Below, piece after piece: positions 1 through 64,000 of a stretch of DNA of 64,000 nucleotides. Positions within the stretch are counted from its first letter, which is position 1; each line of letters opens with the position of its first letter. The stretch is from Sphingopyxis sp. (GTDB lineage: Bacteria > Pseudomonadota > Alphaproteobacteria > Sphingomonadales > Sphingomonadaceae). The stretch spans positions 1 to 64,000 of the forward strand of contig NZ_JAIBES010000022.1 of the NCBI RefSeq assembly GCF_019459305.1, written 5' to 3'. The notes under the pieces are model-generated. The model saw only the letters and a list, made by a program, of their open reading frames with translations. It was not told where the DNA came from and made no database searches. The position numbers and the translations under genes are program-made.

Positions 1-67
1 CCGGCTCGAGCATCGCTTCTCTCCGCGTCATTGTCGCGGAAATCTTCGTACGGGTATCGACGTCCAT
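1..67 (-). CDS. Transposase N-terminus (partial)
   Basis: Only 22 codons are visible, starting MDVDTRTKISATMTRREAML on the minus strand and continuing past the window edge. The start is supported by GAGGAGGG five bases upstream of the ATG and by its position just inside the IS end. The RRE-like N-terminus resembles the start of integrase-core transposases, but too little is present to name the family. Its role would be mobilisation of the element ending at 141. Confidence 0.5.
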   Translation of the reverse strand, partial: MDVDTRTKISATMTRREAMLEP

Positions 68-91
68 CAGTCCCTCCTCAGCTAAATGGGG

Positions 92-135
92 GGACCAGTT
101 CTACATGTCGCTACCGGACCAGTTTTACATGTCGC
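92..135. repeat. Two tandem subterminal IS repeats
   Basis: GGACCAGTTCTACATGTCGC (92-111) and GGACCAGTTTTACATGTCGC (116-135) differ at one base and are spaced 24 bp apart. They lie between the IS tip and the transposase start, where transposase-binding sites are expected. Confidence 0.8.
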
Positions 136-141
136 CTGACA

Positions 142-735
142 CTCCGTTCTGGTGAAGTGCGCACAATCGATTTGATGAGCGCCAGATGACAGCCCTGGAA
201 GTTGATGATTGCGTAAGCAGGTTTTGCTAACAAAATTTTTTTTTGTGGTGATCCAGCGATCATCAAACTCTCACGAAACGAGATGAAGGCAGGCTCCTCC
301 AGTTTTACGTCCTCGACAGCCTCGCGCCAGAGGACAGCGCATATCCTTCACCGCATCACACCTCATTCGAGCGGCAAACAATCGAGTACCGATGGCGCGG
401 CCGCACGTAGATGTCGCCCTGCCTGCCCGAGCTTTGCCTGCCCCTGAATGTCGGGCCGTCCCGCGAGTGAGAGCGCGGCGTCGATGACCGCGTCCGAGTG
501 CCGCATGAGAACCACCAGCCCGGTACCACTTGGCCCGTTGCGTGCATCTATCCAGTTCTGAACGTCGGCATATTTGCTCCAGTTAACCGGAAATTGGGTT
601 GATAATTTTCGCTACGAGCAGTGTTCTAAAAAGTCCGCTCAAGATTGATTTCTGCTGAAATGACGCCGCGAGCCTTGCATAGGTTCATTTTTGTTCCTAT
701 GAATGATTACATAGAAATTCATTCAGGAGAATGGC
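142..735. other. 594-bp stretch without a convincing gene
   Basis: This stretch lies between the IS tip and the first antitoxin. It is more AT-rich than the rest of the window around 200-260, including a run of nine T. On the minus strand a frame without an ATG start stays open from about 650 down to a stop at 363-365, with residues such as NWSKYADVQNWIDARNGP. It could be the tail of a decayed gene cut by the IS insertion, but I do not recognise it. Nothing else stands out. Confidence 0.4.
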
Positions 736-1110
736 GTGGTAACGCAGCTTGCCTTGCAAGCGGATCAGGGCCGGGTTCTCTCGGAGGCCGTTGCGCGCGT
801 CGCGACGTGCTGGAAATTGACCAATGACCAATTGGGCGCTGTCGTGGGCATTTCTGCCGCCACCGCGTCGCGTCTGCGTTCTGGCAGCTACCAAATTCAA
901 CGAGCCGAAAAGGCGTTCGAACTCGGGCAATATCTGGTCCGGCTGTTTCGTAGCCTCGACGCCCTTATGGGAAGCGATGATGCCGCGTCGATTTCTTGGC
1001 TGAAATCCGAGAATATCGATCTGGGCGGCAGACCGATCGTTCTGATCCGCTCCATTCGCGGCTTGAGCGACGTCGCCGACTATGTCGATGACTACCGCGC
1101 CCGCGTCTAA
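736..1110 (+). CDS. Xre/MbcA/ParS-type antitoxin of a RES toxin
   Basis: This 124-residue protein is the antitoxin of a RES/Xre toxin-antitoxin pair. It has an N-terminal helical Xre-like region with an HTH-like stretch (LTNDQLGAVVGISAATASRL, about residues 32-51). The C-terminal half matches the MbcA/ParS/Xre toxin-binding domain (DUF2384), which typically carries a helix rich in R/L followed by a D-W-L pattern, here SISWLKSEN. The start is GTG, supported by AGGAGA six bases upstream; the nearby ATG at 731 would give only three codons. Its end overlaps the toxin gene by 29 bases, so the pair is co-translated. Autoregulation of the operon is expected from the family but no operator was defined. 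Confidence 0.82.
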   Translation: MVTQLALQADQGRVLSEAVARVATCWKLTNDQLGAVVGISAATASRLRSGSYQIQRAEKAFELGQYLVRLFRSLDALMGSDDAASISWLKSENIDLGGRPIVLIRSIRGLSDVADYVDDYRARV

Positions 1111-1822
1111 CCGAACGCCGAAGCCCGAGCATTTTCGCGCCTACCGCGGAAAGCTCTGGCGGATCGTCGAGGCGCAGCATCGCATTTCGACGAACCGCCT
1201 TGCCGCCGGTGCCGACGATCAGGCTTTGCTTGAACAGCTGGTCGAAGAGGTGAAGCCGAGCCTGCCTGCGGCGGCTCGCCATCTTCACTATTTGCTCGCG
1301 ATCCCGTTTCGCTACGGGCACATGAGCAGTTCGAGGTTCCGCCGGGCTGGCGAGAAGCCGGGCATTTTCTATGCGGCGGAGTCCATCGCCACGGCGATTG
1401 CCGAGATGGCCTATTGGCGGCTTCGCTTTTACTCGCGATCGCCCGGATTTCAGCCGCCGAATACGACTGTCGAGCATTCGGCGATCAGTGTGACCGTCGC
1501 GATCGATCGCCTGCTCGATCTCTGTGCGCCGCCTTATCTCGAAGCTGCGTCGCTTTGGATGGCGCCTGATGATTACTCGGCCTGCCAACTGTTCGCCGCC
1601 GAGGCGCGGGCGATCGATGCGCAGGCGATACGTTCTGCTTCGGTCCGCGACCTGCAGCACCGGGCAAATGTTGCGATACTCGAGGCATCGGCCTTCCGCG
1701 ACCGGGCGCCGCGAAATGCGCAAACCTGGCATTTCCGATATGAGCAGGGGCAGCTGACCGCATTTGGGGCATTTCCGTCAAAGGAGCGCTTCAGCTTTTG
1801 TCCTTCGGATTTGGGGCTCTGA
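1082..1822 (+). CDS. RES-domain toxin (NAD+-consuming family)
   Basis: This 246-residue protein has the RES domain layout: an early arginine segment (KLWRIVEAQHRIST), a central GIFYAAESIATAIAEMAYW block that corresponds to the family's Y-x-A-E...A-x-x-E core, and a later YSACQLFAAEARA segment. Known RES toxins such as MbcT and Res degrade NAD+ and arrest growth. The start lies inside the antitoxin gene, with ATG at 1082 or 1088. It is longer than minimal RES toxins (about 150-200 residues) because of a roughly 45-residue insertion before the core. It is unrelated in detail to the second RES protein at 18.0-18.7 kb. No mutation of the core is obvious. Confidence 0.82.
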   Translation: MSMTTAPASNRTPKPEHFRAYRGKLWRIVEAQHRISTNRLAAGADDQALLEQLVEEVKPSLPAAARHLHYLLAIPFRYGHMSSSRFRRAGEKPGIFYAAESIATAIAEMAYWRLRFYSRSPGFQPPNTTVEHSAISVTVAIDRLLDLCAPPYLEAASLWMAPDDYSACQLFAAEARAIDAQAIRSASVRDLQHRANVAILEASAFRDRAPRNAQTWHFRYEQGQLTAFGAFPSKERFSFCPSDLGL

Positions 1823-2033
1823 TCGCGCCGAATTTAGTTACTTCTAGACTCGGCCGAAAGTGGGCGTGTTTAGGCATCAGGTGCCTCTTCGTCCGGCGCG
1901 CCCAGCGCAAGCCTGCCGAGCGGACTGACGACCGACCGAACGGTCTTCGTTGCGACATTGAACCGGATTGTCTGAAAACGGCCATTGTCGCGTGAATGGG
2001 ACGCCACAGTGCAGCGCGGCGCCGTTTCTCTGC

Positions 2034-3110
2034 CTACGGCAGAATCGCCTGATAACGTGGGTCCAAATTAATTGCCTGTTGTTCGTCGGCGCTGGCGCGC
2101 TTGGCGTCGCCATATTTCCGAAGCAGCACACTGCGGTTGTAATAGGCGCGCGCCGACTTTGGCGACAGTTGTACCGCACGGTCAAGGTCGGCGAGCGCGG
2201 CCTCGCTGTCGCCTTGGCTATCATGCGCGAGGCCGCGGTTGAGATAGGCGACCGAAAGATTCGGCGCGACGGCGATCGCCTCGCCGAACGCCGCGATCGC
2301 CTTGTCGAGATTGCCGTCCCAGGCCTGTTTGAGGCCATCGGAAAGATAGGCATCTGCCTGGTGTCGTACCGATTTGGGAGCCTTGTCGGCGAGCTTCTGG
2401 CAACGCGCCAAGGCTTGGCGCGGGTCGTTCACCGTGCAGGCGTTCCAGTCGCCGCGGCCGATCGGCCGACTTTTCGAAATGCGCGTGCCGGTGACAACGA
2501 CGTCTCGATCGTTGCGCGAATATTCGTCAGCCGACACGACCGAATAATTGGCGGCCGGAGCATCCTGCACCTCGGCCGCCGATCTTGCCCGTCCTTGGAC
2601 AGACCTGGCTGCGGGCCCTTCGGCACGCATCGCCGGCGGCGGGGGCGGTGCGATAGGTTTGGCCTGCGCGATCTCGATGCGCTTGCTCGTCGGGGCCACC
2701 TCGCCCAGACGGGAGGCAGGCGGGGCGACCTTGGCTGAGACGGCTGCGGTGACGGGCGGCGCCGCCGCCGGACCTGCGGCCGGTGCCGCGGTGATGTCGC
2801 GCTTGGCGGCAGGCGCCTCGACTTTCGTTTCCGGCACAACCTGCTCGTCGGCTGCCGGCGTGACGGGAAGCGGATCCGTAAAGGCGAAGGGCAGGCCGAT
2901 CGCGGCGACCAGCGCTGCGGCGGTCAGCAGCCCGGCCTGTGGCCGCTGAAGCTTTTTCCACCAGGATGCCGCCATACGCTGCGGCCTGAGCGTCGGAACG
3001 GGAGCGCCGTCGAAGCGCGCGAGCGCCCCGGCGATCGCGGCCTCGCGCGGTTTCGGCGCAGCTGGCGGCGGATCGGGCAACATCGCCCGGATGTCGTCGT
3101 CGCCGGTCAT
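2034..3110 (-). CDS. Membrane-anchored TPR protein of an ECF sigma cassette
   Basis: This 358-residue protein starts with about 55 cytoplasmic residues, then one membrane segment (about 59-78). A long Ala/Pro-rich linker follows, and then three TPR units (about 252-356, for example YLNRGLAHDSQGDSEAALADL). Residues 203-212 read DVVVTGTR, the motif that opens many TonB-dependent receptors, which is odd in a TPR protein. The gene is the third of a minus-strand cassette after the ECF sigma factor and the vWA lipoprotein. By position and topology it could act as an anti-sigma or sensor subunit, but it has no recognisable zinc anti-sigma motif. The role is inferred. Confidence 0.72.
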   Translation of the reverse strand: MTGDDDIRAMLPDPPPAAPKPREAAIAGALARFDGAPVPTLRPQRMAASWWKKLQRPQAGLLTAAALVAAIGLPFAFTDPLPVTPAADEQVVPETKVEAPAAKRDITAAPAAGPAAAPPVTAAVSAKVAPPASRLGEVAPTSKRIEIAQAKPIAPPPPPAMRAEGPAARSVQGRARSAAEVQDAPAANYSVVSADEYSRNDRDVVVTGTRISKSRPIGRGDWNACTVNDPRQALARCQKLADKAPKSVRHQADAYLSDGLKQAWDGNLDKAIAAFGEAIAVAPNLSVAYLNRGLAHDSQGDSEAALADLDRAVQLSPKSARAYYNRSVLLRKYGDAKRASADEQQAINLDPRYQAILP

Positions 3111-3258
3111 CGACGTTTTCCGTCGGTCGGCAGGCCTTCGCAGCCGTCTGGACTATGAGGAAAGGGCATCGGCATTATCTTGCTTATACGCACAATTGCC
3201 TGGTGGTCGATACGGCGACGCTTGCGCCGAAGCGCCGCCGTATCGTAGTCTATCCGCG

Positions 3259-5037
3259 CTATTGGTCGAGCCGCGCCATCGCGCCGGCTGTTTTCGCCGC
3301 GCGGACGAGATTAACCAGCTCCATGCGGTACCCGAACTCGTCACGCCCGCGCGCGTTGCCGACGATGCGGAGGACATCGTCCAGGGTCATCGGGCCATTG
3401 TATTTGCCGCCGCGGAGCAGTTCGGCGAAGGATGCGACCCCCACGGCGAAGCGCGCATCCTGCGGCGCATCTTCAAAGCGCGCGAACTCCACGCCGCGGT
3501 TGATCGGTGTCGAGATCAGCTGGCTCGTCCCCGATTTCGGCAGTTTGTAGCGGATCTTGACGAAGCCATATTCGCCCGCGCGGCCCGCATCGGCGATCTG
3601 CGCGGTCGGCTTGGCATAGCGCAGACCGCCGATCGCGCGGGCCCCGCCGACGGGTACGATCTCGTAAATCGCGGTCACCGTCTGGCCCGAACCGACATCG
3701 CCGGCGTCGACCTTGTCATTGTCGAAGTCCTCGCGCTTCAGTATCCGCGTCTCATATCCGACGAGCCGATATTCGGCGACGGTCGCCGGGTTGAACTCGA
3801 CCTGGATCTTCACATCCTTAGCTATCGGAAAAAGCGTCGAGGTCGCTTCGTCGACGAGCGTTTTTCGCGCCTCGGCGAGCGTGTCGATATAGGCGGCCGC
3901 GCCATTGCCGTTCTGGGCCAGTGTCTGCATCAACGCGTCGTTGTAGTTGCCCATGCCGAAGCCGAGCACCGACAGGAAAATGCCCTTGCTGCGCTCGCGC
4001 TCGATATAACCCTTCAGCTCGTTCTGGTCGGTGATGCCGACGTTGAAATCGCCGTCAGTCGCCAGAATGACGCGGTTGACGCCGCGCGGATCAAGATTGC
4101 GTTCGGCGAGCGCATAGGCCTGGCGAATGCCTTCGGCCCCCGCGGTGCTGCCACCAGCGCCAAGTTGGTCGAGCACCGCCAGGATCTTGCCCTTCTGACT
4201 CGCCGGGGTCGGCTCGAGCGCGGTGCCCGCGCTGCCGGCATAGGTGACGATCGAGACCCGGTCGTTGCCATCGAGCTGTTCGAGCAGCATCGTGAGCGAC
4301 TGTTTGACCAACGGCAGCTTGGCGGGATCGTTCATCGAACCCGAGGTATCGACAAGAAAGACGAGGTTCGCGCGCGGCCGCGTTTCGCGCCCGATCGCAA
4401 AGCCTTTGATGCCGACGCGCACCAACTTGCGTCCCTCGGTCCACGGACTGGGGAACACCGCGACATTGGTGCTGAACGGCCGCTCGGCGCTTTGCGGCGC
4501 GGCATAATCATAAGGGAAATAGTTGACCAGTTCCTCGGTGCGCACCGCCGCAGGCTGGGGCAGCGTGTTGCGGCTGAGCGACGCGCGAACGAATGAATAG
4601 GAGGCGGTGTCGACGTCGATCGAAAAGGTCGACACGGGTTCGTCGAGGGCCACCTTGAACGCATTCTGCTCGGTCGCCGTGAATTTGTCGCGGCCCACGT
4701 CCTGATAAAAGGGTGTCGTCACATCAGCACGCGGCGCGACCGCGCGCACGTAGCTTCCCGTCGCGACCACTTTGCCAGCGGTTGGCGGCGGCGGTGCAGG
4801 TGAGATTCTTTCGGATGAGATTGCGGTGACCGCAGCCGGGGTATCCTGAAGATATTCCTGACGCACCCGCCCGGTAACGACCATATCGCGCGCCTCGTCG
4901 GTCTCGGCTCGCTGGGTGTTGACGACGATATTCGGGGACGGTGCCGCGGGGGACGACGCGACGTCTTGCGATTGGGAGCAGGCAGTGACGAGCGAGATTG
5001 ACAGCCCTGCGGTGAGCATCAGATGGAAACGGGACAT
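3259..5037 (-). CDS. vWA-domain lipoprotein (YfbK-like)
   Basis: I place the start at MSRFHLM (592 residues) rather than the longer ORF start, because it gives a lipoprotein signal (LSISLVTAC, lipid-modified Cys20) and has GGGAGA upstream. Residues 51-79 read DMVVTGRVRQEYLQDTPAAV and onward, closely imitating the start of a TonB-receptor plug. A YfbK-type N-terminal domain follows (ALDEPVSTFSIDVDTASYSF), then a von Willebrand A domain with MIDAS motif DTSGS (NLVFLVDTSGSM) and the C-terminal domain usual in this family. It would bind a protein ligand through a metal ion at the envelope. It sits between the sigma factor and the TPR protein, and the three form a putative operon. The ligand is unknown. 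Confidence 0.8.
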   Translation of the reverse strand: MSRFHLMLTAGLSISLVTACSQSQDVASSPAAPSPNIVVNTQRAETDEARDMVVTGRVRQEYLQDTPAAVTAISSERISPAPPPPTAGKVVATGSYVRAVAPRADVTTPFYQDVGRDKFTATEQNAFKVALDEPVSTFSIDVDTASYSFVRASLSRNTLPQPAAVRTEELVNYFPYDYAAPQSAERPFSTNVAVFPSPWTEGRKLVRVGIKGFAIGRETRPRANLVFLVDTSGSMNDPAKLPLVKQSLTMLLEQLDGNDRVSIVTYAGSAGTALEPTPASQKGKILAVLDQLGAGGSTAGAEGIRQAYALAERNLDPRGVNRVILATDGDFNVGITDQNELKGYIERERSKGIFLSVLGFGMGNYNDALMQTLAQNGNGAAAYIDTLAEARKTLVDEATSTLFPIAKDVKIQVEFNPATVAEYRLVGYETRILKREDFDNDKVDAGDVGSGQTVTAIYEIVPVGGARAIGGLRYAKPTAQIADAGRAGEYGFVKIRYKLPKSGTSQLISTPINRGVEFARFEDAPQDARFAVGVASFAELLRGGKYNGPMTLDDVLRIVGNARGRDEFGYRMELVNLVRAAKTAGAMARLDQ

Positions 5038-5146
5038 AGAAGGTCTCCCAGGCAACAGCGGTGCAAAATTGCCCGCATATTCCTGAGATGCGCGGGCGCC
5101 GGAAATCCTTGGCGGCCTTGCGAAAAAATTCGGAGAGATTTGAAGT

Positions 5147-5683
5147 TTAGTCTTCCGTGCCTTCTTTGGGCGCAATCTGGCGCCGAATCTCATGCATCCG
5201 CCACGACACCGTCGCTTCGGCGATTCCCAGGACCTGTGCGGCTTCGCCATGCGTCAACTGTTGGCCCGCGACGAGGATCGCCGTGTCACGAAGCTCGGGC
5301 TTCAGCCGCGAAATCGCGCTTTCGATCCAGATCGCGTCATAGAGATCGCGCCCGTCCGGCCCATTCGTCAGCCCCGCCATGACGCTCAGCTTGTCGGCGA
5401 AGCGCGAGAAAGCCGAACGACGCCGGCGAAAATCACGGCAGGCGTTGAAGACGATGCTGCATAGCCATGTCGTAAACTTGGCGTCACCGCGAAAGTCGCC
5501 AAGCCTTTCAGCGAGGATGCAACAGACGTCCTGCGCGATATCGTCGGCGTCGGCGCGCGACCCCGTCAACTGCCAGGCGAGGCCGTGGATGCGGTCATAA
5601 TGGCGCTGAAGCAGTGCGGCGAAGGCATCGCGGTCGCCGGCAATCGCCGCCTTTACGATATTTGGATCGTTGCCGACCGCCAT
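5147..5683 (-). CDS. ECF-type RNA polymerase sigma factor
   Basis: This 178-residue sigma-70 family protein has region 2 ([20 protein letters not shown], then [20 protein letters not shown]) and region 4 ([20 protein letters not shown]). That is the size and domain set of extracytoplasmic-function sigma factors. It leads a minus-strand cassette whose next genes encode a vWA lipoprotein and a membrane-anchored TPR protein, so it probably transcribes this cassette and an unknown regulon. No separate zinc-binding anti-sigma gene is present. The vWA start lies 109 bases downstream of its stop. Confidence 0.9.
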
Positions 5684-5862
5684 ATGTCAGCGGCGTATGC
5701 GCTGCGGGCAATCGGGACTGTCAGCGAACGGGAAGCAACTCCCGGACCAAATATTTCCCCCGTATCGAGCCATTGCGATGGTTGTGCCTCAACGGCCGTG
5801 CGAAGGCTATAACATAGTTGGTCCGGTTTTTGGTTCGAGACCGACCACCGCTCCGAGCGGCC

Positions 5863-7968
5863 CTAGTTTTTCTCCACCAGTTCGCGCAGCAGGAAGGCGT
5901 GGAGCATTGCGGCGCGGACCGCGTCTTCGGCATGATCAGCCCCGACTGAATGGCCGCCCTCGATATATTCGTGGTAATAAACGCCGTTGCCGAGTTCTTT
6001 GAGCCGCGCGGCATATTTGCGCGCGTGGCCGGGGTGGACGCGGTCGTCCTTGGTCGACAGATAGAGAAAGATCGGCGGGTATTTCACGCCTTTGCGCAGC
6101 GCCTGATAGGGCGAATATTTCGACAGGAACGCCCAATCCTCTGGGACATCGGGATCGCCATATTCGGCCACCCATGACGCGCCGGCGAGCATCTTGTCGT
6201 ACCGCCACATATCCTTGATCGGCGAACCCGAGATGACCGCGCCATAGAGGTCGGGGCGCTGCGTCATCGCCGCGCCGACGAGCACGCCGCCGTTCGAGCG
6301 GCCCGAGATGGCGATCTTCCCCTTGGCGCTGACCCCGGTCGCCACCAGATCCTCGGCCACCGCGTGGAGATCGTCGAAGCTGTTCTGGCGCTTTTCGCGC
6401 AGCGCCGCCTGATGCCAGGCCGGGCCATATTCGCCGCCGCCGCGGATATTGGCGAGGACATAGGCGTTGCCGCCCTCGACCCAGTAGAGCCCGAGCGGCC
6501 CGGCGCGGTAAGGCTGCCCGGTGAGATAGCCGGGCGTCTGCGCGGCGCGAAAGCCGCCATAGGCGTGGACGAGCGCGGGAACGGGACCGGCGGCGCCCTT
6601 CTTGCGGGCGAGGAAATAGGGAATTCTTGTGCCGTCCTTCGAGATCGCAAAGCGTTTCTCGACCGTCATCGCCTTGGCGTCGAAGGTCGCCGGCAGGCTC
6701 TGCACCGCTTTCGGCGTCTTGTCTTCAGACACCGCGTAAAGGGTCGGCGGCGTCAGCATCGTCTCGGCGGTGGCGAGCACGATGTCGCGCTTGCCGATCG
6801 TCCCGGCGATGCCGACGGTGGCGTTGGCAGCCAGTGGCACCTCCTTCTGGCTCCATTTGCTGGTGGCCGGGTCGCGGCGCAGCGCGAACAGCTTGCCCTC
6901 GACATCCTCGAGTGCCTTCACCCACAGGATGTTGTCGGTGGCCGAGACGTTCTCGATCGCCTGCGCCTTGGTCGGGGTCATCGCGGTGATGATGGGCACC
7001 TGGCGGTCGGCCGACATGTCGGCGAGCGACAGCGAGACGAGCGAGCCTGCGGGGATGTTTGCCCAATCCTGGTTCAGAAAGATCACCAGCTGGCCGTCGA
7101 TGACGTCGCGGACGCTGGCGGTGTCGGGGACAATCGTCGAAATATAGCGCGAGGCATCGGCGTTCGGCAGCTTGATGTCGGCGGTGTAAAAGGTCTTGCC
7201 GCGGCTGATCATCGGCCAGCGCTTGTCGCCGTCGGTGAAGGCAAAGACGTTCATGCCGACGTCTTCGGCTTCCCCCTCCGCCACCGTTTCGGCCGACGCC
7301 AGCGGGGTGCCGCGTTTCCAGCGCTTGACGATGCGCGGATAGCCCGACGTCGTCATGCTGCCCGCGCCATAGTCGGTCGCGACGAGAAGGGTGTCGGCGT
7401 CCTCCCACGTCACGCTGCTCTTGGCCTGGGGAAGGATGAAACCGTCCGTGACGAAGCTTTTCGTCGGGCGATCCCATTCGCGCACGATGTCCGAATCGGT
7501 GCCGCCGGGGCTGAGCGAGATGAGGCAGCGGGTGTAGGCGGGGGCGAGGCAGTCGGCGCCGTGCCACACCCAGCTTTGCGCCTCCGCCTTGCCCAGCGCA
7601 TCGACGTCGATCAGCGTCGTCCACACGGGCTTGCCGGCCAGATAGGCGTCGAGCGGGCTTTGCCGCCACAGTCCGCGCGGATTGGCGGCATCTCTCCAGA
7701 AATTGGTGATGCTGTTATCCATTACATCGCCAGGCATGGCGATCTGGCGATCGTCGTCGAGGATGGCGCGGGCGCGCTTGCGATCGGCCTCGAAACCGGG
7801 TCGGCCGACGATCAGCGCGTCGGTGGCGGTATTTTCCCGTTTGACCCAGTCGAGTGCTTTTTCGCCCTCAATGTCCTCGAGCCAGAGATAGGGATCGGCT
7901 TCCTGCGCGGCGGCGACCGCGGTGAACGAACAGCTGAGGGCAAGCGCGGCAAGGCTGGCGCGGATCAT
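5863..7968 (-). CDS. Secreted prolyl oligopeptidase family (S9A) serine peptidase
   Basis: The chosen start (MIRASLAALALSC) gives 701 residues with a clean signal peptide cut near AAAQ, and GGGAGA lies upstream. The track ORF adds 40 unlikely residues. The mature protein opens with DPYLWLEDIEGEKALDW, typical of S9A enzymes, followed by a beta-propeller and a C-terminal alpha/beta hydrolase domain. Catalytic residues are visible as Ser in GRSNGGVL, Asp in TKDDRVHPGH and His in EGGHSVGAD. It should cleave short proline-containing peptides in the periplasm. It is monocistronic between the sigma cassette and a palindromic repeat. Confidence 0.9.
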   Translation of the reverse strand: MIRASLAALALSCSFTAVAAAQEADPYLWLEDIEGEKALDWVKRENTATDALIVGRPGFEADRKRARAILDDDRQIAMPGDVMDNSITNFWRDAANPRGLWRQSPLDAYLAGKPVWTTLIDVDALGKAEAQSWVWHGADCLAPAYTRCLISLSPGGTDSDIVREWDRPTKSFVTDGFILPQAKSSVTWEDADTLLVATDYGAGSMTTSGYPRIVKRWKRGTPLASAETVAEGEAEDVGMNVFAFTDGDKRWPMISRGKTFYTADIKLPNADASRYISTIVPDTASVRDVIDGQLVIFLNQDWANIPAGSLVSLSLADMSADRQVPIITAMTPTKAQAIENVSATDNILWVKALEDVEGKLFALRRDPATSKWSQKEVPLAANATVGIAGTIGKRDIVLATAETMLTPPTLYAVSEDKTPKAVQSLPATFDAKAMTVEKRFAISKDGTRIPYFLARKKGAAGPVPALVHAYGGFRAAQTPGYLTGQPYRAGPLGLYWVEGGNAYVLANIRGGGEYGPAWHQAALREKRQNSFDDLHAVAEDLVATGVSAKGKIAISGRSNGGVLVGAAMTQRPDLYGAVISGSPIKDMWRYDKMLAGASWVAEYGDPDVPEDWAFLSKYSPYQALRKGVKYPPIFLYLSTKDDRVHPGHARKYAARLKELGNGVYYHEYIEGGHSVGADHAEDAVRAAMLHAFLLRELVEKN

Positions 7969-8046
7969 CAATATGTCTCCCATGGGGTGTGGTGACGCTG
8001 TGCTAGCATCACCAGACACCGGAGGGGAAGGCTCTACCCCGCGCTT

Positions 8047-8149
8047 CGTCATTGTGAGCGGAGCGGGCAGAAGGCGGCCGCAGGCCAACCAATCAGTGCG
8101 ACTTACGCAGGCGCTGAATTGCCGCGTCGCTTCGCTCCTCGCAATGACG
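8047..8149. repeat. Palindromic intergenic repeat, family A (copy 1)
   Basis: It starts CGTCATTGTGAGCGGAGCG and ends CGCTCCTCGCAATGACG, so the ends are inverted copies. The centre carries GGCGGCCGCAGGCCAACCAA, also present in copy 2. Other copies lie at 32275, 49498 and 61713, all between genes. This is a REP/BIME-like element. Confidence 0.85.
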
Positions 8150-8157
8150 AGGAAGGT

Positions 8158-8604
8158 CTATTGATCGATGATGATCGTACCCGGGTGATGCTTGTCGAGG
8201 TGGCGCTTGATGATCTTCAGATTGCGCGAGTTCGAGCGGAAGAAGAGATCGAACGCATCGCCCACGAGCGGGATCGCGCCCAGTGTGGTATCGATGCCCA
8301 GATTGCCCGCCATCCGCCAGAGCTTCCACTTCGGCATGCCCAGGTTGCGCGCTTCCCAGATCAAATAAGCGCCCATCAGGCCGGCGATGACGTCGCCGAC
8401 CACCGGCACCAGCCCGACAATCGCGTCGAGCCCGACCGGGCGGTTGATGCCGGGAATGACGAAGCTGCGTTCGAGCAGAATTTCCAGCGTCTCGACTCGC
8501 TTGCGCAGCGCCGCGGGGTCGGTGCGGTTCTCGACCAGGGCGTCGAAAATGGCGTCTGGATTGCGCGGCGAGGGGGCCATGGCGGTGCTTTCATAAAGCG
8601 CCAC
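8158..8604 (-). CDS. DUF4112 domain protein
   Basis: This 148-residue protein has the DUF4112 pattern: a helical start, then IPGINRPVGLDAIVGLVPVV, GDVIAGLMGAYLIWEARNLG, and a second loop GNLGIDTTLGAIPLVGDAFD. Two hydrophobic hairpins suggest membrane association. The function of the family is unknown. An alternative start eight codons in (MAPSPRNP) is possible. It lies 15 bases downstream of the peptide-binding lipoprotein's stop codon on the same strand, so the two may share a transcript. Confidence 0.8.
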   Translation of the reverse strand: MALYESTAMAPSPRNPDAIFDALVENRTDPAALRKRVETLEILLERSFVIPGINRPVGLDAIVGLVPVVGDVIAGLMGAYLIWEARNLGMPKWKLWRMAGNLGIDTTLGAIPLVGDAFDLFFRSNSRNLKIIKRHLDKHHPGTIIIDQ

Positions 8605-8619
8605 GACGGCGCCAAGGTT

Positions 8620-10128
8620 TTAGTTGGGAGCGGCGATCACATGATTCAATGGGTGCTGCGCGCGACCGTTGGCGCGCAGACCGGTCAGCCGCTGCGCCGC
8701 GACCGACCAGCGGAGCGGCGTCGCGAGCGGGATGAAGGGGGTGTAGCGCGTCAGGACAATTTCTGCTTCGACCAATTGCTCGGCGCGCTGGCCGATATCG
8801 ATGTTGCGCATCGTTTGCTCGATGAGGCCTTGCGCTTCGCGATTGCACAGGGTGTCGCGCCGACACGACAGGCGGCGCAGCGCCCACAGCGGATCGTCAT
8901 TGGGCGCGACCTCGTCGATCAGCCGCAGGTCGGCGGTCGATGACATGGTGACGCGGCGGCTTGGCACGCCGATTGCGGCAAAATCGGCAGCCACATAGGC
9001 AAAGAGAATGCGTCCCCCTGGCGAGTCGGGCACTGCTATTCGAACCGGATCGATCTCGCGCCCCGCTGCCCGCCACGCGTCGACGACGCGTCTGGCCTGC
9101 GTCTGCCGCGATGCATCGTCATATTCCGCCCATGCCGGCAACATCGGCGCCGGTCCGCTATCGCGCGTGTGAACGTCGGGGCGGAGCGTCAGCTGTTCCT
9201 GCCACTCCTCCAGCCCAAATGCATCGACCAGTCGCTCGCGCCGGATCGCACGGGCCAAGGCGTCGCGATTGGTGTCGGTCGCCAGAAAGCCTTCGGCGCG
9301 GACAAAGCTCAATCCAAACAGACCGGGAGCGGGATCGACCACCAGCCGCGACCGCGCGATGTTCGACGCGGCGAAATAGGGGAGGGTGGAAAACCGGCCG
9401 CCGACCACGCCATCGGCATAGCCATTCTTGAACCGCGCTAACGCCCCGGCGGGGGAGGTACCGACGAGTTCGATCGATGCGGCAGGATCGTTCGCTGCTG
9501 CTTCGGCAGCCTCCGCGTCTTCGGCCAGCGGATCGGGAACGGGCGACAGCAAGATCGCGCGCCCGATCTTGCGCGCGCGCATCGGTCCCCAGCCCATGCC
9601 CTTGTTGACGATCGCCATCGACGGCTGCGCCAGCAGCTCGAGGATCGCGGGCTGCGACACCGACAGGCGGATTTCGATCACCGTCTCGGTCATCGCTCGG
9701 ATCGTCTCGATCTCCGGAAAGTCGTTTTTGAGCATGTGGCGGCTCGCGGGCGCCAGATAGGTCCGCAGGATCGCCGCGACGTCCTTTGCGGTTACCTTGC
9801 GACCGTTGCTCCATTTTGCTTCGCGCAGACGAAAGATATAGCTCCGCCCATCCGTGGTGACGGTCCAGCGGTCGGCAAGGCCGGTGTCGATCTGTCCCTC
9901 GCCATCATAGCTGACCAGCCCTTGCGAGGTGGCGTCGAGCAGCGCGGCATTGGTCGCGGACAGCTCGCCGTTTAGCGGGTTGGCGGCGGGATTGATCGAC
10001 CCCATCGCGGCAATCCGCACCGGCCCACGTTCGCCGAGCAGGCCGCAGCTGCCCAGCGAAAGCAGTAGGAAGCCAGCGGCGGCGGCGTTCCGCGTCCAGT
10101 TCTGCGATCGGTTGATTGTCGGCAACAT
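8620..10128 (-). CDS. Orphan peptide-binding lipoprotein (SBP family 5)
   Basis: The product resembles periplasmic solute-binding proteins of ABC importers for peptides (SBP_bac_5). It has a lipoprotein signal (FLLLSLGSCGLL) followed by the usual opening (NGELSATNAALLDATSQGLV) and the core TDGRSYIFRLREAKWSNGRK with KDVAAILRTYLAP. I set the start at MLPTINRSQ (502 residues); starts up to 21 codons earlier are possible because no strong ribosome binding site decides. No permease or ATPase gene adjoins it, so its transporter must be elsewhere or it has another role. Confidence 0.75.
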   Translation of the reverse strand: MLPTINRSQNWTRNAAAAGFLLLSLGSCGLLGERGPVRIAAMGSINPAANPLNGELSATNAALLDATSQGLVSYDGEGQIDTGLADRWTVTTDGRSYIFRLREAKWSNGRKVTAKDVAAILRTYLAPASRHMLKNDFPEIETIRAMTETVIEIRLSVSQPAILELLAQPSMAIVNKGMGWGPMRARKIGRAILLSPVPDPLAEDAEAAEAAANDPAASIELVGTSPAGALARFKNGYADGVVGGRFSTLPYFAASNIARSRLVVDPAPGLFGLSFVRAEGFLATDTNRDALARAIRRERLVDAFGLEEWQEQLTLRPDVHTRDSGPAPMLPAWAEYDDASRQTQARRVVDAWRAAGREIDPVRIAVPDSPGGRILFAYVAADFAAIGVPSRRVTMSSTADLRLIDEVAPNDDPLWALRRLSCRRDTLCNREAQGLIEQTMRNIDIGQRAEQLVEAEIVLTRYTPFIPLATPLRWSVAAQRLTGLRANGRAQHPLNHVIAAPN

Positions 10129-10202
10129 TGCCGCCATCATAGACATGCCGTGCAAATCCGAAAGTGGGCATGCGGCTTGCCGCGAGTTCAAAATAGGAAT
10201 GC

Positions 10203-10288
10203 TGGTGCGGACGGCGGGACTTGAACCCGCATATCCAGAGGATGGCAGATTTTAAGTCTGCTGCGTCTACCGATTTCGCCACGTCCGC
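10203..10288 (-). tRNA. tRNA-Leu (anticodon UAA)
   Basis: On the minus strand, GCGGACG at the 5' end pairs with CGTCCGC before the encoded CCA. The T arm GGGTTCAAGTCCC and the anticodon stem-loop GCAGA-CTTAAAA-TCTGC are clear, giving anticodon TAA. A long variable arm is present, as expected for leucine. The length is 86 nt with CCA. Confidence 0.96.
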
Positions 10289-10377
10289 ACGCGGTGCCGG
10301 TCAAGCCGAAGGACTGTTTCAGGTCAAGCGCTGTTTGCTGCTTCACCCGGCCCGGTCGCTCGGCTAGACGGCGTGGC

Positions 10378-11316
10378 ATGACAACCGTTCTCGAAATTTC
10401 CGGCCTCGGAAAAACCTATAAAAGCGGTCACGTCGCGCTCAGTGATGTCGATCTTTCGATCAACAAAGGCGAGATTTTCGCCCTGCTCGGGCCGAATGGC
10501 GCGGGCAAGACAACGCTGATCAGCATCGTCTGCGGCATTGTCACCGCCAGCGCGGGTACGGTGACGGTTGCGGGGCATGATCATGCGCGTGACTATCGCG
10601 CCGCGCGGACGATGATCGGGCTGGTGCCGCAGGAACTGCACACCGATGCGTTCGAAACGGTGCTGGCGACGGTCAGCTTCTCGCGCGGGTTGTTCGGCAA
10701 ACCGCGCGACCCCGGCTTCATCGAGCAATTGCTGCGCGACCTGTCGCTGTGGGACAAGCGCAATTCCAAGATCATGGAGCTGTCGGGCGGCATGAAGCGC
10801 CGCGTGATGATCGCCAAGGCGCTGAGCCATGAGCCCGACATCCTGTTCCTCGACGAGCCGACCGCAGGGGTCGATGTCGAGCTGCGCCGCGATATGTGGC
10901 AGATGGTTCATGGACTGCGCGAGCGCGGCGTGACGATCATCCTGACCACCCATTATATCGAAGAGGCCGAGGAAATGGCCGACCGCGTTGGGGTGATCAG
11001 CAAGGGGCGGTTGATCCTGGTCGAGGAAAAGCACGCGCTGATCAAGAAATTGGGGCGCAAGACGCTGACGCTTAACCTCGCCGAGCCGCTCGTGACCGTG
11101 CCGGCCGAACTGGCCGACTGGAAGTTGGCACTGACGGGCGACGGGCATGAATTGGTCTATGAATTCGACAGTCAGGCCGAAGCGACCGGCGTGCCGTCGC
11201 TGCTGCGGCGGATGAGCGACATCGGCATCGCTTTCAAGGATCTGCATACCAAACAAAGCTCGCTCGAGGATATCTTTGTCGGGCTTGTCCATGAAACCAA
11301 GGGAGAGGCCGCATGA
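10378..11316 (+). CDS. ABC transporter ATP-binding protein (YadG-like)
   Basis: This is the ATPase of an ABC-2 type exporter (312 residues from [10 protein letters not shown]). Walker A is GPNGAGKTT, the signature is [15 protein letters not shown], Walker B is [10 protein letters not shown], and the switch histidine is in [15 protein letters not shown]. Start codons upstream in the track ORF overlap the tRNA side and are unlikely. It overlaps the permease gene by four bases (ATGA), so the two are translationally coupled. The family resembles YadGH exporters; the substrate is unknown. Confidence 0.93.
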
Positions 11317-12080
11317 CCGCGAACTGGCGCGGCGTGCGCGCGATCTATGCGTTTGAACTCGCGCGCTTCGGGCGCACCGTCTGGACCAGTCTGGCGCTGC
11401 CGGTGATCACTACGGCGCTCTACTTTGTGGTGTTCGGATCGGCGATCGGCGGCCGGATGAGTGAGGTTGGCGGGGTGCCTTATGGCGCCTTCATCGTCCC
11501 CGGGCTGATGATGCTGACGATGTTCACCGAAAGCATCAGCAACGCCTCGTTCGGTATCTATATGCCGAAATGGACCGGGACGATCTACGAGATGTTGTCG
11601 GCGCCGCTGTCACCGCTGGAAACGGTGATCGCCTATGTCGGCGCGGCGGCGACCAAGTCGGTGATCATCGGCGCAATCATCTTTGCTACCGCACATCTCT
11701 TCGTCGATGTACAGGTCGCGCATCCGCTGCTGATGGTCTGCTTCATGCTGTTGATGGCGGTCACATTCTGCCTGTTCGGTTTCATCATCGGCATCTGGGC
11801 GCAAAGCTTCGAGCAGCTGCAGGTGATCCCGATGCTCGTGATCTATCCGCTCACCTTTTTGGGCGGCGCCTTTTACTCGCTCGATATGCTGCCCGCAGCG
11901 TGGCGGACGGTGACGCTGTTCAATCCGGTGGTCTATCTGATCAGCGGCTTCCGCTGGACCTTCTTCGGAAAAGGCGACGTCGGCATCGAGGTCAGCATGG
12001 CCGCGGTTGCGCTGTTCTTTGCACTGTGCCTGGGCGTGATCTTCTGGGTGTTCCGGACCGGCTATCGATTGAAGAACTGA
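11313..12080 (+). CDS. ABC-2 type permease (YadH-like)
   Basis: This 255-residue membrane protein has about six hydrophobic segments and the ABC-2 features [20 protein letters not shown] and [20 protein letters not shown]. It pairs with the ATPase encoded immediately upstream through the overlapping stop/start. Together they should export a lipid, drug or polysaccharide-type substrate that cannot be named from sequence. Confidence 0.92.
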
Positions 12081-12243
12081 CCGTCGCCAGCGATGCCGGA
12101 ACAGCGCTGGCGGACGATGCCAGCCGTCATCGCGGCGCCGATGAAGCCCACACGCGAATTTTCGGACGATCGATATCATCGGGCGAATAGGACGCGAAAG
12201 TTAACGCCGGCGAGTGGGGCTGGCGTTGCCGTGACCGACGCTT

Positions 12244-12522
12244 TCAGTCGTTCAGCCGCTCGCGCATTTCCTTGCCGGGTTTGAAATAAGGCACATTCTT
12301 GGCCTTCACTTCGACCGACGCACCCGTGCGCGGATTGCGGCCGGTGCGTGATTCGCGCGCCCGGGTCGAGAACGCGCCAAAGCCGCGCAGCTCGACGCGG
12401 CCCCCCGCCGCCAGCTGCTCGACGATGGAATCGAAAAACGTATCGACGATGCGTTCGACTTCGTCGACGCGCAAATCGCTGTTTTCGCTCGCGATCTTTT
12501 GAACCAGTTCTGACCGGATCAT
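12244..12522 (-). CDS. ihfB: Integration host factor subunit beta
   Basis: This 92-residue DNA-bending protein matches the beta subunit of IHF. It begins [14 protein letters not shown], has the [20 protein letters not shown] beta-arm region and NPRTG at the arm tip, and ends [17 protein letters not shown] is a heterodimer with IhfA, which is not in the window, and bends DNA in promoters and recombination sites. It follows rpsA on the same strand, as in many proteobacteria, but a terminator lies between them. Confidence 0.95.
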
Positions 12523-12666
12523 CTGCTTCCCCTAGTTATAAGTCACGCATCTCCCGCCGAAGCAGGCGTCCGGTCGTTGCCGGTCCATTGTTTGCGCGAG
12601 ACCCCTCCCAACGCGCGCGGAAGGTATCATGAATCACTGTCTGGTCAAAATATATCACTGAAAGAA

Positions 12667-12699
12667 AAAGGCCCGCAGAGGGACACTCTGCGGGCCTTT
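12667..12699 (-). terminator. Rho-independent terminator of rpsA
   Basis: A perfect 14-bp stem (AAAGGCCCGCAGAG / CTCTGCGGGCCTTT) with a 5-nt loop lies 27 bases beyond the rpsA stop. On the minus strand it runs into TTTTTCTTT. Confidence 0.92.
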
Positions 12700-12726
12700 A
12701 ATTTCACCTGACGGCGGAGAGAAGAA

Positions 12727-14439
12727 TTAATCCTTCTTGCCGGCCTTCAGCGCTTCGCCGAGGATGTCGCCGAGCGAGGCGCCTGAGTCCGACGAACCAT
12801 ATTGTTCGACGGCTTGCTTCTCTTCGGCGATCTGCATCGCCTTGACCGAGAAGTTCGGTTTTTTCGAACGGTCGAAGCCGATGACCATTGCATCGAACTT
12901 CTGACCGACCTGGTAACGCTCGGCACGCTGTTCGTCGCGGTCGCGGCCAAGGTCGGCGCGCTTGATGAAGCCGGTGGCGCCATCGTCGCCAGCCTGGACT
13001 TCGAGGCCGTTGTCGCGAACTTCGAGGACGGTGACGGTGACGACGTCGTTCTTCTTCACCGAACCCCCAGCGGCAACGCCGCCGCCAACGGCCGGAGCAC
13101 CCTTTTCAAGCTGCTTGATTCCAAGGCTGATGCGTTCCTTCTCGACGTCGACGTCGAGCACGACAACCTGCACGGCCTCGCCCTTGCGGTGGAGGTGCAG
13201 CGCTTCTTCGCCCGAGATGCCCCAGGCGATGTCGGACATGTGGACCATGCCGTCGACGTCGCCGGGCAGGCCAACGAACAGACCGAATTCGGTCGCATTC
13301 TTGACTTCGCCTTCGACAACCGAGCCGACCGGGTGGGTGTCGGCGAATGCGCCCCAGGGGTTCGACTGAGCCTGCTTGAGGCCCAGCGAAATGCGGCGCT
13401 TGTCGCTGTCGACTTCGAGGACGATGACATCGACTTCCTGGCTCGTCGAAACGATTTTGCCGGGGTGGACGTTCTTCTTGACCCACGACATTTCGCTGAC
13501 GTGAACCAGGCCTTCGATGCCGGCTTCGAGTTCGACGAAGGCACCGTAATCGGTGATGTTCGTGACCACACCCGACAGCTTCGCACCGACGGGATATTTG
13601 GCGGCAACGCCTTCCCACGGATCGCTTTCCAGCTGTTTCATGCCCAGGCTGATGCGCTGGGTGTCGCGGTTGATGCGGATGATCTGCACCTTGACGGTGT
13701 CACCGATGTTGATGACTTCGCTCGGGTGGTTGACGCGCTTGTAGCTCATGTCGGTGACGTGGAGCAGGCCGTCGATGCCGCCGAGGTCGACGAACGCACC
13801 ATAATCGGTGATGTTTTTGACGGCGCCTTCGATGATCTGGCCTTCTTCCAGGTTCAGGATCAGGCCCGAACGCTGTTCAGCGCGCGTTTCTTCGAGAATG
13901 GCGCGGCGCGACACGACGATGTTGCCGCGGCGACGATCCATCTTGAGGATCTGGAAAGGCTGCGGCAGGTCCATCAGCGGGCCGACGTCGCGCACGGGGC
14001 GGATATCGACCTGCGAACCGGGCAGGAACGCCACGGCGCCGCCGAGGTCGACGGTGAAGCCGCCCTTGACGCGGCCAAAGATGACGCCTTCGACGCGCGC
14101 TTCCTTGTTGAATTCTTCTTCCAGGCGGTCCCAGGCGGCTTCGCGGCGGGCGCGGTCGCGGGACAGCATGGTTTCGCCATTGGCGTTTTCGACGCGGTCG
14201 ACATAGACTTCGACTTCGTCACCGACTTTGATGTCGGCCTTCTGGCCCGGCATGGCGAATTCGCGCAGCGGCACGCGGCCTTCGCTCTTCAAACCGATGT
14301 CGATGACTGCCAGGTCGTTTTCGATCGCGGTGACGGTGCCCTTGACGACGCGGCCTTCAAAGCCGCCGTCCGCACCACCAAGCGATTCATTGAGCATCGC
14401 GGCGAAATCGTCGCGCGTCGGAAAAGCCGTAGTGGCCAT
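12727..14439 (-). CDS. rpsA: 30S ribosomal protein S1
   Basis: The 570-residue protein is full length for S1, which brings mRNA to the 30S subunit. It contains six S1/OB repeats; the clearest are GQIIEGAVKNITDYGAFVDL, GAKLSGVVTNITDYGAFVEL and GSVVEGEVKNATEFGLFVGL. The C-terminal tail (SSDSGASLGDILGEALKAGK) is typical of alphaproteobacterial S1. It follows aroA and cmk on the same strand, a conserved order, but a hairpin after cmk suggests it also has its own promoter. Its codon use is strongly biased, as expected for a highly expressed gene. Confidence 0.97.
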   Translation of the reverse strand: MATTAFPTRDDFAAMLNESLGGADGGFEGRVVKGTVTAIENDLAVIDIGLKSEGRVPLREFAMPGQKADIKVGDEVEVYVDRVENANGETMLSRDRARREAAWDRLEEEFNKEARVEGVIFGRVKGGFTVDLGGAVAFLPGSQVDIRPVRDVGPLMDLPQPFQILKMDRRRGNIVVSRRAILEETRAEQRSGLILNLEEGQIIEGAVKNITDYGAFVDLGGIDGLLHVTDMSYKRVNHPSEVINIGDTVKVQIIRINRDTQRISLGMKQLESDPWEGVAAKYPVGAKLSGVVTNITDYGAFVELEAGIEGLVHVSEMSWVKKNVHPGKIVSTSQEVDVIVLEVDSDKRRISLGLKQAQSNPWGAFADTHPVGSVVEGEVKNATEFGLFVGLPGDVDGMVHMSDIAWGISGEEALHLHRKGEAVQVVVLDVDVEKERISLGIKQLEKGAPAVGGGVAAGGSVKKNDVVTVTVLEVRDNGLEVQAGDDGATGFIKRADLGRDRDEQRAERYQVGQKFDAMVIGFDRSKKPNFSVKAMQIAEEKQAVEQYGSSDSGASLGDILGEALKAGKKD

Positions 14440-14576
14440 AGAGATATATTCCTTACTTCATTTGTTCCGGCCAAGCGGTTGGTTCCGCTGGTCTTAATGG
14501 CCGATCTGTCCTGCTCGCCGGATGCGATGCAGAACATCCTTCGGACCAGTTCGGGCGGGGCAGGGGCAAAGCAGAA

Positions 14577-14606
14577 AGGGCGCGACGAGATTGCCTCGTC
14601 ACGCCC
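14577..14606 (-). terminator. Hairpin between cmk and rpsA, probable terminator or attenuator
   Basis: On the minus strand GGGCG-TGACGAG pairs with CTCGTC-GCGCCC around the loop GCAAT and is followed by TTTCTGCTTT. It lies about 110 bases past the cmk stop and 140 bases before rpsA, so it could end the aroA-cmk transcript or tune read-through into rpsA. Confidence 0.65.
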
Positions 14607-14714
14607 GACGCCCGGTTGCGGGCGGCGGTTGTCCGTGCCTCGACCGGCTGAAAGGCCCGTCGGACCGGGCGCCTATAGTCCGCAAACCCCGCAAACGCAA
14701 GGTGGAAAGCCAGT

Positions 14715-16693
<1,979 letters not shown>

Positions 16694-16793
16694 TTACAAT
16701 CTGGCAAGGCGCACGCCGATTTGATGGACGCCGCGCAGGCAGCCGTCGCTCTCCACACATTCTATTCTGTTTCCAGAAGGTTACGAGGCATAT

Positions 16794-17117
16794 ATGATCA
16801 AGGCTGAATGGGGCACGAAACGCAGCTGCCCGAAATGCGCCACGCGATTCTATGATTTGACGAAAGATGATCCGGTCAACTGCATCAATTGCGGTTATAA
16901 CTGGATCCCGGAATCAGTGCTGAAATCGAAGCAGTCGACCCCGTTCGAGGTCGAAAAGCCCGGCAAGACGGTCAAGGAAGAGGTCGTCGTCGACGAGGAT
17001 CTGGATCTGGACGTCGATGTCGACGAGGATAATGACTCGCCCGACAATGACGTCGACCTGGGCGGCGACGACGATCTGGGCGTTGCGACCGCGGATGACG
17101 ACGACGTCGAAACCTGA
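16794..17117 (+). CDS. TIGR02300 family acidic protein
   Basis: This 107-residue protein is characteristic of alphaproteobacteria. It begins with a zinc-ribbon-like part (CPKCATRFYDL ... CINCGYNW), including the FYDL motif that names the family, and ends in a highly acidic Asp-rich tail (DEDLDLDVDVDEDNDSPDND). The function is unknown. It is divergent from aroA and upstream of tRNA-Ala. AGAAGGTTACGAGG upstream of the ATG provides a ribosome binding site. Confidence 0.9.
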   Translation: MIKAEWGTKRSCPKCATRFYDLTKDDPVNCINCGYNWIPESVLKSKQSTPFEVEKPGKTVKEEVVVDEDLDLDVDVDEDNDSPDNDVDLGGDDDLGVATADDDDVET

Positions 17118-17126
17118 TTTTTGTTT

Positions 17127-17168
17127 CAAGGGGCCAAAAAGGCATCGTCGGATGCATTTGGCCCCTTG
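17127..17168 (+). terminator. Extended hairpin after the TIGR02300 gene
   Basis: CAAGGGGCCAAA pairs perfectly with TTTGGCCCCTTG, with an inner GCATC/GATGC stem. It starts 9 bases after the stop codon. There is no long T-run after it, so it may be a terminator or an RNA-stabilising structure. Confidence 0.65.
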
Positions 17169-17246
17169 CATCAGCCGCCCGCACTGTTAAAGGCGGCAAC
17201 CCGATCGCAGGCGCCACGATTGGCGGGGGCGATCGAATGAAGATGT

Positions 17247-17322
17247 GGGGCCTTAGCTCAGCTGGGAGAGCGCCTGCATGGCATGCAGGAGGTCAGCGGT
17301 TCGATCCCGCTAGGCTCCACCA
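17247..17322 (+). tRNA. tRNA-Ala (anticodon GGC)
   Basis: The acceptor stem GGGGCCT/AGGCTCC (one G-U), the D arm TTAGCTCAGCTGGGAGAGC, the anticodon arm CCTGC-ATGGCAT-GCAGG and the T arm GCGGTTCGATCCCGC are all present, and CCA is encoded. The length is 76 nt. Its 3' end borders an accessory patch with a second RES/Xre pair. Confidence 0.97.
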
Positions 17323-17334
17323 TTTTCACGCGCT

Positions 17335-17381
17335 ACCTATTGAAAATAGGTGGTTATGCGGGGCAGCTAATAGCTGTCCCC
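17335..17381 (+). terminator. Double stem-loop behind tRNA-Ala
   Basis: The first stem is ACCTATT-GAA-AATAGGT. The second is GGGGCAGCT-AAT-AGCTGTCCCC with one bulged T, followed by TCATTCTT. Both lie directly downstream of the tRNA and probably end its transcript. Confidence 0.7.
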
Positions 17382-17497
17382 TCATTCTTACCAACATTTG
17401 ATTCGCGGTTAGGCTGGCCTTTCGCGTGCGCTTTGCGCTTGTCGGTCTGTTCGGGGGCCTGTGGTCCGCCCTCAAACTGGGACCAACGAGGCAAGAA

Positions 17498-18035
17498 TCA
17501 GTTGCCTTTGAAAATTGGCAGCGATTGGCGGTCAATCAATGTGCCGCTGCCCTCGAAGTCCGGGGAAATCCTAACAATCAGCACCTTGCTGAAGTTCCTG
17601 CTCAGACCGAGTCGCACCACTTTATTTTGCTTGAAGGGAGTAATCGTCTTCACTTCGGTGAAATCATTGCCAAGGCAGCCATCGGAGACTTGCGCGTAAT
17701 TTTTGTGCAGCCTGATGCCATAAGCGATCGCGCCATATAGTTCGCCGATGTCGCCATAGACCTGCAGATGACGACCGGTCAGACGAAAGTCCTGCGCGGT
17801 GCCGAGAAGGTCCTTGGAAGATAGGCACGAGGGACAGGTCGGCATCCGGGAAGTAGGCAAGCAGATGTTGCTGCTCATCGTGATAATTCAGCACGTCCCA
17901 GCTGATCCATTCGGCATCGTCCCATATCGCATTGTCCGGTCCCAGCATGCCGCAATCCAGAATGACTGACGGGCCGAAGCTAGCCGCAAAAGCTGAGGAT
18001 CGTTGTAAGACGCTGCGAATCGTCTCACACCTCAA
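17498..18035 (-). pseudogene. Frameshifted gene, possible restriction-nuclease-like fold
   Basis: Two overlapping minus-strand frames form one broken protein. The upstream frame reads WDVLNYHDEQQHLLAYFPDA and continues to LVPIFQ. The downstream frame continues KDLLGTAQDFRLTGRHLQVY, GDIGELYGAIAYGI and NDFTEVKTITPFKQNKV. A single-base shift near 17815-17825 separates them. GDIGE followed by D-x-x-E-V-K resembles the DUF6998-like/PD-(D/E)XK nuclease pattern, but this is a guess from motif shape. Base composition is lower in GC than the neighbours, which suggests transfer. The start is uncertain (ATG at 17948 or TTG at 18035). It abuts the second RES toxin. Confidence 0.6.
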
Positions 18036-18735
18036 GCCGATAAACTGGACCGTTTCCGTCGAGGCGAAGCTCGTGGATCATGTCGATCCGCGTCCCATTC
18101 CAGTGATAGCGAAAATGCCGCCCTTGCACAGGGATGGCGACCACGTCGGGCCAGAACGCCGCCACGCATTCGCCGCCGGGGTTTCTGACCGATGGATAGA
18201 CGATGCCGTTGCCGCCGTCGCTTCGCCGGTCGCGCGCATAGGCCTGCGAGGACGCATAATCGTCGGGTGCAAGCAGGGCTGCAAAGCCCGTACCCCTGAT
18301 ATCGTGCAACAGGGTCCCGACCGCGCCGACAAGCTCGCGCATGTCCGAAATCCAGCCAGGCTCGTCGCGACTGTCTCCCAGGCGCTGGGCCTGGTGAAAG
18401 GAAACCTCTGCCACTGCGGTTTCGAACTCGCGTGCAGCATAATAGGCACCGAAATGCCCGTCGTGGAAGCGGCCGGGTCGATCAGGCGAGCAATGCGTAA
18501 ATGGCGCCATTACATAGCTCGCCCCGGCGCCGGCGACGCGGCGCGCCACGGGCACGAGATCGAGATTGCCGATCGTCTCGGCGATTCGGGGATTGGTCTT
18601 GGTTTCAGCCGCCGCGAGCAGCTCCCAATCTGCGGGATCGGCGAGATCTTCGAACAGGTCGATCGGCGGATATTTGCTCTCGATCAGCCGAACAGCCGAC
18701 GGCCAGTCGACGGGGGACAGCGGCGGGTCGGCCAT
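18025..18735 (-). CDS. RES-domain toxin, second system
   Basis: This 236-residue RES protein starts at MADPPLSPVDW, seven bases after the antitoxin stop; the track ORF start lies inside the antitoxin. Core features are LVPVARRVAGAGASYVMAPF, the catalytic-type block GAYYAAREFETAVAEVSFH and the later APDDYASSQAYARDRR, in the order expected for RES NAD+-degrading toxins. The sequence GIVYPSVRNPGGECVAAFWP near the end is also typical. It differs strongly from the RES toxin at 1.1-1.8 kb, so this is a separate lineage rather than a duplication. Confidence 0.88.
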   Translation of the reverse strand: MADPPLSPVDWPSAVRLIESKYPPIDLFEDLADPADWELLAAAETKTNPRIAETIGNLDLVPVARRVAGAGASYVMAPFTHCSPDRPGRFHDGHFGAYYAAREFETAVAEVSFHQAQRLGDSRDEPGWISDMRELVGAVGTLLHDIRGTGFAALLAPDDYASSQAYARDRRSDGGNGIVYPSVRNPGGECVAAFWPDVVAIPVQGRHFRYHWNGTRIDMIHELRLDGNGPVYRLEV

Positions 18736-18742
18736 CCGAGCC

Positions 18743-19153
18743 TCACCAGGCGCTGCGGTAACTGTCGAGATAGCGGCGAACGCGCATGAGATCGGTGAGC
18801 TGCCCACCAAGCATCACCTCGAGTGCCGTTCGCTCGCCAAAGGCGCGGTTCGGCGCCTTGATCCAGCGATAGCCGCGGTCGGCCTCAGTATAGAGAAGTC
18901 GCAGCGCCTTATGGATACCGATCAGGTTCGACAAGCGCGCAGCAAGATCGACGTTCCAGCGGCCGTATTCGCCCTGTTTCCAGCGTTGATAGGTCCGTAC
19001 TGCGATATCGCCAAGAAGGACTGCCGCTTGCGCATCGGTCACCCCCCAATGGTCGAACAGGCGGATCACGGCGCGCTGCATCGCCTGCACTTCCTCGGTC
19101 GAAAATTCGCGTGCCTGGGGCGGCACCGTGCCTTTGATAGCTACCAGCTGCAT
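18743..19153 (-). CDS. Xre/MbcA/ParS-type antitoxin, second system
   Basis: This 136-residue antitoxin starts at MQLVAIKG, supported by AGAGG five bases upstream; the track ORF adds nine residues. Its N-terminal part contains an Xre-like helix-turn-helix (TDAQAAVLLGDIAVRTYQRW). The C-terminal part is the MbcA/ParS toxin-binding domain (RLSNLIGIHKALRLLYTEAD ... WIKAPNRAFGERTALEVMLG), which ends in the family's GERTALEVM pattern. It is followed by the RES toxin with a 7-base gap. The AT-rich stretch upstream (about 19160-19205) probably holds the autoregulated promoter. Confidence 0.9.
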   Translation of the reverse strand: MQLVAIKGTVPPQAREFSTEEVQAMQRAVIRLFDHWGVTDAQAAVLLGDIAVRTYQRWKQGEYGRWNVDLAARLSNLIGIHKALRLLYTEADRGYRWIKAPNRAFGERTALEVMLGGQLTDLMRVRRYLDSYRSAW

Positions 19154-19334
19154 AAGAACCTCTGTCGAGACAATTGGCATGAATATGATGATAACGTGCC
19201 AATTGTCAAGATCGTCGCGGAGCCGTGAGGTTAGGCGTCATTCCGCCTGCATGGACTGCGCCCGACAGGAGCGATTGCAGCGAGAGCAGCGCAAGCTCGC
19301 AATCAGAAGCGCGCGAACGCGCCTGGTCGCAGGC

Positions 19335-19775
19335 TTACCCGGCAACCTCGTCAAACAACGGTTCCAGCGCGATCGGGTCGGCCAATGTGATGCGGTCGAG
19401 GATCGAGGCGGTATCGTCGCGGACTTTCAGCATCAGGCTGCGCAGGCGACATTCGGCCTCGGGAAGGCAATTTTTACAATGTTCGTGCGCATTTCGCGCC
19501 GCGCAGGGGACCAGCGCCAGCGACCCGCGGGTCAGGCGGACAAGGTCGCCATAGCTGATGTCGATCGGCGATATGGCCAGCTGATACCCGCCATCGCGGC
19601 CGCGCTGAGAAATGAGCAGGCCTTCGCGCGCCATTTCCGACAGGATGACGGTCAGGAACTTGGGCGGGATGTTTTGCGCTTCCGCAATGTCCGCCAGCTG
19701 GACCTGCCCCTTGCCCCAATGATCGGCAAGATGCTGGAACGCGCGGATCGTATAACGGGTCTTTTGCGAGAGCAT
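19335..19775 (-). CDS. Rrf2 family Fe-S transcriptional regulator
   Basis: This 146-residue regulator has a winged-helix start (MLSQKTRYTIRAFQHLADHW) and the Rrf2 recognition region IPPKFLTVILSEMAREGLL...RGRDGGYQLA. A cysteine cluster (CAARNAHEHCKNCLPEAEC) can bind an iron-sulfur cluster, as in IscR or NsrR. Four cysteines are present rather than three, so the ligand set is uncertain. It stands alone with no isc or suf genes nearby. The target genes cannot be read from context. Confidence 0.9.
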   Translation of the reverse strand: MLSQKTRYTIRAFQHLADHWGKGQVQLADIAEAQNIPPKFLTVILSEMAREGLLISQRGRDGGYQLAISPIDISYGDLVRLTRGSLALVPCAARNAHEHCKNCLPEAECRLRSLMLKVRDDTASILDRITLADPIALEPLFDEVAG

Positions 19776-19924
19776 GGCGGGCTTACTGTGACATATTCAG
19801 GCTTAATTCAACCTGTCTGGATGACATTTCGCCAAGAGTTGATGAAAATCACAGCGGGTGGCATGAACGAAGGCTATAAGCACCGTGATGCTGCCGGTTA
19901 CGGCAATGATTTGAGGTAGAGCTG

Positions 19925-20485
19925 ATGATGCGTAAATTTCTTGGCGTTCCGGCGGTGCTGGCGGTGTGCATGCTTGCGGGGACCCCCGCGCAGGCGCAGT
20001 TCGGCAGCCTGCTTCGCAAAGCCACAACGCCCGCTCCAAAACCGAGCAGCGACGACAATGGCGGCTGCCCCAAAGGCAAAAAGGGCAGCAGCATCGGCCG
20101 CAACATCCTGGGCAATGTGCTGAACGATGCGGTCGGAGATGTGGCGAGCAAGGCCGGCGTTTATAGCTATGTGCCCATCAGCGAAGTCAGCGGGACGCTG
20201 ACCGACGCGATCGCGTGCCGACTCGATCCGGGTGAGCAAGTGCAAGCGGCCGTCGCGACTGAGGAAGCGACGCGCGGTGAAGAGGTTGGCGCGACGGCCA
20301 ACTGGACCAGCGCGACCCGCCCCGAAGTCAGCGGATCATCGACGGTGGCGTCGATTAACGAAGAGGGCGGCGGGCGCAAGTGCATGAACGTCAACGACTT
20401 TATCATCGTCGAAGGCGAAGAAACGCGGGTGACAAAACGCATGTGCAAAGGACCGGGTGAATCGCGTTATGTCCTGGCGGCGTAG
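19925..20485 (+). CDS. Secreted protein of unknown function
   Basis: This 186-residue protein has a signal peptide (MRKFLGVPAVLAVCMLAGTP, cut near AQA-Q). A low-complexity stretch follows, then a region with a Gly-rich SSIGRNILGNVLNDAVGDVA and a C-terminal domain with paired cysteines (KCMNVNDFIIVEGEETRVTK, RMCKGPG). I recognise no family, although the C-terminal pattern recalls surface-antigen-like domains. It overlaps the start of the next gene by 29 bases, so the two secreted proteins are likely co-expressed. Confidence 0.75.
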   Translation: MMRKFLGVPAVLAVCMLAGTPAQAQFGSLLRKATTPAPKPSSDDNGGCPKGKKGSSIGRNILGNVLNDAVGDVASKAGVYSYVPISEVSGTLTDAIACRLDPGEQVQAAVATEEATRGEEVGATANWTSATRPEVSGSSTVASINEEGGGRKCMNVNDFIIVEGEETRVTKRMCKGPGESRYVLAA

Positions 20486-21182
20486 AACGGCACGCTGCGG
20501 CATTTCGCTGATCGCGCTCGGCAGCCTGACCGCCGCCACCGCGGTCGATCCGGTCAACCCGACCTGCCCGCTCAACCCCAATTGGTCGGCCTATCCGACG
20601 ATGAAGCTGACGGTGGAAAAGCGTGGCGGGATGAAAGTTCTGCTGGCCGAGGGGCGGATCGACCCCGGATTGCCCGACCGGCTGACCGCCGCGTTAAAGG
20701 CCAATCCCGACGTCGGCGAAATCTGGCTGCGCTCCCCCGGCGGCGACGCTCGCGCGGGCAATGCGGCGGGGCGGATCATCCGCTCAAATCTGGGCGTTAC
20801 GACCCGGATCCCTGCGGGCTGGGCCTGTTTCAGCGCCTGCAATTTCGTGTTCATGGGTGGCGCGCCGCGAGTCATCGAGCCCGGCGGCCAATTCATGGTC
20901 CACATGTTTACGCGCACCGGCGACCGTTCGGCGATCGACATGAGCGTCGCAATGGGAACTGACGCGACGCGCGAACTGATCGGCGACATCGAACAGGATT
21001 CGGCGCTGCTGGCGAGTGAAGACAATGATTTCCTGATCCGCATGGGGATTTCGCGAAAATTGCTGACCGAAGTCATGTATCGCCAGCAGGCGGTGGCGAC
21101 CGACGAGAATAAATCGACCCGCCGCTGTCTGACGCTTGCTGAAGCGCTGAAATATGGGGTGACCTACGCGCCCGAGGAATGA
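20457..21182 (+). CDS. Secreted ClpP-like (ClpP/crotonase fold) protein
   Basis: This 241-residue protein starts at a GTG with AAAGGA upstream, inside the end of the previous gene. A membrane or signal segment (CGISLIALGSLTAATA) is followed by a ClpP-like core. EIWLRSPGGDARAGNAAGRI corresponds to the SPGG oxyanion loop. WACFSACNFVFMGGAPR holds the probable nucleophile Ser, like SASN/SACS in ClpP-like membrane proteases. GQFMVHMF carries a histidine in the expected place. The substrate is unknown. Confidence 0.78.
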   Translation: MNRVMSWRRRTARCGISLIALGSLTAATAVDPVNPTCPLNPNWSAYPTMKLTVEKRGGMKVLLAEGRIDPGLPDRLTAALKANPDVGEIWLRSPGGDARAGNAAGRIIRSNLGVTTRIPAGWACFSACNFVFMGGAPRVIEPGGQFMVHMFTRTGDRSAIDMSVAMGTDATRELIGDIEQDSALLASEDNDFLIRMGISRKLLTEVMYRQQAVATDENKSTRRCLTLAEALKYGVTYAPEE

Positions 21183-21253
21183 TCGGGCCGCGTGTGTAGC
21201 GTTGCAAACTGAAACGAAAGTCGTAGATTGGCGGTCAAATAGGAGAGGCTGCC

Positions 21254-21856
21254 ATGAACGAGATGACGCATGACCATGCGACCTTCCGGTCGATGATCGA
21301 CGGGACGCAGGAAGATTGGGACATCATCGCGCGCGAACAGAAAGAATTCGCGCCGCAGAATGGCAAGCGCATTCTCAATCATCTCAAGCTGCTCGGCGGC
21401 GATTATGGCGGCTTTCCGGTCGACCGGCTCGAGCATTGCCTGCAAACCGCGACGCGCGCGCACCGTGATGGTCGTGACGAGGAATATGTCGTGATGGCGC
21501 TGCTTCACGACATCGGCGACACGCTGGGCGCGTTCAACCACCCCGACGTCGCGGCGGCGATTTTGAAGCCGTTCCTGTCAGAGGAAAATCTGTGGATCGT
21601 CCAGCACCATGGTATTTTCCAGGGCCATTATTTCTTCCACTATATCGGGCTCGATCGTGACATGCGCGACCAGTTCAAGGACAGCCCGCATTATGCGGCG
21701 TGCGCCGAATTTTGCGAAAAATATGACGCGCCCGCGTTCGACGCCGATTACGACAGCGAAGCGCTGGAATTTTTCGAGCCGATGGTGATGCGGATCTGTT
21801 CGTATCCGAAAACGAGCATCTACAAGAAGGTAATGGTCGCGGAAGCGGCGGAGTAG
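21254..21856 (+). CDS. HD-domain protein (PhnZ/MIOX-like)
   Basis: This 200-residue protein carries an HD metal-binding set: His in RLEHCLQTA, HD in MALLHDIGDTLG, two His in VQHHGIFQGHYFF and Asp in the later PAFDADYDS. The layout matches the family that includes the mixed-valence diiron oxygenase PhnZ and inositol oxygenase better than classic nucleotide phosphohydrolases, but no phosphonate gene is nearby. GGAGAGGCTGCC provides the ribosome binding site. The substrate is open. Confidence 0.78.
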   Translation: MNEMTHDHATFRSMIDGTQEDWDIIAREQKEFAPQNGKRILNHLKLLGGDYGGFPVDRLEHCLQTATRAHRDGRDEEYVVMALLHDIGDTLGAFNHPDVAAAILKPFLSEENLWIVQHHGIFQGHYFFHYIGLDRDMRDQFKDSPHYAACAEFCEKYDAPAFDADYDSEALEFFEPMVMRICSYPKTSIYKKVMVAEAAE

Positions 21857-21865
21857 TCTAAAACT

Positions 21866-21891
21866 GTCATCCCAGCTTTCGCTGGGATGAC
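21866..21891. terminator. Perfect hairpin between convergent genes
   Basis: GTCATCCCAGC-TTTC-GCTGGGATGAC is an 11-bp perfect stem lying between the HD gene and the convergent enoyl-CoA hydratase gene. It probably terminates both. Similar hairpins are common dispersed repeats in this group. Confidence 0.75.
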
Positions 21892-21899
21892 GAGCTTTC

Positions 21900-22703
21900 T
21901 TACTTCCCCTTAAACTCGACTTTCCGCTTCTGGACAAACGCCATGATGCCCTCAACCGCATCGGCGCTGTTGCCAGCGATGAACTGCCCCTTGGCTTCGG
22001 CATCGAGCGTGTCGGCATAGCTTTGCGACAGGCCATCGCGCAGCACCTTGCGCATTGTCCCCAGCGAGACCGTCGGTCCGTTTGCAAGCCGCGCCGCCAG
22101 CGCGCGCGCTTCGCCCATCAGCTCGGCATCGTCGACGCATTTATAGACCATGCCCCAATCGGCGGCCTGCTCGCCCGAAATCTTCTCGCCCAGCATCATC
22201 ATCTGCGTCGCCCGCGGCAGGCCGATAAGGCGCGGCAGCAGCCACGACGAGCCGCCATCGGGGACGAGCCCGATATTGACGAAAGCCTGAAGGAAATAGG
22301 CGCTTTTGCCTGCGATCGTGAAATCACCCGACAGCGCAAAGCTGCACCCGACCCCGGCGGCGGGGCCGTTGACCGCGGTGACGACCGGGATGTCGAGGTT
22401 CGCGAGCGCCAGCAGCATCGGGTTGTAGTGGTTGCGCAGCGCCTTACGACTGTTCGCGCCGCCGCCAACCGCCGACGATGTGCGATCGCCGCCCAGATCG
22501 GCCCCCGAGCAAAATCCGCGTCCTTCGCCGGTGATCAGCAATGCGCGCGCGCCGAGCAGGGGCAAGTAATCGAGCGCGCTGCGGATGTCGTCGGCCATCG
22601 CGGGCGGCATCGAATTGAGCCGGTCAGGGCGGTTGAGCGTGATCGTCGCGACATCGTCGGCAATGTCCAGCTTGATCGTGTCGAAGGTGGGGATGTCGGT
22701 CAT
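21900..22703 (-). CDS. Enoyl-CoA hydratase/isomerase family protein (PaaG-like)
   Basis: The start MTDIPTFDTIKLD gives 267 residues with AGAGGA upstream. Crotonase-fold motifs are NRPDRLNSM, GEGRGFCSGADLGG (oxyanion hole), NGPAAGVGCSFALSGDFTIA and FVNIGLVPDGGSSWLLPRLI. The Asp of PDGG fits isomerase-type members such as PaaG (2-(1,2-epoxy-1,2-dihydrophenyl)acetyl-CoA isomerase). No other paa genes are in the window, so the exact substrate is uncertain. It lies just downstream of the AmpR-like regulator on the same strand. Confidence 0.87.
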   Translation of the reverse strand: MTDIPTFDTIKLDIADDVATITLNRPDRLNSMPPAMADDIRSALDYLPLLGARALLITGEGRGFCSGADLGGDRTSSAVGGGANSRKALRNHYNPMLLALANLDIPVVTAVNGPAAGVGCSFALSGDFTIAGKSAYFLQAFVNIGLVPDGGSSWLLPRLIGLPRATQMMMLGEKISGEQAADWGMVYKCVDDAELMGEARALAARLANGPTVSLGTMRKVLRDGLSQSYADTLDAEAKGQFIAGNSADAVEGIMAFVQKRKVEFKGK

Positions 22704-22757
22704 GGGGAAGAATCCTCTTGCAGGCACTTTACCTTTACGTTCACGTAAAGATGTGAC

Positions 22758-23681
22758 TCATTTGGCGGGCGAGTGCAAGGGGGAAGGCGGCACCGGTTTT
22801 TTGGACGATGTTTCTTGCGCCAGCACGTCGCTCAGCCAGCCCTTGAAATGCGACATCGCTCCGCTTTCGGGGCGCGACATCAGGCGGGTGAGCCAATAGC
22901 GACCGGCGTCGATTTCGATTGTGAAAGGCTGCACCAGCAGTTCGGATGCGAGTTCGCGGGTGAACATCGCGGGCGGTGCGAGGGCAATGCCGAGCCCCGC
23001 GGCAGCGGCTGCGGCCATTAGGGCCGAGCTGTCGAACATCGGGCCGCGCAGCACCGGGGCGGGGACGCCAGCGGCGGCAAACCACCGCGTCCATTCGTCG
23101 GCGCGGTACGAGCGCAGCAGGCGTTCGGGTATCAGGTCAGCGGCGGTCTTGAGCCGCGCGGCGATGGCGGGGGTGCAGAGCGGGGTCATCGGCGCGGCGA
23201 GCAGCGGCTCGGCATGGGTGCCGTGCCAGGCGCCATCGCCAAAGCGGATCGCGAAATCGAGCGCCTCGCCCGCCAGGTCGACGCGGTTGTTGTTGGTCGA
23301 GATGCGCAGGTCGATCCCCGGATACGCGCGGGCGAAGGCGTCGAGGCGCGGGAGGAGAAAGCCGGTGCCGAAGGTGCCGACGACCCCGACCTTGAGCACC
23401 TCGCGGAAGCGGCCGCTGCTATATTGATCGAGCGTGGCGGCGACGCGGTCGAACGCGTCGGCGACGACGGGGACGAGCGCATGCCCCTCGTCGGTGAGCG
23501 CGAGGCCGCGCGGCAGGCGGTGGAACAAGCGGGTGCCGAGGCGGCGTTCGAGCTGCGCGACCTGATGGCTGACCGCGCCCTGGCTGACGCATAATTCGAT
23601 CGCGGCGCGGGTGAAATTAAGATGGCGCGCGGCGGCGTCGAAGGCGCGCAGGGCGTTGAGCGGGAGCTGGGCGCGGTCCAT
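22758..23681 (-). CDS. ampR: AmpR-like LysR regulator of beta-lactamase
   Basis: This 307-residue LysR protein resembles AmpR along its length as I know that family: an HTH start PLNALRAFDAAARHLNFTRA, then VGVVGTFGTGFLLPRL, ISTNNNRVDLAGEALDFAIR, GAWHGTHAEPL, LLRSYRADEWTRWFAAAG and GRYWLTRLMSRPE. Gly102, Thr103 and Asp135, which in AmpR shape muropeptide sensing and constitutive mutants, are at the same positions here; Tyr262 corresponds to AmpR Tyr264. It is transcribed divergently from a subclass B3 metallo-beta-lactamase gene, the standard ampR-bla layout. It likely activates that gene in response to cell-wall fragments. GcvA is the main alternative assignment. Confidence 0.85.
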   Translation of the reverse strand: MDRAQLPLNALRAFDAAARHLNFTRAAIELCVSQGAVSHQVAQLERRLGTRLFHRLPRGLALTDEGHALVPVVADAFDRVAATLDQYSSGRFREVLKVGVVGTFGTGFLLPRLDAFARAYPGIDLRISTNNNRVDLAGEALDFAIRFGDGAWHGTHAEPLLAAPMTPLCTPAIAARLKTAADLIPERLLRSYRADEWTRWFAAAGVPAPVLRGPMFDSSALMAAAAAAGLGIALAPPAMFTRELASELLVQPFTIEIDAGRYWLTRLMSRPESGAMSHFKGWLSDVLAQETSSKKPVPPSPLHSPAK

Positions 23682-23718
23682 TGGGCCTCTTTACTATGTC
23701 GACCTGTCTGGGCTCGTG

Positions 23719-23784
23719 ACCCCGCACTTGATCCGGGGTCCACGCGGCGGCGATGGCCAATGGTTCCCGGATCAAGTCCGGGAT
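23719..23784. repeat. Inverted-repeat element, family F, between ampR and the beta-lactamase
   Basis: CCCCGCACTTGATCCGGGGT at the left and TTCCCGGATCAAGTCCGGGA at the right are inverted copies of a common sphingomonad and alphaproteobacterial intergenic repeat. It occupies most of the regulatory gap. Confidence 0.75.
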
Positions 23785-23794
23785 TACGAAAGAT

Positions 23795-23809
23795 ATGAGA
23801 AATTCTCAT
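23795..23809. promoter_or_regulatory. LysR-type T-N11-A box, putative AmpR operator
   Basis: ATGAGAAATTCTCAT is a perfect inverted repeat around one central A and fits the T-N11-A rule for LysR binding sites. It lies 72 bases before the beta-lactamase start and 114 bases before the ampR-like start. Its sequence differs from the enterobacterial AmpR site, so binding is an inference. Confidence 0.6.
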
Positions 23810-23880
23810 GGTTTTGTCGAGAAATGATGCTTTGTACCGGGCGTGCCGACTTGGCAATTTGGCGGCGAAGGGAGACGGTA

Positions 23881-24753
23881 ATGTTCGAAGCAATCAGTCT
23901 GTTGGCGTGGCTTGCCGCGACGAGCGGGGCGCCGGTTCCGGCGGTTGATCCGCTGACGCAGCCGATCACGACGTCGCGGTCCGCCGAGTGGTTGGCACCT
24001 GCGCCGCCTGAAAAGATCTACGGCAACAGCTATCTGGTCGGGTTTGGCGGGATGAGTGTGGCGTTGATCGACACCGGGGACGGATTGGTGCTGGTCGACG
24101 GCGCCTTGCCGCAAGCGGCGCCCGCGATCCTGACCAATGTCCGGAAGCTGGGGTTCGACCCCAAAGACATTAAATTTATTCTGAGCACTGAACCGCATTT
24201 CGACCATGCTGGCGGGCTCGCGGCGCTGGCGCGCGACACCGGCGCGACAGTGGTGGCGAGCGCGGGCGGGATTGAGGGGTTGAAGTCGGGACGCCACGCC
24301 GCCGACGATCCGCAGCTCGCTTATGGCGGCAGCTGGCCCGCGGTGACCACGGCCACGCGGGTGATGGCGGATGGTGAGATGCTCAAGCTGGGCAAGCTGG
24401 GGATCACCGCCCATGCGACCCCGGGGCATACGATGGGCAGCATGAGCTGGAGCTGGCCGGCGTGCGAGGGCAACCAGTGCAAGACAATTGTCTTTGCATC
24501 GAGCCTGAATCCGGTGTCGGCCGACGATTATCGGTTCACCAGCGTTGCGGGGACGCCGTTCATTGCGGCCTTTGGGCAAAGTTATCGGACGATGGACGCG
24601 CTGGCCTGCGACGTCCTGATTTCGGCGCATCCCGACAATGCGGGCGAGGGGCGGTACAATTCGAAGCCGGGAGCGTGCCGCGCCTATGCCGATCGGTCGC
24701 GCCAGGCTTTGGCGAAGCGGTTGGCGGCGGAGAAGGCGGGGGCCGCGAAGTAG
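23881..24753 (+). CDS. Subclass B3 metallo-beta-lactamase, Glu-variant (B3-E)
   Basis: The start MFEAISLLAWLAA has GGGAGA upstream and gives 290 residues with a secretion signal. The first zinc motif is E-P-H-F-D-H (residues 104-109) instead of the usual H-x-H-x-D-H. The other ligands are His183 (ATPGHTMGSMSW) and His250 (LISAHPDN). SSLNPVSADDYRFT and the ending TMDALACDVLISAHP are typical of subclass B3. A Glu at the first ligand position is known from B3-E enzymes such as SIE-1 of Sphingobium indicum. It should hydrolyse beta-lactams in the periplasm. An AmpR-like gene is divergent upstream. Confidence 0.88.
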   Translation: MFEAISLLAWLAATSGAPVPAVDPLTQPITTSRSAEWLAPAPPEKIYGNSYLVGFGGMSVALIDTGDGLVLVDGALPQAAPAILTNVRKLGFDPKDIKFILSTEPHFDHAGGLAALARDTGATVVASAGGIEGLKSGRHAADDPQLAYGGSWPAVTTATRVMADGEMLKLGKLGITAHATPGHTMGSMSWSWPACEGNQCKTIVFASSLNPVSADDYRFTSVAGTPFIAAFGQSYRTMDALACDVLISAHPDNAGEGRYNSKPGACRAYADRSRQALAKRLAAEKAGAAK

Positions 24754-24762
24754 CCGGTTGTT

Positions 24763-24880
24763 GATCCTCCCTGTCGCGTAGCGATGGTGAGGTGGCGTCC
24801 GCAGGAGTGAGGGAGGAGCAGAGACGCAAAGGTGCTGTCCCTCCACCATTCGGTCTCCCCCCATGACGCCGTCATGGGGC
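24763..24880. repeat. Intergenic repeat, family B (copy 1)
   Basis: It begins GATCCTCCCTGTCGCGTAGC and contains GAGGTGGCGTCCG and CCCTCCACCA before ending with an inverted CCCCCATGACGCCGTCATGGGG hairpin. The same opening and centre recur at 35505-35664. Confidence 0.8.
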
Positions 24881-24887
24881 TCTGCGT

Positions 24888-26054
24888 CTATTTATCGACG
24901 ACCAGACAGGCCTGTCCGCCCTTGCTGAGCGCGGCGCAGAAGTTGTTGGCTTCGCCCTTGTTGGCAAAGCCGCCGGTCTGGAGGCGGGTGACCTTCCCGG
25001 TCTTGACGTAGGTCGGCTGGCGCGCGGCGACGGCCGAATATTTTTTGCCGAGCGTCACCCAGAGACTGCGCGCATTGGCCTCGATCCCGAAGGCGCCGAG
25101 CTGGGCGCGCCAGGTGCTTTTACCGCCAGTAGAACGCGACGGGGTCGGGGTTTCGCGGACAGCGATGGGCGCGTTGTTGATGGGCGGTTTGGATTTGGCC
25201 GCAGCGGGCGGCAGCGTGCCGCTGGTGGGCGGCGGGGCGTAGGTCGTGCCGGGCTTGCCCTTGGCGGCGTCGGCCGCCGCAGTGGCTTCGACGGCGGCGA
25301 TCGTGGCGGCCTTGGCGGCAGGTGTCGAGGGTGGCGGGGTCGCGACCACCGGCGGCGGCGTGTAGCTTGCGCCGGGAACCGAGGCGGGCAGGCTGGCGGT
25401 CTTGATCGGCGATGCAGGCGTCGGCTTTGCCGTCGGCGGCGGCGCGGCGGAGTTCACCGCGGCTAGGCGCGCGCGCGCCTCGTTCTTTTCGATTTCGGGC
25501 AGCATCGCAAGGCCGCGCTGGCGCTGTTCGAGCGGGATCAGGCTGTCGAGCTGCGCGAGCCGGGCCGAGGCGATGCCGAGCCCAGCGTCGCTGGCGCGCT
25601 TGGTGAGCGCATAGGCACGCGGCCAGTCCTGCGCCGCAAGGTCACCGTTGAAGTGCGCGGTGCCAAGGACATATTGCGCCCGCGGTTCGCCGCGTTCGGC
25701 CGAGCGAAGGATGAACGGCATCGCTTCGTCGCGGCGGTTGGCGGTGAACAGCACGAGGCCGAGATTATCCTCGGCCTGCAAATGGCCCTGTTTGGCGGCG
25801 CGGCGATACCAGGCTTCGGCTTGAGCGAGGTCGGTGGGAACGCCGCGGCCAAGCTTGTAGGCTTGCCCCAGGTTGAACTGCGCATCGGCATCGCCGGCGA
25901 GCGCGGCGGGGCGCCACTGGGCGACGGCGCCCTGATAGTCGCCGCGCTGCCAGGCATCGACGCCGTCCTTGACGTCGGCATGGGCGGGCGCGGTCAGCAT
26001 CATTGCCGCAATCAGCGGCAGCGCCAGCGAAACGGCAGTGCGGAATGGTCGCAT
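24888..26054 (-). CDS. Sel1-repeat and SPOR-domain envelope protein
   Basis: I set the start at MRPFRTAVSL (388 residues) with GGAGA five bases upstream. A signal peptide ends at AHA-D. Sel1/TPR repeats follow (AALAGDADAQFNLGQAYKLG, PTDLAQAEAWYRRAAKQGHL), then a Pro/Ala-rich linker. A C-terminal SPOR domain begins STWRAQLGAFGIEANARSLW and ends FCAALSKGGQACLVVD; it should bind denuded peptidoglycan at division septa. It is divergent from the ParA gene, and a second SPOR protein lies at the end of the ParA cluster. Confidence 0.87.
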   Translation of the reverse strand: MRPFRTAVSLALPLIAAMMLTAPAHADVKDGVDAWQRGDYQGAVAQWRPAALAGDADAQFNLGQAYKLGRGVPTDLAQAEAWYRRAAKQGHLQAEDNLGLVLFTANRRDEAMPFILRSAERGEPRAQYVLGTAHFNGDLAAQDWPRAYALTKRASDAGLGIASARLAQLDSLIPLEQRQRGLAMLPEIEKNEARARLAAVNSAAPPPTAKPTPASPIKTASLPASVPGASYTPPPVVATPPPSTPAAKAATIAAVEATAAADAAKGKPGTTYAPPPTSGTLPPAAAKSKPPINNAPIAVRETPTPSRSTGGKSTWRAQLGAFGIEANARSLWVTLGKKYSAVAARQPTYVKTGKVTRLQTGGFANKGEANNFCAALSKGGQACLVVDK

Positions 26055-26297
26055 CATATTCTCCAATGACTTGCATCGCTGCAGTCCCCGCGTGTTTCCT
26101 AGCGTGGAATGGCTAACACCGCGTTAGCAACCTGCATCCTGCGCCATATCTGATCCATTTCGGGACAAATGTCGCTTGCGACCTTGTTTACCATGATGGC
26201 GAGCGGGCCGTTCACCTTCTTTCCATCATCGTTAACTCAATTTTAGCGCCCCGCATGGCATTCCACCGCCAATTCGTGGTTTTTCAGGGGGACAGCT

Positions 26298-27020
26298 GTG
26301 CGCGTTTTGGCATTGGCTTCACAAAAAGGCGGGTCGGGAAAAACGACCTTGTCGGGGCATCTGGCGGTACAGGCGCAGCTAGCGGGCGCCGGGCCGGTTG
26401 TCCTGATCGACATCGATCCACAGGGCTCGCTCGCCGACTGGTGGAACGAGCGCGAGACCGATCTTCCGGCTTTTGCCCAGACCACCGTGGCGCGGCTCGC
26501 GTCCGACCTGGAAATCCTGCGCCAGCAGGGTTTCAAGCTCGCGGTCATTGATACGCCTCCGGCAATTACGATGGCGATCCAGAGCGTCATTTCGGTCGCC
26601 GAACTGATCGTCGTCCCGACCCGGCCCAGCCCGCACGATCTGCGCGCCGTCGGTGCCACCGTCGATCTGTGCGAACGCGCTGGCAAGCCGCTGGTGTTCG
26701 TCGTCAACGGCGCAACGCCCAAGGCCAAGATTACCAGCGAAGCCGCCGTCGCATTGTCGCAGCACGGCACTGTCGCTCCGATTACCTTGCACCACCGCAC
26801 CGATTATGCCGCGTCGATGATCGATGGCCGCACGGTGATGGAAGTCGATCCCAATGGCCGTTCGGCCGAAGAGATCCGCCAGCTGTGGACGTATATGAGC
26901 GACCGGCTCGAAAAGAATTTCCGCCGCACCATCTTTGCCGCGCCGATCCCGACGCAGGGCAATTATGGCGCGGTCCGTCCGATGGGCGGTGGCTTTGGCC
27001 GCCGCATCGCTGGCCAGTGA
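26298..27020 (+). CDS. Orphan ParA-family ATPase
   Basis: This 240-residue ATPase starts at GTG with CAGGGGGA upstream. The deviant Walker A motif is QKGGSGKTTLSGHL, followed by VVLIDIDPQGSLADWW and LAVIDTPPAITMAIQSVI. This places it among ParA/MinD-type positioning ATPases. There is no parB or parS next to it, and the chromosomal parAB pair is normally elsewhere. The next gene encodes a ribbon-helix-helix-like protein and the flanking genes are SPOR proteins. A role in placing an envelope or division complex is inferred. Confidence 0.88.
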   Translation: MRVLALASQKGGSGKTTLSGHLAVQAQLAGAGPVVLIDIDPQGSLADWWNERETDLPAFAQTTVARLASDLEILRQQGFKLAVIDTPPAITMAIQSVISVAELIVVPTRPSPHDLRAVGATVDLCERAGKPLVFVVNGATPKAKITSEAAVALSQHGTVAPITLHHRTDYAASMIDGRTVMEVDPNGRSAEEIRQLWTYMSDRLEKNFRRTIFAAPIPTQGNYGAVRPMGGGFGRRIAGQ

Positions 27021-27037
27021 CGGGAGGGATCGGAACC

Positions 27038-27718
27038 ATGGGCGAACCCAAACCTCTCGCATCGCTGAGTGCCGGCCTCTTGGCCCGCAAGGGCGGCGCA
27101 CGGCCCGCCATGCGCCGTCAGCCGCTGGGCAGCGGCCCTGCACCCACCAACGCCGTCGGTTATGACGACCTTGGCTGGAATGACATGGGCTATGACGTCG
27201 ATCCCGATCAGTCGGGCGAACCGGCGCGGATGCTCGACCTGAAACCTTTGCTGACCGGTTCGGTGCCGGCGCATAATGTCGAGGCTGAACAAGCACTCGA
27301 AGACAGCGTTGGTCACGAGCTGACCGATGCGGTTGCCGAGGATCATGCCGCGAAAGATTATGGCGCCGATGCTTTTGAAGCCGAAGCGCATGAAGTCCCC
27401 GAAATCGTCCGCCAGCAGGAATCGCTGATCGACCGCGTCGCCGCCGTGGCGCGCAAGGTCGAAGCGCGGCCCGAGCCGAAGCCGAAGAAGGAAAAGGCGC
27501 CGCGCGCATTGCGGGCGCGTGAAAAAGCGGCGTTCACGCTCCGCCTCGATGCCGAACGCCATCTGCGGCTGCGGCTGGCGAGCGCGGTGACAAACCGGTC
27601 CTCGCAGGTGATCCTGATCGATTTGCTCGATGAATATCTGACGACGCTGCCCGAAATCGACGCGATGGCGAGCCGCCTGCCGGCGGCCCGTCCGACGCGC
27701 CAGACGATGCCGCGCTGA
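27038..27718 (+). CDS. ParA partner with RHH-like C-terminus
   Basis: This 226-residue protein follows parA by 17 bases and has GGGAGGGAT as ribosome binding site. The N-terminal two thirds are mostly disordered, acidic and low complexity. The C-terminal part AAFTLRLDAERHLRLRLASA...NRSSQVILIDLLDEYL looks like a ribbon-helix-helix DNA-binding or dimerisation fold. By location it may be the non-ParB partner of the ATPase. No function is established for it as far as I can tell. Confidence 0.7.
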   Translation: MGEPKPLASLSAGLLARKGGARPAMRRQPLGSGPAPTNAVGYDDLGWNDMGYDVDPDQSGEPARMLDLKPLLTGSVPAHNVEAEQALEDSVGHELTDAVAEDHAAKDYGADAFEAEAHEVPEIVRQQESLIDRVAAVARKVEARPEPKPKKEKAPRALRAREKAAFTLRLDAERHLRLRLASAVTNRSSQVILIDLLDEYLTTLPEIDAMASRLPAARPTRQTMPR

Positions 27719-27741
27719 ACCAGTCCAAAGGGGACCATAAG

Positions 27742-29136
27742 ATGAACCGCAAAATGCTGATGAACCTCGCCGTTTCGGGCTTTATCCTGAGCGTCGCCAC
27801 CGGATGCAGCGGGATGGGCGCGATGGCCGATGCGCCGTCGCGCGCCGCAGGCAAGCCCCAAGTCGCCGCCAAGTCGGCCGATCAAGCGCGCGCTGCGCTC
27901 GAAGCCGGGAAAGTCAGCAAGGCCGTCGGCTTGGCCGAAGCTGCGGTTGCCGCAAGCCCGCGCGACGCGAGCTATCGGGCGCTGCTGGGGCAGGCCTATC
28001 TCAACGACGGTCGTTTTACGTCCGCCACTTCGGCGTTGACCGAAGCGATGGAATTGGGCGCGACCGACAGCAATACCATTATCGCGCTGACGCTGGCACA
28101 GATTGCGCAGGGCAAGGGCGCCGAGGCGATTTCGCTGCTGCAGGCGCACCGCGACACGGTTCCGGCATCGGACATCGGGCTGGCTCTGGCGCTGGCCGGG
28201 GATAGCGAAGGCGCGATCTACGTGCTGACCGACGCGGCGCGCGCGCCCGACGCAAGCGCGCGGACGCGGCAGAATCTGGCGCTCGCCTTTGCCCTGTCGG
28301 GGCGCTGGGCGCAGGCGCAAATCCTGGCGTCGCAGGACCTGTCGCCCGCCAAGCTGGAAGCGCGGATGGTGGAATGGTCAAAACTGGCCGAAACGCCGAA
28401 CGCGCAGCTTCGCGTCGCGAGCCTGATCGGCACCAAGGCGCAGCAGGATGCCGGGATGCCGGTTCGTCTGGCGCTGAGCAATTATGGCGAGACGCAGATG
28501 GCGGCCGCCGAATTGGCGCCGGTTGAACTCGCAAGCGCCGATCCGGCGCCGGTTGCCGCCTATGCGCCGCCGCCGCCGGTGCTGGCCGACGCCAGCAGCG
28601 CGATCCGCAGCGTCGAACTGCCGATGCCTGAACGCACCGCCGATGGCGTCGTGCCGGTCACCGAATTGCCGCAGCCGAACGCCGCGAGCGAAGTCATTAT
28701 GGCCGACGCCGCTCCCTATCGCGCCGCACCGCGCCTCGCGGGCGAGGGGCGTATCCGTCCGGCGCAGCAACAGGCACTGGAACTGGCGACCGTGCTGATT
28801 CCGAAGGCAATCGCTTTCAACGCTAAAAAGCCAAGCGGCTGGGCGGTGCAGCTGGGCGCCTATGACAGCCTGGGCATCGCCAAGGAAAAATGGGGCGGGC
28901 TGAAAAAGCGCAGCGCCATGCTGGCGAATTTCCCGGCATCGAGCCATGCGGCGACGGTCAAGGGCCGCATCTTCTATCGCCTGACCGTCAACGGCCTGGC
29001 AACGCGCGCCGATGCGACGAGCCTGTGCAACGAGCTGAAGGCGCATGGCCAGACCTGCTTCATCCGCGCGATGGGCGGTAGCGAGAGCATCCAGTGGGCG
29101 TCGAAAGCCAGCCAGATCCGGATGGCGTCGCGCTAA
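27742..29136 (+). CDS. TPR and SPOR-domain lipoprotein
   Basis: This 464-residue protein has a lipoprotein signal (LAVSGFILSVATGC). TPR-like repeats follow (ALLGQAYLNDGRFTSATSAL, IALTLAQIAQGKGAEAISLL), then a Pro-rich linker. A C-terminal SPOR domain begins KPSGWAVQLGAYDSLGIAKE and ends LCNELKAHGQTCFIRAMGG. It is the third gene of the ParA cluster, 23 bases after the RHH-like gene. Together with the divergent Sel1/SPOR protein it links the cluster to septal peptidoglycan. Confidence 0.87.
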   Translation: MNRKMLMNLAVSGFILSVATGCSGMGAMADAPSRAAGKPQVAAKSADQARAALEAGKVSKAVGLAEAAVAASPRDASYRALLGQAYLNDGRFTSATSALTEAMELGATDSNTIIALTLAQIAQGKGAEAISLLQAHRDTVPASDIGLALALAGDSEGAIYVLTDAARAPDASARTRQNLALAFALSGRWAQAQILASQDLSPAKLEARMVEWSKLAETPNAQLRVASLIGTKAQQDAGMPVRLALSNYGETQMAAAELAPVELASADPAPVAAYAPPPPVLADASSAIRSVELPMPERTADGVVPVTELPQPNAASEVIMADAAPYRAAPRLAGEGRIRPAQQQALELATVLIPKAIAFNAKKPSGWAVQLGAYDSLGIAKEKWGGLKKRSAMLANFPASSHAATVKGRIFYRLTVNGLATRADATSLCNELKAHGQTCFIRAMGGSESIQWASKASQIRMASR

Positions 29137-29166
29137 CGCAAAGCGTCCGCTCGGCGGGCCGAACCG

Positions 29167-29204
29167 AAAAAGGGGGCAGGGCCACATGGTCCCGCCCCTT
29201 TTTT
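29167..29204. terminator. Bidirectional terminator between the SPOR lipoprotein and pyrC-like gene
   Basis: AAAAAGGGGGCAGGG pairs with CCCGCCCCTTTTTT around CCACATGGT. The plus strand ends in a T-run, and the minus strand does too, so it serves both convergent genes. Confidence 0.85.
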
Positions 29205-29237
29205 CATGTTCGTTCGCAAATGACGCATTTGAACAGC

Positions 29238-30461
29238 TCAGCGTATACGCAATCCACCCTTCCACATCTCAGTCGCTCGGCCCTGCACGGGCATGCCATC
29301 GAACGGAGTGTTGCCGGCATAGGCGGCCATTCTCTTGGCATCGACCTGCCACGGGGTTCCCTCATCGACCAGGATGAGGTCGGCGTCCTTGCCTAGGGTC
29401 AGGCGCCCGGCATTAAGGCCGAGCAGGCAGGCGGGGGTGGCGGCGAGCAGGTCGAAGAGGCGGCCAGGCGCGATATGGCCGTCGCGCACGAGATTGAGCC
29501 CGAGCGCCAGCAGCGTTTCGGCGCCCGCCATGCCCGGCAACGCCTCGGCAAAGGGCAAGCGCTTGTCCTCGGGGCCGCGCGGGTCGTGGCCCGATGACAG
29601 GACGTCGATCGTCCCGTCGGCAACGGCGGCGAGGCACGCCTGACGATCATCCTCGCTGCGCAGCGGCGGGGACAGGCGCGCGAAGGTGCGAAAATCGCCG
29701 ATCGCGGTGTCGGAGAGGAACAGATGCGCGGGGGTGATGCCGCAGAGGACGGGCAGCCCCTTCGCCTTCGCGGCGCGGATCAGATCGAGGCCGCGGGCGG
29801 TGGTGACCTGCCGGAAATGAACCGGGGCGCCGGTTTCTTCGACGAGGGCGAGATCGCGCGCGATCGCGATCGCTTCGGCGATGGCGGGGGCCGAGGCGAG
29901 GCCGAGGCGGGTCGCCATTTCACCATCGGTCGCGACCGCGCCGGCGGTAAGACCTTCATCCTCGGCGTGGATGATCGTGACGAGGCCGAGCGACGCGGCA
30001 TAAGCGAGGATGCGGCGCATCACGCCGCTGTCGGCGATGCGGCTGCGGCCGGTAGCGATGGCGCGGGCGCCCGCGCTTTTCATCAGGCCGATTTCGGCGA
30101 GCTCCTTGCCCGCGAGGCCTTTGGTCGCAGCGGCGAGCGGATGAACCCACAGGTCGGGTTTGCCGCCCTTGGCGGCGCGCTCGACAAGGCCGGGGTCGTC
30201 GAGCGGCCCGGCGTCGGGCATCAGCGCGGCGCGAGTGATGCCGCCGAAATGAAAGGCGGGTTTGTCGGTCGCAAACACGCCAAGGTCGATGATGCCGGGG
30301 GCGAGCCATTGGCCTTTCGCGTCGACGGTCTCGGCGCCCGCGGGAATGTCGACCGGATCGATCGCGGCGATGCGGCCATCGACCACGAGCAGGCTGCCCG
30401 GGCGCGGCGTGTCGCCGTCGATCAGCTGCGCGTTTGTGATTAGGAGCGGTTTCAGTTCCAT
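29238..30461 (-). CDS. pyrC': Dihydroorotase-like protein lacking catalytic metal ligands (PyrC')
   Basis: From [10 protein letters not shown] this is 407 residues of dihydroorotase-like amidohydrolase. Active enzymes read PG-x-x-D-x-H-x-H at the first metal site; here it is [12 protein letters not shown] (residues 55-66), without either histidine. The later D-H-A-P-H motif is replaced by [22 protein letters not shown] and [11 protein letters not shown] keep the fold's other histidines. It overlaps pyrB by ten bases. This is the known pattern of inactive dihydroorotase homologues that assemble with aspartate carbamoyltransferase. A true dihydroorotase gene must lie elsewhere. Confidence 0.85.
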
Positions 30462-31447
30462 CCCGCGACCCCTCGCTGGCGGCGCGTCAATATGTCGAGG
30501 CACGCCATGCGGACCGCGACCCCCATTTCGACCTGCTCGGTGATTGTCGAGCGGGTGGGGTGGTCAGCGACGCTGCTGTCGATTTCGACCCCGCGGTTCA
30601 TCGGGCCGGGGTGCATGATGATCGCGTCGGGCTTGGCTTTTTCGAGGCGTTTGGGGGTCAGGCCGTAGAGCGCGTGATATTCGCGCGCGCTGGGCAGATA
30701 AGCGCCGTCCATGCGCTCGTTCTGGAGGCGAAGCATCATCACGACGTCGGCGTCCTTCAGACCTTCGTCCATGTCGGTGAAGGTCGTCACATGCATGCGG
30801 TCGATCGCTGGCGGCGTGAGCGTCGGCGGCGCGACGATGCGCACTTCGTTCCCGAGCAAGGTGAGCGCGAGGATGTTCGAGCGCGCGACGCGGCTGTGGA
30901 GGACGTCGCCGCAGATGGCGATAGTGAGGCCTTCGACACGGCCGAGGCGGCGGCGGATGGTGAGCGCGTCGAGCAAAGCTTGCGTCGGATGTTCGTGACG
31001 GCCGTCACCCGCGTTGAGCACGGGGCAGTCGACTTTGTCGGCGATGAGTTGCACCGCGCCCGAGCTGCCGTGGCGGATTACCATCGCGTCGGCGCGCATC
31101 GCGTTGAGCGTCATCGCGGTGTCGATCAGCGTCTCGCCCTTCTTCACGCTCGATTGCGCCGCGTGCATGTTGACGACGTCGGCGCCGAGGCGTTTTCCGG
31201 CGATTTCGAAAGATAGCAAGGTGCGCGTCGAATTTTCGAAAAAGGCGTTGATGATGGTGAGCCCGGCGAGCCGGTCGTCATGCTTGGCGGCGCCGCTGCG
31301 GTTGAGGTCGACCCACTCCTCGGCGGCGTCGAGAACATAGCTGATCTCCCACGGGGTCAACTGGGCGATGCCGATCAGGTGGCGATGGCGAAAGGCATCG
31401 CCGCCGGGCGGATAGTCGCTGGCGGGTCGGGTTGTTGATGTTGTCAT
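30452..31447 (-). CDS. pyrB: Aspartate carbamoyltransferase catalytic subunit
   Basis: This 331-residue enzyme makes carbamoyl-aspartate in pyrimidine synthesis. It has the carbamoyl-phosphate motif [20 protein letters not shown], the [14 protein letters not shown] segment and [13 protein letters not shown] place the start at [12 protein letters not shown], since the track ORF adds 13 residues without support. It overlaps the pseudo-dihydroorotase gene at its 3' end. No pyrI regulatory gene is present, as expected for the class with a dihydroorotase-like partner. Confidence 0.95.
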
Positions 31448-31460
31448 TAAAGGGGAGCGT

Positions 31461-31787
31461 TTAGGCAGGACGAGGCAAATACGCAAGCGCCGCGGCGATC
31501 AGCGGTCCCAGCAATCCGAGCACCCAAAGCGCGAGCAGGATCAGTTCGAGGACAAGCAGCGTCATCATCTGCGTCGCGAAAGGCTGTTTGCGCGTCTTGT
31601 GCCGAACGAGCCGTGAAGCCGCAAAGGTGCCGATTGCGCCGCCGAGAAAAGCCCATTGCAGCAGGGCTGCCTCGCTGATCCGCCGCGCGCCCGCTGCGGC
31701 GCGATGTTTGTCGTTTATCATCAGGGCGAAGGCGATGACATTGGCGGCGATCAGCCAGTAGAGGATATATTCGGTGACACGGTCCAT
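31461..31787 (-). CDS. DUF1294 membrane protein
   Basis: This 108-residue protein has three hydrophobic segments and the DUF1294 pattern: [20 protein letters not shown], then [20 protein letters not shown] and PFATQ. The function of the family is unknown. It lies 13 bases upstream of pyrB and 2 bases downstream of ruvX on the same strand, so ruvX-DUF1294-pyrB-pyrC' may be one transcript. Confidence 0.88.
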
Positions 31788-31789
31788 GA

Positions 31790-32248
31790 TTAGCGCGTCA
31801 TCGCATCAATCGCGCCTTGCAGGATGAAGGCCGCGGCGGCGCTATCGATCCGTTCGGCGCGTTTGGCGCGGCTGACGTCGGCGGCGATCATCGCGCGCTC
31901 GACCGCGGCGGTCGACCAGCGTTCGTCCCAGAGCAGGATGGGGAGGTCAAGCGGCAGGAGGTTGCGGGCGAAGGCGCGGGTGCTTTGGGTGCGCGGGCTG
32001 TCGGTGCCGTCCATGTTGAGGGGGAGGCCGACAACGAGACCGACGATCGCGTGGGCGGTGAGGACCGCTTTGAGCGATGCGAGGTCGGCGGCGAATTTCT
32101 TGCGGATGATCGTCTTGTCGGGGGTCGCGAAGCTCCAGTTCATATCGCAGGTCGCGACGCCGATGGTCTTGGTGCCGACGTCGAGACCCGCGAGGCGGCC
32201 GCCGGTCGGGAAATGGGCGGCGAAGTCGGGGGTGGCGGTGGTGATCAT
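31790..32248 (-). CDS. ruvX: RuvX/YqgF family nuclease
   Basis: This 152-residue RNase H-fold protein reads [20 protein letters not shown] near the start, [20 protein letters not shown] and [18 protein letters not shown], with Asp/Glu residues in the places used by the family. It is called a putative pre-16S rRNA nuclease or Holliday junction resolvase. It leads the likely unit with DUF1294 and pyrB. Confidence 0.92.
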
Positions 32249-32274
32249 CGGACTGCCTCTAATTCCAAAACCTG

Positions 32275-32377
32275 GTCATTGCGAGCGGATCGGGCCGAAG
32301 GCGGCCGCATGCCAACCAATCCAGAGCGGTTTGCGCAGGCTCCGGATTGCCGCGTCGCTACGCTCCTCGCAATGACG
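32275..32377. repeat. Palindromic intergenic repeat, family A (copy 2)
   Basis: It starts GTCATTGCGAGCGGATCGGG and ends GCTCCTCGCAATGACG. The centre GGCGGCCGCATGCCAACCAA matches copy 1 (8047-8149), so these two are the same subtype and length. Confidence 0.87.
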
Positions 32378-32391
32378 AGCTCAGGATTTTG

Positions 32392-33663
32392 CTACCGGTG
32401 CGGGGGCGCAATCGGCAGTGGCACCGCCGCGGGCGGTACCGGCGACGGATTGCCCCCGAAGGTCGCCAATCGCCGCAAAGCATCGGCGCGGACGTTCGCC
32501 CAGAACAGGGTGATGTCATACACATGATAATTGTTGCCCGGCAGCACATAACCCGCGACGACGTAATTCTTGGCGACGTCGGCATCGCCGATCATCAGCA
32601 GGCCGCGCGTGTCGTCGCATTTGGCGCCGATCTTGCCCGCGATCAGCGACCCGCTCTTGAAGCCCTCGGTGGGTTTGAGCGTGCCGAGATTGGCCTCGGG
32701 CGCCGCTGCGGCATCGGGGGTGCCGGTGAGCGGGTTGGTACACAGCATCCGCGTGTCGGCGCGCGGTCGGCCGTCGAAGCCGATCGTGCCATCATAGGCG
32801 CTCGTCACCATTGCGGGGTCGGCGGGGTCGGCAAAGGTCGCCCAGCCGAGGATGCAGCCCTTTTGATCAGCGGTCTGGCACGCGGGCAGGCCGAGCGCCG
32901 CCATGTCGGTGTCGAGGCTGATCGGCCAGCCGATGACATAGGCGGCGACGATCCGCTTCGCGAGCGGGGTTCCTGCGATCTTGTTTTTCAGCAGGGTGGT
33001 GAGATGAAGCGCGCCCTGGCTGTGGCCGGCGAGGATGATCGGTTTGTTTTTGGGCTGGGCGGCGACAAAGGCGTCGAAGGCTTCCTCGACATCGCGGTAA
33101 GCGGCGTCGATCGCTTTGCCCGCGGTCACGCGGTCTTCGGCGAGGAAGGCGCCGAGCGTCGCCTGACGGTAGCGCGGCGCCCAGATGTCACCCGCGTCGG
33201 CAAAGGCGCTCGCCATGCCCTGCACGAACAGATTAGCGCGGTGATCCGAATCGCGGTCGGCGAGCGGCGCGTTCCAGCTGGAGCGGCTGTAATAGCTGGT
33301 GGGGTGAACGAAAAAGACCGCGGCGTCGCCCTTTGGTGCCGGCGGCGCGGTGGTTTCGGTGGCACCCGCGGACGGAATCAGCTGGTCGCGCGACTGCGCT
33401 TCGGCGCTGTCGGGCGTCGATCCTTCGGAGGCGGGGCGCCAGGCCGACGGGTCACCATCAATGCCGGGACGCGCGAACCACATTTTGGGATCGTCATAGG
33501 CGTTGGGCGCAACCGCGACCTGCTGCTTGAACTCGGCGCTCGGCACAAAGGCGGTGCGCGCGACCCAGCCGGGAAAGAGCTGGTACACAACCCCGGCGGC
33601 GAGGATCAGCAAGATGATCGCGGCAATGACGTATAGAAATTTGCGGGCCAATGGGGGCTCCAT
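32392..33663 (-). CDS. DUF3089 alpha/beta hydrolase, membrane-anchored
   Basis: I set the start at MEPPLARKFLYVIAA (423 residues); the track ORF runs 51 codons further upstream and overlaps the divergent gene. One N-terminal membrane anchor is followed by a DUF3089 domain: AVFFVHPTSYYSRSSWNAPL near the start and the nucleophile elbow ILAGHSQGALHLTTLL. An outward-facing esterase-like hydrolase is likely. Two cysteines (ACQTADQKGC) may form a disulfide. Confidence 0.85.
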   Translation of the reverse strand: MEPPLARKFLYVIAAIILLILAAGVVYQLFPGWVARTAFVPSAEFKQQVAVAPNAYDDPKMWFARPGIDGDPSAWRPASEGSTPDSAEAQSRDQLIPSAGATETTAPPAPKGDAAVFFVHPTSYYSRSSWNAPLADRDSDHRANLFVQGMASAFADAGDIWAPRYRQATLGAFLAEDRVTAGKAIDAAYRDVEEAFDAFVAAQPKNKPIILAGHSQGALHLTTLLKNKIAGTPLAKRIVAAYVIGWPISLDTDMAALGLPACQTADQKGCILGWATFADPADPAMVTSAYDGTIGFDGRPRADTRMLCTNPLTGTPDAAAAPEANLGTLKPTEGFKSGSLIAGKIGAKCDDTRGLLMIGDADVAKNYVVAGYVLPGNNYHVYDITLFWANVRADALRRLATFGGNPSPVPPAAVPLPIAPPHR

Positions 33664-33737
33664 GGGGGAGAGAAGGGAGACGGGCTGGTGCGCTGTTTGG
33701 CTTGCGCTGGCCAGCGAAACAAGCCCAGATGTGGGGT

Positions 33738-35501
33738 ATGACAGACGCGCCCGCAACCGGCACAGCCGCCGATTCGCCCCGAGTTTCCGCACGCCTTGAC
33801 GATAACGACCCGCCATGGCCGCTGCGACCGTGGATCATGGCGGCGATTTGCGCCGCGGCGGGGCTCGCGTTCCACGCGCTGGTCGATCATCCCTACCAAG
33901 ACGCGCTGGCGCAATGGCGCAGCGCGCTGGCGACCGCGGTGGCGGTGGCAGCGGTGGTGTTCGTTCTCGGCGTCGAGTTGCGCCGCTGGCACTGGGCGCT
34001 GGGTTTCGCGCTGCTCTGGGGCATCGTGCTGGGGCTGATCGCGTGGCAGACGGCGGCGTATAATCTGCAGGGCAGCCCGATCGAATGGTCGTTCTGGTCG
34101 GGGATGCTCGCGGTGCTCGTCGCGACGCCCTTGTTCCAGACGCGGCGCGATGTCGCGCCCGACTGGCGTTTCTGGAAGTTGTGGGCGATGCCCTATGATC
34201 GGCTGCACAGCCATGCGTGGACCGATGCGGTGATCGGCGCGGCGAGCCTGGCGTTCGTCGGCATCGCGTTCCTGCTGACCTTCCTGATTTCGGAAATGTT
34301 CCACCTGATCGGGATCGACCTGATCCGCGACCTGCTGAACGACGAATGGTTCGGCTGGATGCTCGCGGGGGCGGCGTTCGGCGGCGCGGTCGGGTTGCTG
34401 CGCGAGCGCGACAAGTTGGTTTCGACGCTGCAGCGGCTGGTGATGGTTGTGCTGGCGGTGCTGGCGCCGGTGCTGGCGGCGGCGCTGGTGATTTTCCTGT
34501 TGTCGCTGGCGGGGACGGGGCTGGCGAAGCTGTGGGCGTCGGGCTTTTCGACGGCGGCGCTGATGCTGGCGGCGGCGGCATTCGCGGTGCTGCTCGCCAA
34601 TGCGGTGATCGGCAATGGCACCGACGACCCCGCGACGAATCCGCTGCTGCGCTGGGCGGCGCCGGTGCTGGCGGTGGCGGTGCTGCCGCTGGCGGGGGTC
34701 GCCTTTTATTCGATGCAGCTGCGGATCGGCCAATATGGCTGGACACCCGAGCGCATCTGGGGGTTGATCGCGACGCTGATAGCCTTGGCCTATGGCGCGA
34801 TCGGCCTTTGGGCGGTGGGGAAGGGGCGGCGCGAATTCGACGATGTGCTGCGCCCGTTGCAGCAGAAGCTGGCGATCGGCGTGGCGTTGCTGGCGCTGTT
34901 CCTGGCGTTGCCGATCCTCGATTTCGGGGCGATTTCGACGCGCGACCAGATGGCACGGCTGACGTCGGGGACGACGAAGGTCGAACAACTCGACTGGGCG
35001 GCGATGGCCTATGATTTCGGGCCGAGCGGGCGCGCGGCGCTCAAGGAGCTGACGAGGTCACCGCAGAAGGAGCGCGCCGACGCGGCCAAAGCAGCGCTGG
35101 CGGCGAAGAATCGCTGGGATCTGACCGGGCCGAAGGGGCCGGTGTTGCTCAAGCCGCTTGCCGAGCGGCTCCGCGTTATCCCTGCCGAGCGTGCGCTGCC
35201 CGCCGAGGCGATGGAGCGCATCGCCGGAGCCTATATGTGCAGCCGCGCCAAGGCATGCGTCGCGGTGTGGCTGGCGGATGACCGGATCGGGGTGCTGGGG
35301 CAGAATGAGCCGGGCGAGCCGGTGAACTTTGATTTTGTGACGCTGAACAAGGATGGGCGCTGGGTGCAGGGAGAATTCAGCCGCGACGCACGCCCGACGC
35401 GGCCCAAGGTCGATCTGTCGAAAGCGACGGTGACGGTCGAGACGATCGAGCAGCGGCGGATTTTGGTGGATGGCGTGCCGGAGTCGGGGGCGTTCGAATG
35501 A
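33738..35501 (+). CDS. DUF4153 multi-spanning membrane protein
   Basis: The start MTDAPATGTAADSP gives 587 residues. About ten to eleven membrane segments fill residues 30-410 (for example PWIMAAICAAAGLAFHALVD, IFLLSLAGTGLAKLW), then a soluble C-terminal part of about 170 residues. The pattern fits DUF4153 proteins of unknown role. It is divergent from the DUF3089 hydrolase with 74 bases between the starts, so both may share a regulatory region. Confidence 0.83.
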   Translation: MTDAPATGTAADSPRVSARLDDNDPPWPLRPWIMAAICAAAGLAFHALVDHPYQDALAQWRSALATAVAVAAVVFVLGVELRRWHWALGFALLWGIVLGLIAWQTAAYNLQGSPIEWSFWSGMLAVLVATPLFQTRRDVAPDWRFWKLWAMPYDRLHSHAWTDAVIGAASLAFVGIAFLLTFLISEMFHLIGIDLIRDLLNDEWFGWMLAGAAFGGAVGLLRERDKLVSTLQRLVMVVLAVLAPVLAAALVIFLLSLAGTGLAKLWASGFSTAALMLAAAAFAVLLANAVIGNGTDDPATNPLLRWAAPVLAVAVLPLAGVAFYSMQLRIGQYGWTPERIWGLIATLIALAYGAIGLWAVGKGRREFDDVLRPLQQKLAIGVALLALFLALPILDFGAISTRDQMARLTSGTTKVEQLDWAAMAYDFGPSGRAALKELTRSPQKERADAAKAALAAKNRWDLTGPKGPVLLKPLAERLRVIPAERALPAEAMERIAGAYMCSRAKACVAVWLADDRIGVLGQNEPGEPVNFDFVTLNKDGRWVQGEFSRDARPTRPKVDLSKATVTVETIEQRRILVDGVPESGAFE

Positions 35502-35504
35502 TTT

Positions 35505-35664
35505 GATCCTCCGCGTCGCGTTGCGCGGGGGAGGTGGCAGTCCGAAGGATTTATGGAGGGGCGCTGGCGTGACGCCGCCGCCCCTCCACCAGCGCCTACG
35601 GCGGCGGTCCCGCTGGCGCTGCAACGCCGTCTGCGGACCCCATGACTTCGTCACAGGGAGGATA
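35505..35664. repeat. Intergenic repeat, family B (copy 2)
   Basis: It opens GATCCTCCGCGTCGCGTTGC and contains GGGGAGGTGGCAGTCCGAAG, CCCTCCACCA and GCGGTCCC. The opening and centre match the element at 24763, but a GC-rich insert (GTGACGCCGCCGCCCC) makes it longer. Confidence 0.8.
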
Positions 35665-35729
35665 GAGAAGGTTGAAGCGATCCCGCGGTAATGCTAGCGG
35701 CGCGGCTTCCCCGCAAAGGCAGGACCCCA

Positions 35730-36032
35730 ATGACAATCGATCAGGCAACGGTCAGGAAAATAGCGTCGCTGGCGCGCATCGCGATCAGCGATGCCGAAGC
35801 CGCCGCGATGGAAGGCGAACTCAACGGTATTTTGGGCTGGGTCGAACAACTCGGCGAGGTCGATGTGACCGGGGTCGAGCCGATGACCGCGGTGATTCCG
35901 AACACGCTGCGGCTGCGCGACGATGTGATCGACGCCGACCCGCTGACCGGCGGCAACCGCCGCGACGATGTGCTGGCGAACGCGCCGGCGGCGATGCACG
36001 GCTTTTTCGGCGTGCCGAAGGTGATCGAATAA
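35730..36032 (+). CDS. gatC: Asp-tRNA(Asn)/Glu-tRNA(Gln) amidotransferase subunit C
   Basis: From [17 protein letters not shown] this is the 100-residue GatC subunit that stabilises GatAB. The family pattern [20 protein letters not shown], then [19 protein letters not shown] and [14 protein letters not shown], is complete. The start at 35730 is preceded by AGGA. It overlaps gatA by one base, so the two are coupled. Confidence 0.95.
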
Positions 36033-37531
36033 TGACCGAGCTGACCAACCTGACCGTCGCGCAGATCCGCGACGGGCACCGCGCGGGCGATTTTTCCGCG
36101 GTCGAAGTGGCGGAGGCGTTCAGTGCCAATGTCGCAGGGGCGAAGGCGCTCAATGCGTTTATCGTCGAGACACCCGAGCATGCTCTTGAAGCCGCGAAGC
36201 AGGCTGATGCCGACCGCGCGGCGGGGACGCTCAAGCCGCTGTCGGGCGTACCGATCGGGATGAAGGATCTGTTCTGCACCAATGGCGTCCAGACGACGGC
36301 TGCGAGCCATATGCTGGAGGGTTTCATCCCGCGCTATGAATCGACCGTCAGCCAGAAATTGTGGGACGCGGGCGCGGGGATGCTGGGCAAGCTGAACCTC
36401 GACCAGTTCGCAATGGGGTCGTCGAACGAGACGAGCTATTTCGGCAATGTGATCTCGCCGTGGCGGCGCAAGGATGGCGGCAATGCCGCGCTCGCGCCGG
36501 GTGGTTCGTCGGGTGGGTCGTCGACCGCGATCGCGGCGCGGCTCTGCCCCGCGGCAACCGGCACCGATACCGGCGGCTCGATCCGCCAGCCCGCGGCGTT
36601 CACGGGCATTTCGGGGATCAAGCCCACCTATGGCCGCTGCTCGCGCTGGGGCATCGTGGCGTTCGCGAGCTCGCTCGATCAGGCGGGACCGATGGCGCGC
36701 GATGTGCGCGACTGTGCGATCATGCTCGAAAATATGGCGGGCTTCGATGCGAAGGATGCGACAAGCCTGAATCTGCCGGTGCCCAATTGGGAAGCGGCTT
36801 TATCGAGCGATCTCAAGGGCAAGACGGTTGGGATTCCCAAGGAATATCGGCTGGAGGGCATCGACCCCGACATCGACGCGATGTGGGAAGCGGGGATCGC
36901 GATGCTGAAGGATGCGGGCGCCGCGGTTGTCGAAATCAGCCTGCCGCACACCAAATATGCGCTGCCGGCCTATTACATCATCGCGCCCGCGGAGGCGTCG
37001 TCGAACCTCGCGCGCTATGACGGCGTGCGTTATGGTTTGCGCGACCTGCCCGCCAAGGACTCCTCTGGGGGGGGCGCGGGGTTGCAGGACATGTATGCCG
37101 CGACGCGCGCCGAAGGATTTGGGCCTGAGGTCAAGCGCCGTATCATGATCGGCACCTATGTGCTGTCGGCGGGCTTTTACGATGCCTATTACACGCAGGC
37201 GCAGAAAGTACGGACGCTGATCGCGCGCGATTTCGAACAGGCTTTTGGTTCGTGCGATGTGATCCTTGCGCCGACCGCGCCGTCGGCGGCGTTCGGGCTG
37301 GGCGAGAAGATGGCCGATCCGCTGGCGATGTATCTTAACGACGTGTTCGCAGTTCCCGCGAGCCTTGCCGGGCTGCCCGCAATGTCGGTCCCCGCGGCGC
37401 TCAACCGCGAAGGGCTGCCGCTGGGCTTGCAGATCATCGGCAAGGCATTTGACGAGCAGAGCGTGCTGAACGCCGGGTTGGCACTTGAAGAGCGGTCGGG
37501 CTTCACGGCGCGCGCAGAGAAGTGGTGGTAA
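36032..37531 (+). CDS. gatA: Asp-tRNA(Asn)/Glu-tRNA(Gln) amidotransferase subunit A
   Basis: This 499-residue amidase releases ammonia from glutamine for transamidation of mischarged tRNA. The Ser-cisSer-Lys catalytic region is visible: Lys in [14 protein letters not shown] and serines in [20 protein letters not shown] with [13 protein letters not shown]. The ATG overlaps the gatC stop. Near residue 345 a short Gly-rich insert ([10 protein letters not shown]), encoded by a run of eight G, interrupts the usual LP[18 protein letters not shown] segment. The frame is kept. Confidence 0.95.
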
Positions 37532-37532
37532 G

Positions 37533-38999
37533 ATGAGCGATTATCGCATCAAGGGCGAAACCGGTGAGTGGGAGGTCGTGATCGGCCTTGAGGTCCACGC
37601 CCAGATCACCACTAACGCTAAGCTGTTTTCGGGCGCCGCGACGGCGTTCGGGGCGGAGCCAAATACGCAGGTGAGCCTCGTGGACGCGGCCATGCCGGGG
37701 ATGCTGCCGGTTCCGAACCGCGAGTGCATCCGCCAGGCGGTGCGCACGGGCATGGCGATCGAGGCGCAGATCAATCGCTGGTCGCGGTTCGACCGCAAGA
37801 ATTATTTCTATGCCGACCTGCCGCAGGGTTATCAGATTTCGCAGCTTTATCATCCGCTTGTCGGCGAAGGCTCGATCACCGTCGAGGCGGACGAGAAGGC
37901 GGGCATTCCCGAAGCGAAGGTGATCGGGGTCGAGCGGATCCATGTCGAGCAGGACGCCGGGAAGCTGATGCACGACCAGCATCCGACGATGTCTTACGTC
38001 GATTTGAACCGCAGCGGCGTCGCATTGATGGAGATCGTGTCGAAGCCCGACATGCGCTCGCCGGCTGAGGCCGGGGCCTATGTCCGCAAATTGCGCGCGA
38101 TCCTGCGCTATGTCGGCTCGTGCGACGGCAATATGGAAGAAGGGTCGATGCGCGCCGACGTTAATGTCAGCGTGCGGAGGCCCGGCGACGAATTCGGGAC
38201 GCGCACCGAGACGAAGAATGTCAATTCGGTGCGCTTCGTCATGGCGGTGATCGAAGGCGAGGCAAAGCGTCAGGTCGAACTGATCGAAAGCGGCGGCACC
38301 GTGGTGCAGGAAACGCGGCTCTACGATCCCGACCGCAATGAGACGCGCTCGATGCGGTCGAAGGAAGATGCGCATGATTATCGCTACTTCCCCGATCCCG
38401 ACCTGCTGCCGCTCGAACTGGATGACGAATTTCTGGTCGAATGTCGCGAAAGCCTGCCCGAACTGCCCGATGCCAAGCGTGACCGTTATCTGGCGCTGGG
38501 GATTTCGCCGTATAACGCCGATGTTCTGACCGCCGAGGTTGAGGCAGCGCGCTGGTTCGACACGTTGCTCGATGCGGGCGCCAAGCCGGTTGCGGCGGCG
38601 AACTGGGTGACGAGCGAGTTGTTCGGCGCGCTCAATCGCATGGGCCGCGACCTGACCGATTCGCCGGTATCGCCGCAGCAGGCCGCCGAATTGCTTGGGC
38701 TGGTTGCCGACGGCACGATTTCGGGCACGATTGCGAAGCAGGTGTTCGAAAAGATGCTCGAAAGCGGCGACGGCGCTGCCGAAATCGTCGAGCGCGACGG
38801 GCTGAAGCAGACGAGCGACACCGGCGCGATCGAGGCGGAGATTGCCAAGATCCTGACCGCCAACGCCGACAAGGTCGAGCAGTATAAAGGCGGCAAGGAA
38901 GCGCTGTTCGGCTTCTTCGTCGGCCAGACGATGAAGGCGATGCAGGGCAAGGCGAACCCGCAGGTGGTCAACGAGCTGCTGAAGAAGGCGCTCGGCTGA
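37533..38999 (+). CDS. gatB: Asp-tRNA(Asn)/Glu-tRNA(Gln) amidotransferase subunit B
   Basis: This 488-residue GatB transfers ammonia to the tRNA-bound Glu or Asp. It starts [20 protein letters not shown], one base after the gatA stop. Core motifs are [46 protein letters not shown] and [20 protein letters not shown]. The YqeY-like tail ends with [14 protein letters not shown]. It completes gatCAB, the indirect pathway to Gln-tRNA and possibly Asn-tRNA. Confidence 0.96.
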
Positions 39000-39086
39000 T
39001 CCTCCTTTGTGATCGAGTTCCCAGTCAATTCAGTGGCTTCGGTGTCATTGGTGGCTAAACCCATGCCGGTATGATGCGAAGAATGA

Positions 39087-39564
39087 ATGATGATGAAGCG
39101 GATGATGGTTGCGGTTGGCGGTGCGCTGATGCTGGCGGGGCGGCACTGCGAGCGCCGCGCCCGCGGTGAACGACGGCTATGACTGGACGATGCGGATCAA
39201 CGAAGACCGGGTGTCGGACGCGATCCTCGCCTATGAAGTCGATGGCACTGACGACCAGCCGCTGAATTTTCGCTGCGAGCAGGGCGGCAATCGCATCTTT
39301 GCGGGGATTTCGGGCGCCTTCCCGGATTTGACCGCGGTCGAACTGGCGTCGGGTGATGCAAAGCTGCGCGTCACCGGCACGACCGAAATCGACGGAATGC
39401 CGTTTTTCCAGTCGCAGAGAATTGCGGGCGGATTGCCGCTGATCCACGCCTTTGCGGCGAACGGCTGGCTGCGGATGACCGCTAAAGGCCGCGCGATCGA
39501 CATGGCGGCAACGGTGACCGGCAAACAGGCGATCGCACGCTTCGTGGCATTCTGTACCGGGTAG
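39087..39564 (+). pseudogene. Secreted protein gene with a frameshift in its signal peptide
   Basis: An ATG-rich start gives MMMKRMMVAVGGALMLAG, a signal peptide, but that frame then reads RHCERR and stops. The second frame supplies TASAAPAVNDGYDWTMRINE, a normal cleavage region and a mature domain of about 130 residues ending ARFVAFCTG. The switch falls in GCTGGCGGGGCGGCACTG near 39135-39144, so one base has been gained or lost, or the sequence has an error. The intact part alone could start only at GTG 39166, without a signal. The family is not recognised. Confidence 0.7.
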
Positions 39565-39571
39565 CGAGGGC

Positions 39572-41260
39572 CTAGTTGGTCGCGTGCCAGACGCTGCGGC
39601 CCTCCTTGATCGTTTCGCGGACCTTGATGTCCTTGATGTCATCAACGCGCGTCGTCAGTGGGTTCCGGTCGAGAATGACGAAATCGGCGAGCAGTCCCGC
39701 CTTGATCCGGCCTTTTCGGTTCTCCTCGAAGATTTGCCACGCCGGGCCCGTGGTGAGCGCTTGTAACGCGGCGTAGGCGTCGATGCGCTCGTCCGGTCCG
39801 CTGACGATGCCGGTCGGCGAAATGCGCGCCATCGACGTCCACAGCATGAAGCGCGTGTCGAGCGGGGTGACGCTATAGTCGCTGTGGTTCGACGGCGTCA
39901 GCCCCGCGGCGCGTGCCGAGCGGAGCGGGCTGATGAAGTCGACGACCTCGGCGGGGAAATTGGTGCGGTGGACGTCGCCCCAATACCACGCATGGTTCGA
40001 GAAATAGCCCGGGCCGACGCCGATGCGGGCGTAGGCGGGCAGCTGGTCGCGGCGCTGGAATTGCGAATGGATGACGACCGGGCGGCGGTTGTCGGCGGCG
40101 GTGATGCCGAGCGCATCGAAGCCGCGGATTGCCATGTCGATCGCGGCGTCGCCATTGGCGTGGACGAACAGCTGCCAGCCGCGGTCGTGAACCTTTTTCG
40201 CCTGCGCGATGAAGTCGGCTTCGGATAGGATCGGTTCGCCGTGCCAGGGCTGGTACCCTTCGGGGCTGCCGCGCTGGTAATCGCGGGTGAAGAATCCGGT
40301 GCGCCCCTGCACCGATCCGTCGAGGACGAACTTGATCCCCTGCAATTTCACATGCCCCTGATAGGCGCCGAATTTCAGGTCCGGATTGGCGAGCAGCGCG
40401 TCGAGGCCGGTCGAGAAGGGGAGGAGAGCGAGGTCGATCTTGAGCCGTTCGCGCGCCGCGGCACTGGTCAGGAACGCGATGTCGGGCGGCAGCGTCGCAC
40501 CGTCCTGCGCGTGGGTGTAGCCTTCAGCGAAATAGGCGTTTTGCGCGGCGTCGAGCGCGGCGAGTTTCTGCTCGGCGCTCGGCTGCGGCATTTTGGCGAG
40601 CAGCAGGAACATCGCCTTTTCGAGCAGCACTCCATTGAGCTTGCCCGTATCGTCGCGCAGCATCATCCCGCCGGACGGGACGGGGGTGGCCTCGTGGATG
40701 CCAGCAGCCTTCAGTGCCGCACTGTTCGCGACGGCGCCGTGGAGCGAGACGTGGAGGACGACAAGCGGTCGGTCGGGGGCGACCGTGTCGAGTTCGGCGC
40801 GGTTGATGTAGCGTTTCTCCGCCAGCACCTCCTGATCGAATTGCCAGACGGTGGTCCAGCCGCCGGGTTTGGCGGGGCTGCGAGCCACATGGCTCCGAAT
40901 AGCGGCCTGAACGCCCGGAATATCAGTGATCGCGCCGTGCGCCTTGTCGCGCAGGTCGAGCCCGCCCGCGCTCATTGTCGCAACGGTGAAATGTGAATGA
41001 GCGTCGATGAAGCCGGGGAGCAGCGCCGCGCCCTTGAGGTCGCGGACGGCGGCATCCCGGCCCGCAGCGGCGCGGGCTTCCTTTTCGGACCCGGCGAAGG
41101 CGATGCGGCCATCGCGCGTCACGACCGCCTCGACCGTGTGCGGCTCGTCGCCGTCCATCGTGATGATCGGTCCGCCGTGATAGAGGGTCGCGCTATCTTG
41201 CGCGCTGGCGGGCGCGGCGATGGTCAACAGCAGCGCGGCGATGCCGGTCGATAATCTCAT
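39572..41260 (-). CDS. Secreted amidohydrolase (YtcJ-like)
   Basis: The start MRLSTGIAALLLTIAAPASA has GGAGAGAC upstream and gives 562 residues with a signal peptide. The amidohydrolase-3 family is shown by LPGFIDAHSHF (HxH metal site), KFVLDGSVQGRTGFF and WQLFVHANGDAAIDMAIRGF, and near the end DFVILDRNPLTT. It should hydrolyse an amide or related substrate in the periplasm. It stands alone, convergent with the frameshifted gene. Confidence 0.88.
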   Translation of the reverse strand: MRLSTGIAALLLTIAAPASAQDSATLYHGGPIITMDGDEPHTVEAVVTRDGRIAFAGSEKEARAAAGRDAAVRDLKGAALLPGFIDAHSHFTVATMSAGGLDLRDKAHGAITDIPGVQAAIRSHVARSPAKPGGWTTVWQFDQEVLAEKRYINRAELDTVAPDRPLVVLHVSLHGAVANSAALKAAGIHEATPVPSGGMMLRDDTGKLNGVLLEKAMFLLLAKMPQPSAEQKLAALDAAQNAYFAEGYTHAQDGATLPPDIAFLTSAAARERLKIDLALLPFSTGLDALLANPDLKFGAYQGHVKLQGIKFVLDGSVQGRTGFFTRDYQRGSPEGYQPWHGEPILSEADFIAQAKKVHDRGWQLFVHANGDAAIDMAIRGFDALGITAADNRRPVVIHSQFQRRDQLPAYARIGVGPGYFSNHAWYWGDVHRTNFPAEVVDFISPLRSARAAGLTPSNHSDYSVTPLDTRFMLWTSMARISPTGIVSGPDERIDAYAALQALTTGPAWQIFEENRKGRIKAGLLADFVILDRNPLTTRVDDIKDIKVRETIKEGRSVWHATN

Positions 41261-41414
41261 ATGTCTCTCCCCGGCGCGCATGGTGGCGGTCGGGGAGGGC
41301 GGAGGTCAAGTCTCTCTATGCAACCCATCATTGTCGCTGATGCAGCAAAGCAACCCAGCGCGGATTATACCGCCCTGGATTGCCTTGCTGAGCTCGGGTA
41401 TGCGCGAGCGCGAA

Positions 41415-41636
41415 TTAGACTTGCTGCGGCGGCACTTCGTCGGGGCCGCGGCCGGGCTCGGTCATATCGCCGCCGCCGCCCGGATTGCCGGGAATCTCCA
41501 TCGGCTGACCCGCGGGGTCTTCCTGAGGCGTCGGCTGCACCGGATGCTCGGGCGGCGCCATTGGTTCGATGGTGTCAGGCTTGGGTTTGGGGAAGGGGTC
41601 AGTGGCGCGAACGTTCAGGCTGGATGCAAAGGTCAT
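41415..41636 (-). CDS. Small proline-rich protein
   Basis: This 73-residue ORF begins MTFASSLNVRATDPFPKPKP and is Pro/Gly/Glu-rich throughout (PMAPPEHPVQPTPQEDPAGQ). It has a strong site AAGGAGAG eight bases before the ATG, which argues for translation. No signal or membrane segment is present. I do not recognise a family. The longer track ORF overlaps tRNA-Leu and is not likely. Confidence 0.6.
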   Translation of the reverse strand: MTFASSLNVRATDPFPKPKPDTIEPMAPPEHPVQPTPQEDPAGQPMEIPGNPGGGGDMTEPGRGPDEVPPQQV

Positions 41637-41803
41637 ATGGGCTCTCCTTGCCTTATCAACGAATGGGCGCGGTGCGCGTTCCCCCGCAGAAATGTCGGGC
41701 TTTGTGCCCTTGCCCTCGGCGGCGCGTCTGCTATAGCCCCGCGCGGCCCGCACGGGCGTGCGCGGCACAGCGCGCGGCTTTGTGCACCCGGCCGAAAGCC
41801 TCT

Positions 41804-41888
41804 GCGGGCGTGGCGGAATTGGTAGACGCGCTGGTTTTAGGTACCAGTATCGCAAGATGTGGGGGTTCGAGTCCCTTCGCCCGCACCA
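41804..41888 (+). tRNA. tRNA-Leu (anticodon UAG)
   Basis: GCGGGCG pairs with CGCCCGC before the encoded CCA. The anticodon arm CTGGT-TTTAGGT-ACCAG gives anticodon TAG. The T arm GGGGTTCGAGTCCCT and a long variable arm are present. The length is 85 nt. It is the second tRNA-Leu of the window. Confidence 0.96.
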
Positions 41889-41988
41889 GTTCCGACGATC
41901 TGCTGGGGATGGAACCGGGATAGGGGAACCCCGCCATGTGGCCGGGGTTCATCGTTACGAGATTTTGAGCAAGGATAAGACCAAGGCA

Positions 41989-43596
41989 ATGAAGACCGTC
42001 GAAACGCTGAACGAAGGCCTGAAGCGCGAATATCGCGTGACCATCACCGCCAAGGACATCGACGCCCGCGTCGACGACGAGGTGAAGAGCATGGCGCCGA
42101 CCGTGCGCATGCCCGGCTTCCGCCCCGGCAAGGTGCCGCCGAACCTGATCCGCAAGATGCACGGCCCCGCGCTGTCGGCCGACGCGCTGAACAAGGCGAT
42201 CGACGCCGGGGTTCGCGACCTGATGGCCAAGGAAAAGCTGCGTCCCGCGTTGCAGCCCGCGGTCACGCTGGCCGATGGTTATGAAACCGGCAAGGACGCC
42301 GAAGTCACCGTCGCACTCGAAGTGCTGCCCGACATCAAGACCCCGTCGATCGACGGGCTGAAGCTCGAGCGTCTGACCGTTCCCACCGACGACAAGGCGG
42401 TGATGGCCAAGATCGAAGAATTTGCCGCGCAGATGAAGCGCTTCGAAGAAGCGCCGAAGACCAAGAAGGCCGCAAGCGGCGACCAGGTCATCATCGATTT
42501 TGCCGGCAGCGTCGACGGCGTCGCCTTTGATGGCGGCACCGGTGAAGACATGGCGGTCGAAATCGGTTCGGGCCAGCTGATCCCGGGTTTCGAAGACCAG
42601 CTGATTGGCGCCAAGGTCGGCGACGCGAAGACCGTCAAGGTGACCTTCCCCGCCGAATATCCGGTCGAGAATCTGAAGGGTGCCAAAGCCGAATTCGCCG
42701 TGACGGTAAAGGAAGTGAAGGTTCCGGCAGCGTCGAAGATCGACGATGAGTTCGCCAAGTCGCTCGGCCTTGAAAGCCTCGACAAGCTCAAAGAGCTGAT
42801 GAAGGATCAGGTCGAGCAGGAACTGAACGGCCTGACGCGTACCTATATGAAGCGCAAGCTGCTCGACCAGCTCGCCGCTAGCCATGATTTCGACGTGCCG
42901 CCGACGATGGTCGAGGCGGAATTTGCGCAGATCTGGCAGCAGCTGGAGCAGGAAGTCGAAATCGAAGAAGATCCCGTCGCGGCGAAGGCCGAGCTGGAAG
43001 CCGACCGCGACGATTATCACGCGATCGCGGTGCGCCGCGTCCGTCTGGGTCTGCTGCTGTCCGAAATCGGCCAGGCGCATGGCGTGCAGGTTTCGCAGCA
43101 GGAAATGCAGCGGCTCATCATGCAGGCGGCGCAGCAGTATCGCCCCGAAGATCGCGGCCGCTTCATGGACTATGTCCAGCAGGACGCGCTCGCTGCGGCG
43201 CAGCTCCGCGCTCCGCTTTATGAGGATAAGGTCGTCGACTTCCTGTTCGAAAAGGCCGAGATCAGCGACCGCGAAACCACCCGCGAGGAACTGGAAGCGG
43301 CGATCGAAGCCGATGACGATAGCGGCCATGTCCACGGCCCGGGCTGTGGCCACGATCATGATCACGACCACAAGCCGGCCAAGAAGGCGGCAGCGAAAAA
43401 GCCCGCAGCCAAAAAGGCTGACGTGAAGGAAGACGCCGCCGAGGCCGCCCCCGCCAAGAAGGCACCGGCAAAGAAGGCAGAAGCCAAGACCGAAGATAAG
43501 CCTGCTGCGGCAAAGAAGGCTGCCCCGGACAAAACGGAGGTTGAAAAACCTGCGGCCAAGAAGGCGCCTGCGAAGAAGGCCGCTGCCAAGAAATAG
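41989..43596 (+). CDS. tig: Trigger factor with His-rich and Lys/Ala-rich tail
   Basis: This 535-residue ribosome-bound chaperone and prolyl isomerase starts MKTVETLNEGLKREYRVTIT. The ribosome-binding signature is MPGFRPGKVPPNLIRKMHG. The FKBP-type domain is at about residues 150-245 (DQVIIDFAGSVDGVAFDGGT), then the chaperone arms. E. coli trigger factor has 432 residues; the extra roughly 90 here comprise HVHGPGCGHDHDHDH (about 447-461) and repeats of the AKKA/PAKK type, like histone H1. A terminator follows. clpP and clpX, often next, are absent. Confidence 0.95.
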   Translation: MKTVETLNEGLKREYRVTITAKDIDARVDDEVKSMAPTVRMPGFRPGKVPPNLIRKMHGPALSADALNKAIDAGVRDLMAKEKLRPALQPAVTLADGYETGKDAEVTVALEVLPDIKTPSIDGLKLERLTVPTDDKAVMAKIEEFAAQMKRFEEAPKTKKAASGDQVIIDFAGSVDGVAFDGGTGEDMAVEIGSGQLIPGFEDQLIGAKVGDAKTVKVTFPAEYPVENLKGAKAEFAVTVKEVKVPAASKIDDEFAKSLGLESLDKLKELMKDQVEQELNGLTRTYMKRKLLDQLAASHDFDVPPTMVEAEFAQIWQQLEQEVEIEEDPVAAKAELEADRDDYHAIAVRRVRLGLLLSEIGQAHGVQVSQQEMQRLIMQAAQQYRPEDRGRFMDYVQQDALAAAQLRAPLYEDKVVDFLFEKAEISDRETTREELEAAIEADDDSGHVHGPGCGHDHDHDHKPAKKAAAKKPAAKKADVKEDAAEAAPAKKAPAKKAEAKTEDKPAAAKKAAPDKTEVEKPAAKKAPAKKAAAKK

Positions 43597-43615
43597 ATTT
43601 CGCAAGAAGCCGAGC

Positions 43616-43651
43616 AAAAAGGCCGGGTGGAATTTCTCCCCGGCCTTTTTT
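43616..43651 (+). terminator. Rho-independent terminator of tig
   Basis: AAAAAGGCCGGG pairs with CCCGGCCTTTTTT around TGGAATTTCTC, 20 bases after the tig stop, and ends in six T. Confidence 0.92.
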
Positions 43652-43749
43652 GCGTTGGCTCGCGATCGGGCGGTCAGATTCGATCTGGCAAGATGGCATT
43701 CCCGTGGGCGGCGGGCCGTGATACCGACGCGTATCGGGGAGATTGTGCC

Positions 43750-44874
43750 ATGCGCCATGTGATTGCCGCCTTCGTCCTTGCCGCTTCGGCGGCCGTGTCG
43801 ATGCCCACGGAAGCCCAGCAGCCAGGCCGATTGATTTCGGCCGCACCGATCCAGGACACTCCGGCCGGGGTGCAGGCGTGGCGGGTGCAATATTTGACAA
43901 GTAATCAGAGCGGCGTCCCGCTGGCCGTGACCGGCATCGTTGCGGCGCCGATGGAGGCGATTCCGTCCCGCCCGCGCCGCGTCATCGCTTGGACCCACGG
44001 CGCGTGGGGCGTCGCCGAAAAATGCGCACCCTCGCTCAGCCCGAGCTTCTTTTCCGCGACTGCGGCGATTGACGCAGTCAGTCGCGGTTATGTCGTTGTC
44101 GCGCCCGACTATATCGGCCTCGCCAGTCCGACGATGCACCCCTTCCTCGTCGGACCCGACACCGCCCATTCGGTTCTCGATGGCGTGCGTGCAGCGCGCG
44201 AAATTGCGGGCGCAGCGGCGGGCAGCGACTTTGCCGTGTGGGGCGAATCGCAGGGCGGCCACGCCGCGTTGTGGACTGCGACGGCAGCGCGTTCCTATGC
44301 CCCCGACCTCACGCTGATTGCGACGGCCGCCGCCGCGCCGCCGACCGATCTCGCCGCCAATCTGCGCGACGGCAGCGACAAGAATGCTCGTGCGCTGTTG
44401 CTGTCCTTCACCCTGCACAGTTGGTCGACCCTGTATGGCTTTTCGATGGACGGCGTCGCCAACCGCACCAATCAGGGGATCATCACTCGACTAGCGCAGA
44501 ATAATTGCGTGAACCTCGACAAGAAGCCCAAGTTCGGCACGATCCTGGGCATTCTGACCATCGTCCGCGCGACGAAGAACAAGGACATCGCGAAGATTGA
44601 ACCCTTCGGCAGCTTCGCGCGCGCCAACAGCGTCGATGCGGCGCGGGTGCCGGGGCCGCTGCTGATCGCGCAGAGCCGCAACGACACGATTGTCGCGTCC
44701 TCGGTCACGCGCAAGTTCGCCAAGGCGGTGTGCCGGCGGGGGACGGGTGTCCGCTGGATCGACATGACGGGCGATCATGGCAACAGCGCCCGCGAAAGTG
44801 CGCAGGAAACAATCGGCTGGATCACGTCACGCTTCGACGGCAACCCAGCGCCGAATGATTGTCGGCGGGTTTAG
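43750..44874 (+). CDS. Secreted alpha/beta hydrolase (secretory-lipase-like)
   Basis: I set the start at MRHVIAAFVLAASAA (374 residues, signal peptide cut near AQQ). The nucleophile elbow is DFAVWGESQGGHAALWTATA. VIAWTHGAWGVAEKCAPS near the oxyanion site, GYVVVAPDYIGLASPTMHPF and a late Asp/His pair (SRNDTIV, TGDHGNS) follow the secretory lipase (LIP) plan. The substrate may be an ester or polyester. It sits after the tig terminator with its own transcription. Confidence 0.84.
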   Translation: MRHVIAAFVLAASAAVSMPTEAQQPGRLISAAPIQDTPAGVQAWRVQYLTSNQSGVPLAVTGIVAAPMEAIPSRPRRVIAWTHGAWGVAEKCAPSLSPSFFSATAAIDAVSRGYVVVAPDYIGLASPTMHPFLVGPDTAHSVLDGVRAAREIAGAAAGSDFAVWGESQGGHAALWTATAARSYAPDLTLIATAAAAPPTDLAANLRDGSDKNARALLLSFTLHSWSTLYGFSMDGVANRTNQGIITRLAQNNCVNLDKKPKFGTILGILTIVRATKNKDIAKIEPFGSFARANSVDAARVPGPLLIAQSRNDTIVASSVTRKFAKAVCRRGTGVRWIDMTGDHGNSARESAQETIGWITSRFDGNPAPNDCRRV

Positions 44875-44879
44875 CGAAA

Positions 44880-45320
44880 CTAATCGAAAACTTTCTGGTC
44901 GATGGTTTCCTTTGCGAACCAGGCGCGAGCGTCGGGACGGAACAGGAAATAGATTGATAGCGCGGTCAGCGCCGTACCTGCGAGCGAAATGGCGAGCGCG
45001 AAACCGGTGGAAGGCATGGGATCATTGATCGATGTGAACGCGGCGATGACACCAAATCCCATCACTACGACATAAATCCACTTTGTGATATTGCTCGCCC
45101 GTCTCGAGATCAGGTACCAAAGAAGCAGGCTGAGTGCCAAACTGAAGCCGATAGCAAGGGCGACTCCAATCGCTGCACCGTCAACCGACGACGAAAGACG
45201 TGGATCGCTCTTCAGTGCCTCCATCATGGTCGGCCAATGAAGGGCAAAACTAGCCACTCCGGTCAGGGTCGATGCCCAAAAGCTGCGCTCGAAATTGATA
45301 ATTGAAGGCGGACGCCGCAT
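44880..45320 (-). CDS. Small four-span membrane protein
   Basis: This 146-residue protein has about four hydrophobic segments (AAIGVALAIGFSLALSLLLW, IYVVVMGFGVIAAFTSI, FALAISLAGTALTALSIYFL). No family is recognised. GC content is visibly lower than in the neighbouring era and tig genes, which may indicate transfer. It ends 6 bases from the convergent hydrolase gene and starts 12 bases past the era stop on the same strand. Confidence 0.68.
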   Translation of the reverse strand: MRRPPSIINFERSFWASTLTGVASFALHWPTMMEALKSDPRLSSSVDGAAIGVALAIGFSLALSLLLWYLISRRASNITKWIYVVVMGFGVIAAFTSINDPMPSTGFALAISLAGTALTALSIYFLFRPDARAWFAKETIDQKVFD

Positions 45321-45332
45321 ATGTCGTCCCCT

Positions 45333-46226
45333 CTAATCCACCCAATCAAGCCCCATGTCGCGATAGACGCTGCGGTCTTCGTCCCAGTTCGCCTTGACTT
45401 TCACGTGCAGGAAAAGGTGGACCGGGCGCCCCAGCAATTCGCCGAGCTCGGCGCGCGCCTTGCTGCCGATTTCCTTGATCCGTTCGCCTTTGTGACCCAG
45501 GATGATCGCGCGCTGGTTGTCGCGGGCGACCAGGATCTGCTGGTGGATTTCGGCGCTGCCGTCAGGGCGGGTGGTGAATTTTTCGGTTTCGACGGTTGAC
45601 TGGTACGGCAGCTCTTCATGGAGTTGGCGGTAAAGCTGTTCGCGGGTGATTTCGGCGGCGAGCATGCGTTCGGGGGCGTCGCTAACCTCGTCCTCGGGGA
45701 AATGCCACGGCCCTTCGGGCATCAGCTTCGCCAGCGTCGCCTTGAGTTCGGGAACGCCGTCACCGGTGCTCGCCGAGACGAAGAAGGTTTCGTCGAATTT
45801 AACGCGCTCGTTAAGCGTCGTCGCGGTTGTCAGCAGCTTATCCTTGCGGGTCAGGTCAACCTTGTTGAGCACGAGGAACTTCTTTTCGGGCCGCCCCTCG
45901 ATCCCCTGCAGCACGCGCTCGGCGCGCTCGCCGAGCTTCGCCGCGGCGTCGATCATGACGAGGATCGCTTCGGCCTGGTCGAGGCTGTTCCACGCCGCCG
46001 CGACCATCGCGCGGTCGAGGCGGCGGGTGGGGGCGAAGATGCCCGGGGTGTCGATCAGCACGATCTGGGTTTCGCCGTCCATCGCGACCCCCATCAGCCG
46101 GGTGCGCGTCGTCTGCGCCTTGGGGCTGACGATCGCGACCTTCTGGCCGACGAGCGCGTTGACGATCGTCGATTTGCCCGCGTTGGGCGCGCCGACGACG
46201 GCGACAAATCCGCAGCGGTGGGTCAT
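45333..46226 (-). CDS. era: GTPase Era
   Basis: This 297-residue GTPase assists 16S rRNA maturation. It has the G1 motif [15 protein letters not shown]3 [13 protein letters not shown] and G4 NKVDL. The C-terminal KH domain is [20 protein letters not shown] followed by [20 protein letters not shown]. Its ATG overlaps the rnc stop by four bases. It is the last gene of lepB-rnc-era. Confidence 0.96.
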
Positions 46227-46903
46227 AATTTCATTCCTTCGAGTTCGGCGAGCAATGTCGCCGCTGCGGCCTTTTCGGCCGCCTGTTTGCTGGTGCCTTC
46301 GGCCTCGGCGCGCGCGAGCTTCCCGATGCTCACCGCGACGCGGAAGCGCGGCGCATGGTCCGGTCCTTCGCGCGCGATGATTTCATATTCGGGCGGGCGG
46401 CGTTTGCGCGCCAATGCCCATTCCTGCAGCGCCGCCTTGGGGTGCTTGGGCGCCTCCGCCTGCCCGTCGACCATGTCGCCCCAATGCGCGAGGATGAAGG
46501 TCCGCGCCGCATCGACACCCTGATCGAGATAGAGCGCCCCGATCAGCGCCTCGATCGCGTCAGCGGCGATATTGTCGCTGTAGCGACCGCCGTCGTTACG
46601 CGCCTGCGCGCCAAAGCGGATCAGGTCGGTGAGGTTCAGCCGCTGCGCAATTGCGGCGCAGGTGGCGCCCGAAGCCAGCACATGCAGCCGCGACGACATC
46701 TCGCCTTCGCTCGCGTGCGGATAGCGCGCGTAAAGTTCGGACGCGATGACGAGGCCGAGGACGCGGTCGCCCAGAAACTCCAGCCGCTGATAATCTGCGC
46801 GCCCGGTGCTGCCATGGGTCAGCGCCAGTTCGTACAGCGCCAGATCGTCCGGGGTGCTGCCGAGGATTTCGGCGAGCGCCCCGGTGTCGAGCTTATCGGT
46901 CAA
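46223..46903 (-). CDS. rnc: Ribonuclease III
   Basis: This 226-residue enzyme cleaves double-stranded RNA in rRNA processing. The signature is [20 protein letters not shown], with [15 protein letters not shown] for the second acidic site. A C-terminal dsRNA-binding domain ([20 protein letters not shown] ... [16 protein letters not shown]) is present. It overlaps lepB and era by four bases on each side. Confidence 0.96.
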
Positions 46904-47784
46904 AAACCGTCCCCGATGCGGCTCCAGCGCGCTGCGGTGAACCAGCTGATCGGGTTGATCCAGCTTGCCGATCCGTCGGTCGAGAACATCCCGACCAGCG
47001 CCTTGCCGACCAGATTTTCCAAGGGAACGAGGCCTATCCCTTGATTTTCCATCGCCGGGAAACGGCTGTCGGCGCTGCGGTCGCGGTTGTCGCCCATCAT
47101 GAACAAATGGCCTTCGGGAACGACGACGAGCGGGGTGTTGTCCTCGGCGATCGGTGCGATGTCGAGGATCGCATAGCTTTTGCCGCTGGGGAGCGTTTCG
47201 CGATACTGTTTATATCGGCATTGACGCTGGCCGTCGGGGGCGACTTCCTCAAACTCCATCGAGTAGCAGGGCAGGGTGCCCATCGCGCGCGATGCTTCGA
47301 CCATGTTTGCGGTCACCGGGATGACGAAATCGGGCATGGTTTCGCGCTTCAGCGGCGTGCCGTTGAGCAACACGATGCCGTCTTTCACCTGCACGCTGTC
47401 GCCCGGCAAGCCGATGACGCGCTTGATATAATCATTGTCGGCGCTCGGCGGCGCCTTGAACACCGCGACGTCGCCGCGTTCGGGGGTGCGCGCGAAAACG
47501 CGGCCGGGGATCAGCGGGAGGCTGAACGGCAAGCTGTATTTCGAATAGCCATAGGCCATCTTGTTGACGAGAAGATAGTCGCCGATCAGTAGCCGAGGTT
47601 GCATCGATTCCGATGGAATGTTGAACGGCGACAGGAAAAAGCTGCGGAAAATCAGCACCGCTATCGCGAGCAGCGCGAGGAAGCGGACGGTATCGACGGC
47701 CTCTTCCTTTGCCGACGCCGGCGCAGGGGTCGGAGCAGACGGGCTGGCGGGCGCGTTATCGGCGGTAAAGCTGGCTTCAGTCAT
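46900..47784 (-). CDS. lepB: Signal peptidase I
   Basis: This 294-residue enzyme removes signal peptides from exported proteins. It starts [20 protein letters not shown] and has one membrane anchor ([16 protein letters not shown]). The catalytic Ser is in [20 protein letters not shown] and the Lys in [33 protein letters not shown] is the conserved box E. The track ORF adds about 220 codons antisense to pgi and is rejected. Divergent from pgi. Confidence 0.95.
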
Positions 47785-47888
47785 GCCGCGGCATTGGCGA
47801 TGAATAGGTTGCCACGTCAAGCAAATATCGGCGGATGACGCTGGTGTCGCGAGGGTGGGAGGCCTAGAGAAGGGCCGACATCTCACCT

Positions 47889-47968
47889 CCGTTCGGATCG
47901 AGCGATGTCGAGACACCCATAGGTGGCGCATGCCCTCCCGGTGTCTCGATATCGCACGACAGGAACGG
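47889..47968. repeat. Palindromic intergenic repeat, family C (copy 1)
   Basis: CCGTTCGGATCGAGCGATGT is mirrored by ATCGCACGACAGGAACGG, with inner GTCGAGACACC / GGTGTCTCGA. The second copy lies at 63182-63260. It fills the gap between lepB and pgi. Confidence 0.82.
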
Positions 47969-47986
47969 ACTTTAGAGGACTTTCGC

Positions 47987-49492
47987 ATGCCCACCGCCGA
48001 CCAAACCTGGCAGGCACTCGCCGACTGGCAGCCGCAGAAACTGACCGACCTGGTCGCCGCTGATCCGGACGCGCGGTTGCAGGCGCTGGTGCGCAGCGTT
48101 GCGGACATCCGCTTCGATTTCGCAAAGACCCATCTCGACGATGCGGCGGTGGCAATCCTGTCCGACCTTGCGGCAGCGCAGGATTTCGACGGGCGGCGCA
48201 AGACGCTGTTTTCGGGCGGCATTGCCAATCCGACGGAGAATCGCGCCGCCGAACATAGCGCCGAACGCGGCGATGGCGCCCCCGACTCGGTCCACCGCGC
48301 GCAGGCGCTGCACCAGCGGATGCGGATGATGATCGATGCGATCGAGGCGGGGGCATTCGGCGAGATCCGCCATTTGCTCCACATCGGCATCGGCGGATCG
48401 GCGCTCGGCCCCGACCTGCTCGTCGATGCGCTGGGACGCCACAGCAACCGCTATGACGTTGCGGTGGTGTCGAACGTCGATGGCGCCGCGCTCGACGAGG
48501 TGTTCGCCAAGTTCAGCCCCGAACATACGCTGGTTGCGGTCGCCTCAAAGACCTTTACCACCACCGAAACGCTGATGAACGCCAATTCCGCGTTGCAGTG
48601 GCTCGATGAGGCGGGGGTAAATGATCCGCTCGGCCGCTTCATCGCGCTGACCGCCAGCCCGGAACGCGCGATTGAATGGGGGATCGACGAGACGCGTATC
48701 CTGCCGTTCAACGAGAGCGTCGGCGGGCGCTATTCTTTATGGTCGTCGATCGGTTTCCCCGCCGCGCTCGCGCTGGGCTGGGATGCGTTTGAGGATATGC
48801 TCGAAGGCGCGGCGGAAATGGACCGGCATTTCCGTCTCGCCCATGGCGCCGATAACATCGGTCTTCTCGCCGCCTTTGTCGATCAGCTTTACGCCAACCG
48901 GCTGGGGTGCCAGACGCGCGCGGTGTTTGCCTATGACGAGCGGCTGCGGCTGCTGCCCAGCTATTTGCAACAGCTGGAGATGGAATCGAATGGCAAGTCG
49001 GTGACCTTCGATGGCAAGCCGCTGACCCAGCATAGCGCGCCGATCACCTGGGGCGGCGTCGGCACCGATGCGCAACATGCGGTGTTCCAGCTGCTCCATC
49101 AGGGGACAAACCTGGTGCCCGTCGAATTCGTCGTCGCCCGCGAGCCCGACCATCTGCTCGACGACGCGCATCACGAAACTCTCGTCGCCAATTGTATCGC
49201 GCAGGGGGCGGCGCTGATGACCGGACGCCAGAGCGACGATGGCGCGCGTAACTATCCGGGCGATCGTCCATCGACGACGATCCTGCTCGATCAGGTGACC
49301 CCGCACGCGCTGGGCGCGCTGATCGCTTTTTACGAGCATCGCGTGTTCGCCAATGCCGCACTGCTGGGGATCAACCCGTTCGACCAGTTCGGGGTCGAAC
49401 TGGGCAAGGAGATGGCGAAGGGGCTGGCTGAGGGAACCGTGGAGTTCGACCCTGCAACGCAGGCGCTGATGACTGCTGCGTTGGGAGTATAG
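47987..49492 (+). CDS. pgi: Glucose-6-phosphate isomerase
   Basis: This 501-residue enzyme interconverts glucose-6-phosphate and fructose-6-phosphate. The start MPTADQTWQALADWQ has AGAGGA upstream. Motifs are HIGIGGSALGPDLL, SKTFTTTETLMNANSA, the signature NESVGGRYSLWSSIGFPAAL and, near the end, NPFDQFGVELGKEMAK. It begins within a few bases of a family C repeat. Confidence 0.96.
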   Translation: MPTADQTWQALADWQPQKLTDLVAADPDARLQALVRSVADIRFDFAKTHLDDAAVAILSDLAAAQDFDGRRKTLFSGGIANPTENRAAEHSAERGDGAPDSVHRAQALHQRMRMMIDAIEAGAFGEIRHLLHIGIGGSALGPDLLVDALGRHSNRYDVAVVSNVDGAALDEVFAKFSPEHTLVAVASKTFTTTETLMNANSALQWLDEAGVNDPLGRFIALTASPERAIEWGIDETRILPFNESVGGRYSLWSSIGFPAALALGWDAFEDMLEGAAEMDRHFRLAHGADNIGLLAAFVDQLYANRLGCQTRAVFAYDERLRLLPSYLQQLEMESNGKSVTFDGKPLTQHSAPITWGGVGTDAQHAVFQLLHQGTNLVPVEFVVAREPDHLLDDAHHETLVANCIAQGAALMTGRQSDDGARNYPGDRPSTTILLDQVTPHALGALIAFYEHRVFANAALLGINPFDQFGVELGKEMAKGLAEGTVEFDPATQALMTAALGV

Positions 49493-49497
49493 TGCTT

Positions 49498-49583
49498 CGT
49501 ATTGGCGAGGAGCCGAAGGCGACGCGGCAATCCAGAGAGGCGCAAGGCCGCCCCTGGATTGCTTCGCTTCCCTCGCAATGACG
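49498..49583. repeat. Palindromic intergenic repeat, family A (copy 3)
   Basis: CGTATTGGCGAGGAGCCGAA is mirrored by GCTTCCCTCGCAATGACG, with inner GCGGCAATCCAG / CTGGATTGCTTCGC. It starts 6 bases after the pgi stop. Confidence 0.83.
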
Positions 49584-49703
49584 AAGGGATTGCGGCAACG
49601 CCCCATCACTGTAAGCGCAAAAATCGATTGGCATCGCGGCACCGCGTAACCACATAGGCGCGGGCTGCGAATGCCAGCCAATTCCATTTCAGGGGTCTCC
49701 CAT

Positions 49704-51050
49704 ATGAGCAATTTCGACTTCGACCTGTTTGTCATCGGTGCCGGGTCGGGCGGGGTCCGCGCCTCGCGCGTCGCCGCCTCGCACGGCGCGCGCGTTGCGG
49801 TGGCTGAGGAGCATCGGGTCGGCGGTACTTGCGTCATCCGGGGCTGCGTGCCCAAGAAGCTGCTCGTGTACGGCGCGCATTTCGCCGAAGATCTGAAGGA
49901 CGCGCGCCATTTCGGCTGGGACGTGCCCGACTGCAAGTTCGACTGGGACCGGCTGCGTGACAATGTCCTGGCGGAAGTCACCCGGCTCGAAGGGCTGTAC
50001 GGCCAGACCCTCGATAATCACAAAGTCACGCTGTTCAAAACGCGCGCGACGATCATCGGGCCGCAGAAGGTGCGGCTGGCCGATGGCCAGGAAATCTCTG
50101 CCGAACGCATTTTGATCGCGACTGGCGGCTGGCCCTTCGTCCCCGAATTTCCGGGCAGCGAACATGCAATCACCTCGAATGAAGTGTTCCACCTCGACAA
50201 ATTGCCGAAGCGCGTCGTGATTGCTGGCGGCGGCTATATCGCCAATGAATTTGCCGGGATCTTCAACGAATTCGGCAGCAAGGTGACGATCGTCAACCGC
50301 GGCGACACGATCCTGCGTGGTTATGACGAGCAGATCCGCGACCGCCTGCTGCAAATCTCGATGACCAAGGGCATCGAATTTCGCTTCAACGCGCCGTTCG
50401 AGTCGATCGAAAAGAAGGAAGACGGTTCGCTAACCGTCCATCTGGGCAATTGCGATCCGATCGACGCCGACATCGTATTGGTTGCCGCGGGCCGCGTGCC
50501 GAACACCAAGGGGCTGGGGCTGGAAGATGCCGGGGTCGAACTCGACAAGGAAGGCGCGATCCAGGTCGATGAGACGAACCAGTCGTCGGTCGCGAGCATC
50601 TATGCGGTCGGCGACGTCACCAACCGGATCCAGCTGACCCCCGTCGCGATCCGTGAAGGGCAAGCCTTTGCCGACAGCGTGTTCGGTGGCAAGCCGACGG
50701 TCGTCGACTACGCCAATGTCCCGAGCGCGGTGTTCAGCCACCCGCCGATCGGCGCGGTCGGGATGACCGAAGCCGAGGCGCGCAACAAGCTCGGCACCGT
50801 CCGCGTTTACACGAGCGATTTCCGCGCGATGAAGAATGTCCTCGCGGGCCGCAACGAACGCGCGCTGTACAAGATGATCGTCAATGAAGCGACCGATCAG
50901 GTCGTCGGGCTGCACATGATCGGGCCCGATGCGCCGGAGATTTTGCAGGCGGCGGCGGTCGCGGTGAAGGCCGGGCTGAGCAAGGCCGATTTCGACGCGA
51001 CGGTGGCATTGCATCCGAGCATGGCGGAAGAACTGGTGTTGTTTAAGTAA
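49704..51050 (+). CDS. gor: Glutathione-disulfide reductase
   Basis: This 448-residue flavoprotein reduces oxidised glutathione with NADPH. The FAD site is LFVIGAGSGGVRASRVAA and the redox-active disulfide GGTCVIRGCVPKKLLVYG. The NADPH fold is VVIAGGGYIANEFAGIF, and the C-terminal catalytic region ends with ALHPSMAEELVLFK. The start MSNFDFDLFVIG is preceded by AGGGG. Confidence 0.95.
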   Translation: MSNFDFDLFVIGAGSGGVRASRVAASHGARVAVAEEHRVGGTCVIRGCVPKKLLVYGAHFAEDLKDARHFGWDVPDCKFDWDRLRDNVLAEVTRLEGLYGQTLDNHKVTLFKTRATIIGPQKVRLADGQEISAERILIATGGWPFVPEFPGSEHAITSNEVFHLDKLPKRVVIAGGGYIANEFAGIFNEFGSKVTIVNRGDTILRGYDEQIRDRLLQISMTKGIEFRFNAPFESIEKKEDGSLTVHLGNCDPIDADIVLVAAGRVPNTKGLGLEDAGVELDKEGAIQVDETNQSSVASIYAVGDVTNRIQLTPVAIREGQAFADSVFGGKPTVVDYANVPSAVFSHPPIGAVGMTEAEARNKLGTVRVYTSDFRAMKNVLAGRNERALYKMIVNEATDQVVGLHMIGPDAPEILQAAAVAVKAGLSKADFDATVALHPSMAEELVLFK

Positions 51051-51083
51051 AAGCCCCCCTCGCGCTTGCGGGAAGGGAGAAGA

Positions 51084-52493
51084 TTACCCAATCCGGTACG
51101 GCACCACATCGCGCCGATCCGGATCGACCAGAATCGGCCGATCGCTCGGCGGAAAGGCGCGCTGGTCGCAGTCGTCGCGCGGGCAGATGCGGCATGACAG
51201 ACCGATCCGCGTCGCGGCTTGCGGGGCGGCGACGTCGACCCCGTCGGCATAGACGAAGTCCCCCGCATATTGCGCCTCGCATCCCAGCGCGACGGCATAG
51301 CGGCGCGGGCTGCGCGCATAGCTGCCCGACGGTTTCACCAATCCCTTGGCCATCGACACATAGCGCAAACCGTCGGGCGTTTCGGCGAGCTGGAACAGGA
51401 TGCGGTCGGGGATCGCTGCGGCTTCGTGGACGATCCACAAGGGGCAGGCGCCGCCGAACCGCGCGAATTGCAGCCGCGTCGCGCTGTGCCGCTTGGTGAT
51501 ATTGCCCGCCATGTCGACACGGCAGAAGAACATCGGAATGCCGCGCGCGCCGGGGCGCTGGAGGGTCGAGAGGCGGTGGCAGGCCTGTTCGAAACTGACC
51601 CCATAGTCCATCCGCAGCCGGTCGATGTCGTGGCGCACGGCGCGCGCGCTGGCGCGGAAGGGGGCGTAAGGCATCAGCACCGCGCCCGCGGCATAGTTGG
51701 CGAGGCCGACGTGGAGGAGTTGGCGGGCCGCGGCCGTGCGGAGCGGACTGGCCTCGACTACCGCCGCAATCTCGTGCGCCAGTGCCAGCGCGGCCAATTG
51801 ATGCGCCAGCTGAAAGCGGCGGCTTTCCGCGGGCTGCGACGGATCGATCACCAGATGGCGCATCGTCGCATCGAAATCGCGCAGGCTTTGAGTCTGGGTA
51901 TAGACGATCGAGATGCCGAGCGCATCGCGCAGCCGCCGCTCAATCGTCTCGATGGACGGGGATGGGTCTTTGCCGCGCAGCTGCCCCGCCAGCGCCTCGG
52001 CGGCGCGGTCGATGCTGTCGACATAATTGCCCGCGTCGTGAAACCAGTCGCGCACCTCTTCCCACGGCAGGCGGCTTCCCTCGGCGGTGCCGCCGGTCAG
52101 CGCCTCGTCGATGATTTGGAGCCGTTGACCGGCACGGCGATAGGCGGCGTGGAGTGCGACGAACTGGTCGGCAAGCTGCGGCTGTTGCAGCGCGGCGCGT
52201 TCGAGCTGCTCGGGTGGCAGGGGGGATGCGGCGAACAGCGGGTCGGCGGCGGCTTCGCGGAGCGCCCCGGCGCGGCGGTCGCCCGCGTCGGCGGCGACTT
52301 CCTCCCATTCGAGAGGGAACAGCTTTTGCAGGCGGTCGAGCAAGGCCGGAGTAAGAGGGCGGTCGTCATGCTCGATCTGGCTGAGGTAGGAGGTAGAGAT
52401 GGCAAGCGCGGCGGCGAACTCGGCCTGTTTGATGCCGCGGTCTTGGCGGAGGGCTTTAAGGCGAGCGCCTGCGAAGATGCGGTTGCGGGTCAT
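51084..52493 (-). CDS. scfR: Short-chain fatty acyl regulator (XRE HTH plus IrrE-like domain)
   Basis: This 469-residue protein has an N-terminal HTH (RLKALRQDRGIKQAEFAAAL) with SYLSQIEHDDRPLT. A middle IrrE/ImmA-like domain (RRFQLAHQLAALALAHEI) and a C-terminal region with cysteines (GLSCRICPRDDCDQRAFP) follow. That is the architecture of the ScfR/RamB/PrpC-type regulators of short-chain acyl-CoA metabolism. It is divergent from pccB, so it should control the propionyl-CoA operon. GDRRxD near the end is also usual for the family. Confidence 0.88.
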   Translation of the reverse strand: MTRNRIFAGARLKALRQDRGIKQAEFAAALAISTSYLSQIEHDDRPLTPALLDRLQKLFPLEWEEVAADAGDRRAGALREAAADPLFAASPLPPEQLERAALQQPQLADQFVALHAAYRRAGQRLQIIDEALTGGTAEGSRLPWEEVRDWFHDAGNYVDSIDRAAEALAGQLRGKDPSPSIETIERRLRDALGISIVYTQTQSLRDFDATMRHLVIDPSQPAESRRFQLAHQLAALALAHEIAAVVEASPLRTAAARQLLHVGLANYAAGAVLMPYAPFRASARAVRHDIDRLRMDYGVSFEQACHRLSTLQRPGARGIPMFFCRVDMAGNITKRHSATRLQFARFGGACPLWIVHEAAAIPDRILFQLAETPDGLRYVSMAKGLVKPSGSYARSPRRYAVALGCEAQYAGDFVYADGVDVAAPQAATRIGLSCRICPRDDCDQRAFPPSDRPILVDPDRRDVVPYRIG

Positions 52494-52508
52494 GAAGTGC
52501 CTTTCACT

Positions 52509-52592
52509 CCGTTCGCCCTAAGCTTGTCGATGGGCCATTTTTCTGACGGCATCAAAAAAAGAGTGGTGCTTCGACAAGCTCAGCACGACCGG
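52509..52592. repeat. Inverted-repeat element with CTTGTCGA arms (variant of family C)
   Basis: CCGTTCGCCCTAAGCTTGTC at the left is mirrored by CTTCGACAAGCTCAGCACGA at the right, around a seven-A stretch. This is a widely dispersed type in sphingomonads. It lies between scfR and the pccB operator. Confidence 0.8.
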
Positions 52593-52610
52593 ATTTGAAT
52601 TCAGTCCTAC

Positions 52611-52652
52611 TTTGCTAACAATTACTTTGCAACTTTGCAAATTCGCATTTGC
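52611..52652 (+). promoter_or_regulatory. TTTGCAA repeats, putative ScfR operator of the pcc operon
   Basis: TTTGCTAA (52611), TTTGCAA (52626) and TTTGCAA (52634) form a direct-repeat cluster, with a further TTTGC at 52648. It lies 54-95 bases upstream of pccB in an AT-rich patch of an otherwise GC-rich region. RamB/ScfR-type regulators are known to bind TTTGCAAA-like sites. The role is inferred from this match and from the divergent scfR gene. Confidence 0.72.
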
Positions 52653-52705
52653 TTGGCGAGCCTTTAGCGGGCAGACGAAACTTTGAAGTGCGTTGGGAGA
52701 GCCGA

Positions 52706-54238
52706 ATGTCCGCCAATATCGCCGAAATGGAACGCCGTCGCGCCGCCGCTGCCTTGGGCGGCGGGCAAAAGCGCATCGATGCGCAGCACAGCAAGGGTAA
52801 GCTGACCGCGCGCGAGCGGCTCGATGTGCTTCTCGACGAGGGTTCGTTTGAAGAACTCGACACCTATGTCGAGCATAATTGCACCGATTTCGGGATGCAG
52901 GACCAGATCATCCCCGGCGATGGCATCGTCACCGGATCGGGCACGATCAACGGCCGCCTCGTCTATGTCTTCAGCCAGGATTTCACCGTGTTCGGTGGGT
53001 CGCTGTCCGAGCGCCACGCGCAGAAGATGATGAAAGTCATGGACAATGCAATGAAGGTCGGGGCGCCGATCATCGGGATCAACGACAGCGGCGGCGCGCG
53101 CATTCAGGAGGGCGTCGCGTCGCTGGGCGGCTATGCCGAGGTGTTTCAGCGCAACGTGCTGGCGTCGGGGGTGGTGCCCCAGATCAGCCTCATCATGGGG
53201 CCGTGCGCGGGCGGGGCGGTTTACAGCCCGGCGATGACCGACTTCATCTTCATGGTCAAAGACAGCAGCTATATGTTCGTCACCGGCCCCGATGTGGTCA
53301 AGACGGTGACCAACGAGGTGGTGACGCAAGAAGAACTCGGCGGCGCGATTACCCACACGACCAAAAGCTCGGTCGCCGACATCGCGTTCGAGAATGACAT
53401 CGAGGCGCTGCTCGCGACGCGCGATTTCTTTGACTATCTGCCTGAAAACAACCGCAGCGGGGTGCCGGTGCGCCCGACGAGCGATCCGTTCGACCGCGCC
53501 GAGCCCAGCCTCGACACGCTGATCCCGCCCAACGCGAACCAGCCCTATGACATGCACGAGCTGATCCGCAAGACGGTCGACGAGGGCGATTTCTTCGAGG
53601 TGCAGCCGGCGCATGCGGGCAATATCATCTGCGGATTCGGGCGGATCGAGGGGCGGACGATCGGCATCGTCGCGAACCAGCCGTTGGTGCTTGCGGGGGT
53701 GCTCGACATCAATTCGTCGAAGAAGGCAGCGCGTTTCGTGCGTTTCTGCGATGCGTTCGAAATCCCGATCATCACCTTCGTCGATGTTCCCGGCTTTCTG
53801 CCCGGCACCGCGCAGGAGTTCAACGGCATCATCAAGCATGGCGCAAAACTGCTGTTCGCCTATGCCGAGGCGACGGTGCCGAAAATCACGGTGATCACCC
53901 GCAAGGCCTATGGCGGCGCCTATGACGTGATGGCGTCAAAGCATCTGCGCGGCGACCTGAACTATGCCTGGCCGACCGCCGAAATTGCGGTGATGGGCGC
54001 GAAGGGCGCGGTCGAGATCATCTTCCGCAGCGACATCGGCGACCCCGAAAAGATCGCGCAGCGCACGAAGGAATATGAGGACCGATTCGCCAACCCGTTT
54101 GTCGCGGCATCGCGCGGATATATCGATGAGGTGATCCACCCGCACAACACGCGCAAGCGGATCGCGCTGGGGCTGCGGAAACTGCGGAACAAGCAGCTCG
54201 AGAACCCGTGGAAGAAGCATGACAATATTCCACTCTGA
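52706..54238 (+). CDS. pccB: Propionyl-CoA carboxylase beta subunit
   Basis: This 510-residue carboxyltransferase subunit takes CO2 from biotin onto propionyl-CoA. The start [14 protein letters not shown] has GGGAGA upstream. Motifs are [60 protein letters not shown] and [20 protein letters not shown], with the CoA-binding [19 protein letters not shown]. It is the first gene of the operon that ends with pccA. Confidence 0.96.
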
Positions 54239-54506
54239 ACCGATCGGCGTCGATCAACTGAGTTATCAGTTCGTATCGGCGAATGATCCCGACATCATTG
54301 GGGTCGAGGTCATGTTGGATGGCCATGTGTTATTCGACATTTCCATGAATCCCGCAGGTGAAACGAGCGAGCTTTTCGATTCTGATGGCTGGAAGGCGGA
54401 GTTCGATTTGAGCGGTTTACGCAGCGTGCTGACGAAGTGTGAAGCCGAGCTCAATGCCTGGCGTGAGGGGCTGATGAAACCCGGCGAAATTTGGAGTGCT
54501 CAATGA
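54219..54506 (+). CDS. Small hypothetical protein inside the pcc operon
   Basis: This 95-residue protein ([20 protein letters not shown]) overlaps the pccB end by 20 bases and the mce start by four bases (ATGA), so it is translated with the operon. GC is clearly lower than in its neighbours. The mixed alpha/beta sequence with a C-terminal helix ([20 protein letters not shown]) has no family I recognise. It may be a recent insertion or a small immunity-like protein. Confidence 0.62.
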
Positions 54507-54946
54507 AACTAGGCCGCCTCAACCATATCGGCGTTGCGACGCCGTCGATTGCCGATAGCATCGTCTTTTACCGCGACGTGATGGGCGCGACGAAAATTCA
54601 CGAGCCGTTTGACCTGCCTGAGCAGGGGGTGAAGGTGTGTTTTGTCGATACGCCCGGTGCCGATGGGGCGCTGAACGGAACGCAGATCGAGCTGGTCGAG
54701 CCGTTGCCCGGCAACACCTCGATCGCAGGGTTTCTGGAGAAGAACCCGGCAGGGGGGCAGCATCACCTCTGTTACGAAGTGCCCGATATTCACGCGGCCA
54801 AGGCGTCGTTCGAGGCGATGGGCAAGCGGGTGCTGGGTGAGCCGCGGATCGGGGCGCATGGGACGTTGATATTCTTCCTCCACCCAAAGGATATGGGCGG
54901 GGTGCTGACCGAGATTATGGAGACGCCGAAGGGCGATCACCAATGA
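54503..54946 (+). CDS. mce: Methylmalonyl-CoA epimerase
   Basis: This 147-residue vicinal-oxygen-chelate protein converts (2S)- to (2R)-methylmalonyl-CoA. The start [16 protein letters not shown] contains the first metal His. GTQIELVEPLPGNT supplies Glu/Gln ligands, GGQHHLCYEVPDIHAA a second histidine and GGVLTEIMETPKGD the last Glu. It overlaps the next gene by four bases. Confidence 0.95.
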   Translation: MKLGRLNHIGVATPSIADSIVFYRDVMGATKIHEPFDLPEQGVKVCFVDTPGADGALNGTQIELVEPLPGNTSIAGFLEKNPAGGQHHLCYEVPDIHAAKASFEAMGKRVLGEPRIGAHGTLIFFLHPKDMGGVLTEIMETPKGDHQ

Positions 54947-55557
54947 TCTTTTACGACACTCCCAATCCCGCTCCCAACCCGCGCCGCGTTCGCATTTTCG
55001 CTGCCGAAAAGGGTATCGACCTCCCGAGCGAGACGATCTCCATTGTCGCGGGGGAGCATAAGGCGCCAGCATATCTCGCGATCAACCCGCGCGGGCAGAC
55101 CCCGGCGCTGAAGCTGGACGATGGGACAGTGCTCACTGAGAGCGTCGCGATCTGCCGCTATCTTGAGGCGCTGCATCCGGGCACCCCGCTGTTCGGCACC
55201 ACGCCTGCCGAAATCGGCGTGATCGAAATGTGGATTCGCCGCATTGAGCTGATGGTGATGGAGCCGATCGGCAAGATATGGGTCCACACTCACCCGTTTA
55301 CTGCACGACTGCCGACCCAGCGGTTTCCCGAATATGGCGAGAGCAATCGCGCGCGCGCGCTCGACGCCTTTGCGATGTGCGATGCTGGACTTGGATCGTC
55401 GCCATGGCTCGCGGGTGATGCGTTTAGCATGGCGGATATCCTGCTGCTCACAACCATAGATTTTGCCGCGTTCGTCGGCATCCCGCTCCCCGAAGACCTC
55501 GCCCGTTTGCGCGCATGGCACGACCGCGTGTCGGCTCGCCCCAGCGCGAAGGCTTGA
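54943..55557 (+). CDS. Glutathione S-transferase
   Basis: This 204-residue protein has the GST N-domain ([40 protein letters not shown] with SVAICRYLE) and an all-helical C-domain ([20 protein letters not shown]). GSTs of this length detoxify electrophiles. In this operon it might protect from reactive acyl-CoA byproducts, but that is a guess. The start overlaps mce by four bases. The operon continues with the mutase 11 bases after its stop. Confidence 0.9.
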
Positions 55558-55568
55558 AAGCAAAGATC

Positions 55569-57716
55569 ATGACCGACAAACCCTCCCTCGACCAATGGGC
55601 CGCCGCTGCCGCCAAGGAAGTTAAAGGCAAAGACCTCACCTGGCACACCGCCGAGGGGATCGACGTCAAGCCGCTCTACACGGCGGAGGATGTGACCACC
55701 GACCCAGGCCTGCCCGGTTTCGCGCCCTTCACTCGCGGCGTGCGCGCGTCGATGTATGCGGGGCGGCCGTGGACGATCCGGCAATATGCGGGTTTCTCCA
55801 CCGCCGAGGAATCGAACGCTTTCTATCGCCGCAACCTCGCTGCCGGGCAAAAGGGTCTCAGCGTCGCCTTCGACCTCGCCACCCACCGCGGTTATGACAG
55901 CGACCATCCGCGCGTCACCGGCGACGTCGGCAAGGCGGGGGTCGCGATCGACAGCGTCGAGGATATGAAGATCCTGTTCGATGGCATCCCGCTCGACCAG
56001 ATGTCGGTGTCGATGACGATGAACGGCGCGGTGATCCCGATCCTGGCGTTCTTCATTGTTGCGGGCGAGGAGCAGGGGGTCGATCGCAAGCTACTCGACG
56101 GGACGATCCAGAACGACATCCTGAAGGAGTTCATGGTCCGCAACACGTACATCTACCCGCCCGAACCGAGCATGCGGATCATCAGCGACATCTTCGGTTA
56201 CACGTCGCGCGAGATGCCCAAGTTCAACAGCATCTCGATTTCGGGTTATCATATGCAGGAAGCCGGCGCGACGCAGGTGCAGGAGCTGGCCTTCACCATC
56301 GCCGACGGCATGGAATATGTGAAATATGGCGTCGCGTCGGGCCTCGACATCGACAAGTTCGCCGGGCGGCTGAGCTTCTTTTTTGCGATCGGCATGAATT
56401 TCTTCATGGAAATCGCCAAGCTGCGCGCGGCGCGGGTGCTGTGGCACCGCGCGATGACGACGCTCGGCGCGCAGGATGAGCGGTCGAAGATGCTGCGCAC
56501 GCATTGCCAGACGTCGGGCGTCTCCCTGACCGAGCAGGATCCGTACAACAATGTGATGCGCACGACGATCGAGGCGATGGCGGCGATGCTGGGCGGCACC
56601 CAGTCGCTGCACACCAACGCGCTCGACGAGGCGATCGCGCTGCCGACCGATTTCTCTGCCCGCATCGCACGCAACACCCAGATCGTGATCCAGGAAGAGA
56701 CGGGGATGACCAAGGTCGTCGATCCACTCGGTGGCAGTTACTATGTAGAGGCGCTGACGCAGGAGCTGGTCGACAAGGCGCAGGAAATCATCGACCGCGT
56801 CCAGGCCGAAGGCGGCATGGCCAAGGCGGTCGCGGCGGGCTGGCCCAAGGCGATGATCGAAACCGCGGCGGCTGCCCGCCAGGCGCGGGTCGATCGCGGT
56901 GACGATGTCATTGTCGGGGTGAACAAATATCGCAGACAAGACGAGGATCTGCTCGAAACGCTCGAGGTCGATAATGCCAAGGTGCGCGAGGGGCAGATCG
57001 CGCGGATCAAGAAGACCAAGGCCGAGCGCGACGAGGCGGCGTGTCAGGCGGCGCTGACGGCGCTGCGCGAGGGCGCGGCAAAGCCGTCGAGCATCGAGAA
57101 CAACCTGCTGGCGCTCGCGGTCGAAGCGGCGCGCGCACGCGCGACGCTGGGCGAGATTTCGTCGGCGATGGAGGAAAGCTTCGACCGTTATGGCACCCAG
57201 CCGACCCCGGTAAAGGGTGTCTATGCTGCGCCCTATGAGGGCGATGCGCGCTGGGCGCAGGTGGTGGATGGGGTCGAGGCGGTCACCCGGCGGCTGGGCC
57301 GTAAACCCAAGCTTCTTGTCGCCAAGATGGGGCAGGACGGCCATGATCGCGGCGCCAATGTCATCGCATCGGCGTTCGGCGACATGGGGTTCGACATCGT
57401 GTCGGGACCGCTGTTCCAGACCCCCGACGAGACGGTAGTGCTGGCGCTTGACAGCGGCGTCGACGTCGTCGGCGCGTCGAGCCTGGCGGCGGGGCACAAG
57501 ACACTTATCCCCGAACTTATCCACAAGCTGCGCGAAGCGGGCCGTACCGACATCAAGGTCATCGCGGGCGGGGTGATCCCGCCGCAGGACTATGATTTCC
57601 TGCGCGATGCCGGAGTGCAGGGGATTTACGGGCCGGGATCGAATGTCGTGGAATGTGCAGCGGACGTGCTGCGCTTGCTGGGGCATAATATGCCGCCGAT
57701 TGGAGAAGCTGCGTGA
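55569..57716 (+). CDS. mcm: Methylmalonyl-CoA mutase (single-chain)
   Basis: This 715-residue adenosylcobalamin enzyme converts (2R)-methylmalonyl-CoA to succinyl-CoA. The N-terminal TIM-barrel domain includes [40 protein letters not shown] and [20 protein letters not shown]. The C-terminal B12 domain has the DxHxxG signature ([18 protein letters not shown]) and [14 protein letters not shown]. The length is that of the full catalytic subunit (MutB/ScpA). Its stop overlaps the bioB GTG start. The usual meaB chaperone gene is not next to it. Confidence 0.96.
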
Positions 57717-58825
57717 ACCTGAATACGACCCGTTCCCCGGCGCAAGCCGGGGCCCAGAGCGACATGGCACCGGCGGTTCTGAACCGCCCTGAACCCCGGC
57801 TTTCGCCGGGCAGCACGGAAGAAGCGCGCACCGACTGGACCCGCGACGAAATTGCTGCCCTGTTCGACCTGCCGTTCGACGAACTGATGTGGGAGTCGCA
57901 AAGCGTCCATCGCCGCCACCATGCACGCGGCGAGATCCAACTGTGCACTCTGCTGAGCATCAAGACCGGCGGCTGCGTTGAGGATTGCGGCTATTGCTCG
58001 CAGTCCCAGTCCGCCGACAGCGGACTGAAGGCGACCAAGCTGATGGATGTCCGCGCGGTGCTGCAAGCCGCGGCGCAGGCGAAGGATTCGGGGTCGCAGC
58101 GCTTCTGCATGGGCGCCGCTTGGCGCAATCCCAAGGATCGCGACATGCCGGCGATTGTCGAGATGATCGAAGGCGTGCGCGCGATGGGTATGGAAACCTG
58201 CATGACGCTGGGGATGCTGAGCAAGGAGCAGGCGCAGACGCTGGCAGTCGCGGGGCTCGACTATTACAACCATAACATCGACACCTCGCCGGAAAATTAC
58301 GGCAATGTCATCACGACGCGGACCTTTCAGGAACGGCTCGACACGCTGGAAGAAGTGCGGAGCGCCGGGATCAACGTCTGTTCGGGCGGTATCGTCGGCA
58401 TGGGCGAGACGCGCGCCGACCGCGTCGGATTTATTCATGCGCTCGCGACCCTGCCCGAACATCCGGGCAGCGTGCCGATCAACGCGCTGGTGCCCGTGAA
58501 GGGGACCGTGCTCGGCGACATGCTGGCGGACACCCCGCTCGCCAAGATCGATGACATCGAATTCGTCCGCACTGTCGCCGTCGCGCGCATCACGATGCCG
58601 CTGAGCATGGTGCGGTTGAGCGCGGGGCGCGAGAGCATGTCCGAGGCGACGCAGGCGCTCTGCTTCATGGCCGGCGCGAACAGCATCTTCACCGGCGACA
58701 AGCTGCTGACGACGGCGAATGCGGGCGACAGCAAGGATGCGGCGTTGTTTGCAAAGCTGGGGCTGCGGCCGATGGAGAGCGAAGAGCCGATGCGGCAGAG
58801 CGCGCAGATGGAGGCGGCGGAGTGA
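57713..58825 (+). CDS. bioB: Biotin synthase with an unusual N-terminal extension
   Basis: This radical SAM enzyme inserts sulfur into dethiobiotin. The 370-residue frame starts at GTG overlapping the mutase stop. The first roughly 38 residues ([20 protein letters not shown] and onward) are not part of BioB; they come from a palindromic repeat read in frame. The normal sequence begins [20 protein letters not shown]. The cluster motif is [34 protein letters not shown] and [20 protein letters not shown] are conserved. Biotin is the cofactor of PccA in the same operon. An internal ATG at 57764 might also be used. Confidence 0.94.
57735..57810 (+). repeat. Palindromic repeat inside the bioB coding frame
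   Basis: CCCCGGCGCAAGCCGGGG and CCCCGGCTTTCGCCGGG form the two arms. A nested hairpin GGCGGTTCTGAACCGCC lies between them. It has the same look as the intergenic element at 62248-62330 but lies in frame, giving about 25 extra residues. Confidence 0.82.
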
Positions 58826-59214
58826 TATTCTCGGCGCTCCTGCTGCTTGCCGCGACCGCAGACGATCCATCGATCGACTGCGATAACCCGCGCTATCAGG
58901 TCGAGATGAACTATTGCGCGGGCAAGGAATATGAGATCGCCGACGTTGCGCTCAACGTGCAGTGGAAGACGACCGTCGCGAAGATGCGTGAGCGCGACAA
59001 GACGATCGACCGCAGTTACGACACCCAGCCCACCCATTATGACGCCTTGCTCGCGGCGCAGCGCGCGTGGCTGACATACCGCGACCAGCATTGCTTGAAC
59101 GAAGGCTTTGCGGCGCGCGGGGGGAGCATGGCGCCGATGCTGCACAGCGGCTGCATGGCCCGACTGACCAAGGCGCGGACCGCCGAACTCCAGGCACTTG
59201 TCGAGGAATATTGA
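58822..59214 (+). CDS. LprI/DUF1311-like secreted protein
   Basis: This 130-residue protein starts at GTG, overlapping bioB by four bases. A short signal ([13 protein letters not shown]) is followed by [20 protein letters not shown] and a second cysteine pair ([25 protein letters not shown]), the layout of the lysozyme-inhibitor LprI-like family. Its role in a propionate operon is unclear. Its TGA overlaps the pccA ATG by one base. Confidence 0.84.
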
Positions 59215-61220
59215 TGTTCAAGAAAATCCTGATCGCCAACCGCGGCGAAATCGCCTGCCGCGTCATCAAGACCGCGCGCCGCATGGGCATCGCGACCGTT
59301 GCCGTTTATTCGGACGCCGACGCGCGCGCGCCCTTTGTTCAGATGGCCGATGAAGCGGTACATATCGGGCCGTCGCCTGCGTCCGAATCCTATCTGGTCG
59401 CCGACAAGATCATCGCTGCGTGCAAGGCGACCGGCGCCGAGGCAGTGCATCCGGGCTATGGGTTCCTCTCCGAACGCACCAGCTTTGCCGAGGCGCTGGC
59501 GAAGGAAAATATCGCCTTTATCGGTCCGCCGGTGAACGCGATCGCCGCGATGGGCGACAAGATCGAGTCGAAGAAGCTCGCGAAGGAAGCGGGGGTCAAT
59601 GTCGTCCCCGGCTTCGTCGGCGAGATCGACGACACTGAACATGCGGTGCGGATTTCGAACGAGATCGGCTATCCGGTGATGATGAAGGCGTCGGCGGGCG
59701 GCGGCGGCAAGGGCATGCGCCTCGCCTATGACGAAAAGGACGTCCGCGAAGGATTCGAGGCGACGAAGCGCGAGGGGCTGAACAGCTTCGGCGACGACCG
59801 GGTCTTTATCGAGAAATTCATCCTCAACCCGCGCCATATCGAGATCCAGATCCTCGGCGACCAGCACGGCAATGTGCTGTATCTCAACGAGCGCGAATGT
59901 TCGATCCAGCGGCGCCACCAGAAGGTGGTCGAGGAAGCGCCGTCGCCGTTCGTGACCGAGAAGATGCGCAAGGCGATGGGCGAACAGTGCGTCGCGCTGT
60001 CGAAAGCGGTGGGCTATTACAGCGCGGGGACGGTCGAGCTGATCGTCTCGGGTGCCGACCCGACGGGCGAGAGCTTCTACTTCCTCGAAATGAACACGCG
60101 GCTGCAGGTTGAGCATCCGGTGACCGAGGCGATAACCGGCATCGACCTGGTCGAGCAGATGATCCGCGTCGCCGCGGGCGAAAAGCTGAGCATGACGCAG
60201 GACGACATCAAGATCGACGGCTGGGCGATCGAGAACCGCGTCTACGCCGAGGATCCGTACCGCGGTTTCCTGCCGTCGACCGGACGGCTGGTGCGCTATC
60301 GCACGCCGGTACCGGCCTGGGCGGGCAACGAAAGAGGCGAAGATGGCGTGCGCGTCGATGCCGGGGTCGAGGAGGGCGGCGAGGTGTCGATCTTCTACGA
60401 CCCGATGATCGCCAAGCTGGTGACCTGGGGCGAAACGCGCGACGAAGCTGCGGACAAGCAGATCGCGGCGCTCGATCGGTTCGAGATCGAAGGACTCGGC
60501 CACAATATCGATTTTGTGTCGGCGATCATGCAGCACCCGCGCTTTCGTTCCGGCGAGCTGACGACGGGCTTTATCGCCGAGGAATATCCCGAAGGCTTCC
60601 ACGGCGCCGCGACCGAGGATCATATCGTTCGCGCGCTGGCGGCGATCGCGGGCTTCATGGCGTCAGCCGAAGCCGACCGCGCGCGGCGCACCGACGGCCA
60701 GCTCGGCGACCGGCTCGACCCGCCCGCCAAGTGGCAGGTCACCGTTGGCGGGACCGAGCACAAGGTGAAGCTGGGCCACAAGCATATCAAGGTCGACGGT
60801 GACAAGCTCGACATCGCGCTGGAATACACGCCGGGCGACCGGCTGGTGATTGCGGAGATCGACGGGAGCGAACTTGCGGTCAAGGTCGCGAAGACGCGCT
60901 CCGGCTGGCGGATGACGACGCGCGGTCGCATCCATGATGTGCGCGTGCTGCCGTGGCATGCGGCGCCGCTGACCCGGCATATGATCGAAAAGATCCCGCC
61001 CGACCTGTCGCGCTTCCTGATCTGCCCGATGCCCGGCCTGCTCGTCGCGCTGCATGTCGGCGAAGGCGACAAGGTCGAGGCGGGGCAGCCGCTGGCGACG
61101 GTCGAGGCGATGAAAATGGAGAATATCCTGCGCGCCGAAAAATCGGGGACGGTGAAGAGCGTCAATGCGGCGCAGGGCGACAGCCTGGCGGTCGACGCCG
61201 TGATTCTGGAGATGGAGTAA
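59214..61220 (+). CDS. pccA: Propionyl-CoA carboxylase alpha subunit
   Basis: This 668-residue protein holds biotin carboxylase and biotin carrier domains. The start [20 protein letters not shown] is followed by the ATP-grasp loop KASAGGGGKGMRLAY, ECSIQRRHQKVVEEAPSP and EMNTRLQVEHPVTEAITG. The C-terminal carrier reads VEAMKMENILRAEKSG with the biotinylated Lys in the MKM. It closes the operon with pccB at the other end, an uncommon spacing of the two subunits. Confidence 0.97.
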   Translation: MFKKILIANRGEIACRVIKTARRMGIATVAVYSDADARAPFVQMADEAVHIGPSPASESYLVADKIIAACKATGAEAVHPGYGFLSERTSFAEALAKENIAFIGPPVNAIAAMGDKIESKKLAKEAGVNVVPGFVGEIDDTEHAVRISNEIGYPVMMKASAGGGGKGMRLAYDEKDVREGFEATKREGLNSFGDDRVFIEKFILNPRHIEIQILGDQHGNVLYLNERECSIQRRHQKVVEEAPSPFVTEKMRKAMGEQCVALSKAVGYYSAGTVELIVSGADPTGESFYFLEMNTRLQVEHPVTEAITGIDLVEQMIRVAAGEKLSMTQDDIKIDGWAIENRVYAEDPYRGFLPSTGRLVRYRTPVPAWAGNERGEDGVRVDAGVEEGGEVSIFYDPMIAKLVTWGETRDEAADKQIAALDRFEIEGLGHNIDFVSAIMQHPRFRSGELTTGFIAEEYPEGFHGAATEDHIVRALAAIAGFMASAEADRARRTDGQLGDRLDPPAKWQVTVGGTEHKVKLGHKHIKVDGDKLDIALEYTPGDRLVIAEIDGSELAVKVAKTRSGWRMTTRGRIHDVRVLPWHAAPLTRHMIEKIPPDLSRFLICPMPGLLVALHVGEGDKVEAGQPLATVEAMKMENILRAEKSGTVKSVNAAQGDSLAVDAVILEME

Positions 61221-61314
61221 CCCGGCCCGCGCTCCTGCATGGGCAGGACCCCATCTCCGGTCGGTCCAATCTCGAGCCGACCGGAGATCGGCCCCTGCCT
61301 TGGCAGGGACGCGG
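61221..61314. repeat. GC-rich inverted-repeat element, family E
   Basis: CCTGCATGGGCAGGACCCCA is mirrored by CCCCTGCCTTGGCAGGGACG around CATCTCCGGTCGG / CCGACCGGAGATC, a good inner stem. It follows the pccA stop directly and may end the operon. Confidence 0.75.
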
Positions 61315-61334
61315 CTTGAACGGAGCTTGGACAG

Positions 61335-61706
61335 ATGCACGTCTCGCACGATACCGATGCCCCCGCGGCCGACGCCATCACCTTCGACGATTTCCTGAAA
61401 GTCGACATTCGGATCGGGACGATTGTCGATGCCGAGGTCTTCCCAGAAGCCCGCAAACCGGCGTTCAAGCTGAAGATCGATTTCGGTCCCGCGATCGGCG
61501 TGAAAAAGAGCAGCGCCCAGATCGTCGATCGTTACGCGCTGGACGATCTGGTCGGGCGCCAGGTCGCCGCGGTGGTCAATTTCCCGCCGCGCCAGATCGG
61601 CAAATTCCTGTCCGAAGTGCTGACATTGGGCTTTGCCGACGAGAACGGAGCCGTGATCCTGTTCGCGCCCGACGTGCGGGTGCCCGACGGATCGCGGCTA
61701 TTTTGA
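61335..61706 (+). CDS. csaA: CsaA-type tRNA-binding chaperone-like protein
   Basis: This 123-residue OB-fold protein starts MHVSHDTDAPAADAITFDDF and continues LKVDIRIGTIVDAEVFPEAR, the CsaA core shared with EMAP-II type tRNA-binding domains. FPPRQIGKFLSEVLTLGFAD and the end DVRVPDGSRLF match the family. It may assist secretion or act as a tRNA-binding protein. Probably monocistronic, between two repeats. Confidence 0.9.
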   Translation: MHVSHDTDAPAADAITFDDFLKVDIRIGTIVDAEVFPEARKPAFKLKIDFGPAIGVKKSSAQIVDRYALDDLVGRQVAAVVNFPPRQIGKFLSEVLTLGFADENGAVILFAPDVRVPDGSRLF

Positions 61707-61712
61707 CGCCAT

Positions 61713-61788
61713 CGTCATTGCGAGCGTAGCGAAGCGAACCAGATTAGCGTAAATCGCGCTGGATGGCTTCGTTGCGCTCGCAAAGACG
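61713..61788. repeat. Palindromic intergenic repeat, family A (copy 4, diverged)
   Basis: CGTCATTGCGAGCGTAGCGA is mirrored by CGTTGCGCTCGCAAAGACG, with AGCGAAGC / GGCTTCGT inside. It is shorter and more diverged than copies 1 and 2. Confidence 0.8.
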
Positions 61789-61818
61789 GCGACGACGAAG
61801 CTTGGGGGGAGAGACACC

Positions 61819-62226
61819 ATGACCTTGCCGGTAACCGCCTTTGTTGGCGCCGTGTGCGCACTACTGCTGCTGTTCACCGCGATGCTGACGGTCCGCCAGC
61901 GCCTGCGGCTGAAAGCCGCGTTCGGCGATCATGGCGACGCCAAGCTGATCGCCGCGAGCCGCAGCCACGGCAACCTGGCCGAACATGCGCCAATCGTCGT
62001 CATCCTGCTCGGCCTGCTGGAGACCGCGCGCGTCAATCATATGGCGCTGATGGTCATCGGCGCGCTGTTCCTGATCGGCCGCGTCGCGCATATCGCCGGG
62101 CTGCACGCGCCGAGCGTCCCCGGCAAGGCGCCGGTGACGCGCCAGATCGGGGTAATGGCGACATGGGTCACGCTGGTGGTGCTGGTGGGATGGACGTTTT
62201 GGATGCTGGTGACGGTGAATTTGTAG
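61819..62226 (+). CDS. MAPEG family membrane protein
   Basis: This 135-residue protein has four membrane segments and the MAPEG signature LIAASRSHGNLAEHAPIVVI (R-x-H-x-N-x-x-E). Relatives such as YecN or microsomal GST-like proteins act on lipid-like thioethers or are uncharacterised. A GGGGGGAGAG ribosome binding site lies upstream. Small and monocistronic. Confidence 0.88.
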   Translation: MTLPVTAFVGAVCALLLLFTAMLTVRQRLRLKAAFGDHGDAKLIAASRSHGNLAEHAPIVVILLGLLETARVNHMALMVIGALFLIGRVAHIAGLHAPSVPGKAPVTRQIGVMATWVTLVVLVGWTFWMLVTVNL

Positions 62227-62247
62227 CGACCAGACGAAACCAATCTT

Positions 62248-62330
62248 CGCCCCCGCGAAGGCGAGGGCCGTTGTGGGCCTTGTCCGGCGACACCGAGTAG
62301 CTTGATTGCGGACCCCGCCTTCGCCGGGGC
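62248..62330. repeat. Palindromic repeat, family D (GCCCCCGCGAAGGC arms)
   Basis: CGCCCCCGCGAAGGCGAGGG on the left is mirrored by GACCCCGCCTTCGCCGGGGC on the right. The arms resemble those of the in-frame bioB element at 57735. It separates two convergent genes and may terminate both. Confidence 0.77.
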
Positions 62331-62336
62331 GATGGT

Positions 62337-63104
62337 CTATTCATCGACCAGCGCCACCGCCCTGATCCACCCCGCACTCGCGCGTTCGATCTTAACCGGA
62401 AAACAGCTGAAGGTGAAGCCTGTCGCGGGGATCGCCGCCAGATTGGTCAGCTTTTCGATCTGGTAATAAGGGCGAATACGCCCCGCCTTATGGCCCTCCC
62501 AGATGATCGACGGATCGCGCGTTTCGGCCCAGCGCTTGGCAGTGTGGCTGAATGGCGCGTCCCAGCTCCACGCGTCGGTGCCGACGACCTGCACGCCGCG
62601 TTCCGTCAGATATAGCGTCGCCTCGGCGCCCATGCCGCAGCCCTGATCGGTGAAATTGTCGGTGCCGTACGCCGCGCCCGACTGGACGAGCACGATGTCG
62701 AGCGGTTGCAGGTCGTGGTCGATGCGGGCGAGTTCGGCCGCGACTTCGGCGCCGCTGACGACATGGCCATGCGGGCGGTCGGAGAAGTCCAGCTTGACGC
62801 CGGGACGGAAGAACAGGTCGAGCGGGGCTTCGTCGATGCTCGGCGCCGGGGTCGTGCCGTTGTCGGTGGTCGAATGATAATGCCAGGGCGCGTCCATATG
62901 CGTGCCATTGTGGGTGCTGAGCGAGAGCATCTCTACCGCCCAGCCTTCGCCATCGGGCAGGTCTTCGCGCGTCAGCCCGGGAAAGAACATCGCGATCTGC
63001 TCCCATGTATTGTCATGGGTCATATAGGTGATGTTGGGGCGCATCACCGGCGGGTCGGAGATGACGTCGTTGGTGATCGGGATTGACAGGTCGATGAACT
63101 GCAT
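62337..63104 (-). CDS. Cyclase-family hydrolase (kynurenine formamidase-like)
   Basis: From MQFIDLSIPITNDVISDPPV this gives 255 residues; the track ORF adds 44 residues from a repeat region. The metal motif is STHNGTHMDAPWHYHS (HxGTHxDxPxH). PLDIVLVQSGAAYGTDNFTD and VQVVGTDAWSWDAPFSHTAK follow. This family includes kynurenine formamidases and other amide hydrolases. No kynurenine genes are nearby, so the substrate is open. Confidence 0.86.
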   Translation of the reverse strand: MQFIDLSIPITNDVISDPPVMRPNITYMTHDNTWEQIAMFFPGLTREDLPDGEGWAVEMLSLSTHNGTHMDAPWHYHSTTDNGTTPAPSIDEAPLDLFFRPGVKLDFSDRPHGHVVSGAEVAAELARIDHDLQPLDIVLVQSGAAYGTDNFTDQGCGMGAEATLYLTERGVQVVGTDAWSWDAPFSHTAKRWAETRDPSIIWEGHKAGRIRPYYQIEKLTNLAAIPATGFTFSCFPVKIERASAGWIRAVALVDE

Positions 63105-63181
63105 TTGCGCAGTCTGCCACCGGAATGCCGCCGCGCCAAGAAGACTTGCGCGACGGCGTGACACAAGTAGACGTAGCGGAA

Positions 63182-63260
63182 CCGGTCGTGTCGAGCGAAG
63201 TCGAGACACCCTGCGTCGTCCATGCGCGCGAGGCATCTCGACTTCGCTCGATACGAACGG
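63182..63260. repeat. Palindromic intergenic repeat, family C (copy 2)
   Basis: CCGGTCGTGTCGAGCGAAGT is mirrored by ACTTCGCTCGATACGAACGG with inner GTCGAGACACCC / GGCATCTCGAC. It matches the element at 47889 in both arms. Confidence 0.85.
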
Positions 63261-63300
63261 AAAAGAAAGAAGCCCGAACGGGTGGGGGAGCCAGAAATAT

Positions 63301-64000
63301 ATGACCGAAGCCAGTGCCGCGGGCGCCGCTTATCAACCGACGCAAAAAGAAATCCGCATGGTCATCGCCGCCTCGTCGGCGGGGACGGTGTTCGAATGGT
63401 ATGATTTCTTCATCTACGGCACCCTCGCCGCGATCATCGGCAAGGCGTTTTTCCCCAGCGACAATGCGACACTCGAAACGCTGCTCGTGTGGGCGGGTTT
63501 CGCGGTCGGCTTCGGGTTTCGGCCGCTCGGCGCGGTGTTGTTCGGTTTTCTCGGCGACAGGCTGGGGCGCAAATATACCTTCCTCGTCACCGTCACCTTG
63601 ATGGGCGTTGCCACCGCGGGGGTCGGCATGATCCCGTCGGCGGCGACGATCGGTATTGCGGCGCCGATCATCGTCATCCTGCTGCGCGTGTTGCAGGGGC
63701 TGGCGCTCGGCGGCGAATATGGCGGTGCGGCGGTCTATGTCGCCGAGCATTCGCCGCCCGGAAAGCGCGGCTTCTATACCAGCTTCATCCAGGCGAGCGT
63801 CGTCGGCGGCTTTGTGCTCAGCCTGATTGTTGTGCTGGGGTGCAAGGCGCTGATGCCCGATGCCGTCTGGCAAAGCTGGGGCTGGCGCGTGCCGTTCCTC
63901 TTGTCGCTGATCCTGCTCGCAATCTCGCTGTGGATGCGGCTCAAGCTGTCCGAAAGCCCGGTGTTTCAGGCGATGAAGGCGCAGGGCGAACTGGCGAAAA
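63301..64000 (+). CDS. MHS-type major facilitator transporter (partial)
   Basis: The first 233 codons of a transporter run off the window. MTEASAAGAAYQPTQKEIRM is followed by SAGTVFEWYDFFIYGTLAAI, typical of the metabolite:H+ symporter family (ProP, ShiA, KgtP). GDRLGRKYTFLVTVTLMG is the loop 2-3 signature and LQGLALGGEYGGAAVYVAEH the LQG-x-x-x-GGE motif. Six or seven membrane segments are seen. The substrate, probably an organic acid or osmolyte, cannot be told. GGGGGAG lies about 11 bases before the ATG. Confidence 0.9.
   Translation, partial: MTEASAAGAAYQPTQKEIRMVIAASSAGTVFEWYDFFIYGTLAAIIGKAFFPSDNATLETLLVWAGFAVGFGFRPLGAVLFGFLGDRLGRKYTFLVTVTLMGVATAGVGMIPSAATIGIAAPIIVILLRVLQGLALGGEYGGAAVYVAEHSPPGKRGFYTSFIQASVVGGFVLSLIVVLGCKALMPDAVWQSWGWRVPFLLSLILLAISLWMRLKLSESPVFQAMKAQGELAK

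Follow-up and report, generated by a model that had tools for sequence, protein, structure and literature searches.

An AmpR-type regulator paired with a B3-E metallo-beta-lactamase in Sphingopyxis: a conserved variant of the AmpR-bla module

In a window of 64,000 nucleotides from Sphingopyxis sp., which is the whole stretch of DNA analysed here, we found a real, conserved variant of the AmpR-bla module. It most probably works as an AmpR-beta-lactamase module with a B3-E metallo-beta-lactamase as the controlled enzyme and with muropeptide-switched induction, a reading to which we give a probability of about 80%. The identities of the genes, the AmpR/PenR membership of the regulator, the AmpR-type operator, the co-inheritance of regulator, operator and enzyme, and the homologs of AmpG and NagZ were computed directly.

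The ampR-like LysR regulator gene (22758..23681, minus strand) encodes a protein of 307 aa from the AmpR/PenR family, in which A42 replaces K/R42 of the recognition helix. The subclass B3 metallo-beta-lactamase gene (23881..24753, plus strand) encodes a protein of 290 aa with a B3-E (EHH/DHH), SIE-1-like zinc site. Both genes were found where the original prediction had placed them, divergent and separated by an intergenic region of 199 bp. The mechanical ORF of the B3 gene opens at 23611, and the ATG at 23881 was assigned as its start because it is backed by the alignment of relatives and by the Shine-Dalgarno-like AAGGGAGA (23868-23875, plus strand) which precedes it.

Identity of the regulator and the enzyme

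The regulator contains the domains HTH_1 and LysR_substrate, and among solved structures it is closest to AmpR of P. aeruginosa (5mmh, E 3.8e-74), followed by AmpR of C. freundii (3kos, E 1e-67), with GcvA ranking behind both (E 4e-51). The protein has all of the AmpR landmark residues expected from the original prediction (Gly102, Thr103, Asp135 and Tyr262). Of these, G102 and T103 are each kept in 33 of 34 class A/C-linked AmpR proteins, D135 in 30 and Y262 in all 34, and three of the four landmarks separate AmpR from GcvA, since E. coli GcvA has Pro, Ser, Asp and Phe at these positions. Generally, G102, T103, D135, S219 and Y262 are each kept in 53-55 of the 55 B3-E-linked regulators, where S219 and Y262 correspond to S221 and Y264 in AmpR numbering. 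The regulator scored 374.6 bits with the NCBIfam PenR model NF041130, a narrow Burkholderia model with a cut-off of 625, and 268.6 bits with the NCBIfam GcvA model, below its cut-off of 288.

The phylogeny of the regulator against AmpR and GcvA, which had been proposed as a check, placed it inside AmpR and outside GcvA. The B3-E-linked regulators form a single clade (96 SH-aLRT in the first tree; 96/95 in the rebuilt tree) surrounded by class A- and class C-linked AmpR, in trees which do not fix the branching order among these three groups. Because the branch of E. coli GcvA was very long in the first tree, the tree was rebuilt with paralogs from the own genome, and the outcome was unchanged: E. 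coli GcvA and the LysR paralogs of the same genome stand outside the AmpR group (split 94/98, rebuilt tree). The genomic context was summarised in a phylum-wide sample of 299 genomes, in which relatives of the regulator (E<=1e-75) occur in 28 genomes, two of them Sphingopyxis; 25 of the 26 non-Sphingopyxis relatives have a class A or class C beta-lactamase as a neighbour. Tree, residues of the ligand site and context all assign the regulator to AmpR/PenR. The same evidence rules out a GcvA identity, since the trees and residues 102, 103 and 262 set GcvA apart; placement in GcvA had been named beforehand as part of what would refute the prediction. Two other AmpR-family regulators, L054 (Sinorhizobium medicae pSymA) and L151 (alphaproteobacterium), have AmpR-like upstream sites, and no class A, C or B3 match was found beside them.

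The B3 enzyme scored 251.9 bits with the NCBIfam model bla_subclass_B3, above the cut-off of 240. Its nearest named relative is from Sphingopyxis bauzanensis (94%), and the closest solved structure is 7luu (E 9e-132), that of SIE-1 (PMC10318434). The zinc ligands are E104, H106, H183 and D108, H109, H250, the EHH/DHH pattern by which the B3-E group is defined (PMC10318434), and the B3-E enzymes form one clade with SIE-1 inside (99 SH-aLRT). On these sequence criteria, ligands and grouping with SIE-1, the enzyme is assigned to the B3-E (SIE-1-like) group, in agreement with the Glu-variant zinc site predicted originally. The accompanying label “carbapenem-type” was stronger than the data, because SIE-1, the one characterised B3-E enzyme, acts on all major beta-lactam classes, and on cephalosporins more efficiently than on penicillins (PMC10318434). 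Near its start, the leader peptide MFEAISLLAWLAATSGAPVPA (23881-23945) lacks the positive charge which classical signal peptides have there, and the leaders of relatives are alike; export of the enzyme is thus assumed.

Distribution and history of the pair

Among 80 Sphingopyxis genomes, 45 contain an ortholog of the B3-E enzyme (62-100% identity), the same 45 contain the regulator (76-100%), and the remaining 35 have neither. By coordinates, 43 of the 45 pairs are adjacent and divergent. In a draft genome (G081), the two genes are split between contigs, and the B3 gene lies at the edge of its own. In a metagenome-assembled genome (G089; L142, L143), the regulator also lies on another contig, with REP-like sequence upstream and no beta-lactamase neighbour detected, and the B3 gene retains its operator; this split is either a natural case of action in trans or an artefact of MAG assembly.

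Since genomes of one genus are not independent, a wider set matters. We therefore also considered 59 named B3-E loci from Sphingopyxis, Blastomonas, Sphingobium, Novosphingobium, Sphingomonas, Sphingosinicella and others, a set which overlaps with the 80 genomes in Sphingopyxis. This survey of ampR beside blaB3 in other sphingomonads had been suggested with the original prediction, and it turned out that a divergent regulator is present at 52 of the 59 loci and at none of 21 H-type B3 loci. The pairing had been expected to be uncommon, which holds only against the literature on class A and class C enzymes; in Sphingomonadaceae, B3-E genes are usually arranged in this way. The pair also occurs on plasmids of Sphingomonas and Sphingobium. 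One of the latter, pTomMM15b of Sphingobium sp. TomMM15 (L049), is typed conjugative and carries the pair near the relaxase gene trwC. Besides, the record labelled Arthrobacter sp. TPD3018 (L103) contains a B3-E/AmpR pair which groups with Sphingomonas, and the record is probably mislabelled or contaminated.

The B3 enzyme of other Sphingopyxis genomes (L022-L030, L115, L123, L128, L133) is of the H type and about 45% identical, and its gene has neither a divergent LysR gene nor an AmpR operator. A general linkage of B3 and LysR genes in sphingomonads is ruled out by these genes of the same genus. In six Sphingopyxis genomes without B3-E (L136-L141), a different AmpR (52-56%) is divergent from a class A beta-lactamase, so the partner of AmpR differs within the genus; no genome of Sphingopyxis contained both kinds of AmpR at the threshold used.

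Nearest to the base of the B3-E clade are two Caulobacteraceae members and a Novosphingobium pair, which have no divergent LysR gene, and no operator was found in the three that were scanned. Because these basal B3-E genes lack regulator and operator, the Glu site probably came first and AmpR was recruited later, a history which is suggested by few basal sequences and needs two later losses.

Operator and recognition helix

A near-invariant block, TTCTCATGGCTTTGTCGAGAAATGATGCTTTG, recurs between the two genes in the 21 relatives that were examined first, and at class A- and class C-linked AmpR genes a recognisably similar block occupies the corresponding position with unchanged internal spacing. 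To locate the site, 36-bp matrices were scanned over both strands of the window (127,930 positions), and the AmpR-type operator at 23800..23835 (plus strand) ranked first of all positions with class A- or class C-trained matrices. A matrix from ten class C operators only gave its top score of 21.6 bits at 23800 (+), with a runner-up of 13.0; with a matrix from 18 class A operators only, the same site scored 23.1 and the runner-up 11.2. Of all the evidence gained on the module, this ranking of the operator is decisive. Besides, a degenerate core pattern allowing up to three mismatches had a single match in the whole genome, at the operator. High operator scores were obtained at most B3-E loci with a regulator. 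The operators of a Sphingomonas subgroup scored near or below zero with the class A+C matrix, their aligned core being still visible. B3-E loci without AmpR are also without the operator, except one displaced case and one contig edge, and none of the scanned upstream regions of H-type B3 genes (21/21) had an operator score above 0.9.

In Sphingopyxis, the distance from operator to B3 gene is nearly fixed, mostly 74-77 bp, and the distance from operator to ampR is variable; this spacing fits an operator which acts on the B3 promoter. A putative -35 element of the B3 gene, TTGTAC (23832..23837, plus strand), was inferred from the alignment with other ampR-bla operators and reads TTGTCG in most relatives, and no consensus sigma-70 promoter was found in the intergenic region. 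The variable stretch between the operator and the ampR start contains a REP-like dispersed inverted repeat (23713..23791, no strand given), whose halves are CCCGGATCAAGTCCGGG, with nine genomic copies of the exact half. About a third of the Sphingopyxis loci have either a similar insert at this position or a longer intergenic region. In the leader strand of ampR, the segment 23682-23800 forms a hairpin (-54.2 kcal/mol, z -5.3), and the repeat may alter the ampR leader RNA. As an operator the inverted repeat was ruled out: it is dispersed and missing from many relatives, and the conserved AmpR-like site is 23800-23835.

The recognition helix of the B3-E-linked regulators has its own residues at two positions, with Gly at 35 and Ala at 42, each in 52 of 55 proteins. 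The 34 class A/C-linked regulators have Ala, Thr or Ser at position 35 and Lys or Arg (one Asn) at position 42. S38 and K42 have been cited as important to DNA binding by P. aeruginosa AmpR (PMC8401664); the Sphingopyxis regulator retains S38 and has Ala at position 42. The operator core at B3-E loci is TGTCGAGA, and class C sites read roughly NTGCNARA. The changes at 35 and 42 and those in the operator core may be matched to each other. A clade-wide change of K/R42 to Ala was not found described in the open-access literature searched. Tentatively, and at somewhat less than even odds, we suggest that AmpR was captured once in sphingomonads by a B3 enzyme already Glu-substituted, and that the pair then evolved a DNA code of its own (G35/A42 with the TGTCGAGA operator). 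This would make it a muropeptide-sensing circuit orthogonal to classical AmpR operators, now also present on at least one plasmid typed conjugative (Sphingobium pTomMM15b).

Proposed induction, alternatives and known systems

The genome encodes homologs of AmpG (38%) and NagZ (34%) and an AmpD-like amidase (42%, a match over 105 residues only). Given the known chemistry of the AmpR family (summarised in PMC13046382), muropeptide-dependent activation of the B3 gene is the best reading. These homologs support the tie to peptidoglycan recycling drawn in the original prediction. By analogy with the AmpR family, from which we infer DNA binding, ligand identity, induction, export and resistance, AmpR would bind the operator at 23800-23835, whose end lies in the presumed -35 region of the B3 gene. 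When the antibiotic is absent, UDP-MurNAc-pentapeptide would keep AmpR in a non-activating state. A beta-lactam that disturbs the wall would cause anhydro-muropeptides to enter through the AmpG homolog; after trimming by NagZ, their binding would turn AmpR into an activator of the B3 gene, and the exported enzyme would hydrolyse the drug. Several points stand against this reading: the change of K42 to Ala, the missed cut-offs of the NCBIfam PenR and GcvA models, the lack of a consensus promoter, the low-scoring Sphingomonas operators, the 105-residue AmpD match and the charge of the leader. The metallo-enzyme BlaA of Caulobacter, also an alphaproteobacterium, is constitutive (PMC13046382), which counts against induction as well; because of this report, the Sphingopyxis locus is a clean alphaproteobacterial test of muropeptide signalling.

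Other explanations were weighed against the same data. The score with the GcvA model, near its cut-off, could speak for a GcvA-type or other metabolic LysR regulator with incidental adjacency to the B3 gene, but this is hardly credible in view of the trees, residues 102, 103 and 262, the operator and the co-occurrence with the enzyme in 45 of 45 genomes. MBL-fold enzymes are catalytically diverse and B3-E enzymes are widespread in environmental sphingomonads, so the enzyme might mainly perform some other physiological hydrolysis, with beta-lactam resistance as a side activity and AmpR reporting wall stress and not the antibiotic. We consider this quite improbable, as the enzyme passes the B3 model and falls in one clade with SIE-1, an enzyme active on all major beta-lactam classes, and the close relatives of the regulator adjoin beta-lactamases.

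It is also conceivable, though unlikely, that the AmpR-derived regulator controls the B3 gene constitutively or as a plain repressor, with no induction by muropeptides. CARR of Phytobacter diazotrophicus, likewise a LysR protein divergent from a B3 gene (bla CAR-2), represses that gene, and penicillins do not lift the repression (PMC12434095); the change of K42 to Ala, by which the DNA contacts of the Sphingopyxis regulator would be shifted, points the same way. However, CARR is poorly conserved with AmpR (PMC12434095), while the Sphingopyxis regulator keeps the ligand-site residues and the operator frame of AmpR, and we retain muropeptide-switched induction as the preferred reading.

The locus matters for several reasons, among which we count the copy of the pair on a plasmid typed conjugative. 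AmpR induction is textbook knowledge for serine beta-lactamases, and in much of Sphingomonadaceae this switch, its operator frame unchanged, is coupled in cis to a zinc beta-lactamase. B3-E enzymes are therefore candidates for inducible resistance, which would escape assays on cloned enzyme genes alone. Besides, the set of B3-E-linked AmpR proteins provides natural data on the co-evolution of regulator and operator.

Compared with known systems, AmpR-AmpC (class C, such as ampR-blaDHA-1) has the same divergent layout, regulator family, ligand-site residues, and operator frame and spacing, but the target in Sphingopyxis is unrelated to AmpC, being a zinc enzyme, and there are differences in the operator core and at helix positions 35 and 42. 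Family and layout are also shared by the PenR/SedR-type regulators of class A enzymes, among them those of the six other Sphingopyxis genomes; they differ in the class A target, and those of Sphingopyxis are only 52-56% identical and occur in genomes without B3-E. In VarR-VarG of Vibrio cholerae, a LysR regulator is divergent from a metallo-beta-lactamase gene and de-repressed by penicillin G (PMC5595328), but the subclass of VarG was left open by its authors and an efflux pump belongs to the same regulon. SIE-1 of Sphingobium indicum has the EHH/DHH site and falls in the same clade as the Sphingopyxis enzyme; its review mentions no regulator (PMC10318434), and the nearest locus of the SIE-1 branch that we examined, S. 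fuliginis L094 (85% to SIE-1), has a divergent AmpR and an operator. A search for SmbR/SMB-1 gave no result, and nothing relevant on an ampR-B3-E pair in sphingomonads was found in the open-access literature, most subscription papers lying outside that search.

In conclusion, what appears new, as far as we found it described, is the cis pairing of AmpR with a B3-E enzyme. In S. maltophilia, ampR lies beside L2, a class A gene, and its action on the B3 gene L1 is in trans. AmpR control of a B3 enzyme is already known, since this AmpR with AmpNG and NagZ induces L1 (PMC5574705), but in Sphingopyxis the divergent partner of ampR is the B3-E gene itself.
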